64,000 bases of DNA from Brevibacillus composti (GCF_016406105.1 NZ_CP066308.1:3521501-3585500); one strand, 5' to 3'. Counted from the first letter of the stretch, positions 1-64,000 are shown. A program made the numbers and translations. Notes: generated by a model not told the origin, from the sequence alone.

Positions 1-285
1 ACCGAAATAGCGAAACGATTTCCAACGGCGGGTGGGATGATTGCCGCATTGCCCATTGTAAGTTTATTGAGCATTATCTGGTTGTCTGTTCAAGGAGAAT
101 CGTCAACTACGCTTAGTCAATTTGCACGGGGAGTACTCTTTGGATTTCCTTCCACGATAGTGTTGCTGGTAATTGTCTCCCTATCCTTGCGTTTTTCATA
201 TTCAGTGACAACCTCTATATTACTGGGGGTTGCCGGATGGTTTTTGATTATCTCTATCCAGAATTTCGTGATGAATCCCTCCTAG
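1..285 (+). CDS. DUF3147-like small membrane protein, 5' end outside window
   Basis: The frame is open from base 1 and reads TEIAKRFPTAGG before the first Met, so the gene begins upstream of the window. About 94 residues remain, with three hydrophobic stretches (roughly residues 13-30, 50-65 and 70-90). The pattern of an A-(K/R)-R-F-P motif followed by an IAALPIVSLLSIIWL-type helix is what I know from DUF3147/GlpM-like inner membrane proteins. The function is unknown. The family assignment rests on recalled motif similarity and is moderately secure. Confidence 0.6.
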   Translation, partial: TEIAKRFPTAGGMIAALPIVSLLSIIWLSVQGESSTTLSQFARGVLFGFPSTIVLLVIVSLSLRFSYSVTTSILLGVAGWFLIISIQNFVMNPS

Positions 286-438
286 GAAGATAGACAAGCC
301 AACCCACAATGACATAAATCGCCCTGGCGGGAAATCGAGCGGGACAAAATGCTGGGAGAGGAGAAACCCGCCTCTCTCTGACGTAGCTTCGGACTGTGCG
401 GTCCGTTTTTGCCTGCCGTCCGCCGTTCCGTGAAGCTT

Positions 439-900
439 TCACAACTCCTCCCTCCCCTCCTCCGCATAGACCTCCATCCCGAGCGCGCCGGCCAGCTTGC
501 GAAACGCGCTGTTTCGCAGCCGGTAATACGAGGAATGCGTCAGATTGAGCATGATGTAGGCCTCGATATCTGTCCGGTCCTCCCGGTCGAACCAGCGGGT
601 GAGGATCAACTCCCTCTCCCGCGTTGAGAGGCGGTTGACGGCGGTGAGGAGCTGCTCGACAAATTCCCGTCGCTCCTGCTCGATCGTCGCGTTGCGGACG
701 GCCACCTCCTCCGTGCTGCTGCGGAAGCGATTCGTCACCGATACTGGCGAGGCGTGCCAGCCTGCCGTGGTCCTCGCTTCCCATCCCGGATGAAACCCCA
801 TGCGGATAAAGTCCCGAGCCAAATCTAGCGCTCGCTTTACCCTGCGCTGCGTGGCTTGTACGTCAATTTGCGCGGGTGCGGAAAGAAACCAGGCGTTCAT
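439..900 (-). CDS. ArpU-family transcriptional regulator (phage-type)
   Basis: The protein has 153 residues. Its C-terminal 70 residues hold an RLSTRERELI...DREDRTDIEAY...HSSYYRLRNSAF segment, a sigma-70 region-4-like helix-turn-helix typical of ArpU regulators. These occur in prophages and were named for control of autolysin in Enterococcus hirae. I chose the ATG at 900; an ATG at 933 has a weak AGGAA site and would add 11 residues. The gene diverges from an XRE repressor, which suggests the remnant of a lysogeny or element-control region, although no structural phage genes are present. The DNA target is unknown. Confidence 0.75.
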   Translation of the reverse strand: MNAWFLSAPAQIDVQATQRRVKRALDLARDFIRMGFHPGWEARTTAGWHASPVSVTNRFRSSTEEVAVRNATIEQERREFVEQLLTAVNRLSTRERELILTRWFDREDRTDIEAYIMLNLTHSSYYRLRNSAFRKLAGALGMEVYAEEGREEL

Positions 901-961
901 TGTATGCAACACTCCTCTATACAAAATTTTCATACACTATTTCCTAAATCACACCAATGTT

Positions 962-978
962 GTACAATGTATTTGTAC
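962..978. promoter_or_regulatory. Palindromic operator candidate in arpU/xre intergenic region
   Basis: Perfect 6-bp arms GTACAA and TTGTAC are separated by 5 bases. The site lies 27 bases before the xre start, within the divergent promoter region. XRE repressors of this size commonly autoregulate through such sites, so it is a reasonable operator for the neighbouring repressor. No binding evidence is visible from sequence alone. Confidence 0.45.
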
Positions 979-1005
979 CTATTCACAGGAAGGACTGGTT
1001 CGTTC

Positions 1006-1455
1006 ATGATCTCCCAGCGCTTACGAACGGCCCGCCGGGCAAAAGGACTGACGCAGGAAGAACTGGCGGAAAAAGTCCGAACAACAAAAGGGACCATCAG
1101 CAATTACGAAAACAACCACAGTTCGCCTCCCAACGATATGCTTATGCAGCTTGCCGATGTGCTCCAGGTCTCTACAGACTGGTTGCTGGGCCGCGTCGAT
1201 GACGCGCTGGAACTGGCGCCTGCAGGCGGTCAGCCGCACCAGCGATCACTGGACGATTTATTACAGGAAAAAATCGATGACCCCGACGACTACTATTTTC
1301 TCGACGGCTATCTCGAAGCCACCGAAGACGAGAAAAAAGAGATTCGCCGGTATTGGTATGAATTAAAGAAACAGATGCGGGTTCATCAGGTGAATGAATC
1401 CAGACCGCCGTCCCTGTACGCGATTACGGAAAAAGGGAAAAAGACAACGAAATAA
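1006..1455 (+). CDS. XRE-family repressor (ImmR-like position)
   Basis: The protein has 149 residues. Residues 5-60 form a Cro/CI helix-turn-helix (RLRTARRAKGLTQEELAEK, then TKGTISNYENN). An LQVSTDWLLGR motif follows, typical of Bacillus SinR/Xre/ImmR repressors. The acidic C-terminal half is probably for oligomerisation. The ATG at 1006 is preceded by CAGGAAGG at 987-994, which decides against the longer open frame from 856. The next gene is an ImmA/IrrE peptidase. That pairing is known from ICEBs1, where ImmA cleaves ImmR, so this protein is the likely substrate (inference). Confidence 0.88.
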   Translation: MISQRLRTARRAKGLTQEELAEKVRTTKGTISNYENNHSSPPNDMLMQLADVLQVSTDWLLGRVDDALELAPAGGQPHQRSLDDLLQEKIDDPDDYYFLDGYLEATEDEKKEIRRYWYELKKQMRVHQVNESRPPSLYAITEKGKKTTK

Positions 1456-1458
1456 AAA

Positions 1459-1498
1459 AGAGCCCCATGGATAAACCAGGGGCATTCTTTCCATCCTG
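1459..1498 (+). terminator. Weak hairpin after xre
   Basis: GCCCC and GGGGC, extended by TGG/CCA across one bulged base, form a short stem followed by ATTCTTT. It could partly terminate xre transcription before the peptidase gene. The T-run is poor, so attenuation is more likely than full termination. Confidence 0.35.
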
Positions 1499-1539
1499 AT
1501 AACGAACATACGTTCCAACTCTTCAAAGGAGGTCTTCCC

Positions 1540-2061
1540 ATGCACTCTCTGATTGCCGAGGTGTTCGAGCCGCAAACCTGGCTGGAGGAGCGCGTCTATG
1601 AACTGCTGGAGCTTCATGGGATCCGGCAGCCCCGGGAGATTCGCGTCTCCGAGCTGTGCTCCGCTTACGGAATCGAGCTGTGGGACATCGCCGGCCGCAG
1701 TCGCGCCCATCCGCATCCGTACCTCCCCGGCCGCTTCGTCATCGCTGTGGATCACAGCCTCCCTTTGCCGCAGAGACGGGAAAAAATCGCCCATGAGCTC
1801 GGCCATCTGCTGTTGCACGAAGGCATGCAGCCCTGGGGCAAAGACGCGATGATCGATTGGCAGGAGGCACAGGCCAATCATTTTGCGGAGCATCTGCTGA
1901 TGCCCTACCCGATGTTTGGGCCGCTGCTGGAAAACTGCTCCCGATACGAAGCCCCTTCCCGTCTGGCCGCCATTTTTCGCGTGCCGCTGTCACTCGCCCA
2001 GAAGAGATTTGATCGTTTGCTGAGCAGGATGTACGCCAAGGGGCATCCGCTAATCTGGTAG
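1540..2061 (+). CDS. ImmA/IrrE-family metallopeptidase
   Basis: The protein has 173 residues. The zinc motif HELGH is at residues 85-89, and EAQANHFAEHLLMP (from residue 109) supplies the third metal-ligand glutamate. Both are hallmarks of the ImmA/IrrE (M78) family, whose members cleave XRE-type repressors to induce mobile elements or stress genes. A strong AAAGGAGG site lies 7 bases upstream of the ATG. The gene sits 84 bp after the XRE repressor and before a LexA-like gene. All catalytic residues are present, so it should be active. Confidence 0.9.
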   Translation: MHSLIAEVFEPQTWLEERVYELLELHGIRQPREIRVSELCSAYGIELWDIAGRSRAHPHPYLPGRFVIAVDHSLPLPQRREKIAHELGHLLLHEGMQPWGKDAMIDWQEAQANHFAEHLLMPYPMFGPLLENCSRYEAPSRLAAIFRVPLSLAQKRFDRLLSRMYAKGHPLIW

Positions 2062-2143
2062 CATCTGGCGAAGCGGGACCCAAGAGGCCTGTCCCCTGCA
2101 ACAAGCCTGATCAGAAATCGAACCCGAAAAGGAGCCGTCCCGC

Positions 2144-2554
2144 ATGAAGACGTTTTTTTTGGCTGGGGATGCTTACAGCACCCGCTTTTTCGATCTGTCT
2201 CTGGAGGAAGAGGAGCTATCGCTGATGCCCTGGATCGAAGCCGCCCGGTACCACGTCGCCCGCTTCGCCTTGCAGATGAGAGATGACGGCCTGAGCGGGC
2301 TCGGCATCTCCAGCGGCGACGCATTGTTGATCTCCGATTTTTCCCTGGAGCCGATCATCGGAAGACCGGTGCTGGTACGGCAAGAGGGTCAGTATCTCGT
2401 CCGGATCGCCTCTGAGGTAAACCCCGTCGAGTGTGTGTTTGCCTGCACAGATCATCATCCTCCCCTGATTCTGCCCTCTGAAAATATCCGGATCGTGGGC
2501 GTGGTCTCGGGAATCATCAGGGAGCCGGCGATTCACTCATCTGCCCAGCCCTGA
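2144..2554 (+). CDS. LexA/S24-fold protein with degenerate catalytic site
   Basis: The protein has 136 residues. Residues 48-126 follow the LexA/UmuD C-terminal fold: a GI-SSGD-ALLI segment, a variable middle, and a final IRIVGVVSGIIRE strand equal to LexA VEILGKVVGV. The nucleophile position reads D-G-L (Gly49) where active enzymes have D-S-M, and the Lys base is Arg87. There is no DNA-binding domain. It is therefore probably a non-catalytic S24-like partner rather than a protease. It follows xre and immA on the same strand and overlaps the convergent hydrolase gene by 18 bp. The name S24-like is moderately certain; the role is unknown. Confidence 0.6.
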   Translation: MKTFFLAGDAYSTRFFDLSLEEEELSLMPWIEAARYHVARFALQMRDDGLSGLGISSGDALLISDFSLEPIIGRPVLVRQEGQYLVRIASEVNPVECVFACTDHHPPLILPSENIRIVGVVSGIIREPAIHSSAQP

Positions 2555-3286
2555 AACCGTGCTCTTCATCCATTCTTTCAGCACAGACGCCGTCTGCTGC
2601 CACTGGTCTTCGGCGGAGATCACCGCCGGCTGGTCTCCCTTTTGGGGTCCATAGCTGCCGAATTGGGCATGATTCCCCCCTGCAATTGTCAGGAGATCCG
2701 TATTCGGCGGGAGATACTGCCGCGCTTTTTCATACTCCTCCTGATTCACCACACCGTCTCTGGATCCGATCAGAGAGAGGACAGGCAATGCTTTGTCAGC
2801 CAAATTCCCCCGCTGATCCGGATAGGCGGCGAGCAGGAACACCCCCATGAATTTTTCCGGGTGCAGGGCGGCATAGCGAGAAGCGACGACGCCTCCGAGC
2901 GAATGGCCGCCAATCACAAAAGGCTCCTCGGGATATGCCTTCAGCACGTCTTCGGCCCGGTCCTCTCCCGTGGCGGCGAGGTTGAGGGGCATTTTGACGA
3001 TCACCGTCCGGTGGCCGGACAACGCCATGAGACGGGCGAGTGGAGCGTAGCTCTCCGGGCCGACCAGGCTGCCCGGATAAAAGATCATCCCGGGTGGAGA
3101 ACTCTCCCCGCCCTCAAAGATGATCAAGCCCGCTCGTTCCACCACTCTCACCCCGTCTCCGTCCCTCATCGCGCTCATCGCATCTGCGTTCGGTCGGTAG
3201 GGATCGAGGTACCAGGCTGCGATGGCTACGAGCAAAGCGACGACGAGGAAGCCGTACAGCAAAAATCGGATAAAGCGTCTTCTCAT
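2537..3286 (-). CDS. Membrane-anchored alpha/beta hydrolase
   Basis: The protein has 249 residues. One N-terminal transmembrane segment (residues 5-25) is followed by an alpha/beta-hydrolase domain. The nucleophile elbow is GHSLGG with Ser129. A later IGSRDGVV motif carries the acid, and GGNHAQFG carries the catalytic His. It resembles the extracytoplasmic Abhydrolase_5-type proteins of Bacilli, and the substrate is unknown. The start at 3286 is preceded by GGAGGG; the longer frame from 3307 is less likely. The gene stands alone and converges on the LexA-like gene. Confidence 0.8.
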   Translation of the reverse strand: MRRRFIRFLLYGFLVVALLVAIAAWYLDPYRPNADAMSAMRDGDGVRVVERAGLIIFEGGESSPPGMIFYPGSLVGPESYAPLARLMALSGHRTVIVKMPLNLAATGEDRAEDVLKAYPEEPFVIGGHSLGGVVASRYAALHPEKFMGVFLLAAYPDQRGNLADKALPVLSLIGSRDGVVNQEEYEKARQYLPPNTDLLTIAGGNHAQFGSYGPQKGDQPAVISAEDQWQQTASVLKEWMKSTVSGLGR

Positions 3287-3548
3287 CGCTGGACCCTCCT
3301 TTCGCACCCTCCCCCTTTTTTTCTTTCATTAGTATGCGCGATTTCCAGCCGGGTGTGCATGCATTCCGGAAAAGCCTTCCTTTTTGTTGCAGACAACCAG
3401 GGGCGATCACAGCATGGCCGGAGCTGGCACAGTTAGGGTCGCTAGCTCGCTCGTCGACGGGAGACCGGACCTGCGACGCCGAGGCAAGATTGACCGAGAC
3501 GGCCCAACCGTACGTAGAAGCAGCCCCACATACAAGGAAATATTTGTA

Positions 3549-3578
3549 TTGACATCCTTTTTCTCCACATGGTAAGAT
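3549..3578 (+). promoter_or_regulatory. Sigma-A promoter before a decayed reading frame
   Basis: TTGACA at 3549-3554 and TAAGAT at 3573-3578 are separated by 18 bp. This is the clearest signal in the gene-poor stretch 3287-3969. It faces a short frame starting at 3609 preceded by GGAAGGGTG. Confidence 0.55.
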
Positions 3579-3608
3579 TTAACCCATACAAATTCGGAAG
3601 GGTGACTT

Positions 3609-3767
3609 ATGAACAATGATCATGTAATCCTGCCTCCAACGAAACAACCGTTTGAAACATCCATGTCTATGGGGAAACAAAAACGGTTTCTGGATAGGGA
3701 TTGGTGTCATTGTTCATCGTCGCCTTTATTCTTTGCTAGCGGAAAAAGACTTCGTATCGGGGTCTTC
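3609..3767 (+). pseudogene. Decayed small membrane-protein gene
   Basis: An ATG with a GGAAGGGTG site opens a 52-codon frame. Its start reads normally (MNNDHVILPPTKQPFET). After codon 25 the hydrophobic character is only recovered by changing frame twice: KRFWIGIGVIV in frame 2, then FIVAFILC in frame 3. This suggests a transmembrane protein broken by small indels. The rest of the gap (3287-3548 and 3768-3930) shows nothing I recognise. The original family cannot be named. Confidence 0.35.
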
Positions 3768-3932
3768 CACTAGAAGAGAGTCCATCCGCGGCCTCGCCTG
3801 ATCCTGGTATTGCTCGCGATATTCCGCGCAATGCTTGTCATTTAAGCGAACGGCCCGACGGAGTGCGGAACTTCCCGGCAGCCCCCGGCTGTTTGTGGTT
3901 TGGTTCCTTTTGCGATCATGAATTATACAGCC

Positions 3933-3963
3933 GCCTCCTATCCGGAAACCAGGATAAGGAGGC
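3933..3963 (+). promoter_or_regulatory. Hairpin sequestering the ribosome site of the MFS gene
   Basis: GCCTCCTATCC (3933-3943) pairs with GGATAAGGAGGC (3952-3963), forming 11 bp with one bulged A around an 8-base loop. The 3' arm contains the AAGGAGG ribosome site of the gene starting at 3970. When folded, translation should be blocked, as in translational attenuation of some drug-resistance genes. No convincing leader peptide is seen: the ATG at 3918 has no ribosome site. Confidence 0.6.
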
Positions 3964-3969
3964 TATTTT

Positions 3970-5190
3970 ATGGCCCAAACAAGTATTTTTCAAAACCGGG
4001 TTGTCCGGACGATCTTGCTCTCGGCCCTGTTTTTGCAGATCGGCATCTGGGTGCGAAATTTTGCCGTGCTGCTGTTCGTGATGGAACAGACCCATGGCGA
4101 TCCGTTTGCCGTCTCGATGATCTATCTGGCGGAATTTGCGCCCATCTTTATCTTTTCGTTTATCGGCGGCACCTTTGCTGACCGCTGGCGCCCCAAGCAT
4201 ACCATGGTTTGGTGCGACCTTTTGAGCGCGGTTTCCGTATTCGTCGTGCTGCTTACCTTTGTATTCGGGACCTGGAAAGCGGTATTTTTCGCCACGCTCG
4301 TCTCCGCCATCCTGTCTCAGTTTTCGCAGCCTTCCGGCATGAAGCTCTTCAAGATGCATTTGCCCGAGGATCAGATGCAGGCGGGGATGTCGATCTATCA
4401 GACGTTGTTCGCCGTCTTCATGATCTTCGGTCCCGTGCTGGGCACGTTTGTCTACCAAACCTTTGGCATCAGCGCGGCGATCGGCATCATGGGCGTCGCC
4501 TTTCTGCTCTCCGCGGCTGTGCTGTTTTTCCTGCCGCCCGACCGCGTCGAGGAAAAGAATGAGCGGGCCACGACGCTCCTGCAAGAGATGGGGAACGGCA
4601 TCCGCTATGTCCTGGGCAATCCCGTGCTGACCAAGCTGGGTTTCTGCTTTTTGGCCGCTGGACTCAGTATCGGCATGATTCAGCCGATGGGCATCTTTCT
4701 GGTGACAGAGCGGCTGGGCCTGCCGAAGGAAAGCCTGCAGTGGTTGATGGCCGTCAACGGTGTCGGCATGATTCTCGGAGGCGCGCTGACGATGACCGTC
4801 GCCAAGAAAACGCCGCCGCAAAAACTGCTCGTCGTCGGGATGCTGGTGAATGCGATCGCCTTTGTGGTAGCCGGTCTTTCCACCAATCTGTGGCTGACGA
4901 TGACGGCGCAGCTATTCAACGGCTTGTTCATGCCATGCATCCACATCGGCATCAACACCATGATCTTGAAGTACACCGAAGGGGCCTTTGTCGGCCGCGT
5001 GATGGGCATTCTCAGCCCGCTGTTTACAGGTGCGATGGTGCTGACGATGAGCATCGCCGGGACGATGAAAAAAATGTTGTCGCTGGTCTCTGTATACGAG
5101 ATCGCCGCGTTCCTCTTTATCGTCGGTCTGCTGTTCATCGTGCCCCTGCTGCGCCAACAGCCGCAACTCGAACAGAAGCCTGCCCCCTAA
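3970..5190 (+). CDS. MFS efflux transporter
   Basis: The protein has 406 residues and about 12 hydrophobic helices. The loop-2/3 motif is GGTFADRWRPKHTM, with the GxxxDRxxxK core of the major facilitator superfamily near residue 60. This subfamily (MFS_3-like) includes bacterial macrolide and siderophore exporters, so drug or metabolite export by proton antiport is the likely job. The substrate cannot be told. It is monocistronic, with a ribosome-site hairpin upstream and an intrinsic terminator downstream. The start at ATG 3970, 7 bases after AAGGAGG, is secure. Confidence 0.88.
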   Translation: MAQTSIFQNRVVRTILLSALFLQIGIWVRNFAVLLFVMEQTHGDPFAVSMIYLAEFAPIFIFSFIGGTFADRWRPKHTMVWCDLLSAVSVFVVLLTFVFGTWKAVFFATLVSAILSQFSQPSGMKLFKMHLPEDQMQAGMSIYQTLFAVFMIFGPVLGTFVYQTFGISAAIGIMGVAFLLSAAVLFFLPPDRVEEKNERATTLLQEMGNGIRYVLGNPVLTKLGFCFLAAGLSIGMIQPMGIFLVTERLGLPKESLQWLMAVNGVGMILGGALTMTVAKKTPPQKLLVVGMLVNAIAFVVAGLSTNLWLTMTAQLFNGLFMPCIHIGINTMILKYTEGAFVGRVMGILSPLFTGAMVLTMSIAGTMKKMLSLVSVYEIAAFLFIVGLLFIVPLLRQQPQLEQKPAP

Positions 5191-5215
5191 ACCGAGAAAC
5201 ACGGACAGAAAAAGA

Positions 5216-5263
5216 GACGACCGGGACCATAAGCGGGTTCCCGGCCGTCCTTTTCCGTTTTAT
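5216..5263 (+). terminator. Intrinsic terminator of the MFS gene
   Basis: GACGACCGGGA and TTCCCGGCCGTC form a GC-rich stem with one mismatch around a short loop. CCTTTTCCGTTTT follows. Confidence 0.7.
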
Positions 5264-5360
5264 AACACAATGATCCAAACGCCTCTGTCGGGGCATCACG
5301 ATGATCCGATGAATGCCTCTCTACTCCGATTTTCCAGGCTATTGTCCCTCCCCATGGCGA

Positions 5361-6281
5361 TCATCCAAACGCCTGAGACGCGATCGCGTACAGACAGCCA
5401 TTTCGCTTTGGCAATCGGTCCGCTTGCTTTACCATGATCGGCGGCTGCGTCACCTGGGTGAATCCCGCTCCTTCCAGAAAGCGCCGAAACCCTTCGTGTC
5501 CGGAGGGGACATCGATTCGCAGCTTCCCGGGGTAGTTGTGCGCCAGTGCATCCACCAGCAGTACGGCCGCCTGCTCATCGGGAGCGACGATGGGGCCGAG
5601 CACCAGATTGACAGGGCCCTCTACGCCCAGCCCGTAGCCCGCGACGGAACCGTCCCTCCCCAACAAGACGAGCTTTTTCCGTGCCTGGACGATCCGGCGG
5701 AACAAAAATTCTCTTCTGTCCGCGCCGAATGCCTGTTTGTCCAGGCGGATGATCGGCTCCAGATGTTCGGGAGCCAAGGGCTGTACCTCCCACAGCGAGC
5801 TTGCGGGCGGTGTCGCTTTACTAGAGCCTTCCGCGTGCGGTCCCGCTGATGGCTGATAGCGGTCGCACAAGTATTTGTGCACCCAGTCCACGGCAGCAAA
5901 ACCGAGCCCTTCATAGACCGGTCTCCCTGCCGGTGTGGCGACAAGCATCAAGGCGGGCGCGCGGCCATCCGCCGTCTGTTCGTTGCCGGCGTCGACACAT
6001 GCCTGCGTGACTTCCTTTCCCAGCCCCCTCCCCCGATAGTCAGGATGTACGATGACCATCCCGATGGAAGCCAGCGACTCGCCGTACGGGATAACGGCTG
6101 CACAGGAGCATACGCCCCCCTCCCGGTCCCGGTGGCCGAAAACTCTCCCGGCGATAAAAAAAGTGGCCACCTCTTCTTCGTCATAATCCCAGCCCACCAT
6201 AGCCGACAGCCGGAGCAAATCGGGAATATCTGCTGGGGTCAGCTCCTCCAAGCGCAGTTCAAAGCGATCAAGGTCACCCAT
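5361..6281 (-). CDS. Tandem GNAT-family N-acetyltransferase
   Basis: The protein has 306 residues. The N-terminal GNAT domain (about residues 8-145) has the acetyl-CoA motif V-HPDYRGRGLGKEV (Q/R-x-x-G-x-G/A type) followed by VYEGLGF. The C-terminal half (about residues 165-300) is a second GNAT-like domain ending in GFRRFLEGAGF, similar to the Acetyltransf_18/YitH arrangement. The acceptor is unknown. I chose the start at 6281; the 17 residues before it in the open frame are Arg/Gly-rich and lack a better ribosome site. It is 57 bp after the co-directional CGNR gene and may share its transcript. Confidence 0.82.
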   Translation of the reverse strand: MGDLDRFELRLEELTPADIPDLLRLSAMVGWDYDEEEVATFFIAGRVFGHRDREGGVCSCAAVIPYGESLASIGMVIVHPDYRGRGLGKEVTQACVDAGNEQTADGRAPALMLVATPAGRPVYEGLGFAAVDWVHKYLCDRYQPSAGPHAEGSSKATPPASSLWEVQPLAPEHLEPIIRLDKQAFGADRREFLFRRIVQARKKLVLLGRDGSVAGYGLGVEGPVNLVLGPIVAPDEQAAVLLVDALAHNYPGKLRIDVPSGHEGFRRFLEGAGFTQVTQPPIMVKQADRLPKRNGCLYAIASQAFG

Positions 6282-6338
6282 ACCTTTTCCCCCTCTTTCT
6301 CGTCGATTGGCTCTCCTGCCGGAAGAGGGCAACCGTGA

Positions 6339-6917
6339 TCAGTCTTCACCCTCCGCCGCTCCCCCTCCCTTCTGTTTTTGCCTTTCGCGAAAACGGCGCA
6401 CCTTCATCAGATTGCCGCAGGTCTTGTCCTCGCACCAGCGACTGGAGCGATTCCGGCTCTCGTCGTAATAGACCCAGAGGCAATTGGGATTTTCACAGAT
6501 TTTCAGGCGTCTCGGGTCCCCTTTCGTCAAAAGGTCCCCGAAGGAGGAAAGGATTTTTCCCATCAGGCCTTCCCAGCCCTCACCCAAGACCACCTCCTGC
6601 ACTTGATACTGTGCCTCCGGATCAAAGACAAGCCGTCTGTACGTCGGGACCGATGCAGCGATCCGGTTGATTCCCGCCAAATCCTGCTCATCTGGCGCCT
6701 GCCGGGCAGCTACGGCTTCCGTCACCCGGCGCATATAATTCCTGAGTTCTGTCAAGGCGGCGATAACGGCAGGCTCCGTCGGCATCGGCAAGTCCAGTAT
6801 CCATTTCCGCGAAAATTTCTGCCACCACTCCGGCTGGTTCAGTCGGTCTACCCGCTCGCCGGAGCCGCGCCAATTTCTGTAATCGCTGTTAAGAAAATCG
6901 AGACAAAGCCATTCCAC
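6339..6917 (-). CDS. CGNR zinc-finger (ABATE-domain) putative regulator
   Basis: The protein has 192 residues. The N-terminal ABATE-type domain starts WLCLDFLNS. The C-terminal CGNR zinc finger is complete: C-x-NPNC-WVYYDESRNRSSRWC-x4-CGNLMKVRRFRER, with four Cys ligands and the family-defining CGNR variant CGNL. Such proteins are regarded as stress-linked transcription regulators, though few are characterised. The gene diverges from a DinB gene at 7071 and sits upstream of the GNAT gene. Confidence 0.85.
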   Translation of the reverse strand: MEWLCLDFLNSDYRNWRGSGERVDRLNQPEWWQKFSRKWILDLPMPTEPAVIAALTELRNYMRRVTEAVAARQAPDEQDLAGINRIAASVPTYRRLVFDPEAQYQVQEVVLGEGWEGLMGKILSSFGDLLTKGDPRRLKICENPNCLWVYYDESRNRSSRWCEDKTCGNLMKVRRFRERQKQKGGGAAEGED

Positions 6918-7070
6918 ATGCGTTCTCCTCTCTTGAATTCAGAAACCAGGATATGGTATATTGGTCTTGTAACTATTAAAAACATTTTAGATGGTTACAA
7001 GCGGTTGTCTGATGCTGTTTCCCCCATTATACCGCGCCCCACCACCCTTTCCCAGATGAGGAGGAATCTT

Positions 7071-7562
7071 ATGAACCGGATGGATTTGCTTTTGCGTGAG
7101 TTCGATCACACATACCTGCAGGAAGATTGGTATCCGCCCCTGAAGGATGCTTTGGCCGGATTGACCGCGGCCCAGGCCAGCTGGCGCCCGCCCGGCGCAG
7201 CGGCGAACACGATTTGGGAAATCGTCAGCCATCTCCTCTTTTTCAAGGAACAGCTGCTCTGCCGCTTGCAAAATAAGGAAGTTGTCGCCGCCGCCACCAA
7301 TGATGACACCTTTACCCCTTCGGGCGGTCCAGATGACGAAGAGGCGTGGCAAGCCGATGTCAAACGGATGGAGACGATTCATCATCAGCTGCGCGAGTTG
7401 CTCGCTGCGCTGCGCGAAGAAGACTTCGATCGTCCTTTTCCCGTCAGCCCCCTGGGCCTGCGCGTATTCAGCATCATCACGCACGATGCGTTTCACGCCG
7501 GCCAGATTGTGCAAATCCGCAAAATGCAGGGCTCCTGGCCAGCCCGCAGAGCCTTTGAGTAA
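7071..7562 (+). CDS. DinB-family putative metal-dependent protein
   Basis: The protein has 163 residues forming the DinB/YfiT four-helix bundle. The histidines expected for metal binding are seen in IVSHLLFFKEQ (about residue 50) and HDAFHAGQIVQ (about residue 140). Bacilli carry many paralogues; some act as thiol-S-transferases such as BstA. A perfect GAGGAGG site before ATG 7071 settles the start and rules out the long upstream frame, which only runs opposite the CGNR gene. A second DinB protein lies at 52975 and is clearly different in sequence. Confidence 0.85.
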   Translation: MNRMDLLLREFDHTYLQEDWYPPLKDALAGLTAAQASWRPPGAAANTIWEIVSHLLFFKEQLLCRLQNKEVVAAATNDDTFTPSGGPDDEEAWQADVKRMETIHHQLRELLAALREEDFDRPFPVSPLGLRVFSIITHDAFHAGQIVQIRKMQGSWPARRAFE

Positions 7563-7647
7563 CCCGGCTTTTTCGGGACGAAAGCCCATTCCCCGGCGCC
7601 CGATGCTTCATACACTGTAAAGAATGCCGGTGAGTGAGGCGATATCG

Positions 7648-7806
7648 ATGGGTCAGCAATCTGATTATTTCTCTTCGGATGAGCTTGCGTTTTTGTCCGC
7701 CATTTTGACTCTGATCGGAAGCATCTTGGCTGTTCTGGCATTGATCAAAGAGCGGCAGGAAAAGCTAGCGGCGCAGGAGAAGCCCAAAAACAACCAGAAG
7801 AGATGA
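7648..7806 (+). CDS. Small single-pass membrane protein
   Basis: The protein has 52 residues: a polar N-terminus, one helix (LAFLSAILTLIGSILAVLALI, about residues 13-33) and a Lys/Glu-rich tail. A GTGAGG site precedes ATG 7648; an upstream ATG at 7624 would add 8 residues. Short proteins of this shape are common in Bacilli, and no function is known to me. The stop overlaps the 5' edge of a strong terminator, which supports it as a real transcription unit. Confidence 0.5.
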   Translation: MGQQSDYFSSDELAFLSAILTLIGSILAVLALIKERQEKLAAQEKPKNNQKR

Positions 7807-7840
7807 AAAAAGCCGTTGCCTCCGAAGCAACGGCTTTTTC
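7805..7840. terminator. Bidirectional terminator between small ORF and pilO
   Basis: AAGCCGTTGC and GCAACGGCTT pair perfectly around a 7-base loop, with an A-run upstream and a T-run downstream. It can end the plus-strand small gene and the minus-strand pil operon. Confidence 0.85.
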
Positions 7841-7891
7841 TTCGCTATCTATCTCTATCCCGTGCATGATCGCAAGGCTGGGAAACGCCTG

Positions 7892-8740
7892 TTACCTGTC
7901 CGCTTCATCTGCGGGCTTGTGCATCGTCCCATACTCAAACGGATTCCCTTTGCCCGACGGAGCATCCACATCGACGGCGGGCGGCTTTCCGACCAACTGC
8001 CTGAACTCCGGTGCGTAGTAGCTGGTCAGCTTCACCGTGGCCGTCATCTTGTCGTCCGCGGACACCGTGAACTCGTCTTTTTCATCGGACGTGACGCTGA
8101 TTTCATCCACCCGCAGGTACCGGGACAAGTCCTGGACCTCTGTCAGAAAACGATACAGTTCCTCGTACTGTGCTTTTATGGAAAGCGTAATCTCTACGCT
8201 GCCCAAAGTCGTCTCCGGCAGAAAGCGCTTGATCGTCTCTACGGAGGGAGGGGCCTTCGTTCCCGCATCGGCCTTGGTTGCCGTCCCGGCATCCCCATCG
8301 ACCCCGGCATCCGCAACCTCTTCCCCGTCCGCATCAGCCTCGCCCGATTCCGCCCAGCCCTCGTCTCCTCTGGCGATTATCTTTTCCGCAATCTCCTTGG
8401 CCGACATGGCTTTTTGCTCCGAAAAAGTAGCGCTGAGAATCTCCACATTGCTGATCGTCTGCAGCTTGCCCAAATCCTTGATCAGCTGATCCGTGTACGG
8501 CGTGACGGGAATGGCTTCGGCCACCCTGGCCAGTTTTTGTTCGGAAACGGTTCTCTCATTCTGCTGGTTTTGCTTTTGCTCCGTCATTCCCTGAACCGTG
8601 GCGCGAAGCTGGGCCAGCTCCACGGTGCGCTGTTTCTTTTTCTCCTGCATGGGCGTGAGGTAGAAATAGTAGAAGACAGCCAGCAGGGCGAACAGCAGAG
8701 CGACAAACAAGAAAAGAATTTGACGTGTTCTCTCGGCCAT
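7892..8740 (-). CDS. pilO: Type IV pilus alignment-complex protein PilO
   Basis: The protein has 282 residues. An N-terminal membrane helix (residues 8-28) is followed by a coiled coil (about 32-75) and a C-terminal ferredoxin-like region. An acidic/Ala-rich insert (EAGWAESGEADADGEEVADA) and a tail not seen in Gram-negative PilO are present. PilO pairs with PilN and links PilM to the pilus machine. The start is ATG 8740 with AGGAGAG; it is 10 bp after pilN. Identification rests mainly on position after pilM and pilN plus the single-helix/coiled-coil layout. Confidence 0.8.
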   Translation of the reverse strand: MAERTRQILFLFVALLFALLAVFYYFYLTPMQEKKKQRTVELAQLRATVQGMTEQKQNQQNERTVSEQKLARVAEAIPVTPYTDQLIKDLGKLQTISNVEILSATFSEQKAMSAKEIAEKIIARGDEGWAESGEADADGEEVADAGVDGDAGTATKADAGTKAPPSVETIKRFLPETTLGSVEITLSIKAQYEELYRFLTEVQDLSRYLRVDEISVTSDEKDEFTVSADDKMTATVKLTSYYAPEFRQLVGKPPAVDVDAPSGKGNPFEYGTMHKPADEADR

Positions 8741-8750
8741 AGTTACTCTC

Positions 8751-9398
8751 CTACTTTTTCTGCGCAGACGCAAGATCGGTGAGCCGCTGGATCAGCTCAG
8801 CCAGATCGACCGTCTGGACCCTCAGTTCAAATGTGGCTGTATAGCGCGGCAAGATGTCTCCGCCGACTGCCTGCAGGGAAGGGGAAAGCGGCTTCCCCTG
8901 TTCATCGACGGGCCCGATCCATTTGATGGGAGCGGATACGATGGACTTGACCTGCGCTTTTCGTACCTGCGGAGAGGCTTGCAGATGATGCAAATAAGCA
9001 GCCACGTCGTCGTATTGCTCGAAGCGGCCGACGAGCTGCACCTGTCCGTCCAGGCTGTAGCTGATTTTCTGCAGCTTGCCCCGATCCGGCAGATTTTCGG
9101 CGAGCTCGTCCAACAAGAGCGTCGTCGGCCGGAATAGATGCTGCACCCGCTCGGACACCTCGACATATTCTTGAACCGTTGCCGTCGCCGCCTTCGTCCC
9201 CAGCCGCTTCTCTGCGGCCTTGAGCATCTGCTCATGCTGGGCGATTTCCTGTTGCAGCCGATCGACAGCCGTCCGATCCGCGTAATAGGTCCAGCCCATC
9301 CAGGCAGCGCCGATCAGCCAGAGTGCCCCCGCTACCGAGAGCCACATGGCACCGCCGCTCACCTTTTTCTTTTTCGGCAATAGGTTAATGGTTACCAC
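8751..9398 (-). CDS. pilN: Type IV pilus alignment-complex protein PilN
   Basis: The protein has 215 residues. The N-terminal INLLPKKKK is the conserved cytoplasmic INLLP motif by which PilN docks into PilM. A transmembrane helix (about residues 17-37), coiled coil and periplasmic-type alpha/beta domain follow. It lies 6 bp downstream of pilM and 10 bp upstream of pilO, so translation is probably coupled. In a Gram-positive cell the C-terminal domain would face the cell wall. Confidence 0.9.
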   Translation of the reverse strand: MVTINLLPKKKKVSGGAMWLSVAGALWLIGAAWMGWTYYADRTAVDRLQQEIAQHEQMLKAAEKRLGTKAATATVQEYVEVSERVQHLFRPTTLLLDELAENLPDRGKLQKISYSLDGQVQLVGRFEQYDDVAAYLHHLQASPQVRKAQVKSIVSAPIKWIGPVDEQGKPLSPSLQAVGGDILPRYTATFELRVQTVDLAELIQRLTDLASAQKK

Positions 9399-9404
9399 TG
9401 ATCG

Positions 9405-10430
9405 TCAACCTCTCAAGGTTAGTCCCGCCGCAGCCGTAATCGCCTGCACGCTCTTTTGCAGCGTCGGCTGGTGCCGGATATGGTGGGTGGGCAGGGGGTG
9501 GATTTGCAAGCTGGACATCCGCGGCTGGAGCATCGCAATCATCTCTTCCAGATTGGATCCTTCGCCCGTTATGTAGATCGTTTTGATCCGGGTCCCGTCA
9601 TTTTTCATGCTGAATTGATAAAAATTGATCACCCGGTCTACTTCCCTGATCAGATCTTGGACGAAGGCATCCAAAGCCCCGGATGACTCGCCTTGGAGGG
9701 CGGGCTCCCCAGCCGGCTGATAGTGGGCCATTTGGATCGGAATGCTCCGCAAGAACTCCGGAATGTCGCTTTGAAAAATGCTCACGTTGACCGCGTGCGG
9801 TCCCAATTGCAAAAACATAAAATCGGTCGGGTACCCTTCACCGCTCGCCAGCAGCAACCGATACAGTGCCAAAGGCTCGATGTCGACCGCGGTGACCTCC
9901 AGATCCAGCACTTTCAGCAGTTCGATATAGGGATCGATCACATCGCCCGGCGCTGCGATCACCAAATATTCGTCCTCCGGCAGGGCGTCGTCCAATCCGA
10001 AGCCGTCTCGTTCGTTTGGATCCTGCTCCGGCTCCACCTCTCCGATCTTGTGAAAATCGAAATAAGGGCGTGAAAAGGGCAGGTGGATCGTGGTGCCCAG
10101 CTCGATCTCCAGAAGCGACCGAATCTCTTCGGGCGACAGCCTGGGCTGACGGGTTTTGCGGATGACGACCGTGGACGTCGGGATGGAGAGAATCGCCTTC
10201 TTTTTCGAGAGACGAAGCTCCTTCTTCGCGAGAGCGAGCTGCAATTTGGCACGCTCCATGTCGATGATCCGTCCATTCTCCATGCACCCGTCCTCCAGCC
10301 GGATCCGTCCTGCCTGCCGGATCTCTACACCGCCGTCCACACATTTGGCTTCAACAAAGCGAAGCCCTTCCTCCTCCATGGCGATGCCGATCCGAACGGG
10401 ATATGTCTGAAAAGGGATGCGCAGTTTCAT
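9405..10430 (-). CDS. pilM: Type IV pilus actin-like ATPase PilM
   Basis: The protein has 341 residues of the PilM/FtsA-like fold. The phosphate-1 loop reads IGIAMEEEGLRFVEAK where canonical PilM has a D-x-G, so nucleotide binding could be altered. Later motifs (DIEPLALYRLL, then IYITGEGSNLEEM as phosphate-2/adenosine region) are recognisable. It binds the INLLP peptide of PilN on the inner face of the membrane. It starts a pilMNO block separated from pilD by 196 bp with no other gene; that gap shows no clear promoter. Confidence 0.85.
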   Translation of the reverse strand: MKLRIPFQTYPVRIGIAMEEEGLRFVEAKCVDGGVEIRQAGRIRLEDGCMENGRIIDMERAKLQLALAKKELRLSKKKAILSIPTSTVVIRKTRQPRLSPEEIRSLLEIELGTTIHLPFSRPYFDFHKIGEVEPEQDPNERDGFGLDDALPEDEYLVIAAPGDVIDPYIELLKVLDLEVTAVDIEPLALYRLLLASGEGYPTDFMFLQLGPHAVNVSIFQSDIPEFLRSIPIQMAHYQPAGEPALQGESSGALDAFVQDLIREVDRVINFYQFSMKNDGTRIKTIYITGEGSNLEEMIAMLQPRMSSLQIHPLPTHHIRHQPTLQKSVQAITAAAGLTLRG

Positions 10431-10626
10431 CCGCTTCTTTTCCTTTCTGCACGTTGCCTTTGCTTTTCATTTGAGCGCTCAATTCGCATCACTGCGCTTC
10501 TCGGTTGCGTGCGGCACGTTCTGTTTAACGTAGTACTATTTTTTTATGATTGCTTTACTTCATTCGACATCAGCCATCCGCCGACCTGCCGCTCCGCACA
10601 GGAGAATATGACCAGGCCCGAAGCGA

Positions 10627-11385
10627 TTACAAGAACCATTCCACGTACCAACGAATGAGCCCGTCCCCCGCCACGTAGGCCAGAAAAGACCCCGCCGCGA
10701 TAAACGGACCAAACGGAACCTGTGTCTTCCGGCCGGCACCGCGCAAAAGGATCAGGCCGATGCCGTAGATCGTTCCCAATAGCGCAGATAAGAAGATCGC
10801 CAGCACCAGCAAGCGAAGGCCGAGAAACAGGCCGACCACGGCAAACAGCTTGATGTCGCCGCCGCCCACACCGCCGCGGGAGAGCACCGTCAGCAGGAAA
10901 AACACCCCAAAGCCGACCGCCATGGCGAGCAGATGCAGCCCATACGGCTCTGCCGGATGGATCCACCAGCGCAGGAGGAGAAAGAGCCCCCATGCGGGCA
11001 GGGTAATCTTGTCCGGAATGAGCCGATAGGCGAGATCCGAGACGCTGATGATCGCCAGGACCGAGACAAACAGCAGGCCCGCCGCCGTCTCGCCGCTCCA
11101 GCCGTACACCTGATAGACGAGCGCAAAGGCCAAACCGGTCAATCCCTCAACGGCCGGGTAGAGCGGTGAAATTTTCGCGTGACAATGACGGCATGCGCCT
11201 TTGCTAAAGAGGTAGGAGAGCACCGGAATCAGGTCCGCCGGTCGCAATCTCGCGCCGCAGCTGCGACAGCGAGAGGGAGGCAGGACGATCGATTCCCCCT
11301 CTGGCACGCGCAGACCGACGACATTGAAGAAAGAACCGAAGATGAGACCGAATAGAAAAAAAATGAGGGTGAGCAACTGTTCCAT
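10627..11385 (-). CDS. pilD: Prepilin peptidase / N-methylase PilD
   Basis: The protein has 252 residues. The N-terminal cytoplasmic domain has two CxxC pairs (CRSC, CRHC) for zinc. Catalytic aspartates lie in DLAYRLIPD and in the GGGDIKL motif typical of TFPP/A24 peptidases, and about eight membrane helices are predicted. It cleaves after the Gly of type IV prepilins (here QRG-LTLVE and similar) and methylates the new N-terminus. ATG 11385 has a GAGGAG site. It follows the pilin gene across an intrinsic terminator, so its level is probably set below that of pilin. Confidence 0.93.
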   Translation of the reverse strand: MEQLLTLIFFLFGLIFGSFFNVVGLRVPEGESIVLPPSRCRSCGARLRPADLIPVLSYLFSKGACRHCHAKISPLYPAVEGLTGLAFALVYQVYGWSGETAAGLLFVSVLAIISVSDLAYRLIPDKITLPAWGLFLLLRWWIHPAEPYGLHLLAMAVGFGVFFLLTVLSRGGVGGGDIKLFAVVGLFLGLRLLVLAIFLSALLGTIYGIGLILLRGAGRKTQVPFGPFIAAGSFLAYVAGDGLIRWYVEWFL

Positions 11386-11435
11386 GGCTTTTCTCCTCGT
11401 GGAGCTTTTGTGGTAGTCACGGCTTCCGCTTAGGG

Positions 11436-11475
11436 AAAAAACTTCCTGCATCGGAGAGGATGGAGGAAGTTTTTG
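11436..11475 (-). terminator. Intrinsic terminator between pilin and pilD
   Basis: AAAAACTTCCT and AGGAAGTTTTT form a perfect 11-bp stem. Read on the minus strand it lies 20 bases after the pilin stop and ends in a T-run. Partial read-through would give much pilin and little PilD/PilMNO. Confidence 0.75.
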
Positions 11476-11494
11476 GATCTTACATGGTTAGAGA

Positions 11495-11962
11495 TTAAGA
11501 ACCGGAGGCAGCCGGTTTGCCATCCAGGTACACTTTATCCCGATCCAACGCACTGACGTCTTCATTATCCACAAACGTATTTTTTCCGTCAGAAAGAGTT
11601 ACCTTAATGACTTCTTTCTCGATTTTCGTGTCCTTCTCTTCTACCAACGTGATCGTAACTTCTGTATCCTCAGCGTCATAGAGACCATCCTGTCCGGGCA
11701 CCTGGATATCGCCGATAAAGCCCTCTTCCTGCAATTTCTTCAGCGTGTAGCTCCCCGTCGCTTTCCCCTCGGAAATCGCCGCCATTCGCGCCGCGCTCGC
11801 CAGCATCTGCGCATTGGCAATATGAGCATCCTTCCGGCTATTCTCAATAATATTCCCCACGGAAGGAATCGCAATCGCTGCAATAATCCCTAAAATAACG
11901 ACAACCGCCAGCAGCTCGACCAAGGTAAGGCCGCGCTGATCCTTCAAATAGCGTGTAAACAT
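11495..11962 (-). CDS. Major type IV pilin-like protein
   Basis: The protein has 155 residues. The short leader ends KDQRG, followed by LTLVELLAVVVILGIIAAIAIP, a textbook type III signal with Glu at +5 and the hydrophobic pilin helix. The C-terminal 120 residues form the head and include a Lys/Glu-rich strand region. It is the only pilin in the assembly operon and is followed by a terminator, so it is the best candidate for the major subunit. ATG 11962 has GGGGAGGAA; the longer frame from 12022 overlaps pilC. Confidence 0.9.
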   Translation of the reverse strand: MFTRYLKDQRGLTLVELLAVVVILGIIAAIAIPSVGNIIENSRKDAHIANAQMLASAARMAAISEGKATGSYTLKKLQEEGFIGDIQVPGQDGLYDAEDTEVTITLVEEKDTKIEKEVIKVTLSDGKNTFVDNEDVSALDRDKVYLDGKPAASGS

Positions 11963-11996
11963 ATGAATTCCTCCCCTACCATTCACGTATGGCAAT

Positions 11997-13205
11997 CTAG
12001 GCAACTTTTCCAAAAATTTCAAACATCGGAATCATAATTGCGAGGACAATCGTGCCGACAATCGCGGCAAGCATCACGATCATGAGCGGCTCAATGAGCG
12101 TCTTGATCTTGTCAACGGCATTATCCACCTCCGCCTCGTAAAAGTCAGCGACCTTTTCCAGCATCTGATCCAGAGAGCCTGTCTCTTCTCCGATGGCGAT
12201 CATCCGCGAGACGAGCGGCGGGATCACCCATGCCCGCTTGAGCGGCTCCGATAGCGGCTGCCCCTCGCGCAGGCTGGTTTTGGACTCATGCACGGCTTGG
12301 CTGATAATTTTGTTCCCGACGACGTCCTCCACGATCGTCAGTGCTTGCAGGATCGGCACCGAACTGGAAAATAATGTGCTCAGCGTGCGGCTCATGCGTG
12401 CGAGCGCACCCTTTTGCAACAATTTGCCAAATATCGGCATTTTTAGTTTAGCATAATCCGCCAAATAACGTCCATATGGAGTATTGACAATGAATTTACT
12501 AATGAAAATTAGGACGAAAATACTAATTAAATATAGATGCCAAGAACTAACGAGGCTCTGACTGGCGGTCATCACCATCCGCGTCATCGCGGGGAGCTCC
12601 GCATGAAAGCTGGCAAACATGGAGACAAAGGTGGGAACGATGTTCATCAAGAGGTACATCGTCACCGCCACCGACAAGATGCCGACGGTCAGCGGATACA
12701 TGAGCGCCGACTTGATACGCTCCCGCGTGTAGTGCGACTTCTCGTAATACGCAGCCAGCCTGTCCAATACGATTTCCAGACTGCCCGACGCCTCTCCAGC
12801 GCGAATCATGCTGAGAAACATCGCCTCGAATACCTTGGGATGCTTGGAAAATGCCTCGGACAACTGGCCGCCTTTGCGAATGTCCGCCTCCACCTCCAGC
12901 AAAATCCTGCGCAATACCTTGCTTTCGCTCTGCTGGCTCAAGATATGAATCGAATCGACGATCCCGATGCCCGCTTTGATCAGGGTGGCGAGCTGACGCA
13001 GGAAGACGATAAAGTCCTGCGACTTGACCGGACGGCCGATATCGATTTCCTTTTGCAGGAGACTCTTGCTCTCCTGTTCGATCGCCAGGAGAGCCAGCCC
13101 CTGCCGTTTCAGCTCGACGATCGCCGCGGGCTTGCTTCCTGCCTCGACCTTGCCGCGCTTGCGCTTGCCGGCGCGATCCCTCGCTTCATAGATAAACGTC
13201 GGCAT
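11997..13205 (-). CDS. pilC: Type IV pilus inner-membrane platform protein PilC
   Basis: The protein has 402 residues with two repeated GspF domains (about residues 65-185 and 270-390), each ending in membrane helices. Signature stretches are GIGIVDSIHILSQQ, IRAGEASGSLEIVLDRL, and the matching IAIGEETGSLDQMLEKVADFYE in the second copy. PilC couples PilB/PilT rotation to pilin insertion. The start is directly after the pilT stop, which argues for coupled translation. Confidence 0.95.
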   Translation of the reverse strand: MPTFIYEARDRAGKRKRGKVEAGSKPAAIVELKRQGLALLAIEQESKSLLQKEIDIGRPVKSQDFIVFLRQLATLIKAGIGIVDSIHILSQQSESKVLRRILLEVEADIRKGGQLSEAFSKHPKVFEAMFLSMIRAGEASGSLEIVLDRLAAYYEKSHYTRERIKSALMYPLTVGILSVAVTMYLLMNIVPTFVSMFASFHAELPAMTRMVMTASQSLVSSWHLYLISIFVLIFISKFIVNTPYGRYLADYAKLKMPIFGKLLQKGALARMSRTLSTLFSSSVPILQALTIVEDVVGNKIISQAVHESKTSLREGQPLSEPLKRAWVIPPLVSRMIAIGEETGSLDQMLEKVADFYEAEVDNAVDKIKTLIEPLMIVMLAAIVGTIVLAIMIPMFEIFGKVA

Positions 13206-14249
13206 CTACTCCAGCGCCCTTTCATTCAAAAAATGCTGCGCGGACTCCGGCGTGATCTCGCCCTTCTCCAGCAATTCCTTCACGGAGGACTCCATGGTGT
13301 GCATGCCCAGTTCCCGTCCCGTCTGCATCAGGCTTTTGATCTGGTGGTTTTTTTCGATGCGGATCAGATTGGCGACGGCGTGGGTATGGACGAGAATTTC
13401 CGTCGCGACCGCACGTCCTCCCCCCACTTTGGGGAACAGCCGCTGCGAGACGATTCCGACCAGTACGGAGGCCAGTTGCATCCGGATCTGGGATTGCTTG
13501 TGCCCCGGAAAGACATCGATGATCCGGTCGATCGTCTTGGGCGCATCCGTCGTGTGCAGCGTAGCCAGCACCAGGTGACCGGTCTCAGCCGCCGTGACAG
13601 CCGTCTGGATCGTCTCCAGATCGCGCATCTCGCCGACCAGGATCACGTCCGGGTCCTGTCGCAGCGAAGCTCTGAGTCCGCTGGCAAAATCGCTCGTATC
13701 GAATCCGATCTCCCGCTGGTTTACGATGGAGAGCTGATGCTTGTGCAGGTACTCGATCGGATCCTCCAGCGTCACGATATGCTTGCGCATGTTCCGGTTG
13801 ATGTAGTCGATCATTGCGGCCAGCGTCGTCGATTTGCCGCTGCCCGTGGGCCCGGTGACGAGGAGCAGCCCCTGCGGCTTATGGCAAAACTTGCGGATCA
13901 CATCCGGCAGATTCAACTCTTCCAGCGAAGGGATGCCGGTCGGAATGACGCGGGCTACGATCCCGATGCAGCCCCGCTGGTGATAGGCGTTGATACGAAA
14001 GCGGGAGATTCCCGGCAGCCCGTAGGAGAAGTCGAGCTCCCCTTTTTCCAGGAAATGCGGAAACAGATGGGGCGGAATCAGCTCCTTGGCCATCTCTTCC
14101 GTATCTGCCGGCGCCAGCGGCGAAATATCCAGGCGGCGCAACTCTCCGTCGATGCGAAAGGCAGGCGGTGTTCCGACTGTCACATGCAAGTCCGACGCTT
14201 TTTTCTCGAAAGCGTACCGGAGCAGTTTTTTGATTTCCACACCAGCCAT
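13206..14249 (-). CDS. pilT: Type IV pilus retraction ATPase PilT
   Basis: The protein has 347 residues. Walker A GPTGSGKST is at 133-141, with a TLEDPIEY Asp box and LVGEMRDLETI (Walker B), and the His box is HLVLATLHTTDA. A C-terminal GMHTMESSVKELLEKGEIT resembles the retraction-specific AIRNLIRE region only loosely. A PilT next to PilB predicts retractile pili and thus possible twitching or DNA uptake. It sits 36 bp from pilB and abuts pilC. Confidence 0.95.
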   Translation of the reverse strand: MAGVEIKKLLRYAFEKKASDLHVTVGTPPAFRIDGELRRLDISPLAPADTEEMAKELIPPHLFPHFLEKGELDFSYGLPGISRFRINAYHQRGCIGIVARVIPTGIPSLEELNLPDVIRKFCHKPQGLLLVTGPTGSGKSTTLAAMIDYINRNMRKHIVTLEDPIEYLHKHQLSIVNQREIGFDTSDFASGLRASLRQDPDVILVGEMRDLETIQTAVTAAETGHLVLATLHTTDAPKTIDRIIDVFPGHKQSQIRMQLASVLVGIVSQRLFPKVGGGRAVATEILVHTHAVANLIRIEKNHQIKSLMQTGRELGMHTMESSVKELLEKGEITPESAQHFLNERALE

Positions 14250-14285
14250 ATGGGTTCACTCCTCGTACAAATATCCGGCCGGCTG

Positions 14286-15941
14286 CTATTCCGGCAGTGC
14301 AATCCGATAGATTTCCTCCAGGGTGGTAAAGCCCTGTCTCACTTTCAGCAGCGCGTCGTCGAACATCAGCACCATCCCGTTTTTCACCGCATGCTTCTTG
14401 TATTCGCCGGCAGGCAGCCGCTGGATCATCATCTGCCGCAGCGTATCGTCCATGCGAAAGCTCTCATGTACGGCCAATCTGCCGCGATAGCCCGTCATGC
14501 TGCAGCTGCCGCAGCCTGTGCCACGCCAGAGCGTCTCGACCGTCAGACCCCTCTGGGCAAAAAGCGCCTTTTCCTGTTCGGTGGCAGCTACTTCCTGTTT
14601 GCATTCTTTGCAGATGCGTCTGACCAGCCGCTGCGCCAGGACGCCGTTGAGCGACGAGGCCAGCAAAAACGGAGGGATGCCCATATCCAACAGGCGGGTG
14701 ACGCTGCTGACGGCATCATTGGTATGCAGGGTGCTGAGCACCTGGTGCCCCGTCAGCGCCGCCCGGATCGCGATCTCCGCCGTATCCCGGTCCCGGATCT
14801 CCCCGACCATGATGATGTCGGGGTCTTGCCGCAGGATGGAACGGAGCACGGAGGCGAAGCTCATCCCGATACCGTCGTTTACCTGCACCTGGTTAATGCC
14901 CTCCAGCTGGTACTCGACCGGATCTTCTACCGTGATGATATTGACATCCTCTTGATTGAGGTGGTTCAGTGCGGCATACAGCGTCGTGGTCTTGCCGCTG
15001 CCCGTCGGACCGGTGACCAGCATGATCCCGTTCGGCCGGTTCACCAGATCGCGGAAATAGGCCAGATTCCGGTTCGTCAACCCCAGCTTGTCGATCTCGA
15101 TCAGCGCGTTGGAGATATCGAGGAGGCGCATGACGATCTTTTCGCCGTAGATCGTGGGCAGCGTGGAGACGCGCACATCGATTTCCTTGTAGTCCACATG
15201 CATCTGGATGCGTCCGTCCTGAGGCGTCCGCCGCTCGGCGATGTTCAAGTTGGACATGATCTTGATCCGCGCCGTCAGGATGCCGATCATATGGCGCGGC
15301 AGCACCCGCTCCGTCCGCAGTACCCCGTCCACCCGGTAGCGGATGCGCACACCGTCCTCCTGCGGGTCGATGTGAATATCGCTGGCTCTAAGCTGGACAG
15401 CCTGCTCGAACATCTGGTTGACCAAGCGGACGATAGGCGAGTCTTCATCGACGATCCGGGACTCCTCGATCTCATCGATCTCCATCTTTTCCATCAGTTC
15501 TTTGACGGACCCTTGCATGCTGTACATCCGGGAAATCGCCCGATGCACTTCATCCCGGGTGGCGATGACCGGCTCGATGACAAAGCCGGTGCTCAGACGC
15601 AGCTCGTCAATGGCAAAGTAATCAAGCGGATCGACCATCGCCACAGTCAGCCGGTTTCCTTCCTTTTTGAGAGGAATCAGCGAGTAGCGCTTGGCTACCT
15701 CCTCGGTCACGATGCTGGACAGGGATGGATCCATTTTGAAGCGGTACAGGCTGACGTGCGGAATCCCCAGCTGAAACTCCAAAATCTCGATCAGCTGCTG
15801 CTCGGTGATATAGCCCTGCTGCAGGAGATGATCGCCCAGCTTCAGCTTCGATTTTTTCTGCTCGACCAGCGCTTCCTGCAGCTGCTCCTCACTGATCAAG
15901 CCGCTCTCGACAAGAATGTCGCCCAGTCGTTTTCTCCCCAT
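14286..15941 (-). CDS. pilB: Type IV pilus assembly ATPase PilB
   Basis: The protein has 551 residues. The N-terminal MshEN (GspE_N) repeats (about residues 1-150) are of the type that can bind c-di-GMP. The N2 and ATPase domains follow, with Walker A GPTGSGKTT at 311-319, and VGEIRDRDTAEIAIRAALTGHQVLSTLHTND holding Walker B and the His box. A CKEC...CGSC zinc module follows. ATG 15941 has AGGTGAGGGG; a GTG at 15950 overlapping the vanW stop is an alternative. It powers pilus extension. Confidence 0.95.
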   Translation of the reverse strand: MGRKRLGDILVESGLISEEQLQEALVEQKKSKLKLGDHLLQQGYITEQQLIEILEFQLGIPHVSLYRFKMDPSLSSIVTEEVAKRYSLIPLKKEGNRLTVAMVDPLDYFAIDELRLSTGFVIEPVIATRDEVHRAISRMYSMQGSVKELMEKMEIDEIEESRIVDEDSPIVRLVNQMFEQAVQLRASDIHIDPQEDGVRIRYRVDGVLRTERVLPRHMIGILTARIKIMSNLNIAERRTPQDGRIQMHVDYKEIDVRVSTLPTIYGEKIVMRLLDISNALIEIDKLGLTNRNLAYFRDLVNRPNGIMLVTGPTGSGKTTTLYAALNHLNQEDVNIITVEDPVEYQLEGINQVQVNDGIGMSFASVLRSILRQDPDIIMVGEIRDRDTAEIAIRAALTGHQVLSTLHTNDAVSSVTRLLDMGIPPFLLASSLNGVLAQRLVRRICKECKQEVAATEQEKALFAQRGLTVETLWRGTGCGSCSMTGYRGRLAVHESFRMDDTLRQMMIQRLPAGEYKKHAVKNGMVLMFDDALLKVRQGFTTLEEIYRIALPE

Positions 15942-15946
15942 ACCCC

Positions 15947-17632
15947 TCACCTCACAGGCGCATCATGTAAAATAATCATGCCGTTATTCTTCTCGACCGA
16001 TCCTTTCGATCCCCCGGCAGAGCCGGCAGACGTGCCGCCTAGTGCGGACGAGCTCCCGGCAGCCGCGCTGCTCGCGGGTGCGGGGCTGTCGGCAACGGCG
16101 GGTGCAGCCGGCTGTAGCGGGAGCGGGTCAATATCCGGCGGCTTCCCGTTATCCGGGAGGCGGTCCGCCGGGGTGTACTGCCCGCTGGTCGCCAGCCATT
16201 CCTCCTCTGCCTCTGTCGGCCAGTCCGCCACCGGCCTTCTCTCTCGCGCGGCGGCTCCCGCTCGCTCGGGACCGACCGCGATTACATGGGGGATCGGCAG
16301 ATATACATTGTCCGCGACGGGCGCCTTTTTGTCCGCCTGAGGATAGTAGAGATATACTTTAACCCGAAAGCCCTTTTCGCCGACCCGCTCGATCCGCTCG
16401 GCATTGGCCGGGAGCGCAGGGTCTGCCCGCACGATCGTGTCCGGTGTGTAATACTCGCTGATCTCCGTGGTCAAAAGCGGCTTCTCCGCCGCAGGCGATG
16501 CGGGGCCGTAGAGAGCCACGCGCAGACTGCCCTGCTCGACCGCCGCATGGATGTAGACCGGTCTGTCCAGGCGGTTGGCAAAGCGCAGGTCAAATTCTTC
16601 GCCGTTTACAAAAGCCTCCATCCCCAGCTTCTGTACATCGACCGGCCGCTTGGCGCTGTGCCGCTCGATGATCTCCAGCCCGCTCATGACTGCGGTCTCG
16701 TAGAGTGCTGAGGCGACTTGAACAGCGCTGCCGCCCAGTCCGTCGGGGATTGCCTCCTGCTTTTTATCCGCAGAGGGGCGGTAGCCGTTTGCGGCGGTAT
16801 AGGGACCTGTCAACTCGTTGAAGGAGAGGACCTGATTCGGCAGCAGAATCGTACCGTTGATCAGCTCAGCAGCCCTTTTCACATTCTCCAGCCTGTCGGG
16901 GACGGAAGCGGCCAGCTGCGCTCTCCATTGCGAGAGCAGCTCCGTGCTTTGCTCCAAGTCCTTCGAAACGATCGCGGGCACCTCTTTTTTCACCATCAGC
17001 GGGGTTTGCAAAGAGAAGCGCAGGGTCTCGAGCTCCGTCTCCACGGCCGCAATCGTCTCTTCTACATCCACCTGGTAGCCGATCCTCTCTGGAACCACCA
17101 CCGCTCTCTCCTGCTCGATTCGCAGAGTGGCTGCCCGCGCCTCTTGCTCGACTTCGCGCGCAATGTCCGCGATCTGCCTTTTCAGTTCGTGGCGGTCATA
17201 GACGACCGACAGCGGGATGCGGGCTTCCCCTTCGTCACCCGTCAGTCGGTTTACGATACCTGCGATTCCCGCGGACCGTTCCGCCCTTTCCTTGACCCGC
17301 TCCATCGTCTGATCCAGTTCATAGCGGAGACCGAGCTTGTCTTTGTCCAGCGGATATGTCCGCTGGTCCAGCGTGAGCAGCAGCGGTGCGCGAGAGAGGT
17401 CATCCAGCTTCCGCTCCACGTCCGCCCGCGCCTCCGCCCATGTTCGTCCCTCCAGAGACAAGCCCGCCACCTGTATGGCAGGGAGCCTTCCTCCGGCGGC
17501 TGATCCGGACTGTTCCCACAAGCCGGAGGCGAGCAGGGAGACAGCCCCGAACACCAGGGTTTGGACCAAGAGGAGCGCAAAAACGCCACCGTACAATTGA
17601 TATGATTGGATTCGCAACACGATCTCGCTCAC
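15947..17632 (-). CDS. VanW-family secreted/membrane protein in pil operon
   Basis: The protein has 561 residues. The N-terminal membrane helix (about 14-37) is followed by a PG_binding_4-type domain (about 50-230). The VanW domain (about 250-390) has LSFNELTGPY, NGYRPSADKKQ and the SALYETAVMSGLEIIERHSA stretch. A G5-like segment and a Pro/Ala/Ser-rich tail (about 490-540) suited to crossing the wall end the protein. VanW proteins often accompany Gram-positive T4P loci; the biochemical role is unknown. A wall-passage or scaffold function is inference. It overlaps the alternative pilB start, consistent with one operon. Confidence 0.85.
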   Translation of the reverse strand: MSEIVLRIQSYQLYGGVFALLLVQTLVFGAVSLLASGLWEQSGSAAGGRLPAIQVAGLSLEGRTWAEARADVERKLDDLSRAPLLLTLDQRTYPLDKDKLGLRYELDQTMERVKERAERSAGIAGIVNRLTGDEGEARIPLSVVYDRHELKRQIADIAREVEQEARAATLRIEQERAVVVPERIGYQVDVEETIAAVETELETLRFSLQTPLMVKKEVPAIVSKDLEQSTELLSQWRAQLAASVPDRLENVKRAAELINGTILLPNQVLSFNELTGPYTAANGYRPSADKKQEAIPDGLGGSAVQVASALYETAVMSGLEIIERHSAKRPVDVQKLGMEAFVNGEEFDLRFANRLDRPVYIHAAVEQGSLRVALYGPASPAAEKPLLTTEISEYYTPDTIVRADPALPANAERIERVGEKGFRVKVYLYYPQADKKAPVADNVYLPIPHVIAVGPERAGAAARERRPVADWPTEAEEEWLATSGQYTPADRLPDNGKPPDIDPLPLQPAAPAVADSPAPASSAAAGSSSALGGTSAGSAGGSKGSVEKNNGMIILHDAPVR

Positions 17633-17653
17633 TTCCGCTTTGATGTGGACTCC

Positions 17654-18616
17654 TCAAGCCCTCGGGCTGAGGCGCATGTTTGGATAGGTACGCTCTTCTC
17701 CCAGCGAAGGATCGTCTACCCGATCCAGTTCCTCTTCGAACCTGCTCAGCAAGAGGGCGCTATCCGCCGGGAGAGCCACCGGTACATCTTCTTCCGCTGC
17801 CGGCAGCGGATCATCGGAGAGATTCCATGGCAAGAGATCATCGTCGACCGCTTCCGGTCTCGCCGTATCCTGGCAGCCGGCCTCGATGGGCTCGTCCAGA
17901 AAGGAGGCATCGAGGCGTTCCGAATCCTCCCGCTCTCCCTCAGCGGCCGCTTCGGCAAACGCTTTTGCCAGCTCCCACTCTGCCAGAGCGATACCTTCCA
18001 AATCCGGCAAAAGGGCATCGTTTTCCGCCTGCACGCCTGCTCCGGTTTCCTCGCCACCCGTATGATCCTGTGCCACCGCGGCTGCGACTTCCTCCAGCGC
18101 TGCCCGCTGTTCCCGCTCCTCCCACACCAGGATGGCTTGGGGATGGGGAGAGTTTTGGGCTTGGGCTTGGACATCGGCTTGGACATCGGCTTGGACTCGG
18201 ACATGGACTTGGATATCGTCTTGAACACGGTCTTGGACCCGCACTCCATCCGGGACACTGCCTTCTTCTGCTGGCGGCTGCGGCAGGGCAGCAGACAGAG
18301 CGGCATTCGCGGCTTCATCGGAATCGCGTGAACCGAAGAAAAAGTCTGAAGAGCGGGTTTTCTCCCGATCCGCTATGCCTTTGGCGATAAAATAAGCGAG
18401 CAGAAGTGTAATCAGGACGGTCAGGACAGCCGTTTCCAGCCTTCCGAGAAGAGTCAGTGAAAAGGGGAGAAGAGCGCCAAGGAGGACAGCTGCACCAAAC
18501 CCAGCGTATCCGATCAGCCCGTGGCAAGCGCGCAAGCGGCGGAAAAGCAACAGGAAAAAGAGCAGGGTAAGCGACAGGTATACGATGTAGTACCCGGTAA
18601 AGCCTGATAGAATCAT
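17654..18616 (-). CDS. Membrane protein with long acidic, repetitive cytoplasmic tail
   Basis: The protein has 320 residues. Three N-terminal hydrophobic segments (about 9-25, 33-58, 62-85) precede a roughly 230-residue acidic Ala/Glu/Asp-rich tail that looks disordered. Residues about 124-150 carry a periodic V-Q-x-x motif (RVQDDIQVHVRVQADVQ and on). I do not recognise a family. It is the first gene of the minus-strand pil operon, 21 bp before vanW, so it probably belongs to the pilus machinery or its assembly. Confidence 0.7.
   Translation of the reverse strand: MILSGFTGYYIVYLSLTLLFFLLLFRRLRACHGLIGYAGFGAAVLLGALLPFSLTLLGRLETAVLTVLITLLLAYFIAKGIADREKTRSSDFFFGSRDSDEAANAALSAALPQPPAEEGSVPDGVRVQDRVQDDIQVHVRVQADVQADVQAQAQNSPHPQAILVWEEREQRAALEEVAAAVAQDHTGGEETGAGVQAENDALLPDLEGIALAEWELAKAFAEAAAEGEREDSERLDASFLDEPIEAGCQDTARPEAVDDDLLPWNLSDDPLPAAEEDVPVALPADSALLLSRFEEELDRVDDPSLGEERTYPNMRLSPRA
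18130..18245. repeat. Imperfect GGCTTGGACATC-type micro-repeats inside orf320
   Basis: About a dozen 6-base steps of the kind TTGGAC/TTGGGC, with an 18-base higher-order unit near 18170-18200 (CTTGGACATCGG repeated), encode the V-Q periodic stretch. Such runs change length by slippage. This is a coding repeat, not a CRISPR array. Confidence 0.7.
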
Positions 18617-18855
18617 GTAATCACCTGTTTATAGCCAAATGGAGTCGTTCATAGTACATTGGAGGTAGAATATCATAGGACGTTCGTAGTATCCATGTAT
18701 TTGCTCATACTTTATACGACATTTCTCTACTTATTTCCTTTGGGTTTTTGTCGAAATTTGTTGGATTTTTGCTGAATGTCACGGGATCTACATATTAGAA
18801 TGCGTTTTCAGACTTGTAAGATGAGGGAGAACCGTATGAAAGGAGGAGCCGGCAC

Positions 18856-19371
18856 ATGTGGAATGACAGTCGAAACGAAAAAGGAATGACGCTGATCGAA
18901 GTTCTCGCCTCCATCGTGATTCTCTCGATCGCCTTGCTGATGCTGAGCAATCTGCTCGTCCGCAGCATGGAGCTGTCGGGAAAAGAGGACAGCAAGCTGG
19001 TCGCTATGAATCTGGCCAGACAGCTGGCCGAATCCTGGCGCTCCGGCAATGGCGACCTGACAGCCGCGACGCTGCCGGCCGACCTTTTGAGCCGCTATTC
19101 GACAGCCAAGCTGAACTTCCAACGTCTCGCCGAGTTGACCCAGGATCTGCATGACGAAGGGGTCAAAGAAGTCCGCTTACCCGCTGTCCAGGTAAACGGA
19201 CGCACCTACCACCGGAGCGTCTCTCTCGCATTTCTGGAGGAGCCTCGCTACCAATTGGCCAGCCAATCAATGATCCTGATCACCGTACGGATCACCTCTC
19301 CCGAAGGGCAAGAGCTGGCTTTGCTGCAGGCTGCCGCAGCCCATCCCGGCAAAGGAGGCGCCGCTCCATGA
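18856..19371 (+). CDS. Minor type IV pilin (PilV-like)
   Basis: The protein has 171 residues. The leader is MWNDSRNEKG, then MTLIEVLASIVILSIALLML, a type III signal with Glu at +5. The length and short C-terminal domain fit PilV/PilI-like minor pilins that help prime the pilus tip. A GGAGGAG site is near 18842. It diverges from the main pil operon; the 239 bp between them must hold both promoters, but I see no clean -35/-10 pair. The stop overlaps the next start by 4 bp. Confidence 0.85.
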   Translation: MWNDSRNEKGMTLIEVLASIVILSIALLMLSNLLVRSMELSGKEDSKLVAMNLARQLAESWRSGNGDLTAATLPADLLSRYSTAKLNFQRLAELTQDLHDEGVKEVRLPAVQVNGRTYHRSVSLAFLEEPRYQLASQSMILITVRITSPEGQELALLQAAAAHPGKGGAAP

Positions 19372-20183
19372 AACGGACAAGCCTTTTTCCTCGGCTGCTC
19401 CGCGACCAGTCCGGGGTGACGCTGGTGGAAGTTCTCGCTGCCCTGTTTATTTTTCTGATTATCCTGATTCCGCTCACCTCGGTCTACGTCTCCGGCGTGC
19501 AGGTCTACAACCAGACGCGCGAACAGACAGCGCTGCGCAATGCAGCCGATTTTGCCATCGGCGAAGTGATGCGGACGGTCCAGGGAGCCAGTTACTTTGA
19601 GCTGGACCCCGTCGATGCGGAGGTGGAACCGGAAGCGGCTGAGGAGATGAAACTCTTGCTCCACATCTTGCGAACGAAAAAAGCGGGGGAATTGATCCCG
19701 GCGGCGGAGGCCGACAAGCTCATCCGCGAGCTGGAGGCGGGAGAGGATATCGGCCGTCTGCCCTTCTCTCCCGGCTTGGCGCTCTATACCAGTCAGACGG
19801 TATACGCGCCGCTGGATGAGGATGCCGCTTCTCCCGTCTCATCCGGAAGCGTGACAAAGTCGCTGCTCACGAGAAAGCTGTACCGCTTTGCGCCGGCCGA
19901 TTCCGCCAATGAGCTGGTGCAGGCTTTTCGCATGGAGCCGGGCTACTTGATCCGCGGCCTTTTCTCCATCTCGGCTGACAACAAAACCATGTCCCTCTAC
20001 CTCGTCGTCGCACCGGAAGGAGAAAAAATCGTGGACCGGGACGGACAGCAGATGCGCTTTTCCCATCTGGATGAGATACGGGCCGAGCTGGAGCGGATGG
20101 AGGCGCATCCGGAGCGGATCAGCAGCTATATACGCGTGGTGAAGACGGAGATCGCCGTTGCCAACCTGCAGAGGAGGGAGTAG
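19368..20183 (+). CDS. Minor type IV pilin (PilW-like)
   Basis: The protein has 271 residues. The leader ends LLRDQSG, followed by VTLVEVLAALFIFLIILIPLTSVYVSG, a prepilin signal with Glu at +5. The larger head domain is typical of PilW/ComGF-like minor pilins. It overlaps the previous gene (ATGA-type junction at 19368) and its TAG abuts the ATG at 20184 of the next frame, so the three minor pilins form one coupled operon. Confidence 0.82.
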   Translation: MKRTSLFPRLLRDQSGVTLVEVLAALFIFLIILIPLTSVYVSGVQVYNQTREQTALRNAADFAIGEVMRTVQGASYFELDPVDAEVEPEAAEEMKLLLHILRTKKAGELIPAAEADKLIRELEAGEDIGRLPFSPGLALYTSQTVYAPLDEDAASPVSSGSVTKSLLTRKLYRFAPADSANELVQAFRMEPGYLIRGLFSISADNKTMSLYLVVAPEGEKIVDRDGQQMRFSHLDEIRAELERMEAHPERISSYIRVVKTEIAVANLQRRE

Positions 20184-22148
20184 ATGAGCCGTCTTGCCAA
20201 CCAATGAGGGAGCGCCCTGTTAATCGTCCTGTTCATCCTCCTGCTGTTTACCGTACTGGGCCTGTCGATCTTTGCCTACGTCGGCCAAAGCTCGCGCCAG
20301 CATGTTTTTACCGAGGACGAGATACAGGGGAAGATGCTGGCGGACATGGGCCTTGCCTATTTTCAAAAATATGCGGAGCACAACCTCGCCTACAGCCATT
20401 TGTCCGAAGCGATGAAGACGGGCAGCGGCGAGCAGAAGATCAAAGAAGTCCTGAACCGGGTCGCTGCCGAGATGACGGAGTCGAACGGACAAAAGGGACC
20501 GTATAAAAAAACCGATCTCCCCCCGCTTCCGGATGGCAGCGTGCAGGGATTCGCCATCGGCTACCAGGTCTTGGGGAGCGAGATCCGCCTGCGGGATAAC
20601 CCCGGCCAGCCCTACGTGCTCAAGCTGCGCGTGTCCGTCGTCGGCATACCCGCTCGGGGCAGCGATGATCTTTCCGTAGTGAAAAGCCGGGTCCGCCTCG
20701 ATTCGACGGTGTACATCAATACGATCGCGGCGCCGTTTCACTACGCCGTCAGCACGCCGGGACAGCTCCGTCTGTTCGGCGGCGCCAATCTGATCGGCCA
20801 TGTGGCGGCTGATCATGTCGTGACCTCCACTGATTACCGCTACAGCACGGAGGATGATGATCCTGCCCAACCGCCGATTTGGCATGTCGGCACGGGGGAT
20901 GATCAGAAAAACCGTCCCTATGTGGAAGGCATTCTCTCCCTCTCCCACCCCGCCAGCCAGGCTGATGGCCTGGTGAGCGGCCTGTACCGGCTTGCTCCCG
21001 GGGACCTGGACACCGTGACCCGCTCTGATTCGCGCATCTCGATCGAGGACGTCAAAGAACCGGTCATCATCCAGAGCCGAAAAGATCTGGCCTCGCTCTT
21101 TTCGCCCAAAACGCTGCCGGAAGGGAGCCAGGAAACGCTCCTGTCCGCTCCGCCGAAAAGACCGTACGAGCCGGGCTACGAACCGCCCATCGTGCAAAAT
21201 ACGCAGAACGCCGCAAACGGCTTGCGCTTTGCCGGCGGCCTCACCGCTTCGGAGTACATCTTCGAACAGATCGGACAGGGAAAAAAAGAGAGCTCTTCGA
21301 CCGAGAGCGTCGCCTGGGATGAGTCGCTGCAGCTGGAGCCGCACACGGGGAGCCATTCCTATCTGAACGACGGCTTCCGGACGATCGGCAGCATCCCTGC
21401 GGGCACCGATTCCCTGGCCATCCTGGCGGAGGACGGCAGCGACATGTTGGGAGGTTCTTCCGCGACGGTCCTGACTGCCCGCCTGACGGGCGACCGGTTG
21501 GAACGGGCATCTGTTCGTCAGCTGTATATCGCGCCGCTCTCTTCCGATCAGGCCGCGATGACGACGGTGGAGATGGGCCGCCTGGGCTCCTTTATCCCGG
21601 ACGCGGATGCCGAAGAGAGGTTGAGCGGCGAACCGTTTGCGTTTACGGGAACGATCTACGTCAAAGGCAATCTGGATATCGTGGGCGATATACGAATCAA
21701 CGGGACCATCTTTGTGGATGGGGACGTCCTCATCCGGGAAATTGCCAATCTGGACGACAGAAATCTGGCGATCGTCGCGACAGGCACGATCAGCTTGACC
21801 TCCCGCTATACCCGGGAGACCGATCCCGCCTACCACAGCGCGGATTCCTGGGAGTCGCTTCCGCCGCTCTCCGCCTTTCTCTATTCGGAGAAATCGATGG
21901 AGATCTACTCGGTCGCTTCCTTTAACCGCATTCTGGGCGGCATCGCGACGGGGAGCGCAGACTCCTACATCGAACTGAACACCAAGCGCAACGAAGACGA
22001 GGGACTTGCCTCCCGCTTCGCCATCCAGTTCAACCGGCGGATTTTTGAAGCGGAGACACCCGGCCTGCCGTCCGCCGAAGAGATCTATCTCGATTTGTAC
22101 GACCTGCAGTACAGTCCACATCCCGAAGAAGTGCGGATCCAGCCGTAA
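20184..22148 (+). pseudogene. PilX-like minor pilin/tip gene with in-frame TGA at codon 8
   Basis: ATG 20184 follows GAGGAGGGAG and reads MSRLANQ, then TGA (20205-20207). It continues in the same frame as GSALLIVLFILLLFTVLGLSI and runs open to 22148, about 650 codons. The N-x-(R/K)-GSALL pattern is the PilX prepilin signal, and the TGA stands where Arg (CGA) is usual, so one C-to-T change would explain it. The large C-terminal part includes beta-rich DUF7305/PilX_N-like sequence. Without the first codons the protein would lack its signal and helix; the next ATG is 20334. It could be a true null allele, a sequence error or read-through. Confidence 0.8.
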
Positions 22149-22160
22149 TGCGCACCATGC

Positions 22161-22197
22161 AAAAAAAACCTGAAGCCCCGTGGCTCCAGGTTTTTTC
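22161..22197. terminator. Bidirectional terminator between minor pilins and adhesin gene
   Basis: AAACCTG and CAGGTTT, plus inner AGCC/GGCT across one mismatch, form a stem flanked by A8 and T6 runs. It serves both convergent transcripts. Confidence 0.85.
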
Positions 22198-22219
22198 CAT
22201 CTTTGACCCTGTCAACGTC

Positions 22220-25200
22220 TCAGTTCAAATTCAGCTTGGCTTTCACCGTGACATTGGCTTCTTGTTTATACTCTTTTGTCCACAAAATCTCTCGGGTCAG
22301 CGTATGAAGCATCTCGACCTTGACGTAGATGGCCACCCTGTAGGTTTGGCTATGGCCCGACGTGGTTTTCAGGTTTTTGACCACCCTGTTTTGCAGCCCG
22401 CCTTTGATCGAAATTCCTTTTCCACGGGCCAACTCCGCCAGCAGGTCCGTATTTTTATCCGCTTCGGCAATGGCATAGCTGGCCTGGCTCAGCCGCAAGC
22501 CTTCGCTCCCGGCGAAGCTGTAGCCAAGCAATACCTGAACCGCCCGATTTTCCAGTATCTCGTGGCCGTTATCCACCCGGATAAACACATAGGGAGACAA
22601 ATCCTCGGGGATTACCCCGCCGCCTCCGCCGCCATTTCCTTTGTCAGGAAGCAGCAGCAGCGTCTTGACCGTGGTCGCTCCCGGAGCCTCGATCCCTTCC
22701 ACCGGGGTGACTGCCTTGACCGTGACCAGGGTATCCAACAGCTTGCCGGCCACCCCCCGGTCGAAGGCAATCACGAATTCTCCCTGCATCTGCTCTCCCT
22801 TTTTCCCGATGGAAAACGGAGTCCACTCGCCTCGCACCCCTGCTTTGTAATACCATTGGGTCGTCTCTTTGACCGTCTCGGGGACTGGCTTGACGACGAC
22901 TTTCACGTATTCATCCAGACGTTCTCCCGGCTCCAGGGTGAAATCGGGAGGGAGCAGGGCGGGACCCAGCGTTACTTCACGGATGACGATCTCATTGGGG
23001 TCCGGGGAGCCATCCGGCTGAACGTAATCACGGTCCTGGTTAAAGTCCTGAAACATCCCGACAATCACGGCCGTATTGCCCAATGGCTCAAGCGGGACTC
23101 CTGTCGCGGTCCGCCCTTGGTTAAACGGAATCCAGGGGGAGGCGGGGCTGGCATCCAGCAGGGGAACATCCAGCAGATAGGCAAACGTCACGCTGTCCAG
23201 CACGGGCGTGGTCGGCATGGCGGTCAACGTCCCCGTCAGACCGGCGAGGGAGCCATCCCGCTCCAGCTTGGCCGCAAAGGCCGTGACTGGATTAAACAGC
23301 AATGTCCGGCGCAGCGGCTCAGCGGCGATTTGATCGCGGTTTTGGGCCTCGGCGACGATCTCGGCCGGATTGACTCGGAGGACCTCGCCGACCTCGCCGC
23401 TCTCCCCGATCCGGGCCGCTGCTACCTCGAAGGTATAGGAGACTTTTTGCCGTCCATCGCCCAAGGAGACCGGCGCTGACGGGACCAGCGCGCCCGCAGG
23501 AAGCTCCACGCCATCTATCTTGACGACGGGTTTGATCGGGTAGGCTTCCGCAAAATCCGTGACCTCCAAGGTCAGCGTCGCTTTTTCCGCATAGGGCTGG
23601 CTCCAGCCGTTATCGGCGTACAAGCTGAGCGTCGGCTTGCTGCTCACCCTAATCGTGCTCGTCGCGGAAAACTGGCCATCCGGCGTGCTGACCGTGATGA
23701 TAGCGGTCCCCGGCTTTATCCCCGTCACGATGCCGTGGGAGGAGACCGCCGCCACGCTGCTGTCGCTGGACGTCCAGATGACGCTTTGATCCGCCTGGGC
23801 GGGAGTGATCTTTACTTTCAGCCCCACTGTTTGCCCGACTTGGATCGATGCCTGTTCCGGGGATACGCTGATTCCGACAACCGGCGGAATATTCGTCTCC
23901 ACCTGCAGCGTCAAATGATTGAAGCTGCGGCTGTTCTCCCTGTCTCCCTCCCGGTAGCGAAGCGTCGAGTCGGACAGCAGATAGGTCCCGGTCTCGGCAG
24001 GCTTGACGACGATGCCGAATGCGAGCGGGTCCGCCTTGTACCAGTCGCCGCTTCGGGTGAAGGTGATATCGGGCAGATTCAGCGTCAGCACACCGTTTTC
24101 CAGCCGTCTGCTCCAGTTCTTGTCGATGCTCTCGATCGGCACCTCCGGCGGGAGGAGCTCGGTCAGCGTGAGATCGGTGATCGTAAACGAATGGGGCGGG
24201 AAGGACCCGTATCCTTTAAAATTGGCCAGGACCCTGCCGCCTGCTTCCGTGATGACAAAAGAAGCAAATGCGTTCACGGTGATGCTGTCGCGGCCTTTCA
24301 GGTTGGCGTCCAACTGGCTCTTGTCCACGAGCGGGATCGTAATCTCGGTGATCCCGGCTTTGATCAAGTTTTTCAGCCCATTTACAATATCGGTTACTTT
24401 GGCGCTCGGCTCCGTAATGATCGACTGGTTGATGGAGACCGGGCCGTCGTAGCCGGCGATCATCATCTCGTTGAAATTCTTTTTCCCTCTGCCTTCAGGC
24501 GCGAGACCGCCGTTGTTGTCGTTCCCTTTTCCGCTGCCCGCTACTTTGCCCAGCTCTGTCTCCATGTCGTAGACTCTGCCGTACTCAAAGGGCTGATTGA
24601 TCAGATAGAACGGGCGGATTCCGCTTACCCGGTCTGCCGGTCTCCCCGTCAATCCCTCCGCATGGAAAGGAGCGGGGGATACCGTATAGCGGATCTCCGA
24701 CGTCTCCCCGAGCTTGATCGTCGACTTCGTCAGGGAGCGGGACAGCTCCAGTGAAGTGAGCGGCGTATAGACCGTCACCTCATACGTCCGTTTGGTTTTG
24801 CCGTCCTGCGCGGTCACCGCGATCGCCAGCTTGGTCGCCCCGGGCTTGACGGCGATCTCCTTTGGCGTGCCGCTGGCGTGCGCCGCTCCGTTCACGGTCA
24901 TGCTGGCTTTGCTGTCCTCCAGCGTCGGCGTGATTGCGATGTGCGAGACGGCGCTGTTCAGATGCACCTCGTAGCTTGCCGTTTCCCGATCAAAGCCAGG
25001 CTCGAGCGGGAGCAAGCTCTCCGCTTTTACGGTCAAATTCTGCAGGTAGGCATTGTTGTTCGGCTGCGGGCCCAGCTGGAAGTCGAGAGTGGCCGTGCTT
25101 CCCGCTTCGAAGTTTTCGATCAGCTTCAGCTCCGGCATGTAGCCTTCCTTGGCCGCTTCCACGGAGACGAGACCGGCGGGCACATCCTGCAACAGGTACT

Positions 25201-26113
25201 CGCCCTTTTCATTTGTCGTCGCATTTACGATGCCTCCCGCTGACACCTTGGCTCCAGCCAGCGGCTTCGGCGGCGCCGAGGAATCCGTGACCCGCCCTTT
25301 CACGGCGCCTGTCTGCTTGTACTCCCCGAGATTGATCAACAGCTTGACGAAATCGATCGCACCCCCGTCTCCATAGGGGTTTTTCGTCGATCGGTCATCC
25401 AGCGATATCGTGAGGCTGCCGTCCTGCAGCAAGGGGAGATATTCATCCGGAATTTGCACGCTGATCAGCTTTCCGATCGGTCCATGCTGATTCAGAGAGT
25501 TGATGATCTTTTCCAGAAAAGGCGCACGGACGCCGTTCAGCTCTGCCGTATACTTCACCCGGCCGGGAAATTTCTGCGGCTGGTAGTCGTTGATAAAGAG
25601 CTGGAGAATCGCCCCTTTGATTGGCGTGTTCTTCGTGTCGAAAGTGACGGTTACCGGCACGACGGGATTGGCGTTCTTTCTGTACGCATTCGAACGGGTA
25701 TAGCCATCGGCGATCTTGTCCCTCTCGGCTTCGGACAGCCCCGACGAGAAGGCGGGATAGAGGAAAGAACTGATCACCATCAACTGGTCCGTCCCCCGGG
25801 GATCATCCGGCTCTCTCTGGATGACGGGGTAGGGCGCAGCCGTGCTTTTTCCCGAAAACGGATCGTAATTTTCCGGCCATCCTTTGCCAAAATTGTCGAT
25901 ATCCCCGACCCGCACCATCAGGTCCGCCTCGTCCGTATCGTATTTCACCGCATACGGCTTGGACCAGTCGCCATTCAGCGGGTCGTTTGCGCGGTCCACC
26001 GGCGTTCCCGCGGCCATCGCCGCATGGCTTGTCCCTTGATTCAAAAAGCCTGTCAGACAGATGATCACGGCCAAGCACAGCATCAGCAGGCGCCAGGTAC
26101 TCCTTCTCTCCAT
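22220..26113 (-). CDS. Large multidomain secreted surface protein next to pilus genes
   Basis: The protein has 1297 residues with a Sec signal peptide (about 1-35, cleavage near SHAAMAAG). Visible domains in order: an N-terminal region of about 280 residues with calcium-like acidic loops, a carboxypeptidase-regulatory/CnaB-like beta domain (about 280-350, GAVKGRVTD...GEYLLQDVPAG), a cadherin-like Ig domain (about 360-450), a BIG2 domain (about 775-850, SVIWTSSDSSVAAVSSHGIVTG), then further beta-rich stretches and a GNGGGGGG linker near 1150. No LPXTG motif or S-layer domain is seen. Position beside the minor pilins suggests a pilus-associated adhesin, analogous to PilY1 in role only (inference). 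Confidence 0.75.
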   Translation of the reverse strand: MERRSTWRLLMLCLAVIICLTGFLNQGTSHAAMAAGTPVDRANDPLNGDWSKPYAVKYDTDEADLMVRVGDIDNFGKGWPENYDPFSGKSTAAPYPVIQREPDDPRGTDQLMVISSFLYPAFSSGLSEAERDKIADGYTRSNAYRKNANPVVPVTVTFDTKNTPIKGAILQLFINDYQPQKFPGRVKYTAELNGVRAPFLEKIINSLNQHGPIGKLISVQIPDEYLPLLQDGSLTISLDDRSTKNPYGDGGAIDFVKLLINLGEYKQTGAVKGRVTDSSAPPKPLAGAKVSAGGIVNATTNEKGEYLLQDVPAGLVSVEAAKEGYMPELKLIENFEAGSTATLDFQLGPQPNNNAYLQNLTVKAESLLPLEPGFDRETASYEVHLNSAVSHIAITPTLEDSKASMTVNGAAHASGTPKEIAVKPGATKLAIAVTAQDGKTKRTYEVTVYTPLTSLELSRSLTKSTIKLGETSEIRYTVSPAPFHAEGLTGRPADRVSGIRPFYLINQPFEYGRVYDMETELGKVAGSGKGNDNNGGLAPEGRGKKNFNEMMIAGYDGPVSINQSIITEPSAKVTDIVNGLKNLIKAGITEITIPLVDKSQLDANLKGRDSITVNAFASFVITEAGGRVLANFKGYGSFPPHSFTITDLTLTELLPPEVPIESIDKNWSRRLENGVLTLNLPDITFTRSGDWYKADPLAFGIVVKPAETGTYLLSDSTLRYREGDRENSRSFNHLTLQVETNIPPVVGISVSPEQASIQVGQTVGLKVKITPAQADQSVIWTSSDSSVAAVSSHGIVTGIKPGTAIITVSTPDGQFSATSTIRVSSKPTLSLYADNGWSQPYAEKATLTLEVTDFAEAYPIKPVVKIDGVELPAGALVPSAPVSLGDGRQKVSYTFEVAAARIGESGEVGEVLRVNPAEIVAEAQNRDQIAAEPLRRTLLFNPVTAFAAKLERDGSLAGLTGTLTAMPTTPVLDSVTFAYLLDVPLLDASPASPWIPFNQGRTATGVPLEPLGNTAVIVGMFQDFNQDRDYVQPDGSPDPNEIVIREVTLGPALLPPDFTLEPGERLDEYVKVVVKPVPETVKETTQWYYKAGVRGEWTPFSIGKKGEQMQGEFVIAFDRGVAGKLLDTLVTVKAVTPVEGIEAPGATTVKTLLLLPDKGNGGGGGGVIPEDLSPYVFIRVDNGHEILENRAVQVLLGYSFAGSEGLRLSQASYAIAEADKNTDLLAELARGKGISIKGGLQNRVVKNLKTTSGHSQTYRVAIYVKVEMLHTLTREILWTKEYKQEANVTVKAKLNLN

Positions 26114-26370
26114 GGGTCCACCTCTTTCCTCTCGTCACGTTCTGCTTCAGTCTTCGTCCTGAAACAATCTCTCGTTGCTTTTCTATGTTCCCTGTCTATA
26201 CGAGCGCTCGACTCTCGCTATGGTTCATTCGAACCATTGCTGGCATATTTATCATGATTCCTAATAATGGTACTATTCTACCATGAAGAAAGACCGGTGA
26301 GGATAGTCGGTTTTGAAACATCTGTTACGGGAGGGGGGGTGCCGCCAACCGGGCTGGCACAAACTCACAC
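26114..26370. other. Non-coding stretch upstream of adhesin and lysine riboswitch
   Basis: This stretch should contain the promoter of the minus-strand adhesin gene. I see no confident promoter, repeat or small gene in it. Confidence 0.5.
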
Positions 26371-26398
26371 TTGATTTCTATCGGAAAACTCATATACT
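26371..26398 (+). promoter_or_regulatory. Promoter candidate for the L-box transcript
   Basis: TTGATT (26371-26376) and TATACT (26393-26398) are spaced by 16 bp. They lie about 45 bases before the riboswitch P1 helix. Confidence 0.5.
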
Positions 26399-26444
26399 TG
26401 AACCGTAACATAATTTCATAATCAATATCCTCATCTTGCACGAT

Positions 26445-26696
26445 GAGGATAGAGGTCGCGGCTTTTATATGATTCGGGACGAGATTCAGAGAAGATCAAT
26501 GACTCCACGAGGAGGGAAAAGCCGCCGAAGCCTGCTGTGTGTTCTCTGCCGCACAGGCTGGGGCTGTACCCGAAAGGGACAGAACTGTCACGTTTGCCCG
26601 CCTGGCAGACGTGTTGTGCTATCTTCCGTGAAGGCTTGGTGGGGATTGGAGCATACCGCCCTTATGCCGTTTTGGCTATGGTGGTATTTTTTATTT
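26445..26696 (+). ncRNA. Lysine riboswitch (L-box) with terminator
   Basis: The conserved L-box core is readable in order: AGAGGTCGCG after P1, AGAGAAGATC, GAGGGAAAAGCCGCCGAAGC, GGCTGGGGCTG, and GGGACAGAACTGTCACG. P1 pairs GAGGATAG (26445-26452) with CTATCTTC (26619-26626); P5 is CACGTTTGCC with GGCAGACGTG. An expression platform follows: ATACCGCC (26653-26660) pairs with GGTGGTAT before T6, giving a lysine-induced terminator. An additional upstream strand, ATCCTCATC (26427-26435), can pair with GATGAGGAT over the P1 5' side. It controls the permease at 26733. Confidence 0.93.
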
Positions 26697-26732
26697 CCAG
26701 CCGTCCTTCCCAAAAAAACAGAAAGGTCGTGC

Positions 26733-28184
26733 ATGTGCGTTATGTCTTCTTCGAATCAACTGCAACGCGGATTAAAAGCCCGCCACCTGACGATGATCGC
26801 GATCGGCGGATCGATTGGCACCGGGCTTTTTCTCGCCAGCGGCGGCTCGATCCATTCCGCGGGTCCGGGCGGCGCTCTGGCGGCATATATCGCCATCAGC
26901 TTGATGGTCTACTTCCTGATGACGAGCCTCGGCGAGATGGCGGCCTTCATGCCTGTCTCCGGTTCCTTCAGCACGTACGCGGCCAAGTTCGTCGACCCGT
27001 CTCTCGGCTTCGCGCTGGGCTGGAACTACTGGTACAACTGGGCGATTACGATCGCCGTCGAACTCTCGGCCGGTGCGCTGATCATGAAATACTGGTTTCC
27101 GGACACCCCTTCGATGCTCTGGAGCGCTCTGTTTCTCGTCTTGATGTTTGGCCTCAATATGTTATCCGTAAAGGGATATGGCGAGTCGGAATTCTGGTTT
27201 TCTCTGATCAAAGTAAGCACCGTCATCATTTTTATCGTCGTGGGCACCCTGATGATCTTTGGCATCATGGGCGGGGAAGCAGTCGGCTTCACCAACTTTA
27301 CCAAGGGAGAGGCACCGTTTCACGGCGGTTTTATGGCTATCCTCGGCGTCTTCATGATCGCCGGCTTCTCCTTCCAGGGGACCGAGCTGGTCGGGATTGC
27401 GGCCGGAGAGAGCGAAGATCCGAAGCGGAATATCCCCAAAGCGGTCAAGCAGATTTTCTGGCGCATCCTGCTCTTCTATATTTTTGCGATTTTCGTCATC
27501 GGTCTCTTGATTCCGTACGACAATCCCAATCTGGTCAGCGGCGACATTGCCGATATCGCAATCAGCCCGTTTACGCTCGTCTTTGAAAAAGCCGGCTTTG
27601 CTTTTGCCGCCTCGGTCATGAACGCCGTCATCTTGACATCCGTTCTGTCCGCGGGCAACTCGGGCATGTACGCTTCCACCCGGATGCTGTACGTCCTGGC
27701 CAAAGAAGGCAAAGCGCCGAAGTTCTTCGCCAAGCTGAACAAGCGCGGCGTGCCGGTCAATGCGCTGCTTTTGACTGCCAGCATCGGGATGTTCGCCTTC
27801 CTGGCTTCCCTGTTCGGTGACGGCACGGTATATATCTGGCTGCTGAATGCGTCCGGCATGTCCGGCTTTATCGCCTGGCTGGGCATCGCGATCAGCCACT
27901 ACCGCTTTCGGCGGGCCTATCTCGCGCAGGGCTTCCAGTTGAGCCAGCTTCCGTACCGCTCCAAATGGTTCCCGTATGGTCCGATCTTTGCATTTGTCGT
28001 CTGTCTCTTCGTCGTGCTCGGGCAAAACTACACCGCTTTTCTCGGCGAATCGATTGACTGGAACGGCGTTTTGGTCTCCTATATCGGCCTCCCGCTGTTC
28101 CTCGCGGTTTGGCTGGGGTACAAGTACACGAAAAAGACCAAGGTGATTCCGCTTAAAGAAGTGGACTTCTCTTACGAAAAATAG
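26733..28184 (+). CDS. lysP: Lysine-specific permease (LysP-type APC transporter)
   Basis: The protein has 483 residues and about 12 helices of the amino acid/polyamine/organocation superfamily. The N-terminal GGSIGTGLFLASGG unwound-helix motif and the GTELVGIAAGESEDPKRNIP loop match the LysP branch closely. ATG 26733 has AAAGGT 5 bases upstream; the longer frame from 26436 runs through riboswitch RNA and is not coding. The L-box upstream independently supports lysine as substrate, so expression should fall when lysine is plentiful. Confidence 0.93.
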   Translation: MCVMSSSNQLQRGLKARHLTMIAIGGSIGTGLFLASGGSIHSAGPGGALAAYIAISLMVYFLMTSLGEMAAFMPVSGSFSTYAAKFVDPSLGFALGWNYWYNWAITIAVELSAGALIMKYWFPDTPSMLWSALFLVLMFGLNMLSVKGYGESEFWFSLIKVSTVIIFIVVGTLMIFGIMGGEAVGFTNFTKGEAPFHGGFMAILGVFMIAGFSFQGTELVGIAAGESEDPKRNIPKAVKQIFWRILLFYIFAIFVIGLLIPYDNPNLVSGDIADIAISPFTLVFEKAGFAFAASVMNAVILTSVLSAGNSGMYASTRMLYVLAKEGKAPKFFAKLNKRGVPVNALLLTASIGMFAFLASLFGDGTVYIWLLNASGMSGFIAWLGIAISHYRFRRAYLAQGFQLSQLPYRSKWFPYGPIFAFVVCLFVVLGQNYTAFLGESIDWNGVLVSYIGLPLFLAVWLGYKYTKKTKVIPLKEVDFSYEK

Positions 28185-28188
28185 CAAA

Positions 28189-28219
28189 CAGCCCGGAGTG
28201 TTGCTCCGGGCTGTTTTGC
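28189..28219 (+). terminator. Intrinsic terminator of lysP
   Basis: CAGCCCGGAG and CTCCGGGCTG pair perfectly around TGTTG, followed by TTTTGC. Confidence 0.9.
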
Positions 28220-28248
28220 ATGAGAAGACAGACGAACGGTTACGGCTC

Positions 28249-28626
28249 TCAGGCAAACAGGCTGATGAGGTTGCCGTCTGGGTCCTGGACGATCGCGTAG
28301 CGCTGCCCCCAAAAAGCATCCCATGGCTCGCGGTGTCCTGTGTAACCGCGCTCCGTTACTTTTTGGTACAGCTCGTCCACCTCTTCACGCCGCTCGCACA
28401 AAAACGCCAGCTCGATCCGATGGCCGACAGGCTCCTCCCAACCGCCATATACATCGATAATGGTTTCCTGCACGTCAAAGGCCAGCCGGAATCCGCTTTG
28501 GGCAACCTCGACGTGCTTCTCATTGTCGGCCTCCGCGGGGATGTCCAGCCCCAGCAGGCGGTAAAAATCCAGCGCCCTTTTCATGTCCTTCACCACAATC
28601 CCCACCATATCCAACCGAATGCTCAT
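28249..28626 (-). CDS. VOC-superfamily (glyoxalase/bleomycin-resistance fold) protein
   Basis: The protein has 125 residues with two beta-alpha-beta-beta-beta modules. The first begins VGIVVKDMKRALDFYR-LLGL and the second ends YAIVQDPDGNLISLF, the standard VOC signature. Putative metal ligands are the Glu of IELAFL and Glu/Asp/His-equivalent positions near the C-terminus, not all of them clear. The substrate cannot be inferred. The ATG at 28626 has a better-spaced ribosome site (AAGGGG) than the ATG at 28635. Confidence 0.85.
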   Translation of the reverse strand: MSIRLDMVGIVVKDMKRALDFYRLLGLDIPAEADNEKHVEVAQSGFRLAFDVQETIIDVYGGWEEPVGHRIELAFLCERREEVDELYQKVTERGYTGHREPWDAFWGQRYAIVQDPDGNLISLFA

Positions 28627-28684
28627 CCTTTTCATCCCCTTCTGGAAAATGACCTCTCTCTTTACATTACCCTTTACTTCTCTG

Positions 28685-29551
28685 TCAAAATAGGAAAAAA
28701 CGGACGTCTTGCTTCTTCCTGCTGCGATCGTCGCCTTGCCTCGTCCATATTTGCTTCGGCAGCATCCCGTAATAACGCTTGAAGCTTTTTATGAAATGCG
28801 ACTGATCGTAGTAGCCGTATTTCAGCGCCATATCCGTAAAGCTCGGCACGGCGCTGCTGTACAGTTCCTGCAGCATGCTTTGAAAGCGAATGATGCCGAG
28901 CATTTCCTTGGGGCTCACTCCCAGTTCCCGGTCGAACGTTCGCCGGACATGGCGTTCGCTGAAGCTGAGCTGATCGGCCAGATCGGATGTCGATAGAACC
29001 CCCTTGGAGGCGTACATCACCTGCAGGCTTGTCCGCACCAGAGGATGGGAGGAGGCAGCCTCAGCGTGCAACAATTGCTGCAGTTTCTTCTCAACGGTAT
29101 GAATAACTGCTGTGACTGTCAGCGCAGCCAGGATTTCCTCGGCGAAATACAATCCCTCTGCCCCCCAGATCTCCTCGAGAAAAACATGGTGCCCGAGAAA
29201 CGCGGAGACCGGAAATTTCAAAAAGGACTGCGCCGATTCCGTATAGAAACGGATCCCGAACAGAGACTGTGGTCCAGATAGGCTCAACACCTCAAATTGG
29301 GTCATTAACCCTGCGACAAAAGCAGACTTCCAACCGGAGGGAGACAGGCGGTCCACGATAATATCCACGCAGCCGTCGGGGATGATCCGATGCAATTGCC
29401 TCTCCGCCTCTGCATGATAGTCCAGCGTCCAGTAGCAAGCCACATGCGGCGCCAGTTTTTCACAGGGGGCGTATTCTTGGTAGCTGTATCCCGGACGCTG
29501 CATCTCTTTTTGCAATTTCGGCGATTGGATCGGCCGATAGTCACGCACCAT
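28685..29551 (-). CDS. AraC-family transcriptional regulator
   Basis: The protein has 288 residues. An N-terminal DUF6597-like ligand/dimer region includes LAPHVACYWTLDY and IIPDGCVDIIVD, a pattern common in AraC regulators of this group. The C-terminal double helix-turn-helix is about residues 180-280 (LADQLSFSERHVRRTFDRELGVSPKEML, then DMALKYGYYDQSHFIKSFKRYYGMLP). It is 59 bp upstream of and co-directional with the VOC gene, which it may regulate. The start at 29551 follows a G-rich AGGGG region. Confidence 0.88.
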   Translation of the reverse strand: MVRDYRPIQSPKLQKEMQRPGYSYQEYAPCEKLAPHVACYWTLDYHAEAERQLHRIIPDGCVDIIVDRLSPSGWKSAFVAGLMTQFEVLSLSGPQSLFGIRFYTESAQSFLKFPVSAFLGHHVFLEEIWGAEGLYFAEEILAALTVTAVIHTVEKKLQQLLHAEAASSHPLVRTSLQVMYASKGVLSTSDLADQLSFSERHVRRTFDRELGVSPKEMLGIIRFQSMLQELYSSAVPSFTDMALKYGYYDQSHFIKSFKRYYGMLPKQIWTRQGDDRSRKKQDVRFFLF

Positions 29552-29652
29552 ACCCCTGCTTCCCCTCCCCGTCCGGAACACACCCGGCTATCGCTGCATG
29601 TCTCATTGGGTAGACAGTAACAAAAACAGCTGCCCGTGAGCAACCCAATTGT

Positions 29653-29697
29653 AAAAAAATAGCGGATTCTATGCAATTGATACATAGAATCCGCTAT
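29653..29697 (-). terminator. Perfect 15-bp terminator hairpin of the aminotransferase operon
   Basis: ATAGCGGATTCTATG (29659-29673) pairs perfectly with CATAGAATCCGCTAT (29683-29697). Read on the minus strand it ends in T7. Confidence 0.92.
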
Positions 29698-29747
29698 GGA
29701 AAATCGTCTGCCTGACGTATTTCATGCCGGAAGTCAGCTATTGTCTC

Positions 29748-30923
29748 TTATTGCTTCTGGACAAAACGCCCGATCCGCTCCAATGCTTTCTGCAGCTGGT
29801 CCAGCGAAGTGGCGTAGGAGCAGCGGATGTGGCCTTTGCCGCAGTCGCCGAACACATCGCCTGGGACGACGGCCACCTTTTCTTCCATTAATAGCCCTTC
29901 GGCAAACTGGGCGGCATCCAGTCCCGTCGAACGAATCGAAGGAAACGCGTAGAAGGCGCCCTCCGGCTCATGGCAAGCCAGACCGATTTCCTGAAAGCCC
30001 TGGACGACGAAGTTACGCCGCTGGCGGTAGCTTTCCACCATCCGCTCCATGTCCTCCTGCCCGTGGCGCAGCGCTTCCAGCGCGGCCATCTGGGCCATCA
30101 CCGGAGCGCAGAGCATCGTGTACTGGTGGATCTTCAGCATGCCTGTCAAAAGATCGGGAGACGCGCAGACATACCCGAGCCGCCAGCCGGTCATCGCGAA
30201 GGCTTTGGAGAAGCCGGAGATCAGGATCGTCCGGTCTTTCATCCCCGGCAGCGCGGCGATGCTCTCATGCCGCCGCCCGTACGTGAGCTCGGCGTAGATC
30301 TCGTCGGAGATGACCAACAGGTCGTGCTTTTCGATCACGGGGAGCAGCCGCTTCCACTCTTCGGCCGTCATCGTGCTGCCGGTCGGATTGTTGGGATAGC
30401 AGAAGATAATGGCCTTGGTGCGCGGACTGATGTGCGCCTCCAGCTCTTCCGGCGTCAGCTTGAATTGCTGCTCGGCGTTCGTCCGCAGAAAGACCGGCAC
30501 CCCGCCGGCGAGGCGAATCACCGGCTCATAGGAGACATAGCAGGGCTCGACGACCAGCACCTCGTCCCCTGGATCGACGATGGCACGCAGCGCGATGTCG
30601 ATCGCTTCACTGGCTCCCACGGTGATCAGCATCTCTCTCTCCGGGTGGTAGGAGACGGCAAATCGCTCTTCCAGGTATTTGTGGATCTCTTTGCGCAGCT
30701 CCAGCATCCCCGCATTGGAGGTGTAGGCCGTATAGCCTCGCTCCAGCGAGGAGATGCAGGCCTCCCGGACGCGCCATGGGGTGACGAAATCCGGCTCCCC
30801 TACGCCGAGTGAAATCACACCCTCCATCGAGGCGGCCAGGTCAAAAAAGCGGCGGATTCCCGAAGGCTTCAGCGAAGCGACGGTTTGGGACAGACGATTG
30901 CGAACGGCCGTATTCTGACTCAT
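29748..30923 (-). CDS. PLP-dependent class I/II aminotransferase (YugH-like)
   Basis: The protein has 391 residues. It has fold-type I features: ISLGVGEPDFVTP at the N-terminus, PNNPTGSTMT, ISDEIYAELTYG, and SGFSKAFAMTGWRLGY with the Schiff-base Lys near residue 237. The C-terminal RCSYATS Arg contacts the substrate carboxylate. The neighbouring Lrp gene reproduces the yugG-yugH pair of Bacillus subtilis. The upstream T-box implies induction when one amino acid is scarce, suggesting a biosynthetic or salvage aminotransferase. The start overlaps the lrp stop. Confidence 0.9.
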   Translation of the reverse strand: MSQNTAVRNRLSQTVASLKPSGIRRFFDLAASMEGVISLGVGEPDFVTPWRVREACISSLERGYTAYTSNAGMLELRKEIHKYLEERFAVSYHPEREMLITVGASEAIDIALRAIVDPGDEVLVVEPCYVSYEPVIRLAGGVPVFLRTNAEQQFKLTPEELEAHISPRTKAIIFCYPNNPTGSTMTAEEWKRLLPVIEKHDLLVISDEIYAELTYGRRHESIAALPGMKDRTILISGFSKAFAMTGWRLGYVCASPDLLTGMLKIHQYTMLCAPVMAQMAALEALRHGQEDMERMVESYRQRRNFVVQGFQEIGLACHEPEGAFYAFPSIRSTGLDAAQFAEGLLMEEKVAVVPGDVFGDCGKGHIRCSYATSLDQLQKALERIGRFVQKQ

Positions 30924-31420
30924 GGGGTCACCACCATCCTGCGGTCTTCATCCCGGTCTTCAAACTGAATCCCGTCATGCTTGTATCGTTTCAAAATAAA
31001 ATGCGTGGCGGTCGACACCACCGAATCGAGAGTGGCCAGCTTTTGCGAGACAAATGTCGCCACCTCCCGCATCGTTTTTCCTTCCAGCACCACGGACAGA
31101 TCGTAGCTGACCCCGGACATCAGATAGACGGCCTGCACCTCTGGAAAGCGACAGATGCGGTCCGCTACCTCGTCGAAGCCTACATCCCGTTTCGGCGTCA
31201 CCTTCACATCAATCATGGCTGTCACGTAGGGATGATCATCGACCAGCTCCCAGTTGATCAGCGCCGGATAATTGACGATCACTTTCTCTCGCTCCAGCGT
31301 GGCGATGGTTTCCTCTACCTCCGCCACCGGCACGGCCATCAGCCGGGCGATCTGTTCGGCAGTGCGGCGGCCGTCTTCCTCCAGCAGCCGCAGCAGTTCG
31401 AGCTGTCTTTCTCTGTTCAT
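30920..31420 (-). CDS. Lrp/AsnC-family regulator (YugG-like)
   Basis: The protein has 166 residues. The N-terminal helix-turn-helix (RQLELLRLLEEDGRRTAEQIARLM) is followed by a RAM/AsnC ligand domain (about 70-150). ATG 31420 is the first sensible start; the longer open frame back to 31582 runs through the T-box terminator and is excluded. It overlaps the aminotransferase by 4 bp, so the two are co-translated and jointly governed by the T-box leader. Confidence 0.9.
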   Translation of the reverse strand: MNRERQLELLRLLEEDGRRTAEQIARLMAVPVAEVEETIATLEREKVIVNYPALINWELVDDHPYVTAMIDVKVTPKRDVGFDEVADRICRFPEVQAVYLMSGVSYDLSVVLEGKTMREVATFVSQKLATLDSVVSTATHFILKRYKHDGIQFEDRDEDRRMVVTP

Positions 31421-31510
31421 GTTTCTCCACTCCCATCTGGTTAACATCGGTACCCGCGCCCATGGCGACGGCAAGCGGCCTCTTGCCCCGGCAGCCCGCG
31501 CCATGCATAC

Positions 31511-31810
31511 AAAAAACGCCCCAGCAACCGACCGGATTGATCCGGATTGTCGGTTGCTGAGGCGATCTGTTCGCGGTACCACTCAGCTTTCTGTTCTCCT
31601 CGCGAAAAACAGACTTATGAAGTCTTAGGCAAGACTTGCGACTGATAACGGAAGTCTGATCCGCTGCTTCCTACTCGAAGGTTCAGAAGCAGAGCTCCGA
31701 GGCGGCTTCAAAGAGAGTTGACGGCCGCCCTCACAGCATACAGGCAGGCTCTCTGGTCATCAGCGCCCTCTCTTACTATTCCTCATCCAAGCTCTCTATG
31801 TTTTCTCCAT
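31511..31810 (-). ncRNA. T-box riboswitch upstream of lrp-aminotransferase operon
   Basis: On the minus strand the leader contains the 14-base T-box core with TGGTACC at 31575-31581 inside GAGTGGTACCGCG. It ends in a terminator in which CAGCAACCGAC pairs with GTCGGTTGCTG before T6 (31511-31566). Stem I elements are present: AATAGTAAGAGAG on the 5' side, and CTGAACCTTCGAGTAGG on the 3' side around 31670-31686. The specifier should be just after GAA or GAAC, giving CCU (Pro) or CUU (Leu); I cannot decide. Uncharged tRNA would allow read-through. Confidence 0.93.
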
Positions 31811-31835
31811 GGCACACTATCTCGGAATGTTCTCG

Positions 31836-31864
31836 ATTATAAGAAGAACGGGAGCGCTTGTCAA
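31836..31864 (-). promoter_or_regulatory. Consensus sigma-A promoter of the T-box transcript
   Basis: On the minus strand TTGACA (31859-31864) and TATAAT (31836-31841) are separated by exactly 17 bp. Both hexamers are perfect. It places the transcript start near 31828, just before stem I. Confidence 0.92.
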
Positions 31865-31905
31865 TAAAGAAAGCGAGGGAATTTTCGCCTTCCGCCCCTG
31901 CTCAC

Positions 31906-34179
31906 TTACTCCTTCCCTGCGGAATTCCTCCTCTTTTCTTTTCTCCGCAGCTCCAGGAAAAAGAGCAATGCCACTGTAAACACACCGATCATCACGAAGA
32001 TGACCCATAGCGGGATGGCAGGCGCTGCCTGTTCATCTGCTTCGCTGGCGGGAACGTCACTCTCGGATTCTCCCGGAATGGAAAAAACTTCTCCCGATTT
32101 GCTCATCACGAGCATGTGGCTGTTCACGTGATCCGCTTTCAAGAAATCGAGGAACTTGGCTACGTCCAGCTTCGGCGGCCCCTGATCCCCGTGACTGACG
32201 GGGGTAAAGATCGCCATATGCTTCCCGGCATTCCATACGGAAGGCTGGATCCAGGCGATTTGCTCTGTCATCTCGTTGATGACATTGGGCACAGCGGACT
32301 GCAGCTTTCCGCCCTGCATTTGGACGAGCAGCTTGTCTTGTGCCGACGCCAAAGAGGGAAACTGGTCAAGCGAACCGATCAAGATCACATTGTACTGATT
32401 CAGCTGCTGTTTCTCCTGTTCTCCCAGAGGTTCGCGAAAGACGCGAAAATCATTGCGGCCGCGTGTCTCCATGGCGATGTTATTGACGAGGGAGGAGAGT
32501 TGCGTCAGGTGCTCGGAACCCGCCTTTTCAGGCAACAGAAAGGCGGCATCGGTGAAATCGTCATGGGCCATGAACGGAGCGGGCCAGTAACGGAAGCTGC
32601 TCTCGCTTCTATATTCATGAGCCACATTCAATGAGCTTTCTTTATCAATAAAAATCCATCGGCCATTGTTCCGCTCCCTGACGCAGGCACCGCTCGTCGG
32701 CTCGATATGGGCGGAGATTTTCACGTCCAAGCCCCTGCCGGACTCCTTGATCTGTTTCGCGGATAGCGGGACGCGGATGGTGTAATGGTCGCCGTGATGA
32801 TCCTCCGCCTTTAGCTGATCCAAAGGATAAGTCGTGGGGATTCCGCCAACGGTCACGGTCAAAGCGGGCTGTGACTGCGGTCCCTTGGCCCCCTTGCCTT
32901 TTGTGGACTCCTTTGCATCGAGGTCGCTGAGGAGCAACGGCGATACCTTCACTTTCAGATCCAATGTGCTATGGCCCGTCAGTTTCCAATGGGAGGGAAC
33001 CTGCAGCATGAGCTGGCTGGACTCTCTTTCGATTTCATCCAGCAGGATATGATCATAGCCAAAGGAGGAGAGCGTCAGCTCTTTTTCTCGCTTCACCTGT
33101 TCTTCTACAGCCGGCCCGTCATTTACCGCCAAACGGTTCCCCGCCAGTTGGCGGTTCAGCGACGGGTTCGTCAGGATGTCGATGTTTTTTCTGATGACGG
33201 CATCATCCTCGGCCGTCACGAGCATCATCATCTTGGTGCGATCCTCCGCCTTGCCGGCAAGCGAAGCGTACGCAATGGCCAATTCCTTGTCATTTGTGTC
33301 CACGGGCCGAGTCGTTGCCGCGCCCCGCAGGGCTCCCTTCCAGTCGGAGCGTTTTCCGACAGCCAGTGCATGTTGTCGGCTGCTTCCCTCCGCTTTTTCC
33401 CATTCGGTTTCCGTCATGATCGGCAAAGGCCGCTTCGTGGCTGTATAGGACGAAAGCGAGGTGGCCAGCAGCAGCGCCGATGTGATGATGTCGTTCGACG
33501 GGGAATCGGGGACGACGATCACACTGTACACTTCTACGTCCGTACCCGGTTCCACAAAGGGATAGGGGAAATCATTCAGTAGATCTTTGGTTTGAACGGA
33601 TGACTTGGTATCGATAAATACCAGCGAAGAAGCGCCGACTTTTACCCAGTTAGCCGGATTGTACTGATCATTGCAGAGATCATCCGAGATGAGGCCATGT
33701 TTGGAAATCGTGATTTTATGAAATCCCTCTGTCGTTTCGTCGCGGCCGAGTGGGATGGTCAGCTTGGTTTGCTTGCTCGTTTCGGCCGTCAAAAATATGC
33801 TTTTGAGCGGCTTGTCATCGACGCTGACCGTCAACGTCGATTGGGAGGGGATCAGCAAGTCCGAATGGGCGATCGTCAATTCCAGGTAATGATTGCTCCC
33901 CAGCTCCGCTTTGGGCACCTTGTAGTAAAAATCCTGCGCCGCATCGACTCCCGTGAGGGTCACTGTTTCGGGCAGAAAGCGATAGACGTAGCCCGGGGAA
34001 GTCCCGGCCACATTGGGTGAAAAACGAACGGGCTCGTTCTCTTTCACGGGTTGAAAGCTTACAGGTAGGCTTCCTCGCAAAACGGTTTCCGTTTGGGCAA
34101 GCAAGCCGGGCGCGTATTGTCCCATCATCAAGGCGGCTGTCCCCATAGACAGCACCGCCCGTTTCCATGTTCTCTTCAT
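31906..34179 (-). CDS. ydaN: BcsB-like exopolysaccharide synthase subunit (YdaN)
   Basis: The protein has 757 residues. A signal peptide (1-28) leads into a long extracellular BcsB-type region (carbohydrate-binding and flavodoxin-like repeats, e.g. YLELTIAHSDLLIPSQSTLTV, then VNNIAMETRGRN). A single C-terminal membrane helix (about 728-748) and a basic tail end the protein. In cellulose synthesis BcsB contacts the synthase and guides the polymer out. Here it is the last gene of a five-gene operon. The start has GGTGAGG; a 14-bp palindrome at 34192-34205 lies in the 33-bp gap from ydaM. Confidence 0.88.
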   Translation of the reverse strand: MKRTWKRAVLSMGTAALMMGQYAPGLLAQTETVLRGSLPVSFQPVKENEPVRFSPNVAGTSPGYVYRFLPETVTLTGVDAAQDFYYKVPKAELGSNHYLELTIAHSDLLIPSQSTLTVSVDDKPLKSIFLTAETSKQTKLTIPLGRDETTEGFHKITISKHGLISDDLCNDQYNPANWVKVGASSLVFIDTKSSVQTKDLLNDFPYPFVEPGTDVEVYSVIVVPDSPSNDIITSALLLATSLSSYTATKRPLPIMTETEWEKAEGSSRQHALAVGKRSDWKGALRGAATTRPVDTNDKELAIAYASLAGKAEDRTKMMMLVTAEDDAVIRKNIDILTNPSLNRQLAGNRLAVNDGPAVEEQVKREKELTLSSFGYDHILLDEIERESSQLMLQVPSHWKLTGHSTLDLKVKVSPLLLSDLDAKESTKGKGAKGPQSQPALTVTVGGIPTTYPLDQLKAEDHHGDHYTIRVPLSAKQIKESGRGLDVKISAHIEPTSGACVRERNNGRWIFIDKESSLNVAHEYRSESSFRYWPAPFMAHDDFTDAAFLLPEKAGSEHLTQLSSLVNNIAMETRGRNDFRVFREPLGEQEKQQLNQYNVILIGSLDQFPSLASAQDKLLVQMQGGKLQSAVPNVINEMTEQIAWIQPSVWNAGKHMAIFTPVSHGDQGPPKLDVAKFLDFLKADHVNSHMLVMSKSGEVFSIPGESESDVPASEADEQAAPAIPLWVIFVMIGVFTVALLFFLELRRKEKRRNSAGKE

Positions 34180-34212
34180 TTTTTCCTCACCTATTCACGT
34201 GAATATGTCTTT

Positions 34213-35472
34213 TTAGCTCTTCTCTTGTCCAAAGCGTTCTGTCTTGTACCATTTCAGCTCCTGCTTACATACGACTCGCTTGATTTCCAGATAAAGGGCA
34301 TACAGAACCAACAAAATCCATACCTGAGAGTACGTAAAGTACATCAGCAGCACGATCAGAAAACTTTTCAAATGAAGCTGGTTCTTTTCGATGCTGAGTG
34401 CAATCATAACCTCAGTTACATAGAGGAAATAGGCGAGCACCCATAAGATGATGGAGATAACCCCCACGTTCAAGTTCAGATCGACAAACAGATTCACCAC
34501 AAACAATACATCGGAGACAATGACACCCATGAAAAACAAAAAGTAGGTAAAGAAGAAATAAATGAGGTCGAACACAATGCTTTTCCGCTTCAACGAAAAC
34601 AGCCGCCAGAAAAACTTCATGACCACATATTGGTTCCCTCTGGCCCATCTGGTCCGTTGCTTCCACCATACCTTCCAATTCTCCGGTTCTTGCTCCCAGG
34701 TAATGGCTGCCGGAAAAAAGCGAATATAGTACCCTTCGTTATAGACGCGAATCGTCAGCTCCGTGTCTTCTGCCAGCGCTTTGGCATCCCAGCCGCCCAG
34801 CTGTTCGATCAGCGAACGGCGAATGGCAAAATTGGTTCCCGGTATGGTCGTTACCCCGAACCAGTGGAAGCGGCCGGCTTGTGCCATCCACTGAAAACAG
34901 ATCGTCTCGATGTTGATAAATTGCGTAAGCAGATTCTTCGCCGCATTTACCACGCGGAATTTGCCTACGACCACCCCTGCCCGCGGATCGTTTTGCAGGG
35001 CTAACACCAGGTAATAGACGGCCTTGCGTTCGGGCGTATTGTCCGCGTCGTATACGACGATGATCTCCCCCGAGGAATGCTTGAGACCGTAGTTCAGTGC
35101 GGAAGACTTTCCCACCCCCGCGTAGGGCGGCTCCGTATGCACCGCTTTGATGAAATCGTATTTGGCCGCATAGGACTCGGCAATCTCCCCCGTCCGATCA
35201 CGGGAGTTGTCATTGATCACGATGACCTCCAGCTGATCCTTGGGATAATCTAACCGGATCATCGCCTTCAGGGTCCGCTCGATGACGACCTCTTCGTTAT
35301 GTGCGGGAATCAGGATGCTGACTTTCGGCAGCGATTTCCCCTGGCTCTCCCACTCCTTGATCGGGCGGGTATAGCGCAGGTAGTGAGAATACCCTCCCTG
35401 CATCAAGAACATGTGATAGAGCAGCATGACCCAAATCAGAGACAGCGACAGGTAAAACAAGCCGTTAGCCAT
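34213..35472 (-). CDS. ydaM: Processive family 2 glycosyltransferase (YdaM)
   Basis: The protein has 419 residues. An N-terminal helix (1-20) is followed by a GT2 domain: VSILIPAHNEE, INDNSRD, the VVYDADN D-x-D for nucleotide-sugar and metal, the ALAEDTELT base Asp, and QRTRWARG equal to the Q-x-x-R-W motif of processive beta-glycan synthases. Four to five C-terminal membrane helices form the export channel. It is related to cellulose and poly-GlcNAc synthases; the sugar is unknown. It lacks a PilZ domain, so c-di-GMP control must come from another protein, most likely YdaK. Confidence 0.92.
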   Translation of the reverse strand: MANGLFYLSLSLIWVMLLYHMFLMQGGYSHYLRYTRPIKEWESQGKSLPKVSILIPAHNEEVVIERTLKAMIRLDYPKDQLEVIVINDNSRDRTGEIAESYAAKYDFIKAVHTEPPYAGVGKSSALNYGLKHSSGEIIVVYDADNTPERKAVYYLVLALQNDPRAGVVVGKFRVVNAAKNLLTQFINIETICFQWMAQAGRFHWFGVTTIPGTNFAIRRSLIEQLGGWDAKALAEDTELTIRVYNEGYYIRFFPAAITWEQEPENWKVWWKQRTRWARGNQYVVMKFFWRLFSLKRKSIVFDLIYFFFTYFLFFMGVIVSDVLFVVNLFVDLNLNVGVISIILWVLAYFLYVTEVMIALSIEKNQLHLKSFLIVLLMYFTYSQVWILLVLYALYLEIKRVVCKQELKWYKTERFGQEKS

Positions 35473-37243
35473 GATAATCTTGCTCCTGAAAAAGTTGTTT
35501 CCGCAAATTCATTCGATTTCGCAGCGTGTACAGCAAAAACAGCAGGACCATGACCGTGACAAGCGCGGCCACTCCCCAGAGAATCTTCTGCATGGCTTCC
35601 CCGTGTTTTACGGGAAGCACAGGGGGTAAATTCGGATTCTCCAGGTCCGTCACCAACGACGAAGAAGCGGGGATCACGCCCTGGGAGACGAGCGTCTTCC
35701 ACTCCTCCTCCCCGTACATCTGCCTGAGATCGATCCAACTCAGGCCGGGCACCGTCTCCATGTAGGAAATCAGTTCTTGCAAATGGTCGATTCCCAGATA
35801 GGGATGATAAAACATCCCAAACACCCCATCCCGAACGAATTCGATATTTTTCATTTTTTCCGCCATGTCTGCCAGCGGTGTCAGCGAGGTTGGATCATAA
35901 TAGCCGATCGTTTCCGGCAGCAGCATCATGCCATGTAAAAAGGAAGGCGTGGACAAGTAGGGCGGACTGTTCATGATTTCCCAGTCGCGGTCCCCCAGTT
36001 GGGCCTGTCCCAGCACAAAGCGGAAATACTCCGATACGATCTGGTAGCCCCTTTGGCTGATCGTATAGTGAGGTGCCTCAAAACCGACGGGGTACAGTCC
36101 CAGCTCCGTCAACTCCTGAATGCCTCGCTCCACGCGGGTGCGGATATACCGCTCCTCATAGGCCCGGTTCTGTTCCAGATAGCGTTCATACGCTTCCGTC
36201 GTGGCGAAGTCGTACAGATTCTTCGTGCGGACGAGCGTTTCGGGCGGCCCGGAGACGGGACTGTTATTCTTGACATCCCAAAACTCAAATCCCTCTCCCG
36301 TTTCCGACTGGCGATACTGATGCGTATACCCGTGCAAAAGAATACTGGCCCCTCTCGATTGCAGATGCCGGAGAACTTCCACGAGCTCCCGGTTCTCTTT
36401 TAGGTGGTGGAGCTGAAGTGTTTGCGGATTCGTGTAGACGGGGATCAAGGCAATCATGAAGGGAATGTTTCGATCGGCCAAAAAATCGCCGGTTTCCTTC
36501 AAGAGCGCTGCATCCGAATACGGATGAACGTCCTCAAGCCGGATGTACGCATAATGGCCAGCATGATGAGGCTGCTGAAAAAAGGAGTGGAGCGCTTCTC
36601 CCAGAAAAGCATGAAACGGCTGGAACAGATTGTCGGTCGCGAAATAATAGGCATCCTGCCGCTGAATCAGCAAAGGATGTGCGTAGGGACCGCTCCAGCC
36701 CCAGAGCAGCGTGTCCCCGCTCTCCGCCTGTATGTGCCTGATGACGTAATTTTGTTCAAGCGGCATTGGAGAGGCGGTCTTTGACAGCGAAATCGCGCTG
36801 ATATCAACAGGCTGATTCGCGCTCAAGAAGGAATACCGGCTCCCCAGCTGCTCGACATTGGCCCCGATCGCCAGCATCTTTCCCTGATACGTGGACAATA
36901 GCTGCCGGGCGGCTTGGGGGAGAGGAGCAGCAAACGTCCCGCCGTAAACCAGATGCGTTACATTTTCCATATCGGTAGCGGACAGTTCGGCATCGCTGAC
37001 GTACCTCGCATCAGCGGTGAAGTGGCCGAGCAACAGATCAAGCATTCTGATTTTTTCCGTGATCTCACCGCTCTCCGTGGTATACACCACGAGTACCTTT
37101 GGTTTTTGATCCGCTGTCCCTGTTGCCTCCGCCACAGGCGGCAATACCAAAAAGCAAATGACCATCAGACAAATTCCCAGACAGGTCCGCCGTTTTGCCC
37201 GGCCATGTTTACTGAATATATTGTTCAAGCTCTTTTCTTGCAT
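35465..37243 (-). CDS. ydaL: DUF2334 polysaccharide-deacetylase-like protein (YdaL)
   Basis: The protein has 592 residues with a signal peptide (about 19-40). An N-terminal flavodoxin-like region (KVLVVYTTESGEITEKI) and a DUF2334 NodB-like domain (about 240-500) follow. The domain carries RLEDVHPYSD, ILLHGYTHQYR (the H-G-x-T-H metal motif), and FEAPHYTIS. A C-terminal membrane helix (about 548-570) anchors it outside the cell. Deacetylation of the operon's polymer is the natural inference. Its start lies 35 bp inside ydaK and its stop overlaps ydaM by 8 bp. Confidence 0.88.
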   Translation of the reverse strand: MQEKSLNNIFSKHGRAKRRTCLGICLMVICFLVLPPVAEATGTADQKPKVLVVYTTESGEITEKIRMLDLLLGHFTADARYVSDAELSATDMENVTHLVYGGTFAAPLPQAARQLLSTYQGKMLAIGANVEQLGSRYSFLSANQPVDISAISLSKTASPMPLEQNYVIRHIQAESGDTLLWGWSGPYAHPLLIQRQDAYYFATDNLFQPFHAFLGEALHSFFQQPHHAGHYAYIRLEDVHPYSDAALLKETGDFLADRNIPFMIALIPVYTNPQTLQLHHLKENRELVEVLRHLQSRGASILLHGYTHQYRQSETGEGFEFWDVKNNSPVSGPPETLVRTKNLYDFATTEAYERYLEQNRAYEERYIRTRVERGIQELTELGLYPVGFEAPHYTISQRGYQIVSEYFRFVLGQAQLGDRDWEIMNSPPYLSTPSFLHGMMLLPETIGYYDPTSLTPLADMAEKMKNIEFVRDGVFGMFYHPYLGIDHLQELISYMETVPGLSWIDLRQMYGEEEWKTLVSQGVIPASSSLVTDLENPNLPPVLPVKHGEAMQKILWGVAALVTVMVLLFLLYTLRNRMNLRKQLFQEQDYHG

Positions 37244-38063
37244 CGTGTACCAGCTCCAATGGGTCGCTCATATCCTCTCTGTACGAGGCAAGTCCAAACG
37301 CAATGGTGAGGGTAATCTGCTTGTTTTTTCGCCTCAACGTGTGATGTTGCAGCAGCTTCTCGATTTTGGCGATAACGATTTGTGCATTTTCCTCTGTACT
37401 GTTTGCCAGCAGGATCGCAAACGTATCCTCATGGGGCCGGTATTTCCTGTCCGTAATCCTCGTTTTCTGCCTCAACAGCTCTGCCAGTGATTGAAGCAAG
37501 TGTTCGGTTTCCTTCCGCCCATACAGATCCACAAACTGACGAAAATACAGGATTTTTACATACAAAAGAGAAAACGGGGTCCCCGTCCGCCGTGCACGGC
37601 TAAATTCCTCTTCTAGATCAAAAGAAAACCTCTTTTCATTATCAAAGCCCGTATCCGCGTCAATGCTTACCAGCTCGTCAAATTTGCTGTTCATCTCGTC
37701 GTTCTCGGCTAGAATCGTGCTCATGATCCGGTGGGGAAGGCCTGAAGTGACCGCCGCTCCCAAAAAGAACGTCATCCAGATAATCAGTTCCTCTACTGAA
37801 AACCGGAGCGGCATGGCGGCAAAATGGGACCAGATCAACAGGCTTCCCCAAACGAAAAGAACCACGAGACACACGCCCAAAGCCGCCAAAAGTCCCTTCA
37901 TCATCCCGGTGACCATAATGATCGCCGTACTCAAAAAAAGGGACCAGGTCAGCCAATCCTGCATGGCCTGTCCGAAGGTGTAGAAACAAAGGAGTATGGT
38001 AAAAAGAAAAAGTATGGTCTGTCGCAGAAAATAGTCCTTTTCCTTAGTGTAAAAGCCCTTCAT
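37209..38063 (-). CDS. ydaK: Degenerate GGDEF c-di-GMP receptor (YdaK)
   Basis: The protein has 284 residues. Three to four N-terminal membrane helices (about 15-105) precede a GGDEF domain (about 130-280). The active-site loop reads HEDTF (211-215) instead of GGDEF, so cyclase activity is not expected. The inhibitory-site motif is kept: RITD at 202-205, nine residues before the loop exactly as in R-x-x-D-x-x-x-R-x-GGDEF. This is the known arrangement of Bacillus subtilis YdaK, a c-di-GMP receptor for the yda polysaccharide. It overlaps ydaJ by 20 bp and ydaL by 35 bp. Confidence 0.9.
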   Translation of the reverse strand: MKGFYTKEKDYFLRQTILFLFTILLCFYTFGQAMQDWLTWSLFLSTAIIMVTGMMKGLLAALGVCLVVLFVWGSLLIWSHFAAMPLRFSVEELIIWMTFFLGAAVTSGLPHRIMSTILAENDEMNSKFDELVSIDADTGFDNEKRFSFDLEEEFSRARRTGTPFSLLYVKILYFRQFVDLYGRKETEHLLQSLAELLRQKTRITDRKYRPHEDTFAILLANSTEENAQIVIAKIEKLLQHHTLRRKNKQITLTIAFGLASYREDMSDPLELVHDARKELEQYIQ

Positions 38064-39186
38064 TATACAACTCCCTTTCCGCTACCAAGGGGACCAGGTT
38101 ATCAAAGATATGCGTATCCATCGTATTGTAGTTGATGTAGCCGCCATACCAGACACTGCCCGGATTTCTGGTCTGCATGCGGTTCATGCGAAAATAGAGG
38201 TCCTGGGCGAAAGTGTGCTCCTGCAGCTCAACCGCCGCCAAAATAGCCAAGCCGTAAACCGCCGGCGATTCAAAACGAACACTCGGTGTTTTCGCGATCG
38301 CATCGTATCTTCCATACAGCAGGCCATGCGCATAAAACTGTTCCTTGAGGAACTTCCACACCTCGGGCGATGGATGCCCCTCCTTTGCCCGGTGGTAGAG
38401 GATGTACAATTGGTCAATCAGATTCACTTCCTGGTGATACTCGTATTGCTTCGTCTGAATGTTGTAGGAAAAAGGAAAAAACCCGTTTTTCAGGGGGATC
38501 GCTTTCAAAAACTGTTCATTCTGCGCATAGACTGCGTGCTCCACCGCATTGTCGTTTGCCAGTCTTTTCAAAGCGACCGTATTGAGATAAGAGAGGGTCA
38601 TGACGGGACTTGCCCACTTTGCGCGCACATCGTAAAAATCACCGAGCAAACCATCCACGATCTGATTTTTCTCCAGACTGGCCCCGATTTTTTGGGCCAT
38701 CTCCGTGTAACGCTTGTCCCCCCATTTATCAGCCGCGAGATACAGTGCTTCCACCACTCGCAAGTCATCGATGGAGGCATTGGTGGAAACGGCAGGCTTC
38801 TCCGATCCGACCTTCCATGCGATCCAGCCGTCTTTCAGAAAATGCTGGAGCATTTGCAGACTTTGATCAAACAGCTTCTGATCCCCTTTTTCTACACAAT
38901 AGATCATCCACAAGCCGAGTGATTCGGAGAGTGCCTCTTCGCCCTCGGCAATCTCGTTATTTTGGGATATGTGCTGCTTCAAGTTCGTCTTCAGGAGCCC
39001 TGCTTCATTTCGCATGTGACGCGTGATGAACTCTTCTCCCGGCAGTTCTCTCTCTCGGGGCATCTGCACTTCCTCCCTCTCATCCGTTCCGCCCGCCTGA
39101 TTGGAAAAGGTCAAAACAGTCCCCGCTATGATGAAAGCAAAAATGATGGCCCCGCAAAGCCAGATCATCGGCTTGTTTATTTTCAT
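38044..39186 (-). CDS. ydaJ: GH8-like glycoside hydrolase family protein (YdaJ)
   Basis: The protein has 380 residues. The N-terminal anchor (about 5-25) is followed by an (alpha/alpha)6-barrel-like region with SLGLWMIYCVEKGDQKLFDQ, TNASIDDLRVVEALYLA (the acidic D-D-x-R motif of GH8-type enzymes), and SPAVYGLAILAAVEL. In related operons a GH8-family enzyme trims the nascent glycan. It is the first gene of the ydaJKLMN-type operon. ATG 39186 with AAGGATGGG is preferred over the start 45 bases upstream. No riboswitch or clear promoter is seen in the 230 bp before it. Confidence 0.85.
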   Translation of the reverse strand: MKINKPMIWLCGAIIFAFIIAGTVLTFSNQAGGTDEREEVQMPRERELPGEEFITRHMRNEAGLLKTNLKQHISQNNEIAEGEEALSESLGLWMIYCVEKGDQKLFDQSLQMLQHFLKDGWIAWKVGSEKPAVSTNASIDDLRVVEALYLAADKWGDKRYTEMAQKIGASLEKNQIVDGLLGDFYDVRAKWASPVMTLSYLNTVALKRLANDNAVEHAVYAQNEQFLKAIPLKNGFFPFSYNIQTKQYEYHQEVNLIDQLYILYHRAKEGHPSPEVWKFLKEQFYAHGLLYGRYDAIAKTPSVRFESPAVYGLAILAAVELQEHTFAQDLYFRMNRMQTRNPGSVWYGGYINYNTMDTHIFDNLVPLVAERELYNEGLLH

Positions 39187-39417
39187 GCAACCCATCCTTC
39201 TGTACTTGTGGCGTATCCCCCGATCTTTCACTCACTTTGTTATTCCGAGTGGCATCTTTCATTTCCTCCTGTGACTTACTGGAAAAGATCCGCCTGTGAT
39301 TATATCAACCTGCACTAAATCAATTCTGAATACCTCGCCATTCACCCATCCTGTGGCATAATGGAAATATACGATCATACCTGCAACCGAACTTTGGAAA
39401 AAAGTGGGGAATCCCGA

Positions 39418-39891
39418 ATGAAGCGATACATAGGCGTCATCGATCTCGGCTCAAACACTGCGCGGCTCGTCATCTACGAACAGAATGAGCGGGGACTGGT
39501 GTACGAGCGAGATAATATCAAGCGCGGACTGCGGCTTAGCGGCCACCTTCGCGATGGTGCGCTGGACGAGCAAGGCTGGGAGAAAACCATGGCCTGCATG
39601 CGCCAATTTCGAGACATTTTGACAGCACGCCAGGTCTCTGACGTGATCGGCGTGGCCACGGCGGCGGTCAGGCAGGCGGCAAACGGCAGCGAGCTGATGG
39701 GCGCGATCGAAACAAAATCTCCGCAGCCATCGCCTGATCTCTCGTATCAACAACCCGGCGTCTTTCCTGAACGGGTACGGGCCAGTGAACATAGTGAACG
39801 GGATATCCGTACATGCTCAATCCTCCCGACAGTTAGGGTATTACCTACCCTCAGCTTATGTTCCGCCCAGAAGGTGGTGCGCCCAAGTTAG
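39418..39891 (+). pseudogene. Truncated Ppx/GppA-family phosphatase gene
   Basis: The first 105 codons or so read as a normal Ppx/GppA N-terminus: YIGVIDLGSNTARLVIYE (phosphate-1 loop), then VIGVATAAVRQAANGSELM. Full enzymes have roughly 300-510 residues. After GAIETK (about 39720) the sequence no longer resembles the family and the frame stops at 39891. The foreign tail of roughly 180 bp (39720-39900) matches nothing I recognise. The remaining fragment lacks most of the catalytic domain and should be inactive. Confidence 0.8.
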
Positions 39892-39933
39892 GGAATCACC
39901 TCGCGTTTTCCCGTCCGGATGACCCGACTTACG

Positions 39934-42081
39934 TCAGTTGATCCCGATCGGCTTCTCCCCGTAATGGTGAACGGTCTGCAAATATTGTTTGAAATCTTTT
40001 GTCGGCAGAGGCTTGCTAAACAGGTATCCCTGCCCTTGATCACAGCCGTTTTCACTTAGGGCCGCCACCTGGTCGAGCAGTTCCACCCCTTCGGCGATGA
40101 CGTTGAGATTGAGGCTTTCCGCAATCGTGACGATCGCCTTGACAATCGCCTGACTCTCCTGATTTTGATGAATGTCTTGTATAAAGGAAGAATCGATCTT
40201 AATCGTATCGATCGGCAGATGTTTGATATAACTGAAGGAATTATAGCCGGTCCCAAAATCGTCGATGGAGATTTGGACGCCGGACTGACGGACCGCTTGC
40301 AAGGTATCGATCGCCTCATCCAGCTTGACCAGAATGCTCTCCGTGATTTCCAGCTCCAGCCACTTCGGCTCCAGCCCGGTCTCCTTCAGGATCGTTTCGA
40401 TCACTTCCGTCAGGTTCTTTTGATGCAGCTGCCGCGCTGAGAGATTGACGGACACCTTGAGCGGCGGAAAGCCTTCATTCTGCCACTCTTTATTCTGCCG
40501 ACAGGCTTGCCGCAGAATCCATTCTCCCAGCTCGATGATCATCCCGGTCTCTTCTGCGATGGGAATAAACCGATTCGGCGGAATCACTCCCAGCTCCGGA
40601 TGGATCCAGCGGACAAGCGCCTCCATGCCGGTTAGTTTGCCCGTCGCCAAATCTGTTTTCGGCTGATAGTAAATGTCAAAATGCCCTTGGTTGATCGCTT
40701 TGCGCAGCTCATTCTCCATCAGGATGCGCTCCAGCGTCTTCGCCTCCATCGTCGGATCAAAGAATTCATAGCTGTTGCGCCCTCTGGATTTGACCACGTA
40801 CAAGGCCGTATCCGCCCTCTTCAACAGATCGTCCGCTTCGACGCCGTCCTGCGGATAGAGCGCGATGCCGATGCTCATCGAGAGCGTAAAGGTCTGCCCT
40901 GCCAGCACAAGGGGCTTTTGCAGCAGGCTCTGCAGCCGATGGACGATGGATTCCACCTCTTCTTTGCCGGAGACGCTGGTCAGGACAATCGTGAATTCAT
41001 CCCCGCCGAGACGGGCCACCATATCATGGTTGCGGATGCAGCCCTTCAAACGCTTCGCCGCTTCGATGAGGATCAAGTCGCCGACATCATGGCCCCATGC
41101 GTCATTGATGTCTTTCAGCCGGTCCAGATCCAGGAACAGCACTGCCAGCTTGGAGCCGACACGCTTCGCCTGGCTCAGCTCCTTGCTCAGATATTGAACG
41201 AACAGCCTGCGGTTAGGCAGATCGGTCAGCGTATCGTGATAGGCCAGATGATGGATCGTCTGTTCGGACTTTTTCCTCTCGGTCACGTCGCGGGAGACGA
41301 GGACCAATTTCCGCACTGTACCTGCCGCTGTGATGACCGGATTGATCGTCGTTTCGACCCAGATCTCCTGTCTTGCAGCCGTGCACAGGCGATACTCGAT
41401 CTGTCTGCTTTTCCGCGACGAAAATGCGTGCTGGATCGCTTCACTCATGATCTCGCGGTCGTCCTCCACGATCCAGGGAAGCAAGCTGCTCCCGACTTGC
41501 CCGGTCTTGCAGCCGAGAACCGCTTCATGCGAGGGAGAGAGATAGAGAAAATGGCCCTCCCGATCGACCACGGAGATCAAATCTGTCGTATTCTCGGTAA
41601 TCAGGCGGTATTTTTCCTCGCTGCGCTTGAGTTCTTCTTCCATCTGCTTGCGGCCGCTGATGTCGTTGCGGATCGAGACGTATTGGTACGACTTTCCGTC
41701 CTCGTCCAAAAACGGCACGATCGTCGTGTCCACCCAGTAGTAGGAGCCGTCCTTGGCGCGGTTGCGCACCTCTCCCCGCCAGATTCGCCCCGAGCCAATG
41801 GTCGCCCACATCTCGGCAAAAAACTCCTTTGGGTGCAAGCCGGAATTGAGAATGCGATGATCCTGGCCAATCAATTCCTCGGCGGCATAGCCGGAGATCT
41901 TGCAAAATTGTTCATTTGCATAGAGAATGGTCCCGCGACGGTCGGTAATCGCCACAATCGCCGATTGGTCCAAGGCATATTTGACATCGGCCAGCTCTCG
42001 CATCACGGCCTTCAGTCTGTCGTTCGTCTGAAAAAGTCCGTCCCATTCCGTGACATCCAGGGAAAACAGTTCGCTTTTCAT
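39934..42081 (-). CDS. PAS-PAS-GGDEF-EAL c-di-GMP cyclase/phosphodiesterase
   Basis: The protein has 715 residues and no membrane segment. PAS1 is about residues 30-145, PAS2 about 150-275, GGDEF about 280-440 with intact GGDEF at 359-363 and an I-site RNHD at 350-353, and EAL about 455-700. EAL signatures are complete: EALVRW at 487-492, SVNLSARQ, LELEITES, DDFGTGYNSF, IKIDSSF, and AEGVE. Both activities look possible. PAS domains may sense redox or oxygen. Its location beside the YdaK receptor operon suggests it sets the local c-di-GMP signal (inference). Confidence 0.93.
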   Translation of the reverse strand: MKSELFSLDVTEWDGLFQTNDRLKAVMRELADVKYALDQSAIVAITDRRGTILYANEQFCKISGYAAEELIGQDHRILNSGLHPKEFFAEMWATIGSGRIWRGEVRNRAKDGSYYWVDTTIVPFLDEDGKSYQYVSIRNDISGRKQMEEELKRSEEKYRLITENTTDLISVVDREGHFLYLSPSHEAVLGCKTGQVGSSLLPWIVEDDREIMSEAIQHAFSSRKSRQIEYRLCTAARQEIWVETTINPVITAAGTVRKLVLVSRDVTERKKSEQTIHHLAYHDTLTDLPNRRLFVQYLSKELSQAKRVGSKLAVLFLDLDRLKDINDAWGHDVGDLILIEAAKRLKGCIRNHDMVARLGGDEFTIVLTSVSGKEEVESIVHRLQSLLQKPLVLAGQTFTLSMSIGIALYPQDGVEADDLLKRADTALYVVKSRGRNSYEFFDPTMEAKTLERILMENELRKAINQGHFDIYYQPKTDLATGKLTGMEALVRWIHPELGVIPPNRFIPIAEETGMIIELGEWILRQACRQNKEWQNEGFPPLKVSVNLSARQLHQKNLTEVIETILKETGLEPKWLELEITESILVKLDEAIDTLQAVRQSGVQISIDDFGTGYNSFSYIKHLPIDTIKIDSSFIQDIHQNQESQAIVKAIVTIAESLNLNVIAEGVELLDQVAALSENGCDQGQGYLFSKPLPTKDFKQYLQTVHHYGEKPIGIN

Positions 42082-42214
42082 GTTCGATCACCGATTCCTT
42101 TATATGGATACGCTTCACACCCGCATCGGGCAAGCTCCCTTTTTAGTTCCACATTACCATAGATTCACAATTTCACAACCGCATCGCCCATAAGTTACGA
42201 AAAGTGTACCAAAT

Positions 42215-42925
42215 TTACGTGGAGACCTCTTCCACCCGCAGTCCAAATTGATCGGAAAGCCCTTTTGTTCCAGCTGCCGTGAGGCGAACCACCCGCCCAT
42301 CGGGGAAACGCTCGATCCACCCCAGCTCAAACAGTCTGCGGGTCAGCGAGGCACCCAGACTGCCGGCCAGATGAGGGCGGCGTTCGCTCCAGTCCAGGCA
42401 TTGGCGGGCAAAATGCCTTCCGCCTTTGCGCGGCTCCACTTCTACGCCAAACGCTTTCAGGTTCTCCTGTCCTTCGGCCGTCAAGAGAAAATCCTTACCT
42501 TCCGCACGGATAAACCCTCGTTCGACGAGCCGGTCGGTGAGCGCCACGCCGATCTTTCCGGCTAAATGGTCGTAGCAGGTGCGGGCGAAATGAAGCTTTT
42601 TCACCCGGTCCGACTCACGCAGGGACCGGACCGGCTGAGGAGAGGCGATCGCCTGCAGCGCTTCCAGAGCATGGGCGACCTCGGCATTTGCCAGCTGGTA
42701 ATAACGGTGACGGCCGTAAGCCTCTTGCGTCAACAGACCGCCCTCCACCAATTTTGCGAGATGGGAGCTGGCTGTCTGGGGCGTGATCTTGGCCGCACGA
42801 GCCAGTTCGCTCGCTGGCAATGCCTTCCCCCCGATCAGACAGAGCAGCATCGCGATGCGAGAGGGATCTCCGATGAGCGAAGCCACTCGCGCAAGATTGG
42901 GACTTGATTGCATACCCTTCACCAC
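42215..42925 (-). CDS. ArsR-family regulator with C-terminal repeat domain
   Basis: The protein has 236 residues. The N-terminal winged helix (about 15-85: DPSRIAMLLCLIGGKALPASELARAAKITPQTASSHLAKL) is typical of ArsR regulators, but no metal-site Cys pair is present. The C-terminal part contains two similar units of about 65 residues (KLHFARTCYDHLAGKIGVALTDRLVERGFI and RHFARQCLDWSERRPHLAGSLGASLTRRLFELGWI). That form occurs in DUF-type ArsR regulators of transporters. A GTG start at 42925 has GGAAGGA. It diverges from a broken DMT transporter, its probable original target. Confidence 0.88.
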   Translation of the reverse strand: MVKGMQSSPNLARVASLIGDPSRIAMLLCLIGGKALPASELARAAKITPQTASSHLAKLVEGGLLTQEAYGRHRYYQLANAEVAHALEALQAIASPQPVRSLRESDRVKKLHFARTCYDHLAGKIGVALTDRLVERGFIRAEGKDFLLTAEGQENLKAFGVEVEPRKGGRHFARQCLDWSERRPHLAGSLGASLTRRLFELGWIERFPDGRVVRLTAAGTKGLSDQFGLRVEEVST

Positions 42926-43093
42926 GTCCTTCCCGATATTTTTCGCCGTCAGCTCACGGTGAGTCCTTACCTAACTCTATCTCATTCATACTTCGATGAT
43001 AATCGAATGATTGCGGCATTACGATAGAAAAGAACCACACAGGGAAGACAGCCGTGACGGCTGATCACAGAAAAAGGGAAGGTCGGTAAAAGA

Positions 43094-43740
43094 ATGAACG
43101 CGCTCTCCTATGGAATTCTGGTGGTGCTGACCACGCTGCTCATGGTCCCTTGTTCGTCATCATCATGGGGACCTTTCTGCTCGGGGCGAAGTACCGCATC
43201 TCCCAATGGCTTGGCGTGCTGATCGGACTGGGAGGGGTGTGGATTACGCTGGGATTTCATCTGCAGTGGAACATCGGCACGCTGTGGGGGCTGGGTGCTG
43301 CTTTTTTCTGGTCTCTCGGGACCATTTTGGTGAAAAAATGGGGGACGGCCTTTCATACATGGGTCCTGACTGCCCTCCAAATGCTGTTTGGCGGACTGCT
43401 TCTGCTCCTCATGAGCGCCGCGCTGGAAACACCGAAATTGATCATCGCCCCAGCCTCTCTGGGGATATTGCTCTGGCTCGCCGTCATGGCGTCGATCGTT
43501 CAGTTTGCGGGCTGGTTTACCTTGCTCGCAAAAGGCGATCCGGGGAAAACGAGCGCCTTCCTCTTTCTCGCTCCTTTTTTTGGAGTGCTGTCGGGCTGGC
43601 TGCTGCTGGGAGAAAAGGTGGCTTGGCACGTCTATCTGGGAGGAGCGTTGATCTTCACCGGCATCTTTCTGGTGAACTGGACGCCCCACAGGCAGAAGCT
43701 GAAGTCGGAGCCATCCCCCTCCGTCCGGCCGGCCGACTAA
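43094..43740 (+). pseudogene. EamA/DMT transporter gene with internal deletion and frameshift
   Basis: ATG 43094 gives a normal DMT start (MNALSYGILVVLTTLLM) for 17 codons, then the frame fails. From 43150 another frame supplies the end of the first EamA repeat (LFVIIMGTFLLGAKYRISQWLGV) and the whole second repeat to 43740. About 70-90 residues between are missing compared with the usual 290-300. The remnant open frame (196 codons) has no ribosome site at its start. It is thus a deletion pseudogene next to its likely regulator. Confidence 0.82.
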
Positions 43741-43743
43741 AAT

Positions 43744-43780
43744 GAAATCCCGCCTCGGCACAGCCAAAGGCGGGATTTCG
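43744..43780. terminator. Strong bidirectional terminator
   Basis: GAAATCCCGCCT and AGGCGGGATTTC form a perfect 12-bp stem around 12 bases. It lies between convergent genes. Confidence 0.85.
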
Positions 43781-43781
43781 G

Positions 43782-44099
43782 TTATCTCTGCATTTCGCGA
43801 TTTCTGTTTCTGCCCATCAATCCGGCAAGGCCAGCCAGTCCCAAAAGGCCGATCCAGCCCCAGTCCGTATCGTTGTCAGCAGCGGTAGTCCTGTACATGT
43901 TGTTATACCCTTGGTTGGCGCCGGTGGTTCCGGTTCCGGTTACACCTGCACCGGTACCTGCACCCGCTCCCGTATTGCCGGTCATCCCGGCATTGGTTCC
44001 GCCGGTGTTGCCGGCCCCGCCGGTTTCAGCGAATGCGGATGCCCCCATCGATACCGTTAAAACTAGAGCCAGAATGATCGCATTGAGCTTCTTAAACAT
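43782..44099 (-). CDS. WGxxGxxG-type small secreted/membrane protein
   Basis: The protein has 105 residues. The signal peptide is 1-24 (ASAFAE). A Gly/Thr/Asn low-complexity stretch (about 25-62) follows, then a DTDWGWIGLLGLAGLAGLMGRNRN end. That last part is the WGxxGxxG membrane-sorting-like domain seen in many Bacilli. Ribosome site AGGGGG is before ATG 44099. No function is established that I know of. The repetitive GNTGG/GTGAG codons make length variation likely. Confidence 0.82.
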   Translation of the reverse strand: MFKKLNAIILALVLTVSMGASAFAETGGAGNTGGTNAGMTGNTGAGAGTGAGVTGTGTTGANQGYNNMYRTTAADNDTDWGWIGLLGLAGLAGLMGRNRNREMQR

Positions 44100-44197
44100 G
44101 AAGAACCCCCTAAATGTAAGTAATTACCTTGCTAGTAGCCAGAATTTCCATCAGGGGGGGAAATATTCATGTTTGCTCAGTTTTTGTCGGGTTTTCC

Positions 44198-45490
44198 TTA
44201 AGGTCCGATCAATCCTGCCATTCTCGGCAGGAACAGGGAGAGCTCCGGAACGTAGGTCACGACCAGCAAAGTGACAAGGATGGAGATAAAAAACGGAATA
44301 CACGCCTTTACCAGCGGCTGCAGCGGCACTTTCGTCACATTGGAGGTGACAAACAGTACGACGCCAACGGGGGGCGTAACCAAACCCAGCGCCAAGTTAA
44401 TCGAGATGATCAGCCCAAAATGAACAGGGTCGACCCCGATGCTGGTGACGACGGGGAGAAGCACGGGAACCAATATCAAAAGCGCAGCCGTGATGTCCAA
44501 AAACATGCCGACAATCAGAAGCAAGACGTTGATTAACAGCAGGATTACAATTGGGCTATCGCTGATCGCCAGCATCACTTGGGCAATTTTTTGCGGCAAT
44601 TGCTCAATCGCGAGCGACCATCCCAAAATGTTGGAGGTGGCGATGATAAACGTAATGGAAGCCGTAATCAGCCCGGTTTGCAGCAAGATTTTGGGCAGAT
44701 CAGCAATTGTGAGCGTGCGATAGACAAAGAATCCAACGATCAAGGCCACAAAGCAGGCGATCGCCCCCGATTCCGTCGGCGTAAACAGGCCGGAATAAAT
44801 GCCGCCGAGGATAATCAGCGGAATCAGTAAAGCGGGAATGGCCTCATAAAAAGAACGGCCAAATTCCTTCAAGGTCGGAAACGGATGCTTTTTCAGGACC
44901 GCCCCTTTTTTGCGTACATAGAAATAGACGACAACCATATGGGCGATGGCAATCAGCAGCGCCGGAATGATCCCCGCCAGGAACAAGGCGCCGATGGAAG
45001 TGCTGGCCGCCACGCCGTAAATGATGAAGATCAGGCTAGGGGGATGAATCGGCCCGATGATTGACGAGGTAGCGGTCAATGCAGAGGAAAAGTCACGGTC
45101 ATAGCCATCTTTCTCCATCTCGGGCACCATCATCGATCCCCGAATGGCCGCTTCCGCATTGGCAGACCCTACGATCGCCCCCAGAAAGACGGCCACGACT
45201 ACATTGACGTAGCCAATTCCGCCACGCACGTACCCAATCAGGCAACGGGAAAACCCGATCAATTTGGTCGTGATGCCAGAGGTATTCATCAGTTCCCCAG
45301 CCAGGATAAAAAAGGGAATGGCGAGCAGGGTGAAACTGTCGACATTGGAATACATGCGCTGCGTCATCGCCGGCAGCAAGTGAAATTCTCCGGTGCCGAG
45401 GAGATGAAGAAAACCGGTAATCCCGATGACAAAAGCAATGGGAGCGCCCAGTACGAGCAGGACCACAAAACCGATCGATGCACCCATCAT
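44198..45490 (-). CDS. dctM: TRAP transporter large permease (DctM family)
   Basis: The protein has 430 residues and about 12 helices of the DctM/SiaM family. Signatures: GAPIAFVIGITGF, ANAEAAIRGSMMVPEMEKDGYDRDFSSALTATSSIIGPIHPPS, and NLALGLVTPPVGVVLFVTSNV near the C-terminus. It imports carboxylates using sodium together with DctQ and a DctP binding protein. Its start overlaps dctQ by 4 bp. Genes are in order aldolase, dctP, dctQ, dctM on the minus strand. The ligand is unknown; neighbours suggest a hydroxy- or keto-acid. Confidence 0.94.
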   Translation of the reverse strand: MMGASIGFVVLLVLGAPIAFVIGITGFLHLLGTGEFHLLPAMTQRMYSNVDSFTLLAIPFFILAGELMNTSGITTKLIGFSRCLIGYVRGGIGYVNVVVAVFLGAIVGSANAEAAIRGSMMVPEMEKDGYDRDFSSALTATSSIIGPIHPPSLIFIIYGVAASTSIGALFLAGIIPALLIAIAHMVVVYFYVRKKGAVLKKHPFPTLKEFGRSFYEAIPALLIPLIILGGIYSGLFTPTESGAIACFVALIVGFFVYRTLTIADLPKILLQTGLITASITFIIATSNILGWSLAIEQLPQKIAQVMLAISDSPIVILLLINVLLLIVGMFLDITAALLILVPVLLPVVTSIGVDPVHFGLIISINLALGLVTPPVGVVLFVTSNVTKVPLQPLVKACIPFFISILVTLLVVTYVPELSLFLPRMAGLIGP

Positions 45491-45969
45491 TGTTCAACTC
45501 CCCCTTCCTGCCTCTTTTCTAGCAAAAGAGCGAGGGCATGTACGAGGGTCATAAGCATTCCGAGCGGGATGGCCAGATAAACCGCATACATGGGCAATTG
45601 AAGGCCAGGCGAGTGCTGGATGATGGCTGTTTTCGAAAAGGTTTGCTTGAACCCGTAATAAATCAGAACGAGAATGAAACTGATGGTGAATACATGGAGG
45701 AGGACCGTTGCAATCTTCTTTGCAGAGGGTGGCAGTTTTTGCATGAACATGTCAAACCCAACCAGTTCTTTTCTTTTATATACGGCACTCGCTCCAATGA
45801 AGGTCAGCCAGACCAGCGTAAATCTCGCCACTTCCTCCGACCAGGAAAAGGATTGCTGAAAGACGTTTCTGCCGATTACCTCTGCCAGCGTCACGCATGC
45901 CATGATTCCCACCAGAATCATAATAAGCCATGTTGAAAATCGATATACCCAGTTGCTCAACTGCTGCAA
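45487..45969 (-). CDS. dctQ: TRAP transporter small permease (DctQ family)
   Basis: The protein has 160 residues with four helices. The conserved WSEEVARFTLVWLTFIGASAVYKRKEL block defines DctQ. I chose TTG 45969, preceded by AAGGTGG, because the product then begins just before the first helix. The longer frame from 46062 would add 31 polar residues and overlap the dctP stop region. Confidence 0.88.
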   Translation of the reverse strand: MQQLSNWVYRFSTWLIMILVGIMACVTLAEVIGRNVFQQSFSWSEEVARFTLVWLTFIGASAVYKRKELVGFDMFMQKLPPSAKKIATVLLHVFTISFILVLIYYGFKQTFSKTAIIQHSPGLQLPMYAVYLAIPLGMLMTLVHALALLLEKRQEGGVEQ

Positions 45970-46062
45970 GCATATCGCCACCTTACGTTGTGTTCTCAGG
46001 GTCGCAGCCTGGATGAGAAAGCAGACCGGGGCAAAGTCGCTTTTCTTTGCCCCACCCTGCAC

Positions 46063-47100
46063 TTACTTCATTTTTTGAACTTCCTCGACAAATTTGCGAA
46101 TAAGCGGGTCCTTGGCGGTGTACTTTTCATAGACCGTATTGGTAATGTCCAGAAACGCCTTGTTGTCTGTCAATGTGGTAATTTCGATGCCTTCTTGCTG
46201 CAAGGTTTTCAGTGCTTCTTCATCCAGCTTCTTCACTTCTTCCAGCACGTAGACTGCCGCTTCATCCGCTGCCTCCTGGATAGCCTTCTGGTCCTCCGGC
46301 GATAATTTTTCAAAGACGCCCGCGTTAAAGACGACGGCGGCCGGGAACGGGAATTGGCCCGATAGCGTGACATGCTTCAATACCTCGTAGTGCTTTTCCG
46401 AGACGATGGAGGTCAAATTGATCTCCTCGCCATCAATGACCTTTGTCTGCAAGGAAGAGTAGATCTCGCCGTAGGACATTGGGGTCGGAGAAGCACCCAG
46501 CACGTCGAACGTGTCTTTGATCAGATCGGATGGTACCACTCGCAGCTTCAAGCCCTCCAGATCGGCGGGAGTCTCCACCTTCTTCTTGTTGTTGGCGATA
46601 TGACGCATGCCCCCTTCAAACAGGGCCAGTCCCTTCAATCCAAGCGAACCGTCGAGACTTCCCAGCAGCTCCTTGGTTACCGGTGCTTGCAAGACTTTCG
46701 CTTCCAGATCGTAGTTATTGATGAGAAAGGGCATCTGTACGGCATCCAATACCGGGGTAAAGCTGCTGAAAATGGCGCTGGATACGGCTGCTGCATCCAG
46801 CGTTCCGTTCATCGTTTGCTCCAAGATCTCCCGGTCGTCACCCAGTTGGCGCGAAGGAAAAATGGTAAAGGCAACACGCCCCTCTGTCTTTTCCTGAACT
46901 AGGTCGGCAAATTTTACGGTGGCCATGTGGAAAGGATGGGTCTCGGCCGCTGCATGAGCAAATTTCAGCTTGGTCACCTGTCCATTTGCGGCAGCGCCAT
47001 CGGCCGGCTCAACAGCCGAACCGCCGCCGGCTTGTCCGCCGCAAGCCGTCAGCAGGAGCGCCAATGATAAACTCGCAAGAATGCCCGTTCTTTTTTTCAT
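46063..47100 (-). CDS. dctP: TRAP transporter solute-binding lipoprotein (DctP family)
   Basis: The protein has 345 residues. The lipoprotein signal ends LLLTAC (Cys about 20). DctP fold signatures include KFAHAAAETHPFHMATVKFADLV at the start and GLKLRVVPSDLIKDTFDVLGASPTPMSYGEIYSSLQTKVIDGEEI, which holds the carboxylate-binding Arg. It delivers the substrate to DctQM. ATG 47100 has GAGGGGG 9 bases upstream. Confidence 0.94.
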   Translation of the reverse strand: MKKRTGILASLSLALLLTACGGQAGGGSAVEPADGAAANGQVTKLKFAHAAAETHPFHMATVKFADLVQEKTEGRVAFTIFPSRQLGDDREILEQTMNGTLDAAAVSSAIFSSFTPVLDAVQMPFLINNYDLEAKVLQAPVTKELLGSLDGSLGLKGLALFEGGMRHIANNKKKVETPADLEGLKLRVVPSDLIKDTFDVLGASPTPMSYGEIYSSLQTKVIDGEEINLTSIVSEKHYEVLKHVTLSGQFPFPAAVVFNAGVFEKLSPEDQKAIQEAADEAAVYVLEEVKKLDEEALKTLQQEGIEITTLTDNKAFLDITNTVYEKYTAKDPLIRKFVEEVQKMK

Positions 47101-47132
47101 CAGGATGTTCCCCCTCTTTTCTTCTCTCCCAC

Positions 47133-47927
47133 TCATTTCTCCGATTCGATTTGCGCCTGCAATTGCTTGATGCCGGTCAGGGCTTGTTTGAAAATCGCCA
47201 GGTCAGACCCCCAGACTATGTAGGGGATTCCCTGCTCCAAAGCAAACCGGTATTCCTTCTCGTTGTTCACCGCGATTCCAGCCTGTTTCCCGTACCGGCG
47301 GCACGTGTCCAGAATCGTTTGGACAGGACCCGTCAGTCCTCCCTCCAGATAGTCAGGAGAAACCTGCAAGGCAATAGAAAGGTCGAGCGGCCCGATAAAA
47401 ACCACATCCAGGCCATCTATTTTGCAAATGTCCTCTACCTGCCGAAAGGCGCTCTCCGTTTCGATGTGGACAGCAATCGTCGTCCGCTCATTGGCCTTCT
47501 GCATATACTGCGCTCCGCCGGCAAACCCGTATTTTGCCGCCCGGTGGGCGTAGGTAACGCCGCGGGTTCCCTGCGGCGGGTACATCGCCTTTTGCACGAC
47601 CGACGTGACGTCTTTGGCGTCATGAATCTGTGGAACCTGTATGCCTGTCGCCCCCAAATCAAGCGCACGAAGGATGGTGCTTGCCTGAGCGTCGGGAACA
47701 CGGACGATGGTGTGCAAACCGTGCAGATCCGCCGCCCGGACCATCTGTTCCACCTGATGAAAAGTCAGGGTGGTGTGCTCCATATCGATCACGATAAAAT
47801 CAAAGCCCGAAAGCCCGATCATCTCGACCAGCTCCAATGAAGGCGCTTTCGAAAAAATCCCCACATGCGGTTTGCCGGCAGACAGTTCCCTTTTCAGCAC
47901 AGCCGTCTCTCGGGCGGCGCTACTCAT
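47133..47927 (-). CDS. HpcH/HpaI-family aldolase
   Basis: The protein has 264 residues of a TIM-barrel class II pyruvate aldolase. FDFIVIDMEHTTLTFHQ, GVTYAHRAAKYG, the metal ligand Glu in HIETESAFRQV, and the Asp in FIGPLDLSIAL are all in place. The family cleaves 2-keto-4-hydroxy acids to pyruvate and an aldehyde. ATG 47927 overlaps the cupin stop (ATGAGTAG), so translation is coupled. In this cluster it probably degrades the acid imported by the TRAP system. Confidence 0.92.
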   Translation of the reverse strand: MSSAARETAVLKRELSAGKPHVGIFSKAPSLELVEMIGLSGFDFIVIDMEHTTLTFHQVEQMVRAADLHGLHTIVRVPDAQASTILRALDLGATGIQVPQIHDAKDVTSVVQKAMYPPQGTRGVTYAHRAAKYGFAGGAQYMQKANERTTIAVHIETESAFRQVEDICKIDGLDVVFIGPLDLSIALQVSPDYLEGGLTGPVQTILDTCRRYGKQAGIAVNNEKEYRFALEQGIPYIVWGSDLAIFKQALTGIKQLQAQIESEK

Positions 47928-48252
47928 CGTACTCAGCCCGTTTTGGCGAAAACACATCCAAATTGATCACGACCTCATCGCCGATGACCTCGGCGTAATG
48001 CTCGACATTCGGAGGGACGACCAGCAAACCGCCTTCCTCCAATAGGACGGCCTCCTCCCCTACGTGAAACTTCACCTTGCCGCTCATGATGTAGACAATT
48101 TGCTCATAGTGGTGACTGTGCGGTTTCGGTTCGTGCCCCGGCACCAGCGTATTGATGGCAATCGTCGCTCCTTCTCCGCTGAATCCTTTTCGGGTTACCC
48201 CTTCTCGCACAAAAACTTCTTGAATTTGGTTCCAATTGGAAACTTTTAACAT
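47920..48252 (-). CDS. Cupin-domain protein
   Basis: The protein has 110 residues forming one cupin barrel. Motif 1 is PKPHSHHYEQIVYIMSG, with His/His/Glu ligands; motif 2 is VPPNVEHYAEV, with the last His. Metal binding is therefore intact. Small cupins in such clusters act as isomerases, decarboxylases or sensors of sugar acids; the exact role is unknown. It is the first gene of the aldolase-TRAP operon. Confidence 0.9.
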   Translation of the reverse strand: MLKVSNWNQIQEVFVREGVTRKGFSGEGATIAINTLVPGHEPKPHSHHYEQIVYIMSGKVKFHVGEEAVLLEEGGLLVVPPNVEHYAEVIGDEVVINLDVFSPKRAEYDE

Positions 48253-48282
48253 ACATCTTCCTCCTGCTTGTGGTCAGAATAG

Positions 48283-48349
48283 CGTTCTTCGAAGAACGAG
48301 TATATAATTTTGCACAAAATTATATATCATTTGAGTCGAATTATATATA
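48283..48349. promoter_or_regulatory. Clustered palindromic operators upstream of the cupin-TRAP operon
   Basis: Three sites are seen. CGTTCTTC|GAAGAACG at 48283-48298 is a perfect 16-bp palindrome. TATATAATTTTG (48301-48312) and CAAAATTATATA (48315-48326) form a perfect 12+12 palindrome with a 2-base centre. TATATATCATT (48321-48331) and AATTATATATA (48339-48349) form a near-perfect one overlapping the second. The AT-rich arm recurs at 49205-49232 beside gntR and the hydrolase, so the GntR protein is the obvious candidate binder. Confidence 0.7.
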
Positions 48350-48445
48350 AAGTCAAAATTACTGTCAATTCAAAAATATGTGTTTTTTCACTTGGCAAAG
48401 ATCACTGGAGAACTAGCCATCACCGAAATATTCCGAACATAAATA

Positions 48446-48478
48446 GCGGATAAAACGGGGAACGCCCATTTTATCCGC
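48446..48478 (-). terminator. Hairpin at the end of gntR
   Basis: GCGGATAAAA and TTTTATCCGC form a perfect 10-bp stem overlapping the gntR stop codon. The downstream T-run on the minus strand is short (TATTTATG). Confidence 0.6.
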
Positions 48479-49145
48479 CCAGAAGTGATTGAGATAGCCT
48501 CAAAGCATTTAGTACGCCGCGAAATCCGCTCTCTTTTTGATAACGGATCACTTTGGCCGCCCTCTCTTCATCTTTTGCAAGGATTGCCTCTACGATTTCT
48601 CGGTGTTCGGCATTTGACTTGCGCCAACGCTCCGGGTCATGCTGAAAGATCTTTTTGGAGTTGTCGCTTCTCACATAGAGATTTTCAATGATTTCTACCA
48701 GATAAGGGGCATGCGAGGCACGATAGAGCAACTGGTGAAACTCCCGGTTGTATGCGGTATAGCTGGCCATGTCATTGTTTTGGTAGCTTTCCTCCATCTT
48801 CCGGACGCACGCTTCCAATTGGGCGACCTCCTCTGGCGTCGCGGATCTCACGGCGAGACGCGTGGCCAGCGTCTCCAGCTCCACCCGAATGAGAAAAATC
48901 TCCTCCAGGCTCTGAATATTCAATGCAGCTACACGAGCTCCGCTGTGCGACTTCACCTCCAGGAAACCCTCGGAGGCCAATTTTTTTACGGCTTCTCTTA
49001 CCGGTATATCACTAACTCCCAACTGCCGGGATATTTCGCGAATGATGATACGATCGCCGGGTTTAAAGACACCTGAATGGATTTGTTCCTTGATAAATTC
49101 ATAAACGGTATCCGATTTGGTATTCACCCTCTGACGGTCCTGCAT
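48471..49145 (-). CDS. GntR-family (FadR subfamily) regulator
   Basis: The protein has 224 residues. The winged helix (about 10-75: YEFIKEQIHSGVFKPGDRIIIREISRQLGVSDIPVREAVKKL) is followed by an all-helical FCD domain (about 85-215). The FCD metal-site pattern includes EFHQLLYRAS and H in SNAEHREIVEAI. FadR-type regulators bind organic acids and usually repress neighbouring catabolic genes. ATG 49145 follows GAGGAAG. Palindromes occur on both sides of the gene. Confidence 0.92.
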   Translation of the reverse strand: MQDRQRVNTKSDTVYEFIKEQIHSGVFKPGDRIIIREISRQLGVSDIPVREAVKKLASEGFLEVKSHSGARVAALNIQSLEEIFLIRVELETLATRLAVRSATPEEVAQLEACVRKMEESYQNNDMASYTAYNREFHQLLYRASHAPYLVEIIENLYVRSDNSKKIFQHDPERWRKSNAEHREIVEAILAKDEERAAKVIRYQKESGFRGVLNALRLSQSLLGG

Positions 49146-49204
49146 CAACAACTTCCTCTCTACACGGAAATGATCCTACTTGAAAAACCATGATGCATCT
49201 TATA

Positions 49205-49232
49205 ATATACAATTTAACACGAAATTATATAT
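49205..49232. promoter_or_regulatory. Operator between gntR and the DUF6282-type hydrolase gene
   Basis: ATATACAATTT (49205-49215) and AAATTATATAT (49222-49232) are inverted repeats with one mismatch and a 6-base centre containing CAC. The half-site and spacing match the palindrome at 48301-48326, which supports a common regulator. Confidence 0.65.
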
Positions 49233-49277
49233 AATGCCACGCCAGATTCCATTTTATTCGGGAGAGTGAGAGAAACT

Positions 49278-50168
49278 ATGTACGTGGAACTTTTAGAAGG
49301 CGCCTATGATTTACATGTGCACACAGGACCCGACGTCAGTCCCAGAAAGCTGGATGACCTCGAAATGGCGGAGCGTCTTCGTCATATCGGGATGAAGGGT
49401 TTCGGGATCAAATCCCATTATTTTTGTACAGCCGAAAGAGCGCGGCTCGTTCAGAAACTATATCCCGATATCCATCCTATTGGTGCCATTTGCCTGAATT
49501 ATCCGACAGGCGGGATCAATCCTTCCGCTGTCGAAATGGCCGCCCGCGACGGAGCCAAAATCGTCTGGATGCCCACATTTGACGCGGCAAACGAGCTGGA
49601 CTTCTTGCTCAACCAAGGCAGCTACGGCGAATTGCCGCCCTGGGCAAAAGTCCAGCTGGAATTGAATCAGCAAGGCAAAGGACAAGCCGGAATCAGCATC
49701 CTGGAAAACGGCGAAATCACCAAAAACACACATGATGTCCTGGATATCATTGCGCAGCACCAGCTCATCCTGGCCACCGGCCACTTGAGTAAAAAGGAGA
49801 TCTTTGCCCTGGTCCGGGCTGCCAACGACCATCAGGTCAAGAAGATCGTCATTACCCACCCTACCTTTTCTTCTGTCAATCTGTCCAAAGAGGAGCAGAA
49901 GGAGCTGGCGGAACAGGGGGCCTATCTGGAACAATGTTTCGGGGTCATCACGCCCGTCTACGGGATTGATTGGGACGGCCTTTATGAGACGATTCGCTAT
50001 GTCGGTCCGCGGCACTGCATCCTTTCCAGTGATTTGGGGCAGACGAACAACCCTTATCCGGACGAGGGGATGATCACGTTTGTGAAAAATTTGCTGGACA
50101 ACGGGTTCACCCAGGAGGAAATCAGGAACATGACCGCGGTGAACACCTCACGTCTTGTAGAAGAATAA
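49278..50168 (+). CDS. DUF6282-type metal-dependent hydrolase
   Basis: The protein has 296 residues. The N-terminal DLHVHTGPDVSPRKLDDLEMAERL resembles the H-x-H metal motif of amidohydrolase/PHP folds. Further putative ligands are KSHYF, VITHPTF and SSDLGQ. This matches the DUF6282 family as I know it; its reaction is not established. It diverges from gntR across a shared operator, so it is probably in the same regulon as the TRAP-aldolase genes. ATG 49278 is chosen; GTG 49266 would add four residues. Confidence 0.82.
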   Translation: MYVELLEGAYDLHVHTGPDVSPRKLDDLEMAERLRHIGMKGFGIKSHYFCTAERARLVQKLYPDIHPIGAICLNYPTGGINPSAVEMAARDGAKIVWMPTFDAANELDFLLNQGSYGELPPWAKVQLELNQQGKGQAGISILENGEITKNTHDVLDIIAQHQLILATGHLSKKEIFALVRAANDHQVKKIVITHPTFSSVNLSKEEQKELAEQGAYLEQCFGVITPVYGIDWDGLYETIRYVGPRHCILSSDLGQTNNPYPDEGMITFVKNLLDNGFTQEEIRNMTAVNTSRLVEE

Positions 50169-50187
50169 CAAAGGTGGTATTCATTTC

Positions 50188-50240
50188 GAGACATCCGGCC
50201 TCATCGACATTCGCGGCTTGATGGGGGACCCGGATGTCTC
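50188..50240. terminator. Long-loop hairpin between convergent genes
   Basis: GAGACATCCGG and CCGGATGTCTC pair perfectly over 11 bp with a 31-base loop, followed by GCCTCATTTT. The loop is long for a terminator, so the function is uncertain. Confidence 0.45.
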
Positions 50241-50338
50241 GCCTCATTTTCAAAAGAAACGGCTCGGTCGACCGGGGCAAAATCTGCCCTGTCTGTACGT
50301 TAAATTGACGACAGCCCCCGCGGATGCGAGCCAGTATG

Positions 50339-51715
50339 CTAAAAGCGCAGAAGGCTATTTGATGCTAGATGGTTTTTTCTGCTGTCAATCGAGGCAATAC
50401 AACGAGCCAGCTGCTCTACTCCCGGCTGTATCTGACTCTCATTCACCTGAGAAATGCATAATCGAACCAGATTGTCTTTCTTGTATTCGGGCAAAAACAT
50501 TCTGGATGCATCATCGACGTAAATCTCCTTCTCCCGCAGCACACTCACGACCTGTTTTGCTGTCACCCGCTCTGGAAGAAATACAGAGAGATAAAATCCG
50601 GAAGCCGGTTTGGAAAACTGCGTACCCACTGGCAGCAATAATTCACAGGCTTCTTGAAGAAGCTTCATCTTTTTCTGATAGAGCTCTTTAATTCTCTTCA
50701 TATGGCCGTCCAGCATCCCGCTTTTCAAATAGATTTCGAGTGCCCCCTGAGAAAGGACAGGGCTGTTGAAATCTGCGCTAAATTTATAGCGCAAAAAATG
50801 GTTGATCATTAATTTGGGAAGAACGACGAGCGCAATTCGCAGGCCAGGAAGGAAAATTTTCGAAAAGCTTTTCACATAAATCACTCTGCCGGACGGATTG
50901 TAGGAGAATAGGGGGTCTGATTTTGCATTGGGGTCAAGATCCCCCAAAAAGTCATCTTCCACGATATACACATCGTATTTTTCCGCTAATTCCACGATCT
51001 TTTTTTTCTCATGATTCGTGTAGCTATGCCCAAGCGGGTTTTGAAATCTCGGAACAATATAGAAAAATTTGATGTCGTTGTTTCGGAAGATATACTCCAG
51101 ACGTTCGAGATCGATCCCTTCCATGGTGACATCAATGCCAAACGTCTTCACTTGATGAAGTGTGGCTGACTCAATAAAACCAAAGTAGGTAGGCTGTTCG
51201 ATGAGGATATGGTTCTTCCCGTTTGGAAAGGGCATGGAAACTAACAAATTCAGGGCTTGCTGAGAGCCGGACACGACAAACAGCCTTTCCGGATCGGTAA
51301 ACACCTGCAAATTTTGCAAGTACTTGACCAGTTGAACTCGCAACGAATAAAGCCCTTGCTGATCGGAATACGTAAACAACTCTTCTTTGTAGGTATCAAT
51401 CGCTTGATTCATGCAATGCTGAAATTCAATGTACGGCATGACGCTTTTGTCCGGGCCAGCAGACAAGAAATCAATCGCATGGCTTTTATTTTCAGGGTTT
51501 TGAAATTGATTCACCACATAATAGCCGCTTTTCGGAACCGAATAAATGATATGCTCTTTTTCCAGTTCGCTATATGCTTTGATGACGGTATTTTTGCTGC
51601 AAGCGAACCATTCGGACATTTGGCGCACAGAAGGCAGTTTGCTCCCTGCCAAGAGTGACCCGTTTGCCAGCTGTTTTTTAATTTCTCCCATAATCCCCGC
51701 ATATTTTGCATCCAT
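50339..51715 (-). CDS. MocR-family PLP-dependent transcriptional regulator
   Basis: The protein has 458 residues. The N-terminal GntR winged helix (about 5-70: SKLPSVRQMSEWFACSKNTVIKAYSELEKE) is linked to a fold-type I aminotransferase domain. SGSQQALNLL, VEDDFLGDLD, and the PLP-Lys motif KSFSKIFLPGLRI are intact. MocR proteins (GabR, PdxR) sense amino compounds or PLP and activate divergent genes; here that would be the EamA exporter. The start has AAAGGGGG. Confidence 0.92.
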   Translation of the reverse strand: MDAKYAGIMGEIKKQLANGSLLAGSKLPSVRQMSEWFACSKNTVIKAYSELEKEHIIYSVPKSGYYVVNQFQNPENKSHAIDFLSAGPDKSVMPYIEFQHCMNQAIDTYKEELFTYSDQQGLYSLRVQLVKYLQNLQVFTDPERLFVVSGSQQALNLLVSMPFPNGKNHILIEQPTYFGFIESATLHQVKTFGIDVTMEGIDLERLEYIFRNNDIKFFYIVPRFQNPLGHSYTNHEKKKIVELAEKYDVYIVEDDFLGDLDPNAKSDPLFSYNPSGRVIYVKSFSKIFLPGLRIALVVLPKLMINHFLRYKFSADFNSPVLSQGALEIYLKSGMLDGHMKRIKELYQKKMKLLQEACELLLPVGTQFSKPASGFYLSVFLPERVTAKQVVSVLREKEIYVDDASRMFLPEYKKDNLVRLCISQVNESQIQPGVEQLARCIASIDSRKNHLASNSLLRF

Positions 51716-51724
51716 CGTTATTCC

Positions 51725-51754
51725 CCCTTTCTGTACCAGCCCTTTCTGTACCAG
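51725..51754. repeat. Perfect tandem 15-bp repeat over the mocR ribosome site
   Basis: CCCTTTCTGTACCAG occurs twice head to tail (51725-51739 and 51740-51754), directly upstream of the mocR start. On the minus strand each unit carries CTGGTACAG then AAAGGG, so the ribosome site itself is duplicated. Direct repeats are the usual MocR/GabR operator form, making this an autoregulatory site candidate. Confidence 0.6.
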
Positions 51755-51936
51755 GACAGATGAACGAAAATTCCGTTTCTTTTTGCCGCCGCTCCTTTTA
51801 GTATCTTGATTATATCCGTACAGATGATGAACAGATTAGATAAAGCCGCTGAAAAATCCTTGTGCACAGGAAAAATTTCATGAACGGAAACGGGTACAGC
51901 GTGAACACCAAAAACAAAAGGCGGGAGCTGACTATC

Positions 51937-52839
51937 ATGCAAGTGGAAAGAAGGGAAAAGTTGGGGTTGCTGTTGGGGCTGGCAGGCGTCATCTGTTTTA
52001 GCATCACGCTCCCCGCGACCAGGGTCGCCGTGGAGTATTTCGGAGCAACGTTCGTCGGTTTGGGAAGAACCATTTTCGCCGCTATGATCGTTGCTTTTGT
52101 ATTGCTGGTCAGAAAAGAAAAGAGGCCCTCCCTCCGCCAATTCAAGAGCCTGGTGATTGTCTCGCTCGGCGCGGTTTTAGGCTTTCCCTTGCTCACTTCC
52201 TGGGCCATGGAAAGCCTGCCTGTTTCCCATGGAGCTGTCGTCGTGGCACTTTTGCCATTAGCGACAACAGGATTTGCCATGCTGAGAGCAGGCGAAGTCC
52301 CTTCTCTCATATTTTGGCTTTACAGCCTCATCGGTTCATTGGCAGTAATTACTTATGCGGTCCACCTTGGATTTGGCCAATTGCAATTTGCAGATCTGGC
52401 CTTGCTGGCAGCCGTGCTCATACTCGGGCTCAGCTATGCAGAAGGCGGCAAGCTGGCCCGGGAATTAGGCAGCTGGCAAGTGATTGCTTGGGCACTACTG
52501 ATTGCGGCTCCGCTGTTCATCGTTCCCGTCTTTTTGAACGTGACCGGAGAGATGCTTCATGCCCCTTTGAAAGCCTGGATCAGTTTTCTTTATCTGGCAG
52601 TCGTGAGTCAGTTTCTGGCGTATGTCGCCTGGTATAGCGGCATGTCGCTGGGAGGGATCTCCAGAGTTAGCCAGATTCAATATTTGCAGCCCTTTTTAAT
52701 GATAGCGATCTCCGCTCTGTTTCTGAATGAATCCGTAACCCTTTTCACTGTCCTCGTCGCTGCCATTGTTGTGTGTTCCGTTATCTTTGGCAAGAATGCC
52801 GCGGTGATGAAAAAAGGAGCTGCATCCGTGAAACAGTAA
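51937..52839 (+). CDS. EamA/DMT-family transporter
   Basis: The protein has 300 residues, ten helices in two EamA repeats (about 15-145 and 155-290). Motifs include CFSITLPATRVAVEYFGATFVGLGRTIFAA and VSQFLAYVAWYSGMSLGGISRVSQIQYLQPFLMI. DMT carriers of this kind often export amino acids or related metabolites. Divergence from a MocR regulator supports an amino compound as substrate. ATG 51937 with GGGAG is favoured; upstream in-frame ATGs at 51862 and 51880 add a polar extension. Confidence 0.9.
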   Translation: MQVERREKLGLLLGLAGVICFSITLPATRVAVEYFGATFVGLGRTIFAAMIVAFVLLVRKEKRPSLRQFKSLVIVSLGAVLGFPLLTSWAMESLPVSHGAVVVALLPLATTGFAMLRAGEVPSLIFWLYSLIGSLAVITYAVHLGFGQLQFADLALLAAVLILGLSYAEGGKLARELGSWQVIAWALLIAAPLFIVPVFLNVTGEMLHAPLKAWISFLYLAVVSQFLAYVAWYSGMSLGGISRVSQIQYLQPFLMIAISALFLNESVTLFTVLVAAIVVCSVIFGKNAAVMKKGAASVKQ

Positions 52840-52974
52840 ACCCTTCTTTCCAGCGATCCTAAACCAACCCCAGGTGCCATACGAAGGAACCGGAGCTCAC
52901 ATCCATACTTCGATTGAGACCGAAGCATTTTCATGGTATGTTTATTTTCCAAAATGCAACGGGAGGAGATGAAC

Positions 52975-53448
52975 ATGAACGCTCATGAAGCCATTCTGCT
53001 GAACCTGCGTGAAACCAGGAGACGGTCGATCAAAGTATGGAGCAGTCTGCCTGACGAGTGGCTGCCCTGGAGACCGGACCCTGACGCCATGTCCTTTGGT
53101 GAAATGATTCGCCACGTGTGGACCGGTACCCATGATTACCATGTGATCGTAAAAAATAACGGTTCCCTTGCGAATCGAGCGCCGCAACTCTACGAAAACG
53201 AGCCTATCGTCTCGGTTGAAGAGGAAATCCGCATGTCGAAGCCGTATTTTGATGACTTCCTCGCTTATATCGAAACGGTAGGAGAAGACGAGCTGTCTAC
53301 CCGACTGATTGTACGCAGCGATGCCGGGTATACGCGTTCACTGGGGGATATGCTGCTCCGGATCGCGTATCACGATGCCGTCCATACAGGTCAGTTTCTC
53401 CAATACATGAGAATGGTAGGATTAGAGAGGTCCCAAATTTGGGATTAA
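52975..53448 (+). CDS. DinB-family protein (second copy)
   Basis: The protein has 157 residues in a four-helix bundle. Metal-type histidines lie in IRHVWTGTHDYH (about residue 45) and YHDAVHTGQFLQYMR (about 140). It differs from the protein at 7071 (for example two His in the second helix). A GGGAGGAG site precedes two in-frame ATGs; 52975 has the better spacing. It is isolated, 136 bp after the EamA gene. Confidence 0.87.
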   Translation: MNAHEAILLNLRETRRRSIKVWSSLPDEWLPWRPDPDAMSFGEMIRHVWTGTHDYHVIVKNNGSLANRAPQLYENEPIVSVEEEIRMSKPYFDDFLAYIETVGEDELSTRLIVRSDAGYTRSLGDMLLRIAYHDAVHTGQFLQYMRMVGLERSQIWD

Positions 53449-53477
53449 CTGACGATTTATGAATTGACATCACATAG

Positions 53478-53801
53478 CTTAGTGATGGGGATGTCATTCT
53501 AACTGTCAAACCAGGAGGCCGTCGTAATCAAGGAACACACGCCAAATCAGTTCTGATTGGTAAGGATGAAGGGGGACGGTATCATGTGAAAAAGACCATC
53601 GATACCCCGGAGGAACTTCAGCTAGGGTCTTTGAAGACATATTTTTTGGCACTAACCCGTTTTTTTTCTAAACGTCCAAAACCACCGTGGGTACAAAATC
53701 CGATGAGTTATACAAAAAAAACTTGGGAACTGATGGAGGAAAGGTTCTGTTATACGGGAATTGACCCTGGAAGAGGATTTCCCGCAATAGATGGTGGTTA
53801 A
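53478..53801 (+). pseudogene. Unrecognised gene fragment
   Basis: The frame is open from 53478 to 53801 (about 107 codons) but has no ATG near its start and no ribosome site; the only usable start, GTG 53586, is preceded by GGGGGACGG. The sequence (GDVILTVKPGGRRNQGTHAK..., TIDTPEELQLGSLKTYFLALTRFF) is not familiar to me. It ends as the next fragment begins in another frame. It is probably debris at the edge of the mobile region. Confidence 0.35.
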
Positions 53802-54042
53802 AGGCGACCTTGGTTCTATCAATCACTATACCGATTTAGGTAAGAGCGGTGACACAATATCTGTTTACGATTTGAAAAAGTGGGAGTTGGTGAAAAAGAT
53901 AAAAACGCCTACCCCAGCGGACATTGCATTGGATGGAAATCATCTGCTGGTCACAAACTTTGTAAACGGTACCCTGTCCATCATTGATACGACCGATTTA
54001 GAGCAAAAAGACCAGATAATGGTCGGGGAATGGCGCGCCTAG
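53791..54042 (+). pseudogene. Fragment of a YncE/YVTN-type beta-propeller protein
   Basis: The frame has 83 codons. DTISVYDLKKWELVKKI, PADIALDGNHLLVTNFVNGTLSIIDTTDL is one full propeller blade plus part of another, as in YncE/cytochrome-d1-like proteins of over 300 residues. There is no ribosome site at 53791 and no signal peptide. It ends just before a terminator, so it may be the surviving 3' part of a deleted gene. Confidence 0.5.
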
Positions 54043-54076
54043 GTTCTGGTCATACCTGAGTGGAGAATTACGCACC

Positions 54077-54121
54077 CCAAAAGCGCTCCCTCTTTTTTTA
54101 GAGAGAGCGTTCTTTTTTTAT
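54077..54121 (+). terminator. Intrinsic terminator after the propeller fragment
   Basis: AAGCGCTCCCTC and GAGAGAGCGTT pair with one mismatch, followed by T7. From here to 54330 the DNA is AT-rich and should hold the promoter of the next gene; no clean -35/-10 pair is seen. Confidence 0.75.
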
Positions 54122-54349
54122 CGCTTATTAGATCTTTTCTTTGTTAACACAAACTATTAATCAAAAGGTGAGACATATCCTTTTGCGTATGGTCGTTTAA
54201 CCGGTATATAGCAAAAAGTACAAGATCCATCCTAGGATCATTTTTGCCAGGATTATTTCGGAGTTCATTGCAAAATGTAACATATTATGGTAATATTTTG
54301 AAATAAGTAAGAAACAAAAATTAATTTACTGTTTAAGGAGGAGATTCAT

Positions 54350-54760
54350 TTGAAATTAAGGCAAATAAGATTTTTACTAAGCACTTTTTCTTTGGGCATC
54401 CTTATCGGTGCGAGTACAACGGTCGCATATGCAACTTATGCAGAAAGTAACTGGGGATATTATGGGCCTATTAATGGTTACTCTTATAAAAACAAGGGTG
54501 ATATTTCGAACGATACTCGATTGTGGGCTGGTACGGTTGCTCATTCTACTGATGGCAACGTACCTACTGGTTATATTGGTGTTAAATCGAGATTATATAA
54601 GTCAGATGCACTATGTAAATCAACTGATTTTATCTATAACACAAGCCGAGCAGCCGGGTTATCTAATTCAACATCTGGTGACTGTGGTTCAGGAACCTAT
54701 TATAGTAAAGGTGTAAGCGCTGCATATAACGGAAATGGATATGATACATACAATCAATAG
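54350..54760 (+). CDS. Small secreted Cys-containing protein, C-terminus replaced by IS insertion
   Basis: The TTG start follows AAGGAGGAG at 54335. The protein has 136 residues: signal peptide 1-29 (VAYATYA), then a Gly/Tyr/Ser-rich mature part with WGYYGPINGYSYKNKGD and two Cys (ALCKST, SGDCGSG), plausibly one disulfide. It looks bacteriocin-like but the family is not certain. The last codon and stop (CAA TAG) come from the IS4 end. Joining across the insertion restores ...YDTYN-TFQSPNIQY-stop just before the next gene's ribosome site. AT-rich codon use differs from the host. Confidence 0.8.
   Translation: MKLRQIRFLLSTFSLGILIGASTTVAYATYAESNWGYYGPINGYSYKNKGDISNDTRLWAGTVAHSTDGNVPTGYIGVKSRLYKSDALCKSTDFIYNTSRAAGLSNSTSGDCGSGTYYSKGVSAAYNGNGYDTYNQ
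54746..54754. repeat. Left 9-bp target site duplication of IS4 copy A
   Basis: ACATACAAT here is repeated exactly at 56231-56239 on the other side of the element. Confidence 0.93.
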
Positions 54761-56230
54761 CGTTGCATAAACATTGCTTTTCTATCGTTTATAGAATTTT
54801 CCGAAAACGGACCTGCCGCCGTATAGGCTAAAAAGTTAAGGGGGCTATGCATGCAAGGCAGTCATTGTCCATTTGGTAATATCTAGGATTTCAAGGTGCT
54901 GATTACCTTTTCTTGCTTTGCGTTGCCTTAGCTCTTCACGACCTTCTGCCGACATTTCGAAGTGCGTGCTGGTTTTCGAAATACAGCCGCTTTAAAAACT
55001 TCCCACGACTTGGTGAGATTCGATTTTAGTAGTCGGCTTAGATCAAGCAGCGACTTAGTTGTCGAGAGCTCCAGTTTCATCAGGAGCAGAAGGCAGTAAC
55101 TAATCAGGCAAATCAGGATCTGGTTCCATACGGCGTTTTCATCTTCACCGTAGAATCGCGTCAACTTCAGATGCTGCTTCAACCATCGGAAGAAGGTTTC
55201 AATCTTCCAGCGATTGCGGTACAAGTCGCCGATTTCTTCAGCGGTCAGATCGAATCGGTTCGTTATGATTCGGATGGGATTTCCTTTTAAATCGACGGTT
55301 TCGATGAGGCGAAGAACATGCTTCATCTGTTTGGCCCCTTTGCCGATCTTCACCATGCGATCCCGAGTCATGACCGAGCCTTCCGCTGTTGGAAATTCAT
55401 CCATCACTTCGACAATAGCATTGTCTTTCAACCGAGTAACGAAGAAGACTCCATCCCAGCAGTACTGGTCGTATTTCTCGTAGTCCACGTAGCCGCGGTC
55501 AAATACATAAGTAGCGCCGGTTTCATCGATGAGCGCATCCATTTGGGTGCGATCTGACGGCTTGGCCGGAGTGAGCACGGCCTTCTCCGGATAGACCGTA
55601 TCCGGATCACAGAAGGTCACGCGTAAGTGGAGTTTCACGCCGGCTTTCGTTTTCCGGTACGTTGCCCACTTGTACTTGCTAAGACACAGACTCATGGTCG
55701 TGGAATCCAGCAGTTTAACCGTACCGACTCGCCCAGCGGCAGGCGTGCGAATGCGAGTGACCTGAGCGACCAGATCGACAAATAGCTGCTGTAAAAGTTC
55801 CGGCGACAGCTTGTTGTTCTTCCTGGAAAGCTGCGAAATACTGATGGAGGTGATGCCGAGTTCTTTCTGGAAGGCTTCGTTATTCTCAATTTCGGTGACA
55901 ATGTCCCGCAAAGCCTTGCGCTGATTCAGCTGAGCGTCCATGAAGATGAGAAGGTACGCTAGAGTGGTAAGCTTCTTCACATACTTGTCTTCGCCGGTTT
56001 CTGTGGTCCAGTCGGAAATTATTTTTGCATTTAAGGGTGCAACCCATTTACCAAATGACGAAAGTAGTGTATCCTTGTCCATGCGTGATCTCCTATGATT
56101 AGGGATTTGGACAGGACTACCTGCTACCCTAATTATGGAGATTTTTTCTTGCAATGGACGTCTTTAATTTAACATTTTTAGCACAATTTAGAATAACAGA
56201 GAAGGGTTCGAATTTAATGCAACGCTATTG
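54755..56230. mobile_element. IS4-family insertion sequence, copy A (complete)
   Basis: The element has 1476 bp, bounded by perfect 14-bp inverted repeats CAATAGCGTTGCAT and ATGCAACGCTATTG, with 9-bp target duplications. It carries one transposase gene on the minus strand. The inner left end (54770-54930) holds nothing else recognisable. Copy B lies at 63032 in the opposite orientation; compared over the shared left part they differ at one base seen (T/C near 63082). Confidence 0.95.
54928..56082 (-). CDS. IS4-family transposase (copy A)
   Basis: The protein has 384 residues with a complete DDE set: D in KLLDSTTMSL (about 145), D in YVFDRGYVDYEKY (about 220), and the IS4 Y-x2-R-x3-E-x6-K motif in LYRNRWKIETFFRWLK (about 310). 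An N-terminal DUF4372-like region precedes it. ATG 56082 has GGAGATCACGC; the longer frame is upstream noise. It looks functional. Confidence 0.93.
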   Translation of the reverse strand: MDKDTLLSSFGKWVAPLNAKIISDWTTETGEDKYVKKLTTLAYLLIFMDAQLNQRKALRDIVTEIENNEAFQKELGITSISISQLSRKNNKLSPELLQQLFVDLVAQVTRIRTPAAGRVGTVKLLDSTTMSLCLSKYKWATYRKTKAGVKLHLRVTFCDPDTVYPEKAVLTPAKPSDRTQMDALIDETGATYVFDRGYVDYEKYDQYCWDGVFFVTRLKDNAIVEVMDEFPTAEGSVMTRDRMVKIGKGAKQMKHVLRLIETVDLKGNPIRIITNRFDLTAEEIGDLYRNRWKIETFFRWLKQHLKLTRFYGEDENAVWNQILICLISYCLLLLMKLELSTTKSLLDLSRLLKSNLTKSWEVFKAAVFRKPARTSKCRQKVVKS

Positions 56231-56239
56231 ACATACAAT
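56231..56239. repeat. Right 9-bp target site duplication of IS4 copy A
   Basis: ACATACAAT is identical to 54746-54754. The bases after it (ACATTTCAG...TATTAA) are the severed 3' end of the upstream secreted-protein gene. Confidence 0.93.
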
Positions 56240-56279
56240 ACATTTCAGTCACCAAATATTCAATATTAAGGAGGAGCCT

Positions 56280-56708
56280 ATGATGAGGATTAGAAATTCG
56301 GCACTAAAATTAATTGTAGTAGGTTCTGTGTTGGGAATCGGTATTACGTTAGGCATTCTCAGTGTTGGCACGACATTAGCCAACAGGCAGGACCAGGACC
56401 AAATCAACTTTCCAGTAAATGAGAATGGACAAACTTATGGTTCTTCACTGTATGCATCTTCTCCAAGTAAAGAACCCGATTTAATCAAAGCAATTGGTGT
56501 AGATGGTACAGTTGGTTACGTGAAATCTACTGATTTGAACGAAAGTTTACCAAAAACCCCTACGCAAGCATTGGACCATCAACGTAATAAAAAGAAAGGT
56601 CATCGGACGATTCCATTGTATGATGTAAATGGAAAGAAAGTAATTGGAACATTTCATGTTGAAAACGGTGAAGAGTCTTTCAAAGAAACAACCACGGATA
56701 ACGAGTAA
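56280..56708 (+). CDS. Small secreted protein with GYV motif, second gene of split operon
   Basis: The protein has 142 residues. A signal peptide or anchor (10-33) is followed by FPVNENGQTYGSSL, PDLIKAIGVDGTVGYVKSTDL, and a C-terminal TIPLYDVNGKKVIGTFHV strand pair. I recall such G-V-D/N-G-x-x-GYV-x-x-x-DL proteins in Bacilli and actinobacteria, without a known function. AAGGAGGAG precedes tandem ATGs at 56280/56283. The original stop of the upstream gene (TAA) lies directly before this ribosome site, so the two were one operon before the IS insertion. A terminator follows. Confidence 0.8.
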   Translation: MMRIRNSALKLIVVGSVLGIGITLGILSVGTTLANRQDQDQINFPVNENGQTYGSSLYASSPSKEPDLIKAIGVDGTVGYVKSTDLNESLPKTPTQALDHQRNKKKGHRTIPLYDVNGKKVIGTFHVENGEESFKETTTDNE

Positions 56709-56728
56709 TGCCAGTTTTCTATAATAAA

Positions 56729-56775
56729 CCAGAAAAGAGCACTCGGATTAGGGAATTCGGGTGCTTTTTCTGGTT
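56729..56775 (+). terminator. Terminator of the secreted-protein operon
   Basis: AGCACTCG and CGGGTGCT pair (one G-U), extended by CCAGAAAA/TTTTTCTGG. The T-run is right before the IS5-like element. Confidence 0.75.
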
Positions 56776-56780
56776 TTACT

Positions 56781-58420
56781 TAGGGGCTGCTGAACGGTTT
56801 TCAAACTTCAAAAATGTTTCCAAAAGCAGGAATTCTATAGGAAAGAAGACGGTTTAACCAGGAGACAAAAAAATCCCGCAGCCTACGCTCGAGGTTCATC
56901 ACCAGGAGCTGAAGCGCGATGACGGTTTCACTTGTTTTCGCAAGGCATGCTCGAATACGGCCAAGCCCATACCTGCGCTTGCCCTCACCAAATTTGCCTT
57001 CTATGGCGTTGCGTTTTCGTGCATCTTGTCTTGCGACTCGCCGTTGTTCTGTCGCTTCTTCGCCTTGTACGGGACGGCCAAGCGCCGGACCGCTCAAACG
57101 AATGCCATGCGCTTTGCAAAATGCCCTGTTTTGCCGGGTGCGATAGATTTGATCGGCAAGTACCGCCTTCGGGTAACAACCAAAGCGTCTCTTGTATGCT
57201 TCTACAGATTCGATCAGCGTCACCCCTTCGTTGAAGCTGTCCCATGATAGACGCTCCAGAAAAGCATAACCGTTCACCATGCTGACCGATACTTTGGCGC
57301 CAAACTCTACTCGCGCTTTCGCTTTGCCGCGTACGACCGGGCGGACGTGCGGTTGGTGGATGCTCACGATTCGATCTTCGATCTGATGCGTTTTGCGTTC
57401 AAACATCATGCGTTGCTGTCGATACAGTTCCTGAATCACAAGCAAGTCGCGATATTGTTTCCGGCTCAAAAGTGTCAGCGGCTGCCGTGAGGCCATGTTG
57501 CGGATAATTTGAAGGTTACGTGCTACATACCGGAGTTGCTTGCCGATCGCTCGACGAATCACCTTGCCGTTTGCACGACGCTGTTTGGCCACGGCCAGGT
57601 ACTCCTTTCGAGCTTTATCCCGATAAGTCCGTGGTTTGCGGGAACGACCAATCTGTGGAGCATGTAACGTATCGATGATCTCCTCCAGTTTCTCACGCGC
57701 CTCGTTCAGCAAGTTCAAATCGGTTGGGTACGCCACATCCGCCGGGGCACATGTGGCATCCAGCAACAAGACACCCTGGTTCGGATCTTCCTCGGATGTT
57801 GAGTGACGCTTGGTCGTACGTTTACCTTTGGATTTTGTACCTGATTTTGGTTCATCGTCACGGTCGGAATCTGGAATTGATTTAGCGGCCTCAACCGCGA
57901 TGATCTCGTTGATTTCACGGAGAACCGGTTCGCCTAAACGTTTGCGAAAATGCGTCATGAGCGACGGGTGGAACGGTGGATGATCCTGATAGCCTTCCAG
58001 CCCGATGAAGTATTGCAGATACGGGTTTTCGACAATCTGCTGGACCGTTTCCCGGTCCGACAGTTGCAAACGTTCCTGAATGATGAGTGCCCCGAGAGCG
58101 ACACGGATGGAAACGGCCTTTTGTCCACGAAACGATATGCGGAAGGACTTGGCATACTTTTTCTCTGCATGTGCCCACGGTACCAACCGAGCCAACTTGA
58201 CCCAGCGATTTTCTTTACTCAACTTGCCGCCAAATGGCAAGAAAAAATCATCAGGGAGAAGCAGTTGATTTTCACGATGAGAGAGAAATTCGTACATTCA
58301 GATCCGCTCCATGTGCAAGGAATTTGAAGAAAAATCGTCGATTTCCTTGCACATGATTTCGATGAAAACGAGGCAAAACCCTTGTGGTTACAGTATTTTT
58401 TATCTGTTCAGCAGCCCCTA
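56781..58420. mobile_element. IS5/IS1182-like insertion sequence
   Basis: The ends are TAGGGGCTGCTGAAC (56781-56795) and its exact complement GTTCAGCAGCCCCTA (58406-58420), the outer TA perhaps being the target dinucleotide. It carries one transposase. The right end abuts an IS256-family fragment whose other part is missing, so this element or a later deletion removed it. Confidence 0.88.
56801..58297 (-). CDS. IS5/IS1182-superfamily transposase
   Basis: The protein has 498 residues. The N-terminal InsH-like domain (about 40-150: LQLSDRETVQQIVENPYLQYFIGL) precedes a DDE_Tnp_1 region with D in LLLDATCAPADVAYPTDL, D in KAVLADQIYRTRQNR, and E in RNAIEGKFGEGKRRYGLGRI. All three acidic residues are present. 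A charged insert (PKSGTKSKGKRTTKRHSTSEED) separates the domains. The start at 58297 lies close to the right end. Confidence 0.9.
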   Translation of the reverse strand: MYEFLSHRENQLLLPDDFFLPFGGKLSKENRWVKLARLVPWAHAEKKYAKSFRISFRGQKAVSIRVALGALIIQERLQLSDRETVQQIVENPYLQYFIGLEGYQDHPPFHPSLMTHFRKRLGEPVLREINEIIAVEAAKSIPDSDRDDEPKSGTKSKGKRTTKRHSTSEEDPNQGVLLLDATCAPADVAYPTDLNLLNEAREKLEEIIDTLHAPQIGRSRKPRTYRDKARKEYLAVAKQRRANGKVIRRAIGKQLRYVARNLQIIRNMASRQPLTLLSRKQYRDLLVIQELYRQQRMMFERKTHQIEDRIVSIHQPHVRPVVRGKAKARVEFGAKVSVSMVNGYAFLERLSWDSFNEGVTLIESVEAYKRRFGCYPKAVLADQIYRTRQNRAFCKAHGIRLSGPALGRPVQGEEATEQRRVARQDARKRNAIEGKFGEGKRRYGLGRIRACLAKTSETVIALQLLVMNLERRLRDFFVSWLNRLLSYRIPAFGNIFEV

Positions 58421-58900
58421 AATATCCCTTGATGGTTCGTTCCTGGCGGAATAACTGGGACGAGATTGCCACCTTCTTTAGATATCCTCCAGAGATTCGA
58501 AAGCTGATCTATACAACAAACGTGATCGAAAGTTATCATCGACAACTTCGAAAGGTGACAAAGGGAAAAGCCATGTTTCCCACAGACGATGCCCTTTTGA
58601 AGATGTTATATCTCGTAACCATGGATGTTCTGCGAAAGTGGACGGGACGAGTCCAGAACTGGGGCCAGATTCTCTTACAGCTATCAGTTTTCTTTGAAGA
58701 TCGGGTACAGCCGTACATCCGTTAATAAATGAAAGGCTTCATCCCCGAAAGGATTATCTTTCTCTCCACCAACGCGTCAAGGGTTCGCTTCGCCTTACGC
58801 CCTTGACTCTATTGGTTTCGAAAAAGACGTCCCAATTAGGGGGATGAAACCTTTTCATATATCGGTTGATTGAGTTTACACAAAAATCTTGACAGACCCT
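58421..58900 (+). mobile_element. IS256-family remnant (3' end of transposase and right end)
   Basis: From 58421 to 58725 the plus strand encodes KYPLMVRSWRNNWDEIATFFRYPPEIRKLIYTTNVIES and on to QPYIR, the last 100 residues of an IS256/mutator transposase including the T-T-N-x-I-E-S motif. The right terminal region with GAGTTTACACAAAAATCTTGACAG follows at 58872. The 5' three quarters are absent, cut exactly at the IS5-like end. It is not functional. From 58901 to 59084 nothing is recognised. Confidence 0.85.
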
Positions 58901-59171
58901 GTCTTTCACATAGCATCAGCTGCAATCATAAAGCCAAAGGTTCCACGCAGGGTCATTTACAGTGCTCTTTTAGTCGTGAAGCGATCAGCTTCGTCATCAC
59001 ATCAAAACAGACACGAAGGGTAAAGTATCGACCTGCTCCAGACTTCTTCTCGTTTGCATTTTTCTCAATCTTGTTACTGCTAATACATAATGTCCTCCAG
59101 TTGACGGCATAAGTTGTCCTGCTGATGACGGACAAACTGTCCGACTGAATTGATGAAAAAAAGGGGGAGAA

Positions 59172-59972
59172 TCATGATAATTCTCCCTGTATAACACGCT
59201 TGACCATATGATCATCGATGATCCGATGTTTGTTCTGTGAGCCGTAGATCAGGCAGTGCGTGCAGGCTTTGTTGATCATGCGAGCGGCTCCACTGGAGAA
59301 ACGGTAAATGTCGTCGATCGCACCTTCGGTAAATATGTCATGCTCCGCTCCAGCATAAGTTAAATGCCGCTGAATATATGCACCGGTCTGGGCCCGATCG
59401 TAATGCGGCAGCTTCCGCTGCAAATCGATGCGCTGACGAATGGCAGCATATGCCTGAAGATTCAGGCGATCCCATAGTTCGCTTTGGCCTACGAGAATGA
59501 GTGCCATCGGGCTCTGGGCGTCCATCTTGAAATTCAGCAGGAAACGTACCTCCTCCAGCATTTCGCGGTCGAGAAGATGGGCCTCATCAATGACAACGAC
59601 CGGCTGAAGCCGATGAATGCCGCGCATGAGCTCGATCTCGCGATGAAGCTGGCGTTTGGCGTCACCTCGGTAGAACTTTGACTCGCAACCGAGTTGCTCG
59701 AGCAACCCTTTGTAGAAGTGTCTCGGCGTCAGCTTGGAGTCCGACAGGTAGAGCACCTTGTACGTAGCAGGATCGAGCACCTCGGTAAACCGACGTATCG
59801 TCGTTGTCTTGCCTGTTCCGCAGTCGCCGGTAACAACGGCAAACCACTGCCGTTCGGCTGCGTACGTAAGACGCCCGAGGGTTTCTTCCAGTATGTCTGA
59901 CTCGTACAATTCGTTTGTCGGAATATCCCTCGAAAATGGAGAACAATGGAGGCCATAAAAGGATTCAAACAT
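59172..59972 (-). CDS. ExeA/TniB-type AAA+ ATPase of the transposon
   Basis: The protein has 266 residues. Walker A is GDCGTGKTTTIRRF (about 49-62), Walker B VVVIDEAHLL (about 125-134), sensor I in LILVGQSEL, and an arginine region SSGAARMINKACTHCL at the end. The N-terminal FYGLHCSPFSRDIP matches ExeA/GspA-like transposition ATPases. In Mu/Tn7-like systems such proteins select target DNA and activate the integrase. It overlaps the integrase gene by 8 bp. Confidence 0.9.
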   Translation of the reverse strand: MFESFYGLHCSPFSRDIPTNELYESDILEETLGRLTYAAERQWFAVVTGDCGTGKTTTIRRFTEVLDPATYKVLYLSDSKLTPRHFYKGLLEQLGCESKFYRGDAKRQLHREIELMRGIHRLQPVVVIDEAHLLDREMLEEVRFLLNFKMDAQSPMALILVGQSELWDRLNLQAYAAIRQRIDLQRKLPHYDRAQTGAYIQRHLTYAGAEHDIFTEGAIDDIYRFSSGAARMINKACTHCLIYGSQNKHRIIDDHMVKRVIQGELS

Positions 59973-61317
59973 GGCTGTCCTCCTTGCTCACCCGGCGATA
60001 GGCTACGGCAGGTGCCTGGTTGACCTTACGGTCCCGGCTGCGATCTTCTGCGGCAGCAAGCAACCTTGACGTATTAGCTGGCAATCTGTTTAGGTGTTCC
60101 GGCAACGGCGGACGCTTTCCTGCACGTTCGCCGATGACGAGTTCCCGTACACGCCATGGCGTATGCCCCTCATACTCGATCGTGAGCTCGGTGATATCCG
60201 CAGGGTCGTAGACGACATCCACTGTGCAGCCGATGAATGGAAGGCCAACCTCGTACTTGCGATCCATGAAACTGATGCAACCTGACTTGTCGACCTTACG
60301 TGTTTCACAGTGTAAGAAGGCATTCGCGAGCTCATCTGGATCCACGAAACGTAGGGCCTTCTTGTCGCTGCGGAAGGCACTTTCTGGACTTCGTTTGTTC
60401 TCAAGCGCTGAGTGCGGCTTGTTCTGGTAGCACTCTGACAACCACACGGCAAAAAGCTCATTCAGCCGTTCCAGTGTCTTCGGTTTTTCAAGCGCCACCT
60501 CACTCAGGAACGCGTCGACGACGCGATTGAAACGCTCGACCTTCCCTGTGGCCTCCGGCGAATAAGGCTTCGCGAACAGAAGTCGAATACCGAGCTTGGA
60601 GCATGCGCGGGTCATCCACTTCGTGCGGTATTGCTTGCCGTTGTCAAAATAGACCGATTCAGGCACGCCGAACTTCTGGATCGCCCGGCGGAAGCAGTTC
60701 TCCACGATGGATTTGTCCATGACTGGATAGAACTCACCATGCAACACAAACCGCGTCGCATCGTCGATGAACGTGACAAGGAACACTTGCTTCATCGAGC
60801 CAGCCGGACCGATGGGCAGATACGGGCCGTATTTGATGTCTGAATGCCAGAGACGATTGCGATAGCGCTGTTGAAAACGCCTTGCGGCCACTCCTGATTC
60901 CGCATACATGCGCATGTGGCGTGTGCTGTAGCCGCGCTGCGCAAGCTTCTCCTGGAGCGTACTGCGTTTGATTTCACCAGGCTGGATTCGTCCTTCCCAT
61001 TCGAGGATTTGAATGAGCTGGGCCACGCTTCTGCTGGGTACCTCACGGCGTAGCAGAATGGCCTGTTCCAATACCTCTGGTGGAATGGTTGCATCTGACG
61101 GTTGCCGCCCTTTGCCTTTCGGCTTTAGCCCTCCAAACCCCTCTTGGCGATACTTTGCCAAATACCGGCGCAGCGTCCGTTCGGAGATACCTGTCTGCTC
61201 GCAGATCCTGGCCTTGATCTCACGGGCCTTGGCAGGATCGAGTCCTTCTGCCAAGAGCGGAGACAGCAGTTGTACACGCTCCGCCGCAATGGCCTCAGCT
61301 TTCTTTTGATCTTTCAT
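59965..61317 (-). CDS. DDE (rve-type) integrase/transposase
   Basis: The protein has 450 residues. N-terminal helix-turn-helix domains (CEQTGISERTLRRYLAKYRQEGFGGL) lead into an integrase core with LWHSDIKYGPYL, SVYFDNGKQY, and the D-x35-E Glu in SPEATGKVERFNRVVDAFL. A C-terminal Mu-like beta barrel (FMDRKYEVGLPFIGCTVDVVYDP) follows. It is the catalytic transposase of the element and partners the ExeA-type ATPase. It ends in a basic tail like TniA. Confidence 0.92.
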   Translation of the reverse strand: MKDQKKAEAIAAERVQLLSPLLAEGLDPAKAREIKARICEQTGISERTLRRYLAKYRQEGFGGLKPKGKGRQPSDATIPPEVLEQAILLRREVPSRSVAQLIQILEWEGRIQPGEIKRSTLQEKLAQRGYSTRHMRMYAESGVAARRFQQRYRNRLWHSDIKYGPYLPIGPAGSMKQVFLVTFIDDATRFVLHGEFYPVMDKSIVENCFRRAIQKFGVPESVYFDNGKQYRTKWMTRACSKLGIRLLFAKPYSPEATGKVERFNRVVDAFLSEVALEKPKTLERLNELFAVWLSECYQNKPHSALENKRSPESAFRSDKKALRFVDPDELANAFLHCETRKVDKSGCISFMDRKYEVGLPFIGCTVDVVYDPADITELTIEYEGHTPWRVRELVIGERAGKRPPLPEHLNRLPANTSRLLAAAEDRSRDRKVNQAPAVAYRRVSKEDSHV

Positions 61318-61365
61318 GTTCTTAGCACCTCACTTGGTAGACTTCGAGATGAGTCTACCGCAGGG

Positions 61366-61890
61366 CTAAGTGGACAAGAATGCAGAACGGGTATGTACCC
61401 ACAAATTTGAATTGACGATGGGGCGGACAATTCTCGCCAGCCAGCCGGGGGCGTCCCCAACGTAGTGTCCGATACTGTGATGTGCAGACTGTGAAGATAC
61501 GGACGATTTCCCCACAGGGTCCTGATGAAAGCGAATGGTGATCGATACCAAACACCCCAGCCAGTATGAGCACTGCTCATGAAACCAGTTCTTCCAACGC
61601 AACAGGGTAGCGTCGTCAGACGCTACGGAAGATAGCGTATCCGGTTCTGAAATCACTTGCTCGATACATGATGATTCATACCGTTTGTATGGCACGATAC
61701 AATCTGGAAGCTCATGGTGAATTTTCTGGCAGTGCGAACAACGCAACCGTCGGATGACAAGCAGGCGGTCTTCCCCACCCTCACTCACGATCTTCCTCCT
61801 CCGGCTACCAATAACATTCATCTCTTCTCCACAGCAAGGAGAGGGAACCACCTCTGCACATCTAACGAAAAACGCCGGGTACCTTCTCAA
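61366..61890 (-). CDS. DUF6431 zinc-ribbon protein of the transposon
   Basis: The protein has 174 residues. The N-terminal zinc ribbon (SPCCGEEM...RRLRCSHCQKIHHELPDCIVPYKRYES) fits the DUF6431 family, which I know as a companion of this integrase/ATPase pair. Residues 85-174 appear less conserved and include a WKNWFHEQCSYWLG segment. The function is unknown; DNA-end recognition or regulation is possible. The first gene of the minus-strand trio, 48 bp before the integrase. Confidence 0.75.
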   Translation of the reverse strand: MRRYPAFFVRCAEVVPSPCCGEEMNVIGSRRRKIVSEGGEDRLLVIRRLRCSHCQKIHHELPDCIVPYKRYESSCIEQVISEPDTLSSVASDDATLLRWKNWFHEQCSYWLGCLVSITIRFHQDPVGKSSVSSQSAHHSIGHYVGDAPGWLARIVRPIVNSNLWVHTRSAFLST

Positions 61891-61930
61891 TCAGCTCATA
61901 ATTTGATACAATGATCATGGTGTTTTTTGG

Positions 61931-61986
61931 GGATGCATCCCGTGGACCTGTTACCGCAGGCCCACTTCTTGGGAGGCATCCTTTTT
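61931..61986 (+). ncRNA. Strongly folded RNA/terminator near the transposon right end
   Basis: GGATGC pairs with GCATCC, then CCC with GGG, and inner GTGGACCTG with CAGGCCCAC, giving a long interrupted hairpin ending in T5 on the plus strand. TACAAT just upstream (about 61909-61914) could be a -10 box. No plus-strand gene precedes it, so it may be a short RNA of about 75 nt rather than a gene terminator. The identity is unknown. Confidence 0.35.
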
Positions 61987-62094
61987 CCTTTTCAATGATA
62001 AGGTCATTATATTCAGCAACGATTGGACAGGCAATTCCGTCAGCAACTGGACATTATGTTTGAGCCGCAACATCAATCTGTCCCTCAAAAGATT

Positions 62095-62179
62095 GCCGAG
62101 CCTATTACAGCCATAAGAATTCCCCCAAAAATTAAGCGACCTCTCTCCGATTGAATACCGGGAAGAAGTCGCTTCTTAA
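62095..62179 (+). mobile_element. Remnant of an IS3-family transposase 3' end
   Basis: The plus-strand frame ends KLSDLSPIEYREEVAS-stop at 62179, the usual C-terminus of IS3/IS150-group OrfB (L-S-P-x-E-Y-R). Only about 25 codons remain. The 62180-62300 stretch shows no gene. Confidence 0.6.
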
Positions 62180-62303
62180 ATTATTGTTGTCTGTTTGAGG
62201 TGGTAAGACTAGGATGTTATTTCTGTTCACCAACAAATCAGGATCGCTTCATCTTACGCCCTTGAATTTGTTAGCTATAAAAGGCTTGCCTAAAAAACTA
62301 ACC

Positions 62304-62801
62304 TTAATCAATTTCATCAAACTCAATTATCTTACCATCCGCTTTATTAAGATTAACCTCAACCCATTGAGTTGAATGATTGTCTTCATTGGATTGAACA
62401 CTGGAAAGAGATTGAACACTGTCAGTTACATATTTATGAAGTACGTTCATCCCGTCCGATTTTTTTTCCAGGATATATAGCTCATTATTCTTTTCATCCA
62501 AGTATACGCTAGGGATAATATCCCCATCTTCTTGCTCAATCATGACATCCATTAATGTGAATGCAATATTTTTATATTGTTCATTAGAGAAAATTTCTTG
62601 GCGATCTAATTGTGTTAAGTTTCCTAAGTTAATATTAAAGGACAGGGCAATATCATTATCAACCTTATCTCGAAACTCAACAAGCCTCTGTTTAAGCAAT
62701 TCTACTTTAGAATGCTTAGCCTCATTCTTAGCATAAGCTCCCCCAAAAACCGAAAAAACCAACAGTAAAGTCAAAATAGTAAAGAGTAGCTTTTTTTTCA
62801 A
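62304..62801 (-). CDS. Secreted protein of unknown function
   Basis: The protein has 165 residues. The signal peptide is 1-24 (GGAYAK), followed by a charged helix (KVELLKQRLVEFRDKVDNDI) and a mixed alpha/beta part rich in Glu/Asp/Asn. It has no Cys and no motif I recognise. GGGAGAG precedes ATG 62801. It lies 24 bp after a truncated secreted-protein gene and is probably its operon partner. Low GC marks it as acquired DNA. Confidence 0.7.
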   Translation of the reverse strand: MKKKLLFTILTLLLVFSVFGGAYAKNEAKHSKVELLKQRLVEFRDKVDNDIALSFNINLGNLTQLDRQEIFSNEQYKNIAFTLMDVMIEQEDGDIIPSVYLDEKNNELYILEKKSDGMNVLHKYVTDSVQSLSSVQSNEDNHSTQWVEVNLNKADGKIIEFDEID

Positions 62802-62825
62802 AATTAATCTCTCCCTATCATTTTG

Positions 62826-63029
62826 TTATGGTCTCCAAATCATATCGTCAAAGCTGGCCCCACGATGAGTTTCTACCGTTTCACTATTAGCATATTCGTA
62901 GTGATTACTATAAATTTCCCAATATGCCTGTTTAGTCGGATTAACAGCTTCTCTTTCACCAGTTAAACTAACAGATCTTGCGCTATAATTAGCCTCATTT
63001 TCAGTTGCACCTTGTTTTTTATAGTTCAT
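62826..63029 (-). pseudogene. 3' part of a small protein gene cut by IS4 copy B
   Basis: The frame has 67 codons (NYKKQGATENEANYSARSVSL, TKQAYWEIYSNHYEYANSETVETHRGASFDDMIWRP). ATG 63029 lies three bases from the IS end, has no ribosome site, and an in-frame TAA lies inside the IS, so the true start was upstream and is now separated by the element. The family is unknown; it is probably a secreted peptide by context. Confidence 0.65.
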
Positions 63030-63031
63030 AT

Positions 63032-64000
63032 CAATAGCGTTGCATTAAATTCGAACCCTTCTCTGTTATTCTAAATTGTGCCAAAAATGTTAAATTAAAG
63101 ACGTCCATTGCAAGAAAAAATCTCCATAATTAGGGTAGCAGGTAGTCCTGTCCAAATCCCTAATCATAGGAGATCACGCATGGACAAGGATACACTACTT
63201 TCGTCATTTGGTAAATGGGTTGCACCCTTAAATGCAAAAATAATTTCCGACTGGACCACAGAAACCGGCGAAGACAAGTATGTGAAGAAGCTTACCACTC
63301 TAGCGTACCTTCTCATCTTCATGGACGCTCAGCTGAATCAGCGCAAGGCTTTGCGGGACATTGTCACCGAAATTGAGAATAACGAAGCCTTCCAGAAAGA
63401 ACTCGGCATCACCTCCATCAGTATTTCGCAGCTTTCCAGGAAGAACAACAAGCTGTCGCCGGAACTTTTACAGCAGCTATTTGTCGATCTGGTCGCTCAG
63501 GTCACTCGCATTCGCACGCCTGCCGCTGGGCGAGTCGGTACGGTTAAACTGCTGGATTCCACGACCATGAGTCTGTGTCTTAGCAAGTACAAGTGGGCAA
63601 CGTACCGGAAAACGAAAGCCGGCGTGAAACTCCACTTACGCGTGACCTTCTGTGATCCGGATACGGTCTATCCGGAGAAGGCCGTGCTCACTCCGGCCAA
63701 GCCGTCAGATCGCACCCAAATGGATGCGCTCATCGATGAAACCGGCGCTACTTATGTATTTGACCGCGGCTACGTGGACTACGAGAAATACGACCAGTAC
63801 TGCTGGGATGGAGTCTTCTTCGTTACTCGGTTGAAAGACAATGCTATTGTCGAAGTGATGGATGAATTTCCAACAGCGGAAGGCTCGGTCATGACTCGGG
63901 ATCGCATGGTGAAGATCGGCAAAGGGGCCAAACAGATGAAGCATGTTCTTCGCCTCATCGAAACCGTCGATTTAAAAGGAAATCCCATCCGAATCATAAC
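63032..64000. mobile_element. IS4-family insertion sequence, copy B (right end outside window)
   Basis: It begins CAATAGCGTTGCATTAAATTCG, identical to the complement of the right end of copy A, and runs beyond the window. The expected target duplication is AGTTCATAT (63023-63031), to be matched outside. Confidence 0.93.
63180..64000 (+). CDS. IS4-family transposase (copy B, partial at window end)
   Basis: ATG 63180 follows GGAGATCACGC. The 273 codons visible read the same as copy A, including LLDSTTMSL and YVFDRGYVDYEKY. The C-terminal Y-R-E-K region lies outside. The frame is intact as far as seen. Confidence 0.93.
   Translation, partial: MDKDTLLSSFGKWVAPLNAKIISDWTTETGEDKYVKKLTTLAYLLIFMDAQLNQRKALRDIVTEIENNEAFQKELGITSISISQLSRKNNKLSPELLQQLFVDLVAQVTRIRTPAAGRVGTVKLLDSTTMSLCLSKYKWATYRKTKAGVKLHLRVTFCDPDTVYPEKAVLTPAKPSDRTQMDALIDETGATYVFDRGYVDYEKYDQYCWDGVFFVTRLKDNAIVEVMDEFPTAEGSVMTRDRMVKIGKGAKQMKHVLRLIETVDLKGNPIRII

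Follow-up and report, generated by a model that had tools for sequence, protein, structure and literature searches.

A Predicted LexA-Fold Pseudo-Protease Encoded with an ImmR/ImmA-Type Switch in Brevibacillus and in Prophages of Other Bacilli

Introduction

XRE repressors become targets of ImmA-family proteases once DNA is damaged (PMC10233336, PMC10904395, PMC12637031). In the ImmR/ImmA systems of ICEBs1, TnSmu1, and the pneumococcal ImmAR prophages, the gene for an ImmR-like helix-turn-helix (HTH) repressor is followed by the gene for the ImmA metallopeptidase. The route by which DNA damage reaches an ImmA-type protease is an open question: a dependence on RecA, direct sensing of single-stranded DNA by some members of the family (PMC10904395), and RecA-independent induction, of which pneumococcal ImmAR prophages are capable (PMC12637031), have all been published.

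In Deinococcus, IrrE (PprI) and DdrO, a chromosomally encoded metallopeptidase and an XRE repressor, form the DNA-damage switch of the radiation response (PMC7907104, PMC10904395). IrrE contains extra domains, and DdrO controls about 20 genes independently of LexA and RecA. The CapH/CapP system of CBASS combines an XRE-type repressor with a damage-activated ImmA-like protease (PMC10904395). The lysogeny module of pneumococcal ImmAR prophages contains an extra gene, szaL/spaL, the products of which are described as surface-exposed zinc (metallo)proteins (PMC12637031). Pairs of XRE and COG2856 proteins were treated by Makarova 2009, the main text of which mentions neither S24 nor UmuD, and in the partial collection of literature searched here, no paper was found to describe ImmA modules with a dead S24 gene.

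This paper describes a locus from a 64-kb stretch of DNA of Brevibacillus composti, referred to as the window. The locus encodes an XRE repressor, an ImmA metallopeptidase, and a third protein of predicted LexA/UmuD fold with a lost catalytic dyad, designated pS24 (pseudo-S24). The trio is present in nearly every Brevibacillus species and in prophages of other Bacilli, and its new element is the dead S24 gene, which is added to the known ImmR/ImmA kind of switch. As in ImmR/ImmA systems, the repressor gene precedes the metallopeptidase gene, and the phage relatives of the trio adjoin integrases; in contrast to these systems, the Brevibacillus locus adds the dead LexA fold as well as a terminator and an SOS box before immA, and it is a genus-wide core locus devoid of an integrase. 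With IrrE/DdrO it shares the chromosomal pair of metallopeptidase and repressor, but exact operators are present only at its own promoter, and its immA gene looks LexA-controlled. Unlike for CapH/CapP, no defence operon was seen attached to the module. CapH/CapP systems are not known to contain a LexA-like third gene. CapP is the nearest solved relative of ImmA, with a nonsignificant E-value of 0.18. Like szaL/spaL, pS24 is an extra gene in an ImmAR-type module, but its product is S24-like. Compared to LexA and UmuD (Peptidase S24), pS24 shares the C-terminal domain fold, the N-terminal arm included, but it is without an HTH domain, contains Gly for Ser and Arg for Lys, and is encoded after immA.

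The xre-immA-pS24 Locus in the Window

The initial annotation had placed four open reading frames here, coding for ArpU, XRE, ImmA, and S24-like proteins, and an ORF reading of the window located all four at those positions. An ArpU-family phage late regulator is encoded on the minus strand (439 to 933) with matches to TIGR01637 (73.8 bits, cut-off 43.1) and phrog_248 (2e-22), and it diverges from the module. The ArpU/XRE intergenic region contains a perfect palindrome, GTACAATGTATTTGTAC (GTACAA-N5-TTGTAC, positions 962 to 978), which is the predicted XRE operator. On the plus strand follows the 149-residue repressor (1006 to 1455), consisting of an HTH domain (residues 1-66; HTH_3, 2e-17) and a conserved C-terminal module (residues 82-141). 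Its best PDB match is the HTH of the ICEBs1 Xre regulator ImmR (7t8i, E-value 3.7e-11). In the gap before immA, a terminator-like hairpin is located on the plus strand (GCCCC...GGGGC followed by ATTCTTT, 1462 to 1490), and a LexA/DinR-type SOS box of the form GAACN4GTTC, CGAACATACGTTCC, at positions 1503 to 1516. The immA gene (1540 to 2061, plus strand) codes for a 173-residue ImmA/IrrE metallopeptidase which matches Peptidase_M78 (PF06114) with 59.2 bits at a cut-off of 22, and in which the HEXXH motif is intact as HELGH. The 136-residue pS24 is encoded at positions 2144 to 2554 on the plus strand. Next after pS24, an alpha/beta-hydrolase gene was identified (2537-3307). The description of the locus as a pair of the ImmR/ImmA type with an S24-fold protein encoded behind it, the Ser/Lys dyad of which is lost, is borne out by the 7t8i and PF06114 matches together with the LexA fold and the residue alignment described below.

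Inspection by eye of the 15-kb locus around the module (L092) and of window positions 1-6500 revealed no integrase or phage structural genes. About 3-7 kb before the start of the window, two neighbouring ORFs resemble, as read from their sequence, group II intron reverse transcriptases (L092:2779-6174, at about 3514778-3518173 of G000:C1).

pS24, a Predicted LexA Fold with a Lost Active Site

Against the Pfam S24 profile, pS24 scored 18 bits, which is under the cut-off of 23.3, and it matched the "UmuD-like" family phrog_811 with 2e-6. A predicted fold other than S24-like had been set beforehand as a refutation of the initial annotation. The AlphaFold model, computed from 19 aligned native relatives (pLDDT 90.5), corresponds to the C-terminal domain of LexA, with a Z score of 16.1 and an rmsd of 2.2 over 118 residues for 1jhe (Foldseek, VIA-align), which is the cleavable conformation of LexA. 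For the RecA-bound LexA chains 8gms and 8s7g the Z score was 16.0, and for UmuD' it was 9.8.

HMM alignments to LexA proteins in the PDB placed Gly49 of pS24 (codon 2288 to 2290, plus strand) at the position of LexA Ser119 and Arg87 (codon 2402 to 2404, plus strand) at that of Lys156, so that the residues which had been named as replacing the Ser/Lys dyad were correctly called. Among 17 diverse members, M1, D47, G49, G54, G58, R87, and G123 are invariant. In the enlarged set, Gly is present at the Ser position in every member, and Lys is kept only in L139, a copy truncated by its contig end and the only one without the Arg87 equivalent. A phylum-wide search with the pS24 profile yielded mostly LexA-like proteins with intact dyads and served as a control only. 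Since these weak LexA-like matches retain both Ser and Lys, the profile does not force the dead-dyad result. The dyad is also intact in the LexA protein of the window genome (GDSM...TVK). With Ser replaced by Gly and Lys by Arg, self-cleavage of pS24 is not expected.

The gene does not have the appearance of a decaying one. Approximate dN/dS values, several of the underlying dS values being close to saturation, were 0.043 and 0.064 for the two computable pairs of the B. borstelensis clade and 0.055 for the brevis clade, and were the lowest of the three genes (ImmA 0.09-0.16, XRE 0.08-0.14). Judged from these substitution patterns, pS24 has been maintained as a pseudo-protease.

pS24 has kept the N-terminal arm, with the segment in which LexA is cleaved, and its Gly8 is near-invariant. 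Together with the RecA-bound LexA chains among the best structural matches, this is consistent with a tentative reading in which pS24 would be a sensor of RecA filaments, docking to them like LexA or UmuD and delivering or activating ImmA; the loss of catalysis would then prevent its self-destruction on RecA. This would be a sharper version of the explanation preferred below, and it would explain the activation of some ImmA proteases by RecA. However, UmuD-type folds serve other partners too, and a LexA control of the core immA-pS24 unit would already provide a damage response without a second sensor.

Conservation of the Locus in Brevibacillus

The initial annotation would have failed on a gene order unique to this strain. 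pS24 was identified in 24 of 26 Brevibacillus genomes, at 25 places and with 61-83% identity outside the window genome, and XRE and ImmA orthologues are encoded directly 5' of it in the same 24 genomes. The collinear trio and both dyad substitutions are kept in all 24, an observation which is far from chance. Relatives of the alpha/beta-hydrolase gene adjoin most core copies, which points to one ancestral core locus. The core trio is chromosomal, with no integrase adjoining it, and it was not classed as residing in a mobile element.

ArpU had been included in the module, but it adjoins the trio in only three of the 26 genomes, namely, the window genome (G000), B. borstelensis (G004), and G021, and it was dropped as a component. 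The flanking gene cluster c9 adjoins xre where arpU is absent and adjoins arpU where it is present, a pattern which identifies ArpU as either a clade-specific gain or a retained relic. The predicted operator is flanked by the starts of arpU and xre, which diverge from it, so that the repressor could also control arpU in that clade.

ArpU and the XRE-ImmA pair belong to gene types of phages, no integrase is present, and some distant copies, among them L134, L138, and L139, stand alone or are broken or truncated. An ordinary decayed prophage remnant, in which xre, immA, an S24 relic, and arpU are without function, would account for these features. Against it stand the presence of one locus in 24 of 26 species with a conserved operator and SOS box, and the purifying selection across the three genes (dN/dS 0.04-0.16), and we regard a remnant as highly improbable.

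The XRE Repressor and Its Predicted Operator

The motif GTACAA-N5-TTGTAC is present, exactly or with one base different, at all 24 core xre promoters, and in the brevis clade two exact copies are located 72 bp apart. Exact copies of the motif occur in 20 of the 26 genomes, one or two in each and confined to the xre promoter; among these 20 genomes, a regulon search revealed no exact site elsewhere. The motif is likely the XRE operator. One-mismatch sites occurred at about the control level in nine genomes, and at the control frequency in the window genome. Operators before many DNA-repair genes, as in the IrrE/DdrO type of system, were not found, the exact sites being at xre only.

A near-operator, GTACAAGAAAATTATAC, was identified in three species about 94 bp before the gene for a small membrane protein (L254:1509, corresponding to G000:C1:3344808, and also L257 and L258). 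It contains a promoter-like TATAAT and was not called as an XRE target; it may be a weak target or merely a promoter.

The structure prediction for XRE was of low confidence, with an overall pLDDT of 68.6 and the lowest values in the C-terminal half. In the XRE copies of phages (L093, L099), the HTH half differs, and the C-terminal module LLQEKIDDPDDYYFLDGYLEASEEEKKEIRRYWYDLKK...PSLFEIT is retained. Two genomes (G010, G019) contain extra loci which match residues 79-148 of XRE only. This distribution suggests that the C-terminal module is the part recognised by ImmA (and pS24), and that the HTH half is exchanged to change operator specificity.

Terminator-Like Hairpin and SOS Box before immA

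In nearly all core copies, the xre-immA gap contains a CCCC-loop-GGGG hairpin with a T-rich tail, although the copy in the window was not listed by the consensus scan. Directly after the hairpin, GAACN4GTTC is present 5' of immA in 24 of 24 core copies, and 16 of the 24 contain a second such box 152-158 bp upstream of xre. In the window, CGAACATACGTTCC is the sole GAACN4GTTC site; at least one match also occurred in 72 of 100 shuffles, so that the evidence lies in the placement of the box and its conservation across species.

The perfect SOS consensus CGAACN4GTTCG has no match in the whole window genome, in which the reversed control pattern occurs five times, and all boxes used here are one or two bases off the perfect consensus; LexA boxes in Brevibacillus seem always to be imperfect. 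In a 400-kb stretch of the same genome, in which genes were named from sequence motifs, recA is preceded by the box CGAATATTTGTTCG at 90 bp upstream, boxes surround lexA and a small divergent gene which is yneA-like by position, and a Y-family polymerase gene is preceded by two boxes, CGAACATCTGTTTG and CGAACATTTGTTCC. The immA box equals these boxes in quality and was accepted as a LexA box.

From these sites, the immA-pS24 unit in Brevibacillus appears to be under SOS (LexA) control. No GAACN4GTTC was found at this place in the Brevibacillus phage copies, and some such sites are present in distant Bacilli loci; the predicted SOS wiring is assigned to the chromosomal Brevibacillus locus only. 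The initial annotation had offered two guesses, a repurposed stress switch or an antirepressor system, of which the stress switch is the better one, as immA and pS24 are located behind a conserved SOS box.

Relatives in Prophages of Brevibacillus and Other Bacilli

A tblastn search of pS24 against phage and plasmid records gave no matches, so that the link to prophages rests on IMG/VR contigs and on prophages within genomes. The ImmA-pS24 set was identified in two IMG/VR contigs (L098, L099) and in prophage regions of two genomes (G010, G037), the pS24 proteins of L098 and G037 being identical. XRE is encoded upstream of the set in G010 and L099, and a serine integrase 3' of it in G010, G037, and L099. 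Nearby phage genes include Gam-like and SbcC-like ones, assigned by family search, and helicase-, terminase-, and ParB-like ORFs recognised by eye. A different arrangement in L100/L101 comprises ArpU, terminase- and portal-like ORFs, ImmA, pS24, and a tyrosine integrase. The occurrence of the cassette in both serine- and tyrosine-integrase elements suggests movement between unrelated integrases.

A search of 398 Bacilli genomes with the pS24 profile yielded further members, all without the catalytic Ser. For intact pS24 outside the Brevibacillus core, ImmA is encoded directly upstream in every member, and an integrase directly downstream except in L129 and L130. The third gene is therefore not peculiar to the window locus; its family occurs across Bacilli prophages next to integrases. 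In L225, L222, L131, L133, and similar loci, pS24 is usually located between immA and the integrase, the ORFs overlapping or near-adjacent.

ImmA neighbourhoods were also sampled in 121 Bacilli genomes, chosen among those in which no pS24 had been identified before. Among the resulting 80, pS24 is present in two (L222, L225), each time followed by a tyrosine integrase, and no recognisable intact LexA-type S24 protein was identified. pS24, being rare in this sample, marks a minority subtype of ImmA modules. One of the 80 contains a divergent HTH-S24 protein: at L216:1827-3736, an XRE and an ImmA-like protein are accompanied by a third protein, which contains an HTH, ends in a divergent S24-like part, and may be a fused relative of pS24. 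A Brevibacillus prophage, L262 (G019:C19:447300-454000), contains xre, immA, and a serine integrase without pS24, with two unrelated genes between xre and immA, and offers a natural comparison for the need for pS24.

Pseudo-proteases often act as regulators. The location of pS24 directly after immA, often with overlapping ORFs, and the conservation of the repressor C-terminal module with the ImmA-pS24 pair while the HTH is swapped would fit a brake, in which pS24 serves as a pseudo-substrate or scaffold on ImmA or on this module, prevents premature cleavage, and ensures reversibility. Co-production with the protease under SOS control is, however, less natural for a brake than for a co-activator, and the proposal is held as one speculative possibility.

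The core locus could instead act on resident prophages, the SOS-made ImmA-pS24 pair cleaving prophage repressors which share the C-terminal module, or the core repressor being a decoy for phage ImmA; the effect would be to coordinate or pre-empt prophage induction. The shared module behind a different HTH in phage XRE, the 52-54% identity between core and phage ImmA, the lack of any host target found beyond the own promoter, and the coordination of co-resident phage elements as reported for Listeria (PMC6872733) agree with this. The locus is, however, also present in genomes in which no such prophage was seen, and we consider an action on prophages rather unlikely.

Proposed Mechanism

The reading that we prefer, and consider reasonably probable, is that of a domesticated phage-type immunity switch, with an SOS-induced immA-pS24 unit, cleavage of XRE by ImmA, and pS24 as a noncatalytic cofactor or sensor. 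The core module would have descended from a prophage lysogeny module of the order xre, immA, pS24, and integrase, or would share ancestry with it, and the chromosomal core locus would have been inherited vertically. A direction of evolution from phage to chromosome is inferred.

XRE would bind GTACAA-N5-TTGTAC and thereby repress transcription of its own gene and, within the B. borstelensis clade, also that of the divergently oriented arpU. The immA-pS24 genes would form a separate unit behind the terminator, kept off by LexA as the box implies. After DNA damage, RecA filaments would form and LexA would be cleaved, so that ImmA and pS24 would be produced. ImmA would then cleave XRE, probably in the conserved C-terminal module, a step modelled on work on ICEBs1/ImmR, including that on ICEBs1 and TnSmu1 (PMC10233336), and on DdrO/PprI (PMC7907104, PMC10904395). 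The mechanism as a whole also draws on studies of pneumococcal ImmAR phages (PMC12637031). Removal of XRE would lift the repression of xre, and of arpU where it is present. pS24, itself presumably unable to self-cleave, would most likely be a noncatalytic cofactor of the cleavage step and either dock to RecA filaments via its LexA-type surface or hold on to ImmA or XRE. Docking to RecA is attractive, since the best structural neighbours include RecA-bound LexA. The cofactor role is favoured, and a brake or scaffold would be nearly as likely.

Several observations speak against this explanation. A separate sensor is not required, given the ssDNA-sensing and RecA-free ImmA responses elsewhere; the L262 prophage module contains xre, immA, and integrase but no pS24; most ImmA loci sampled in Bacilli are without an S24-like neighbour; no conserved downstream target was found, the exact operators being at xre only; and the perfect SOS consensus has no match in the genome.

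Concluding Remarks

An ImmA protease and a strongly conserved dead LexA domain encoded in one operon are a concrete candidate for the missing link between DNA damage and ImmA-type proteases. More doubtfully, pS24 might be a RecA-filament adaptor, which would make it part of a split, third kind of wiring from damage to repressor in Bacilli prophages, domesticated with LexA control in Brevibacillus. The apparent SOS wiring of immA-pS24 makes the role of the pseudo-enzyme directly testable. For the genus, the locus seems to be a clear instance in which an immunity module of phage type has been kept by its bacterial hosts and put under the host SOS regulon.
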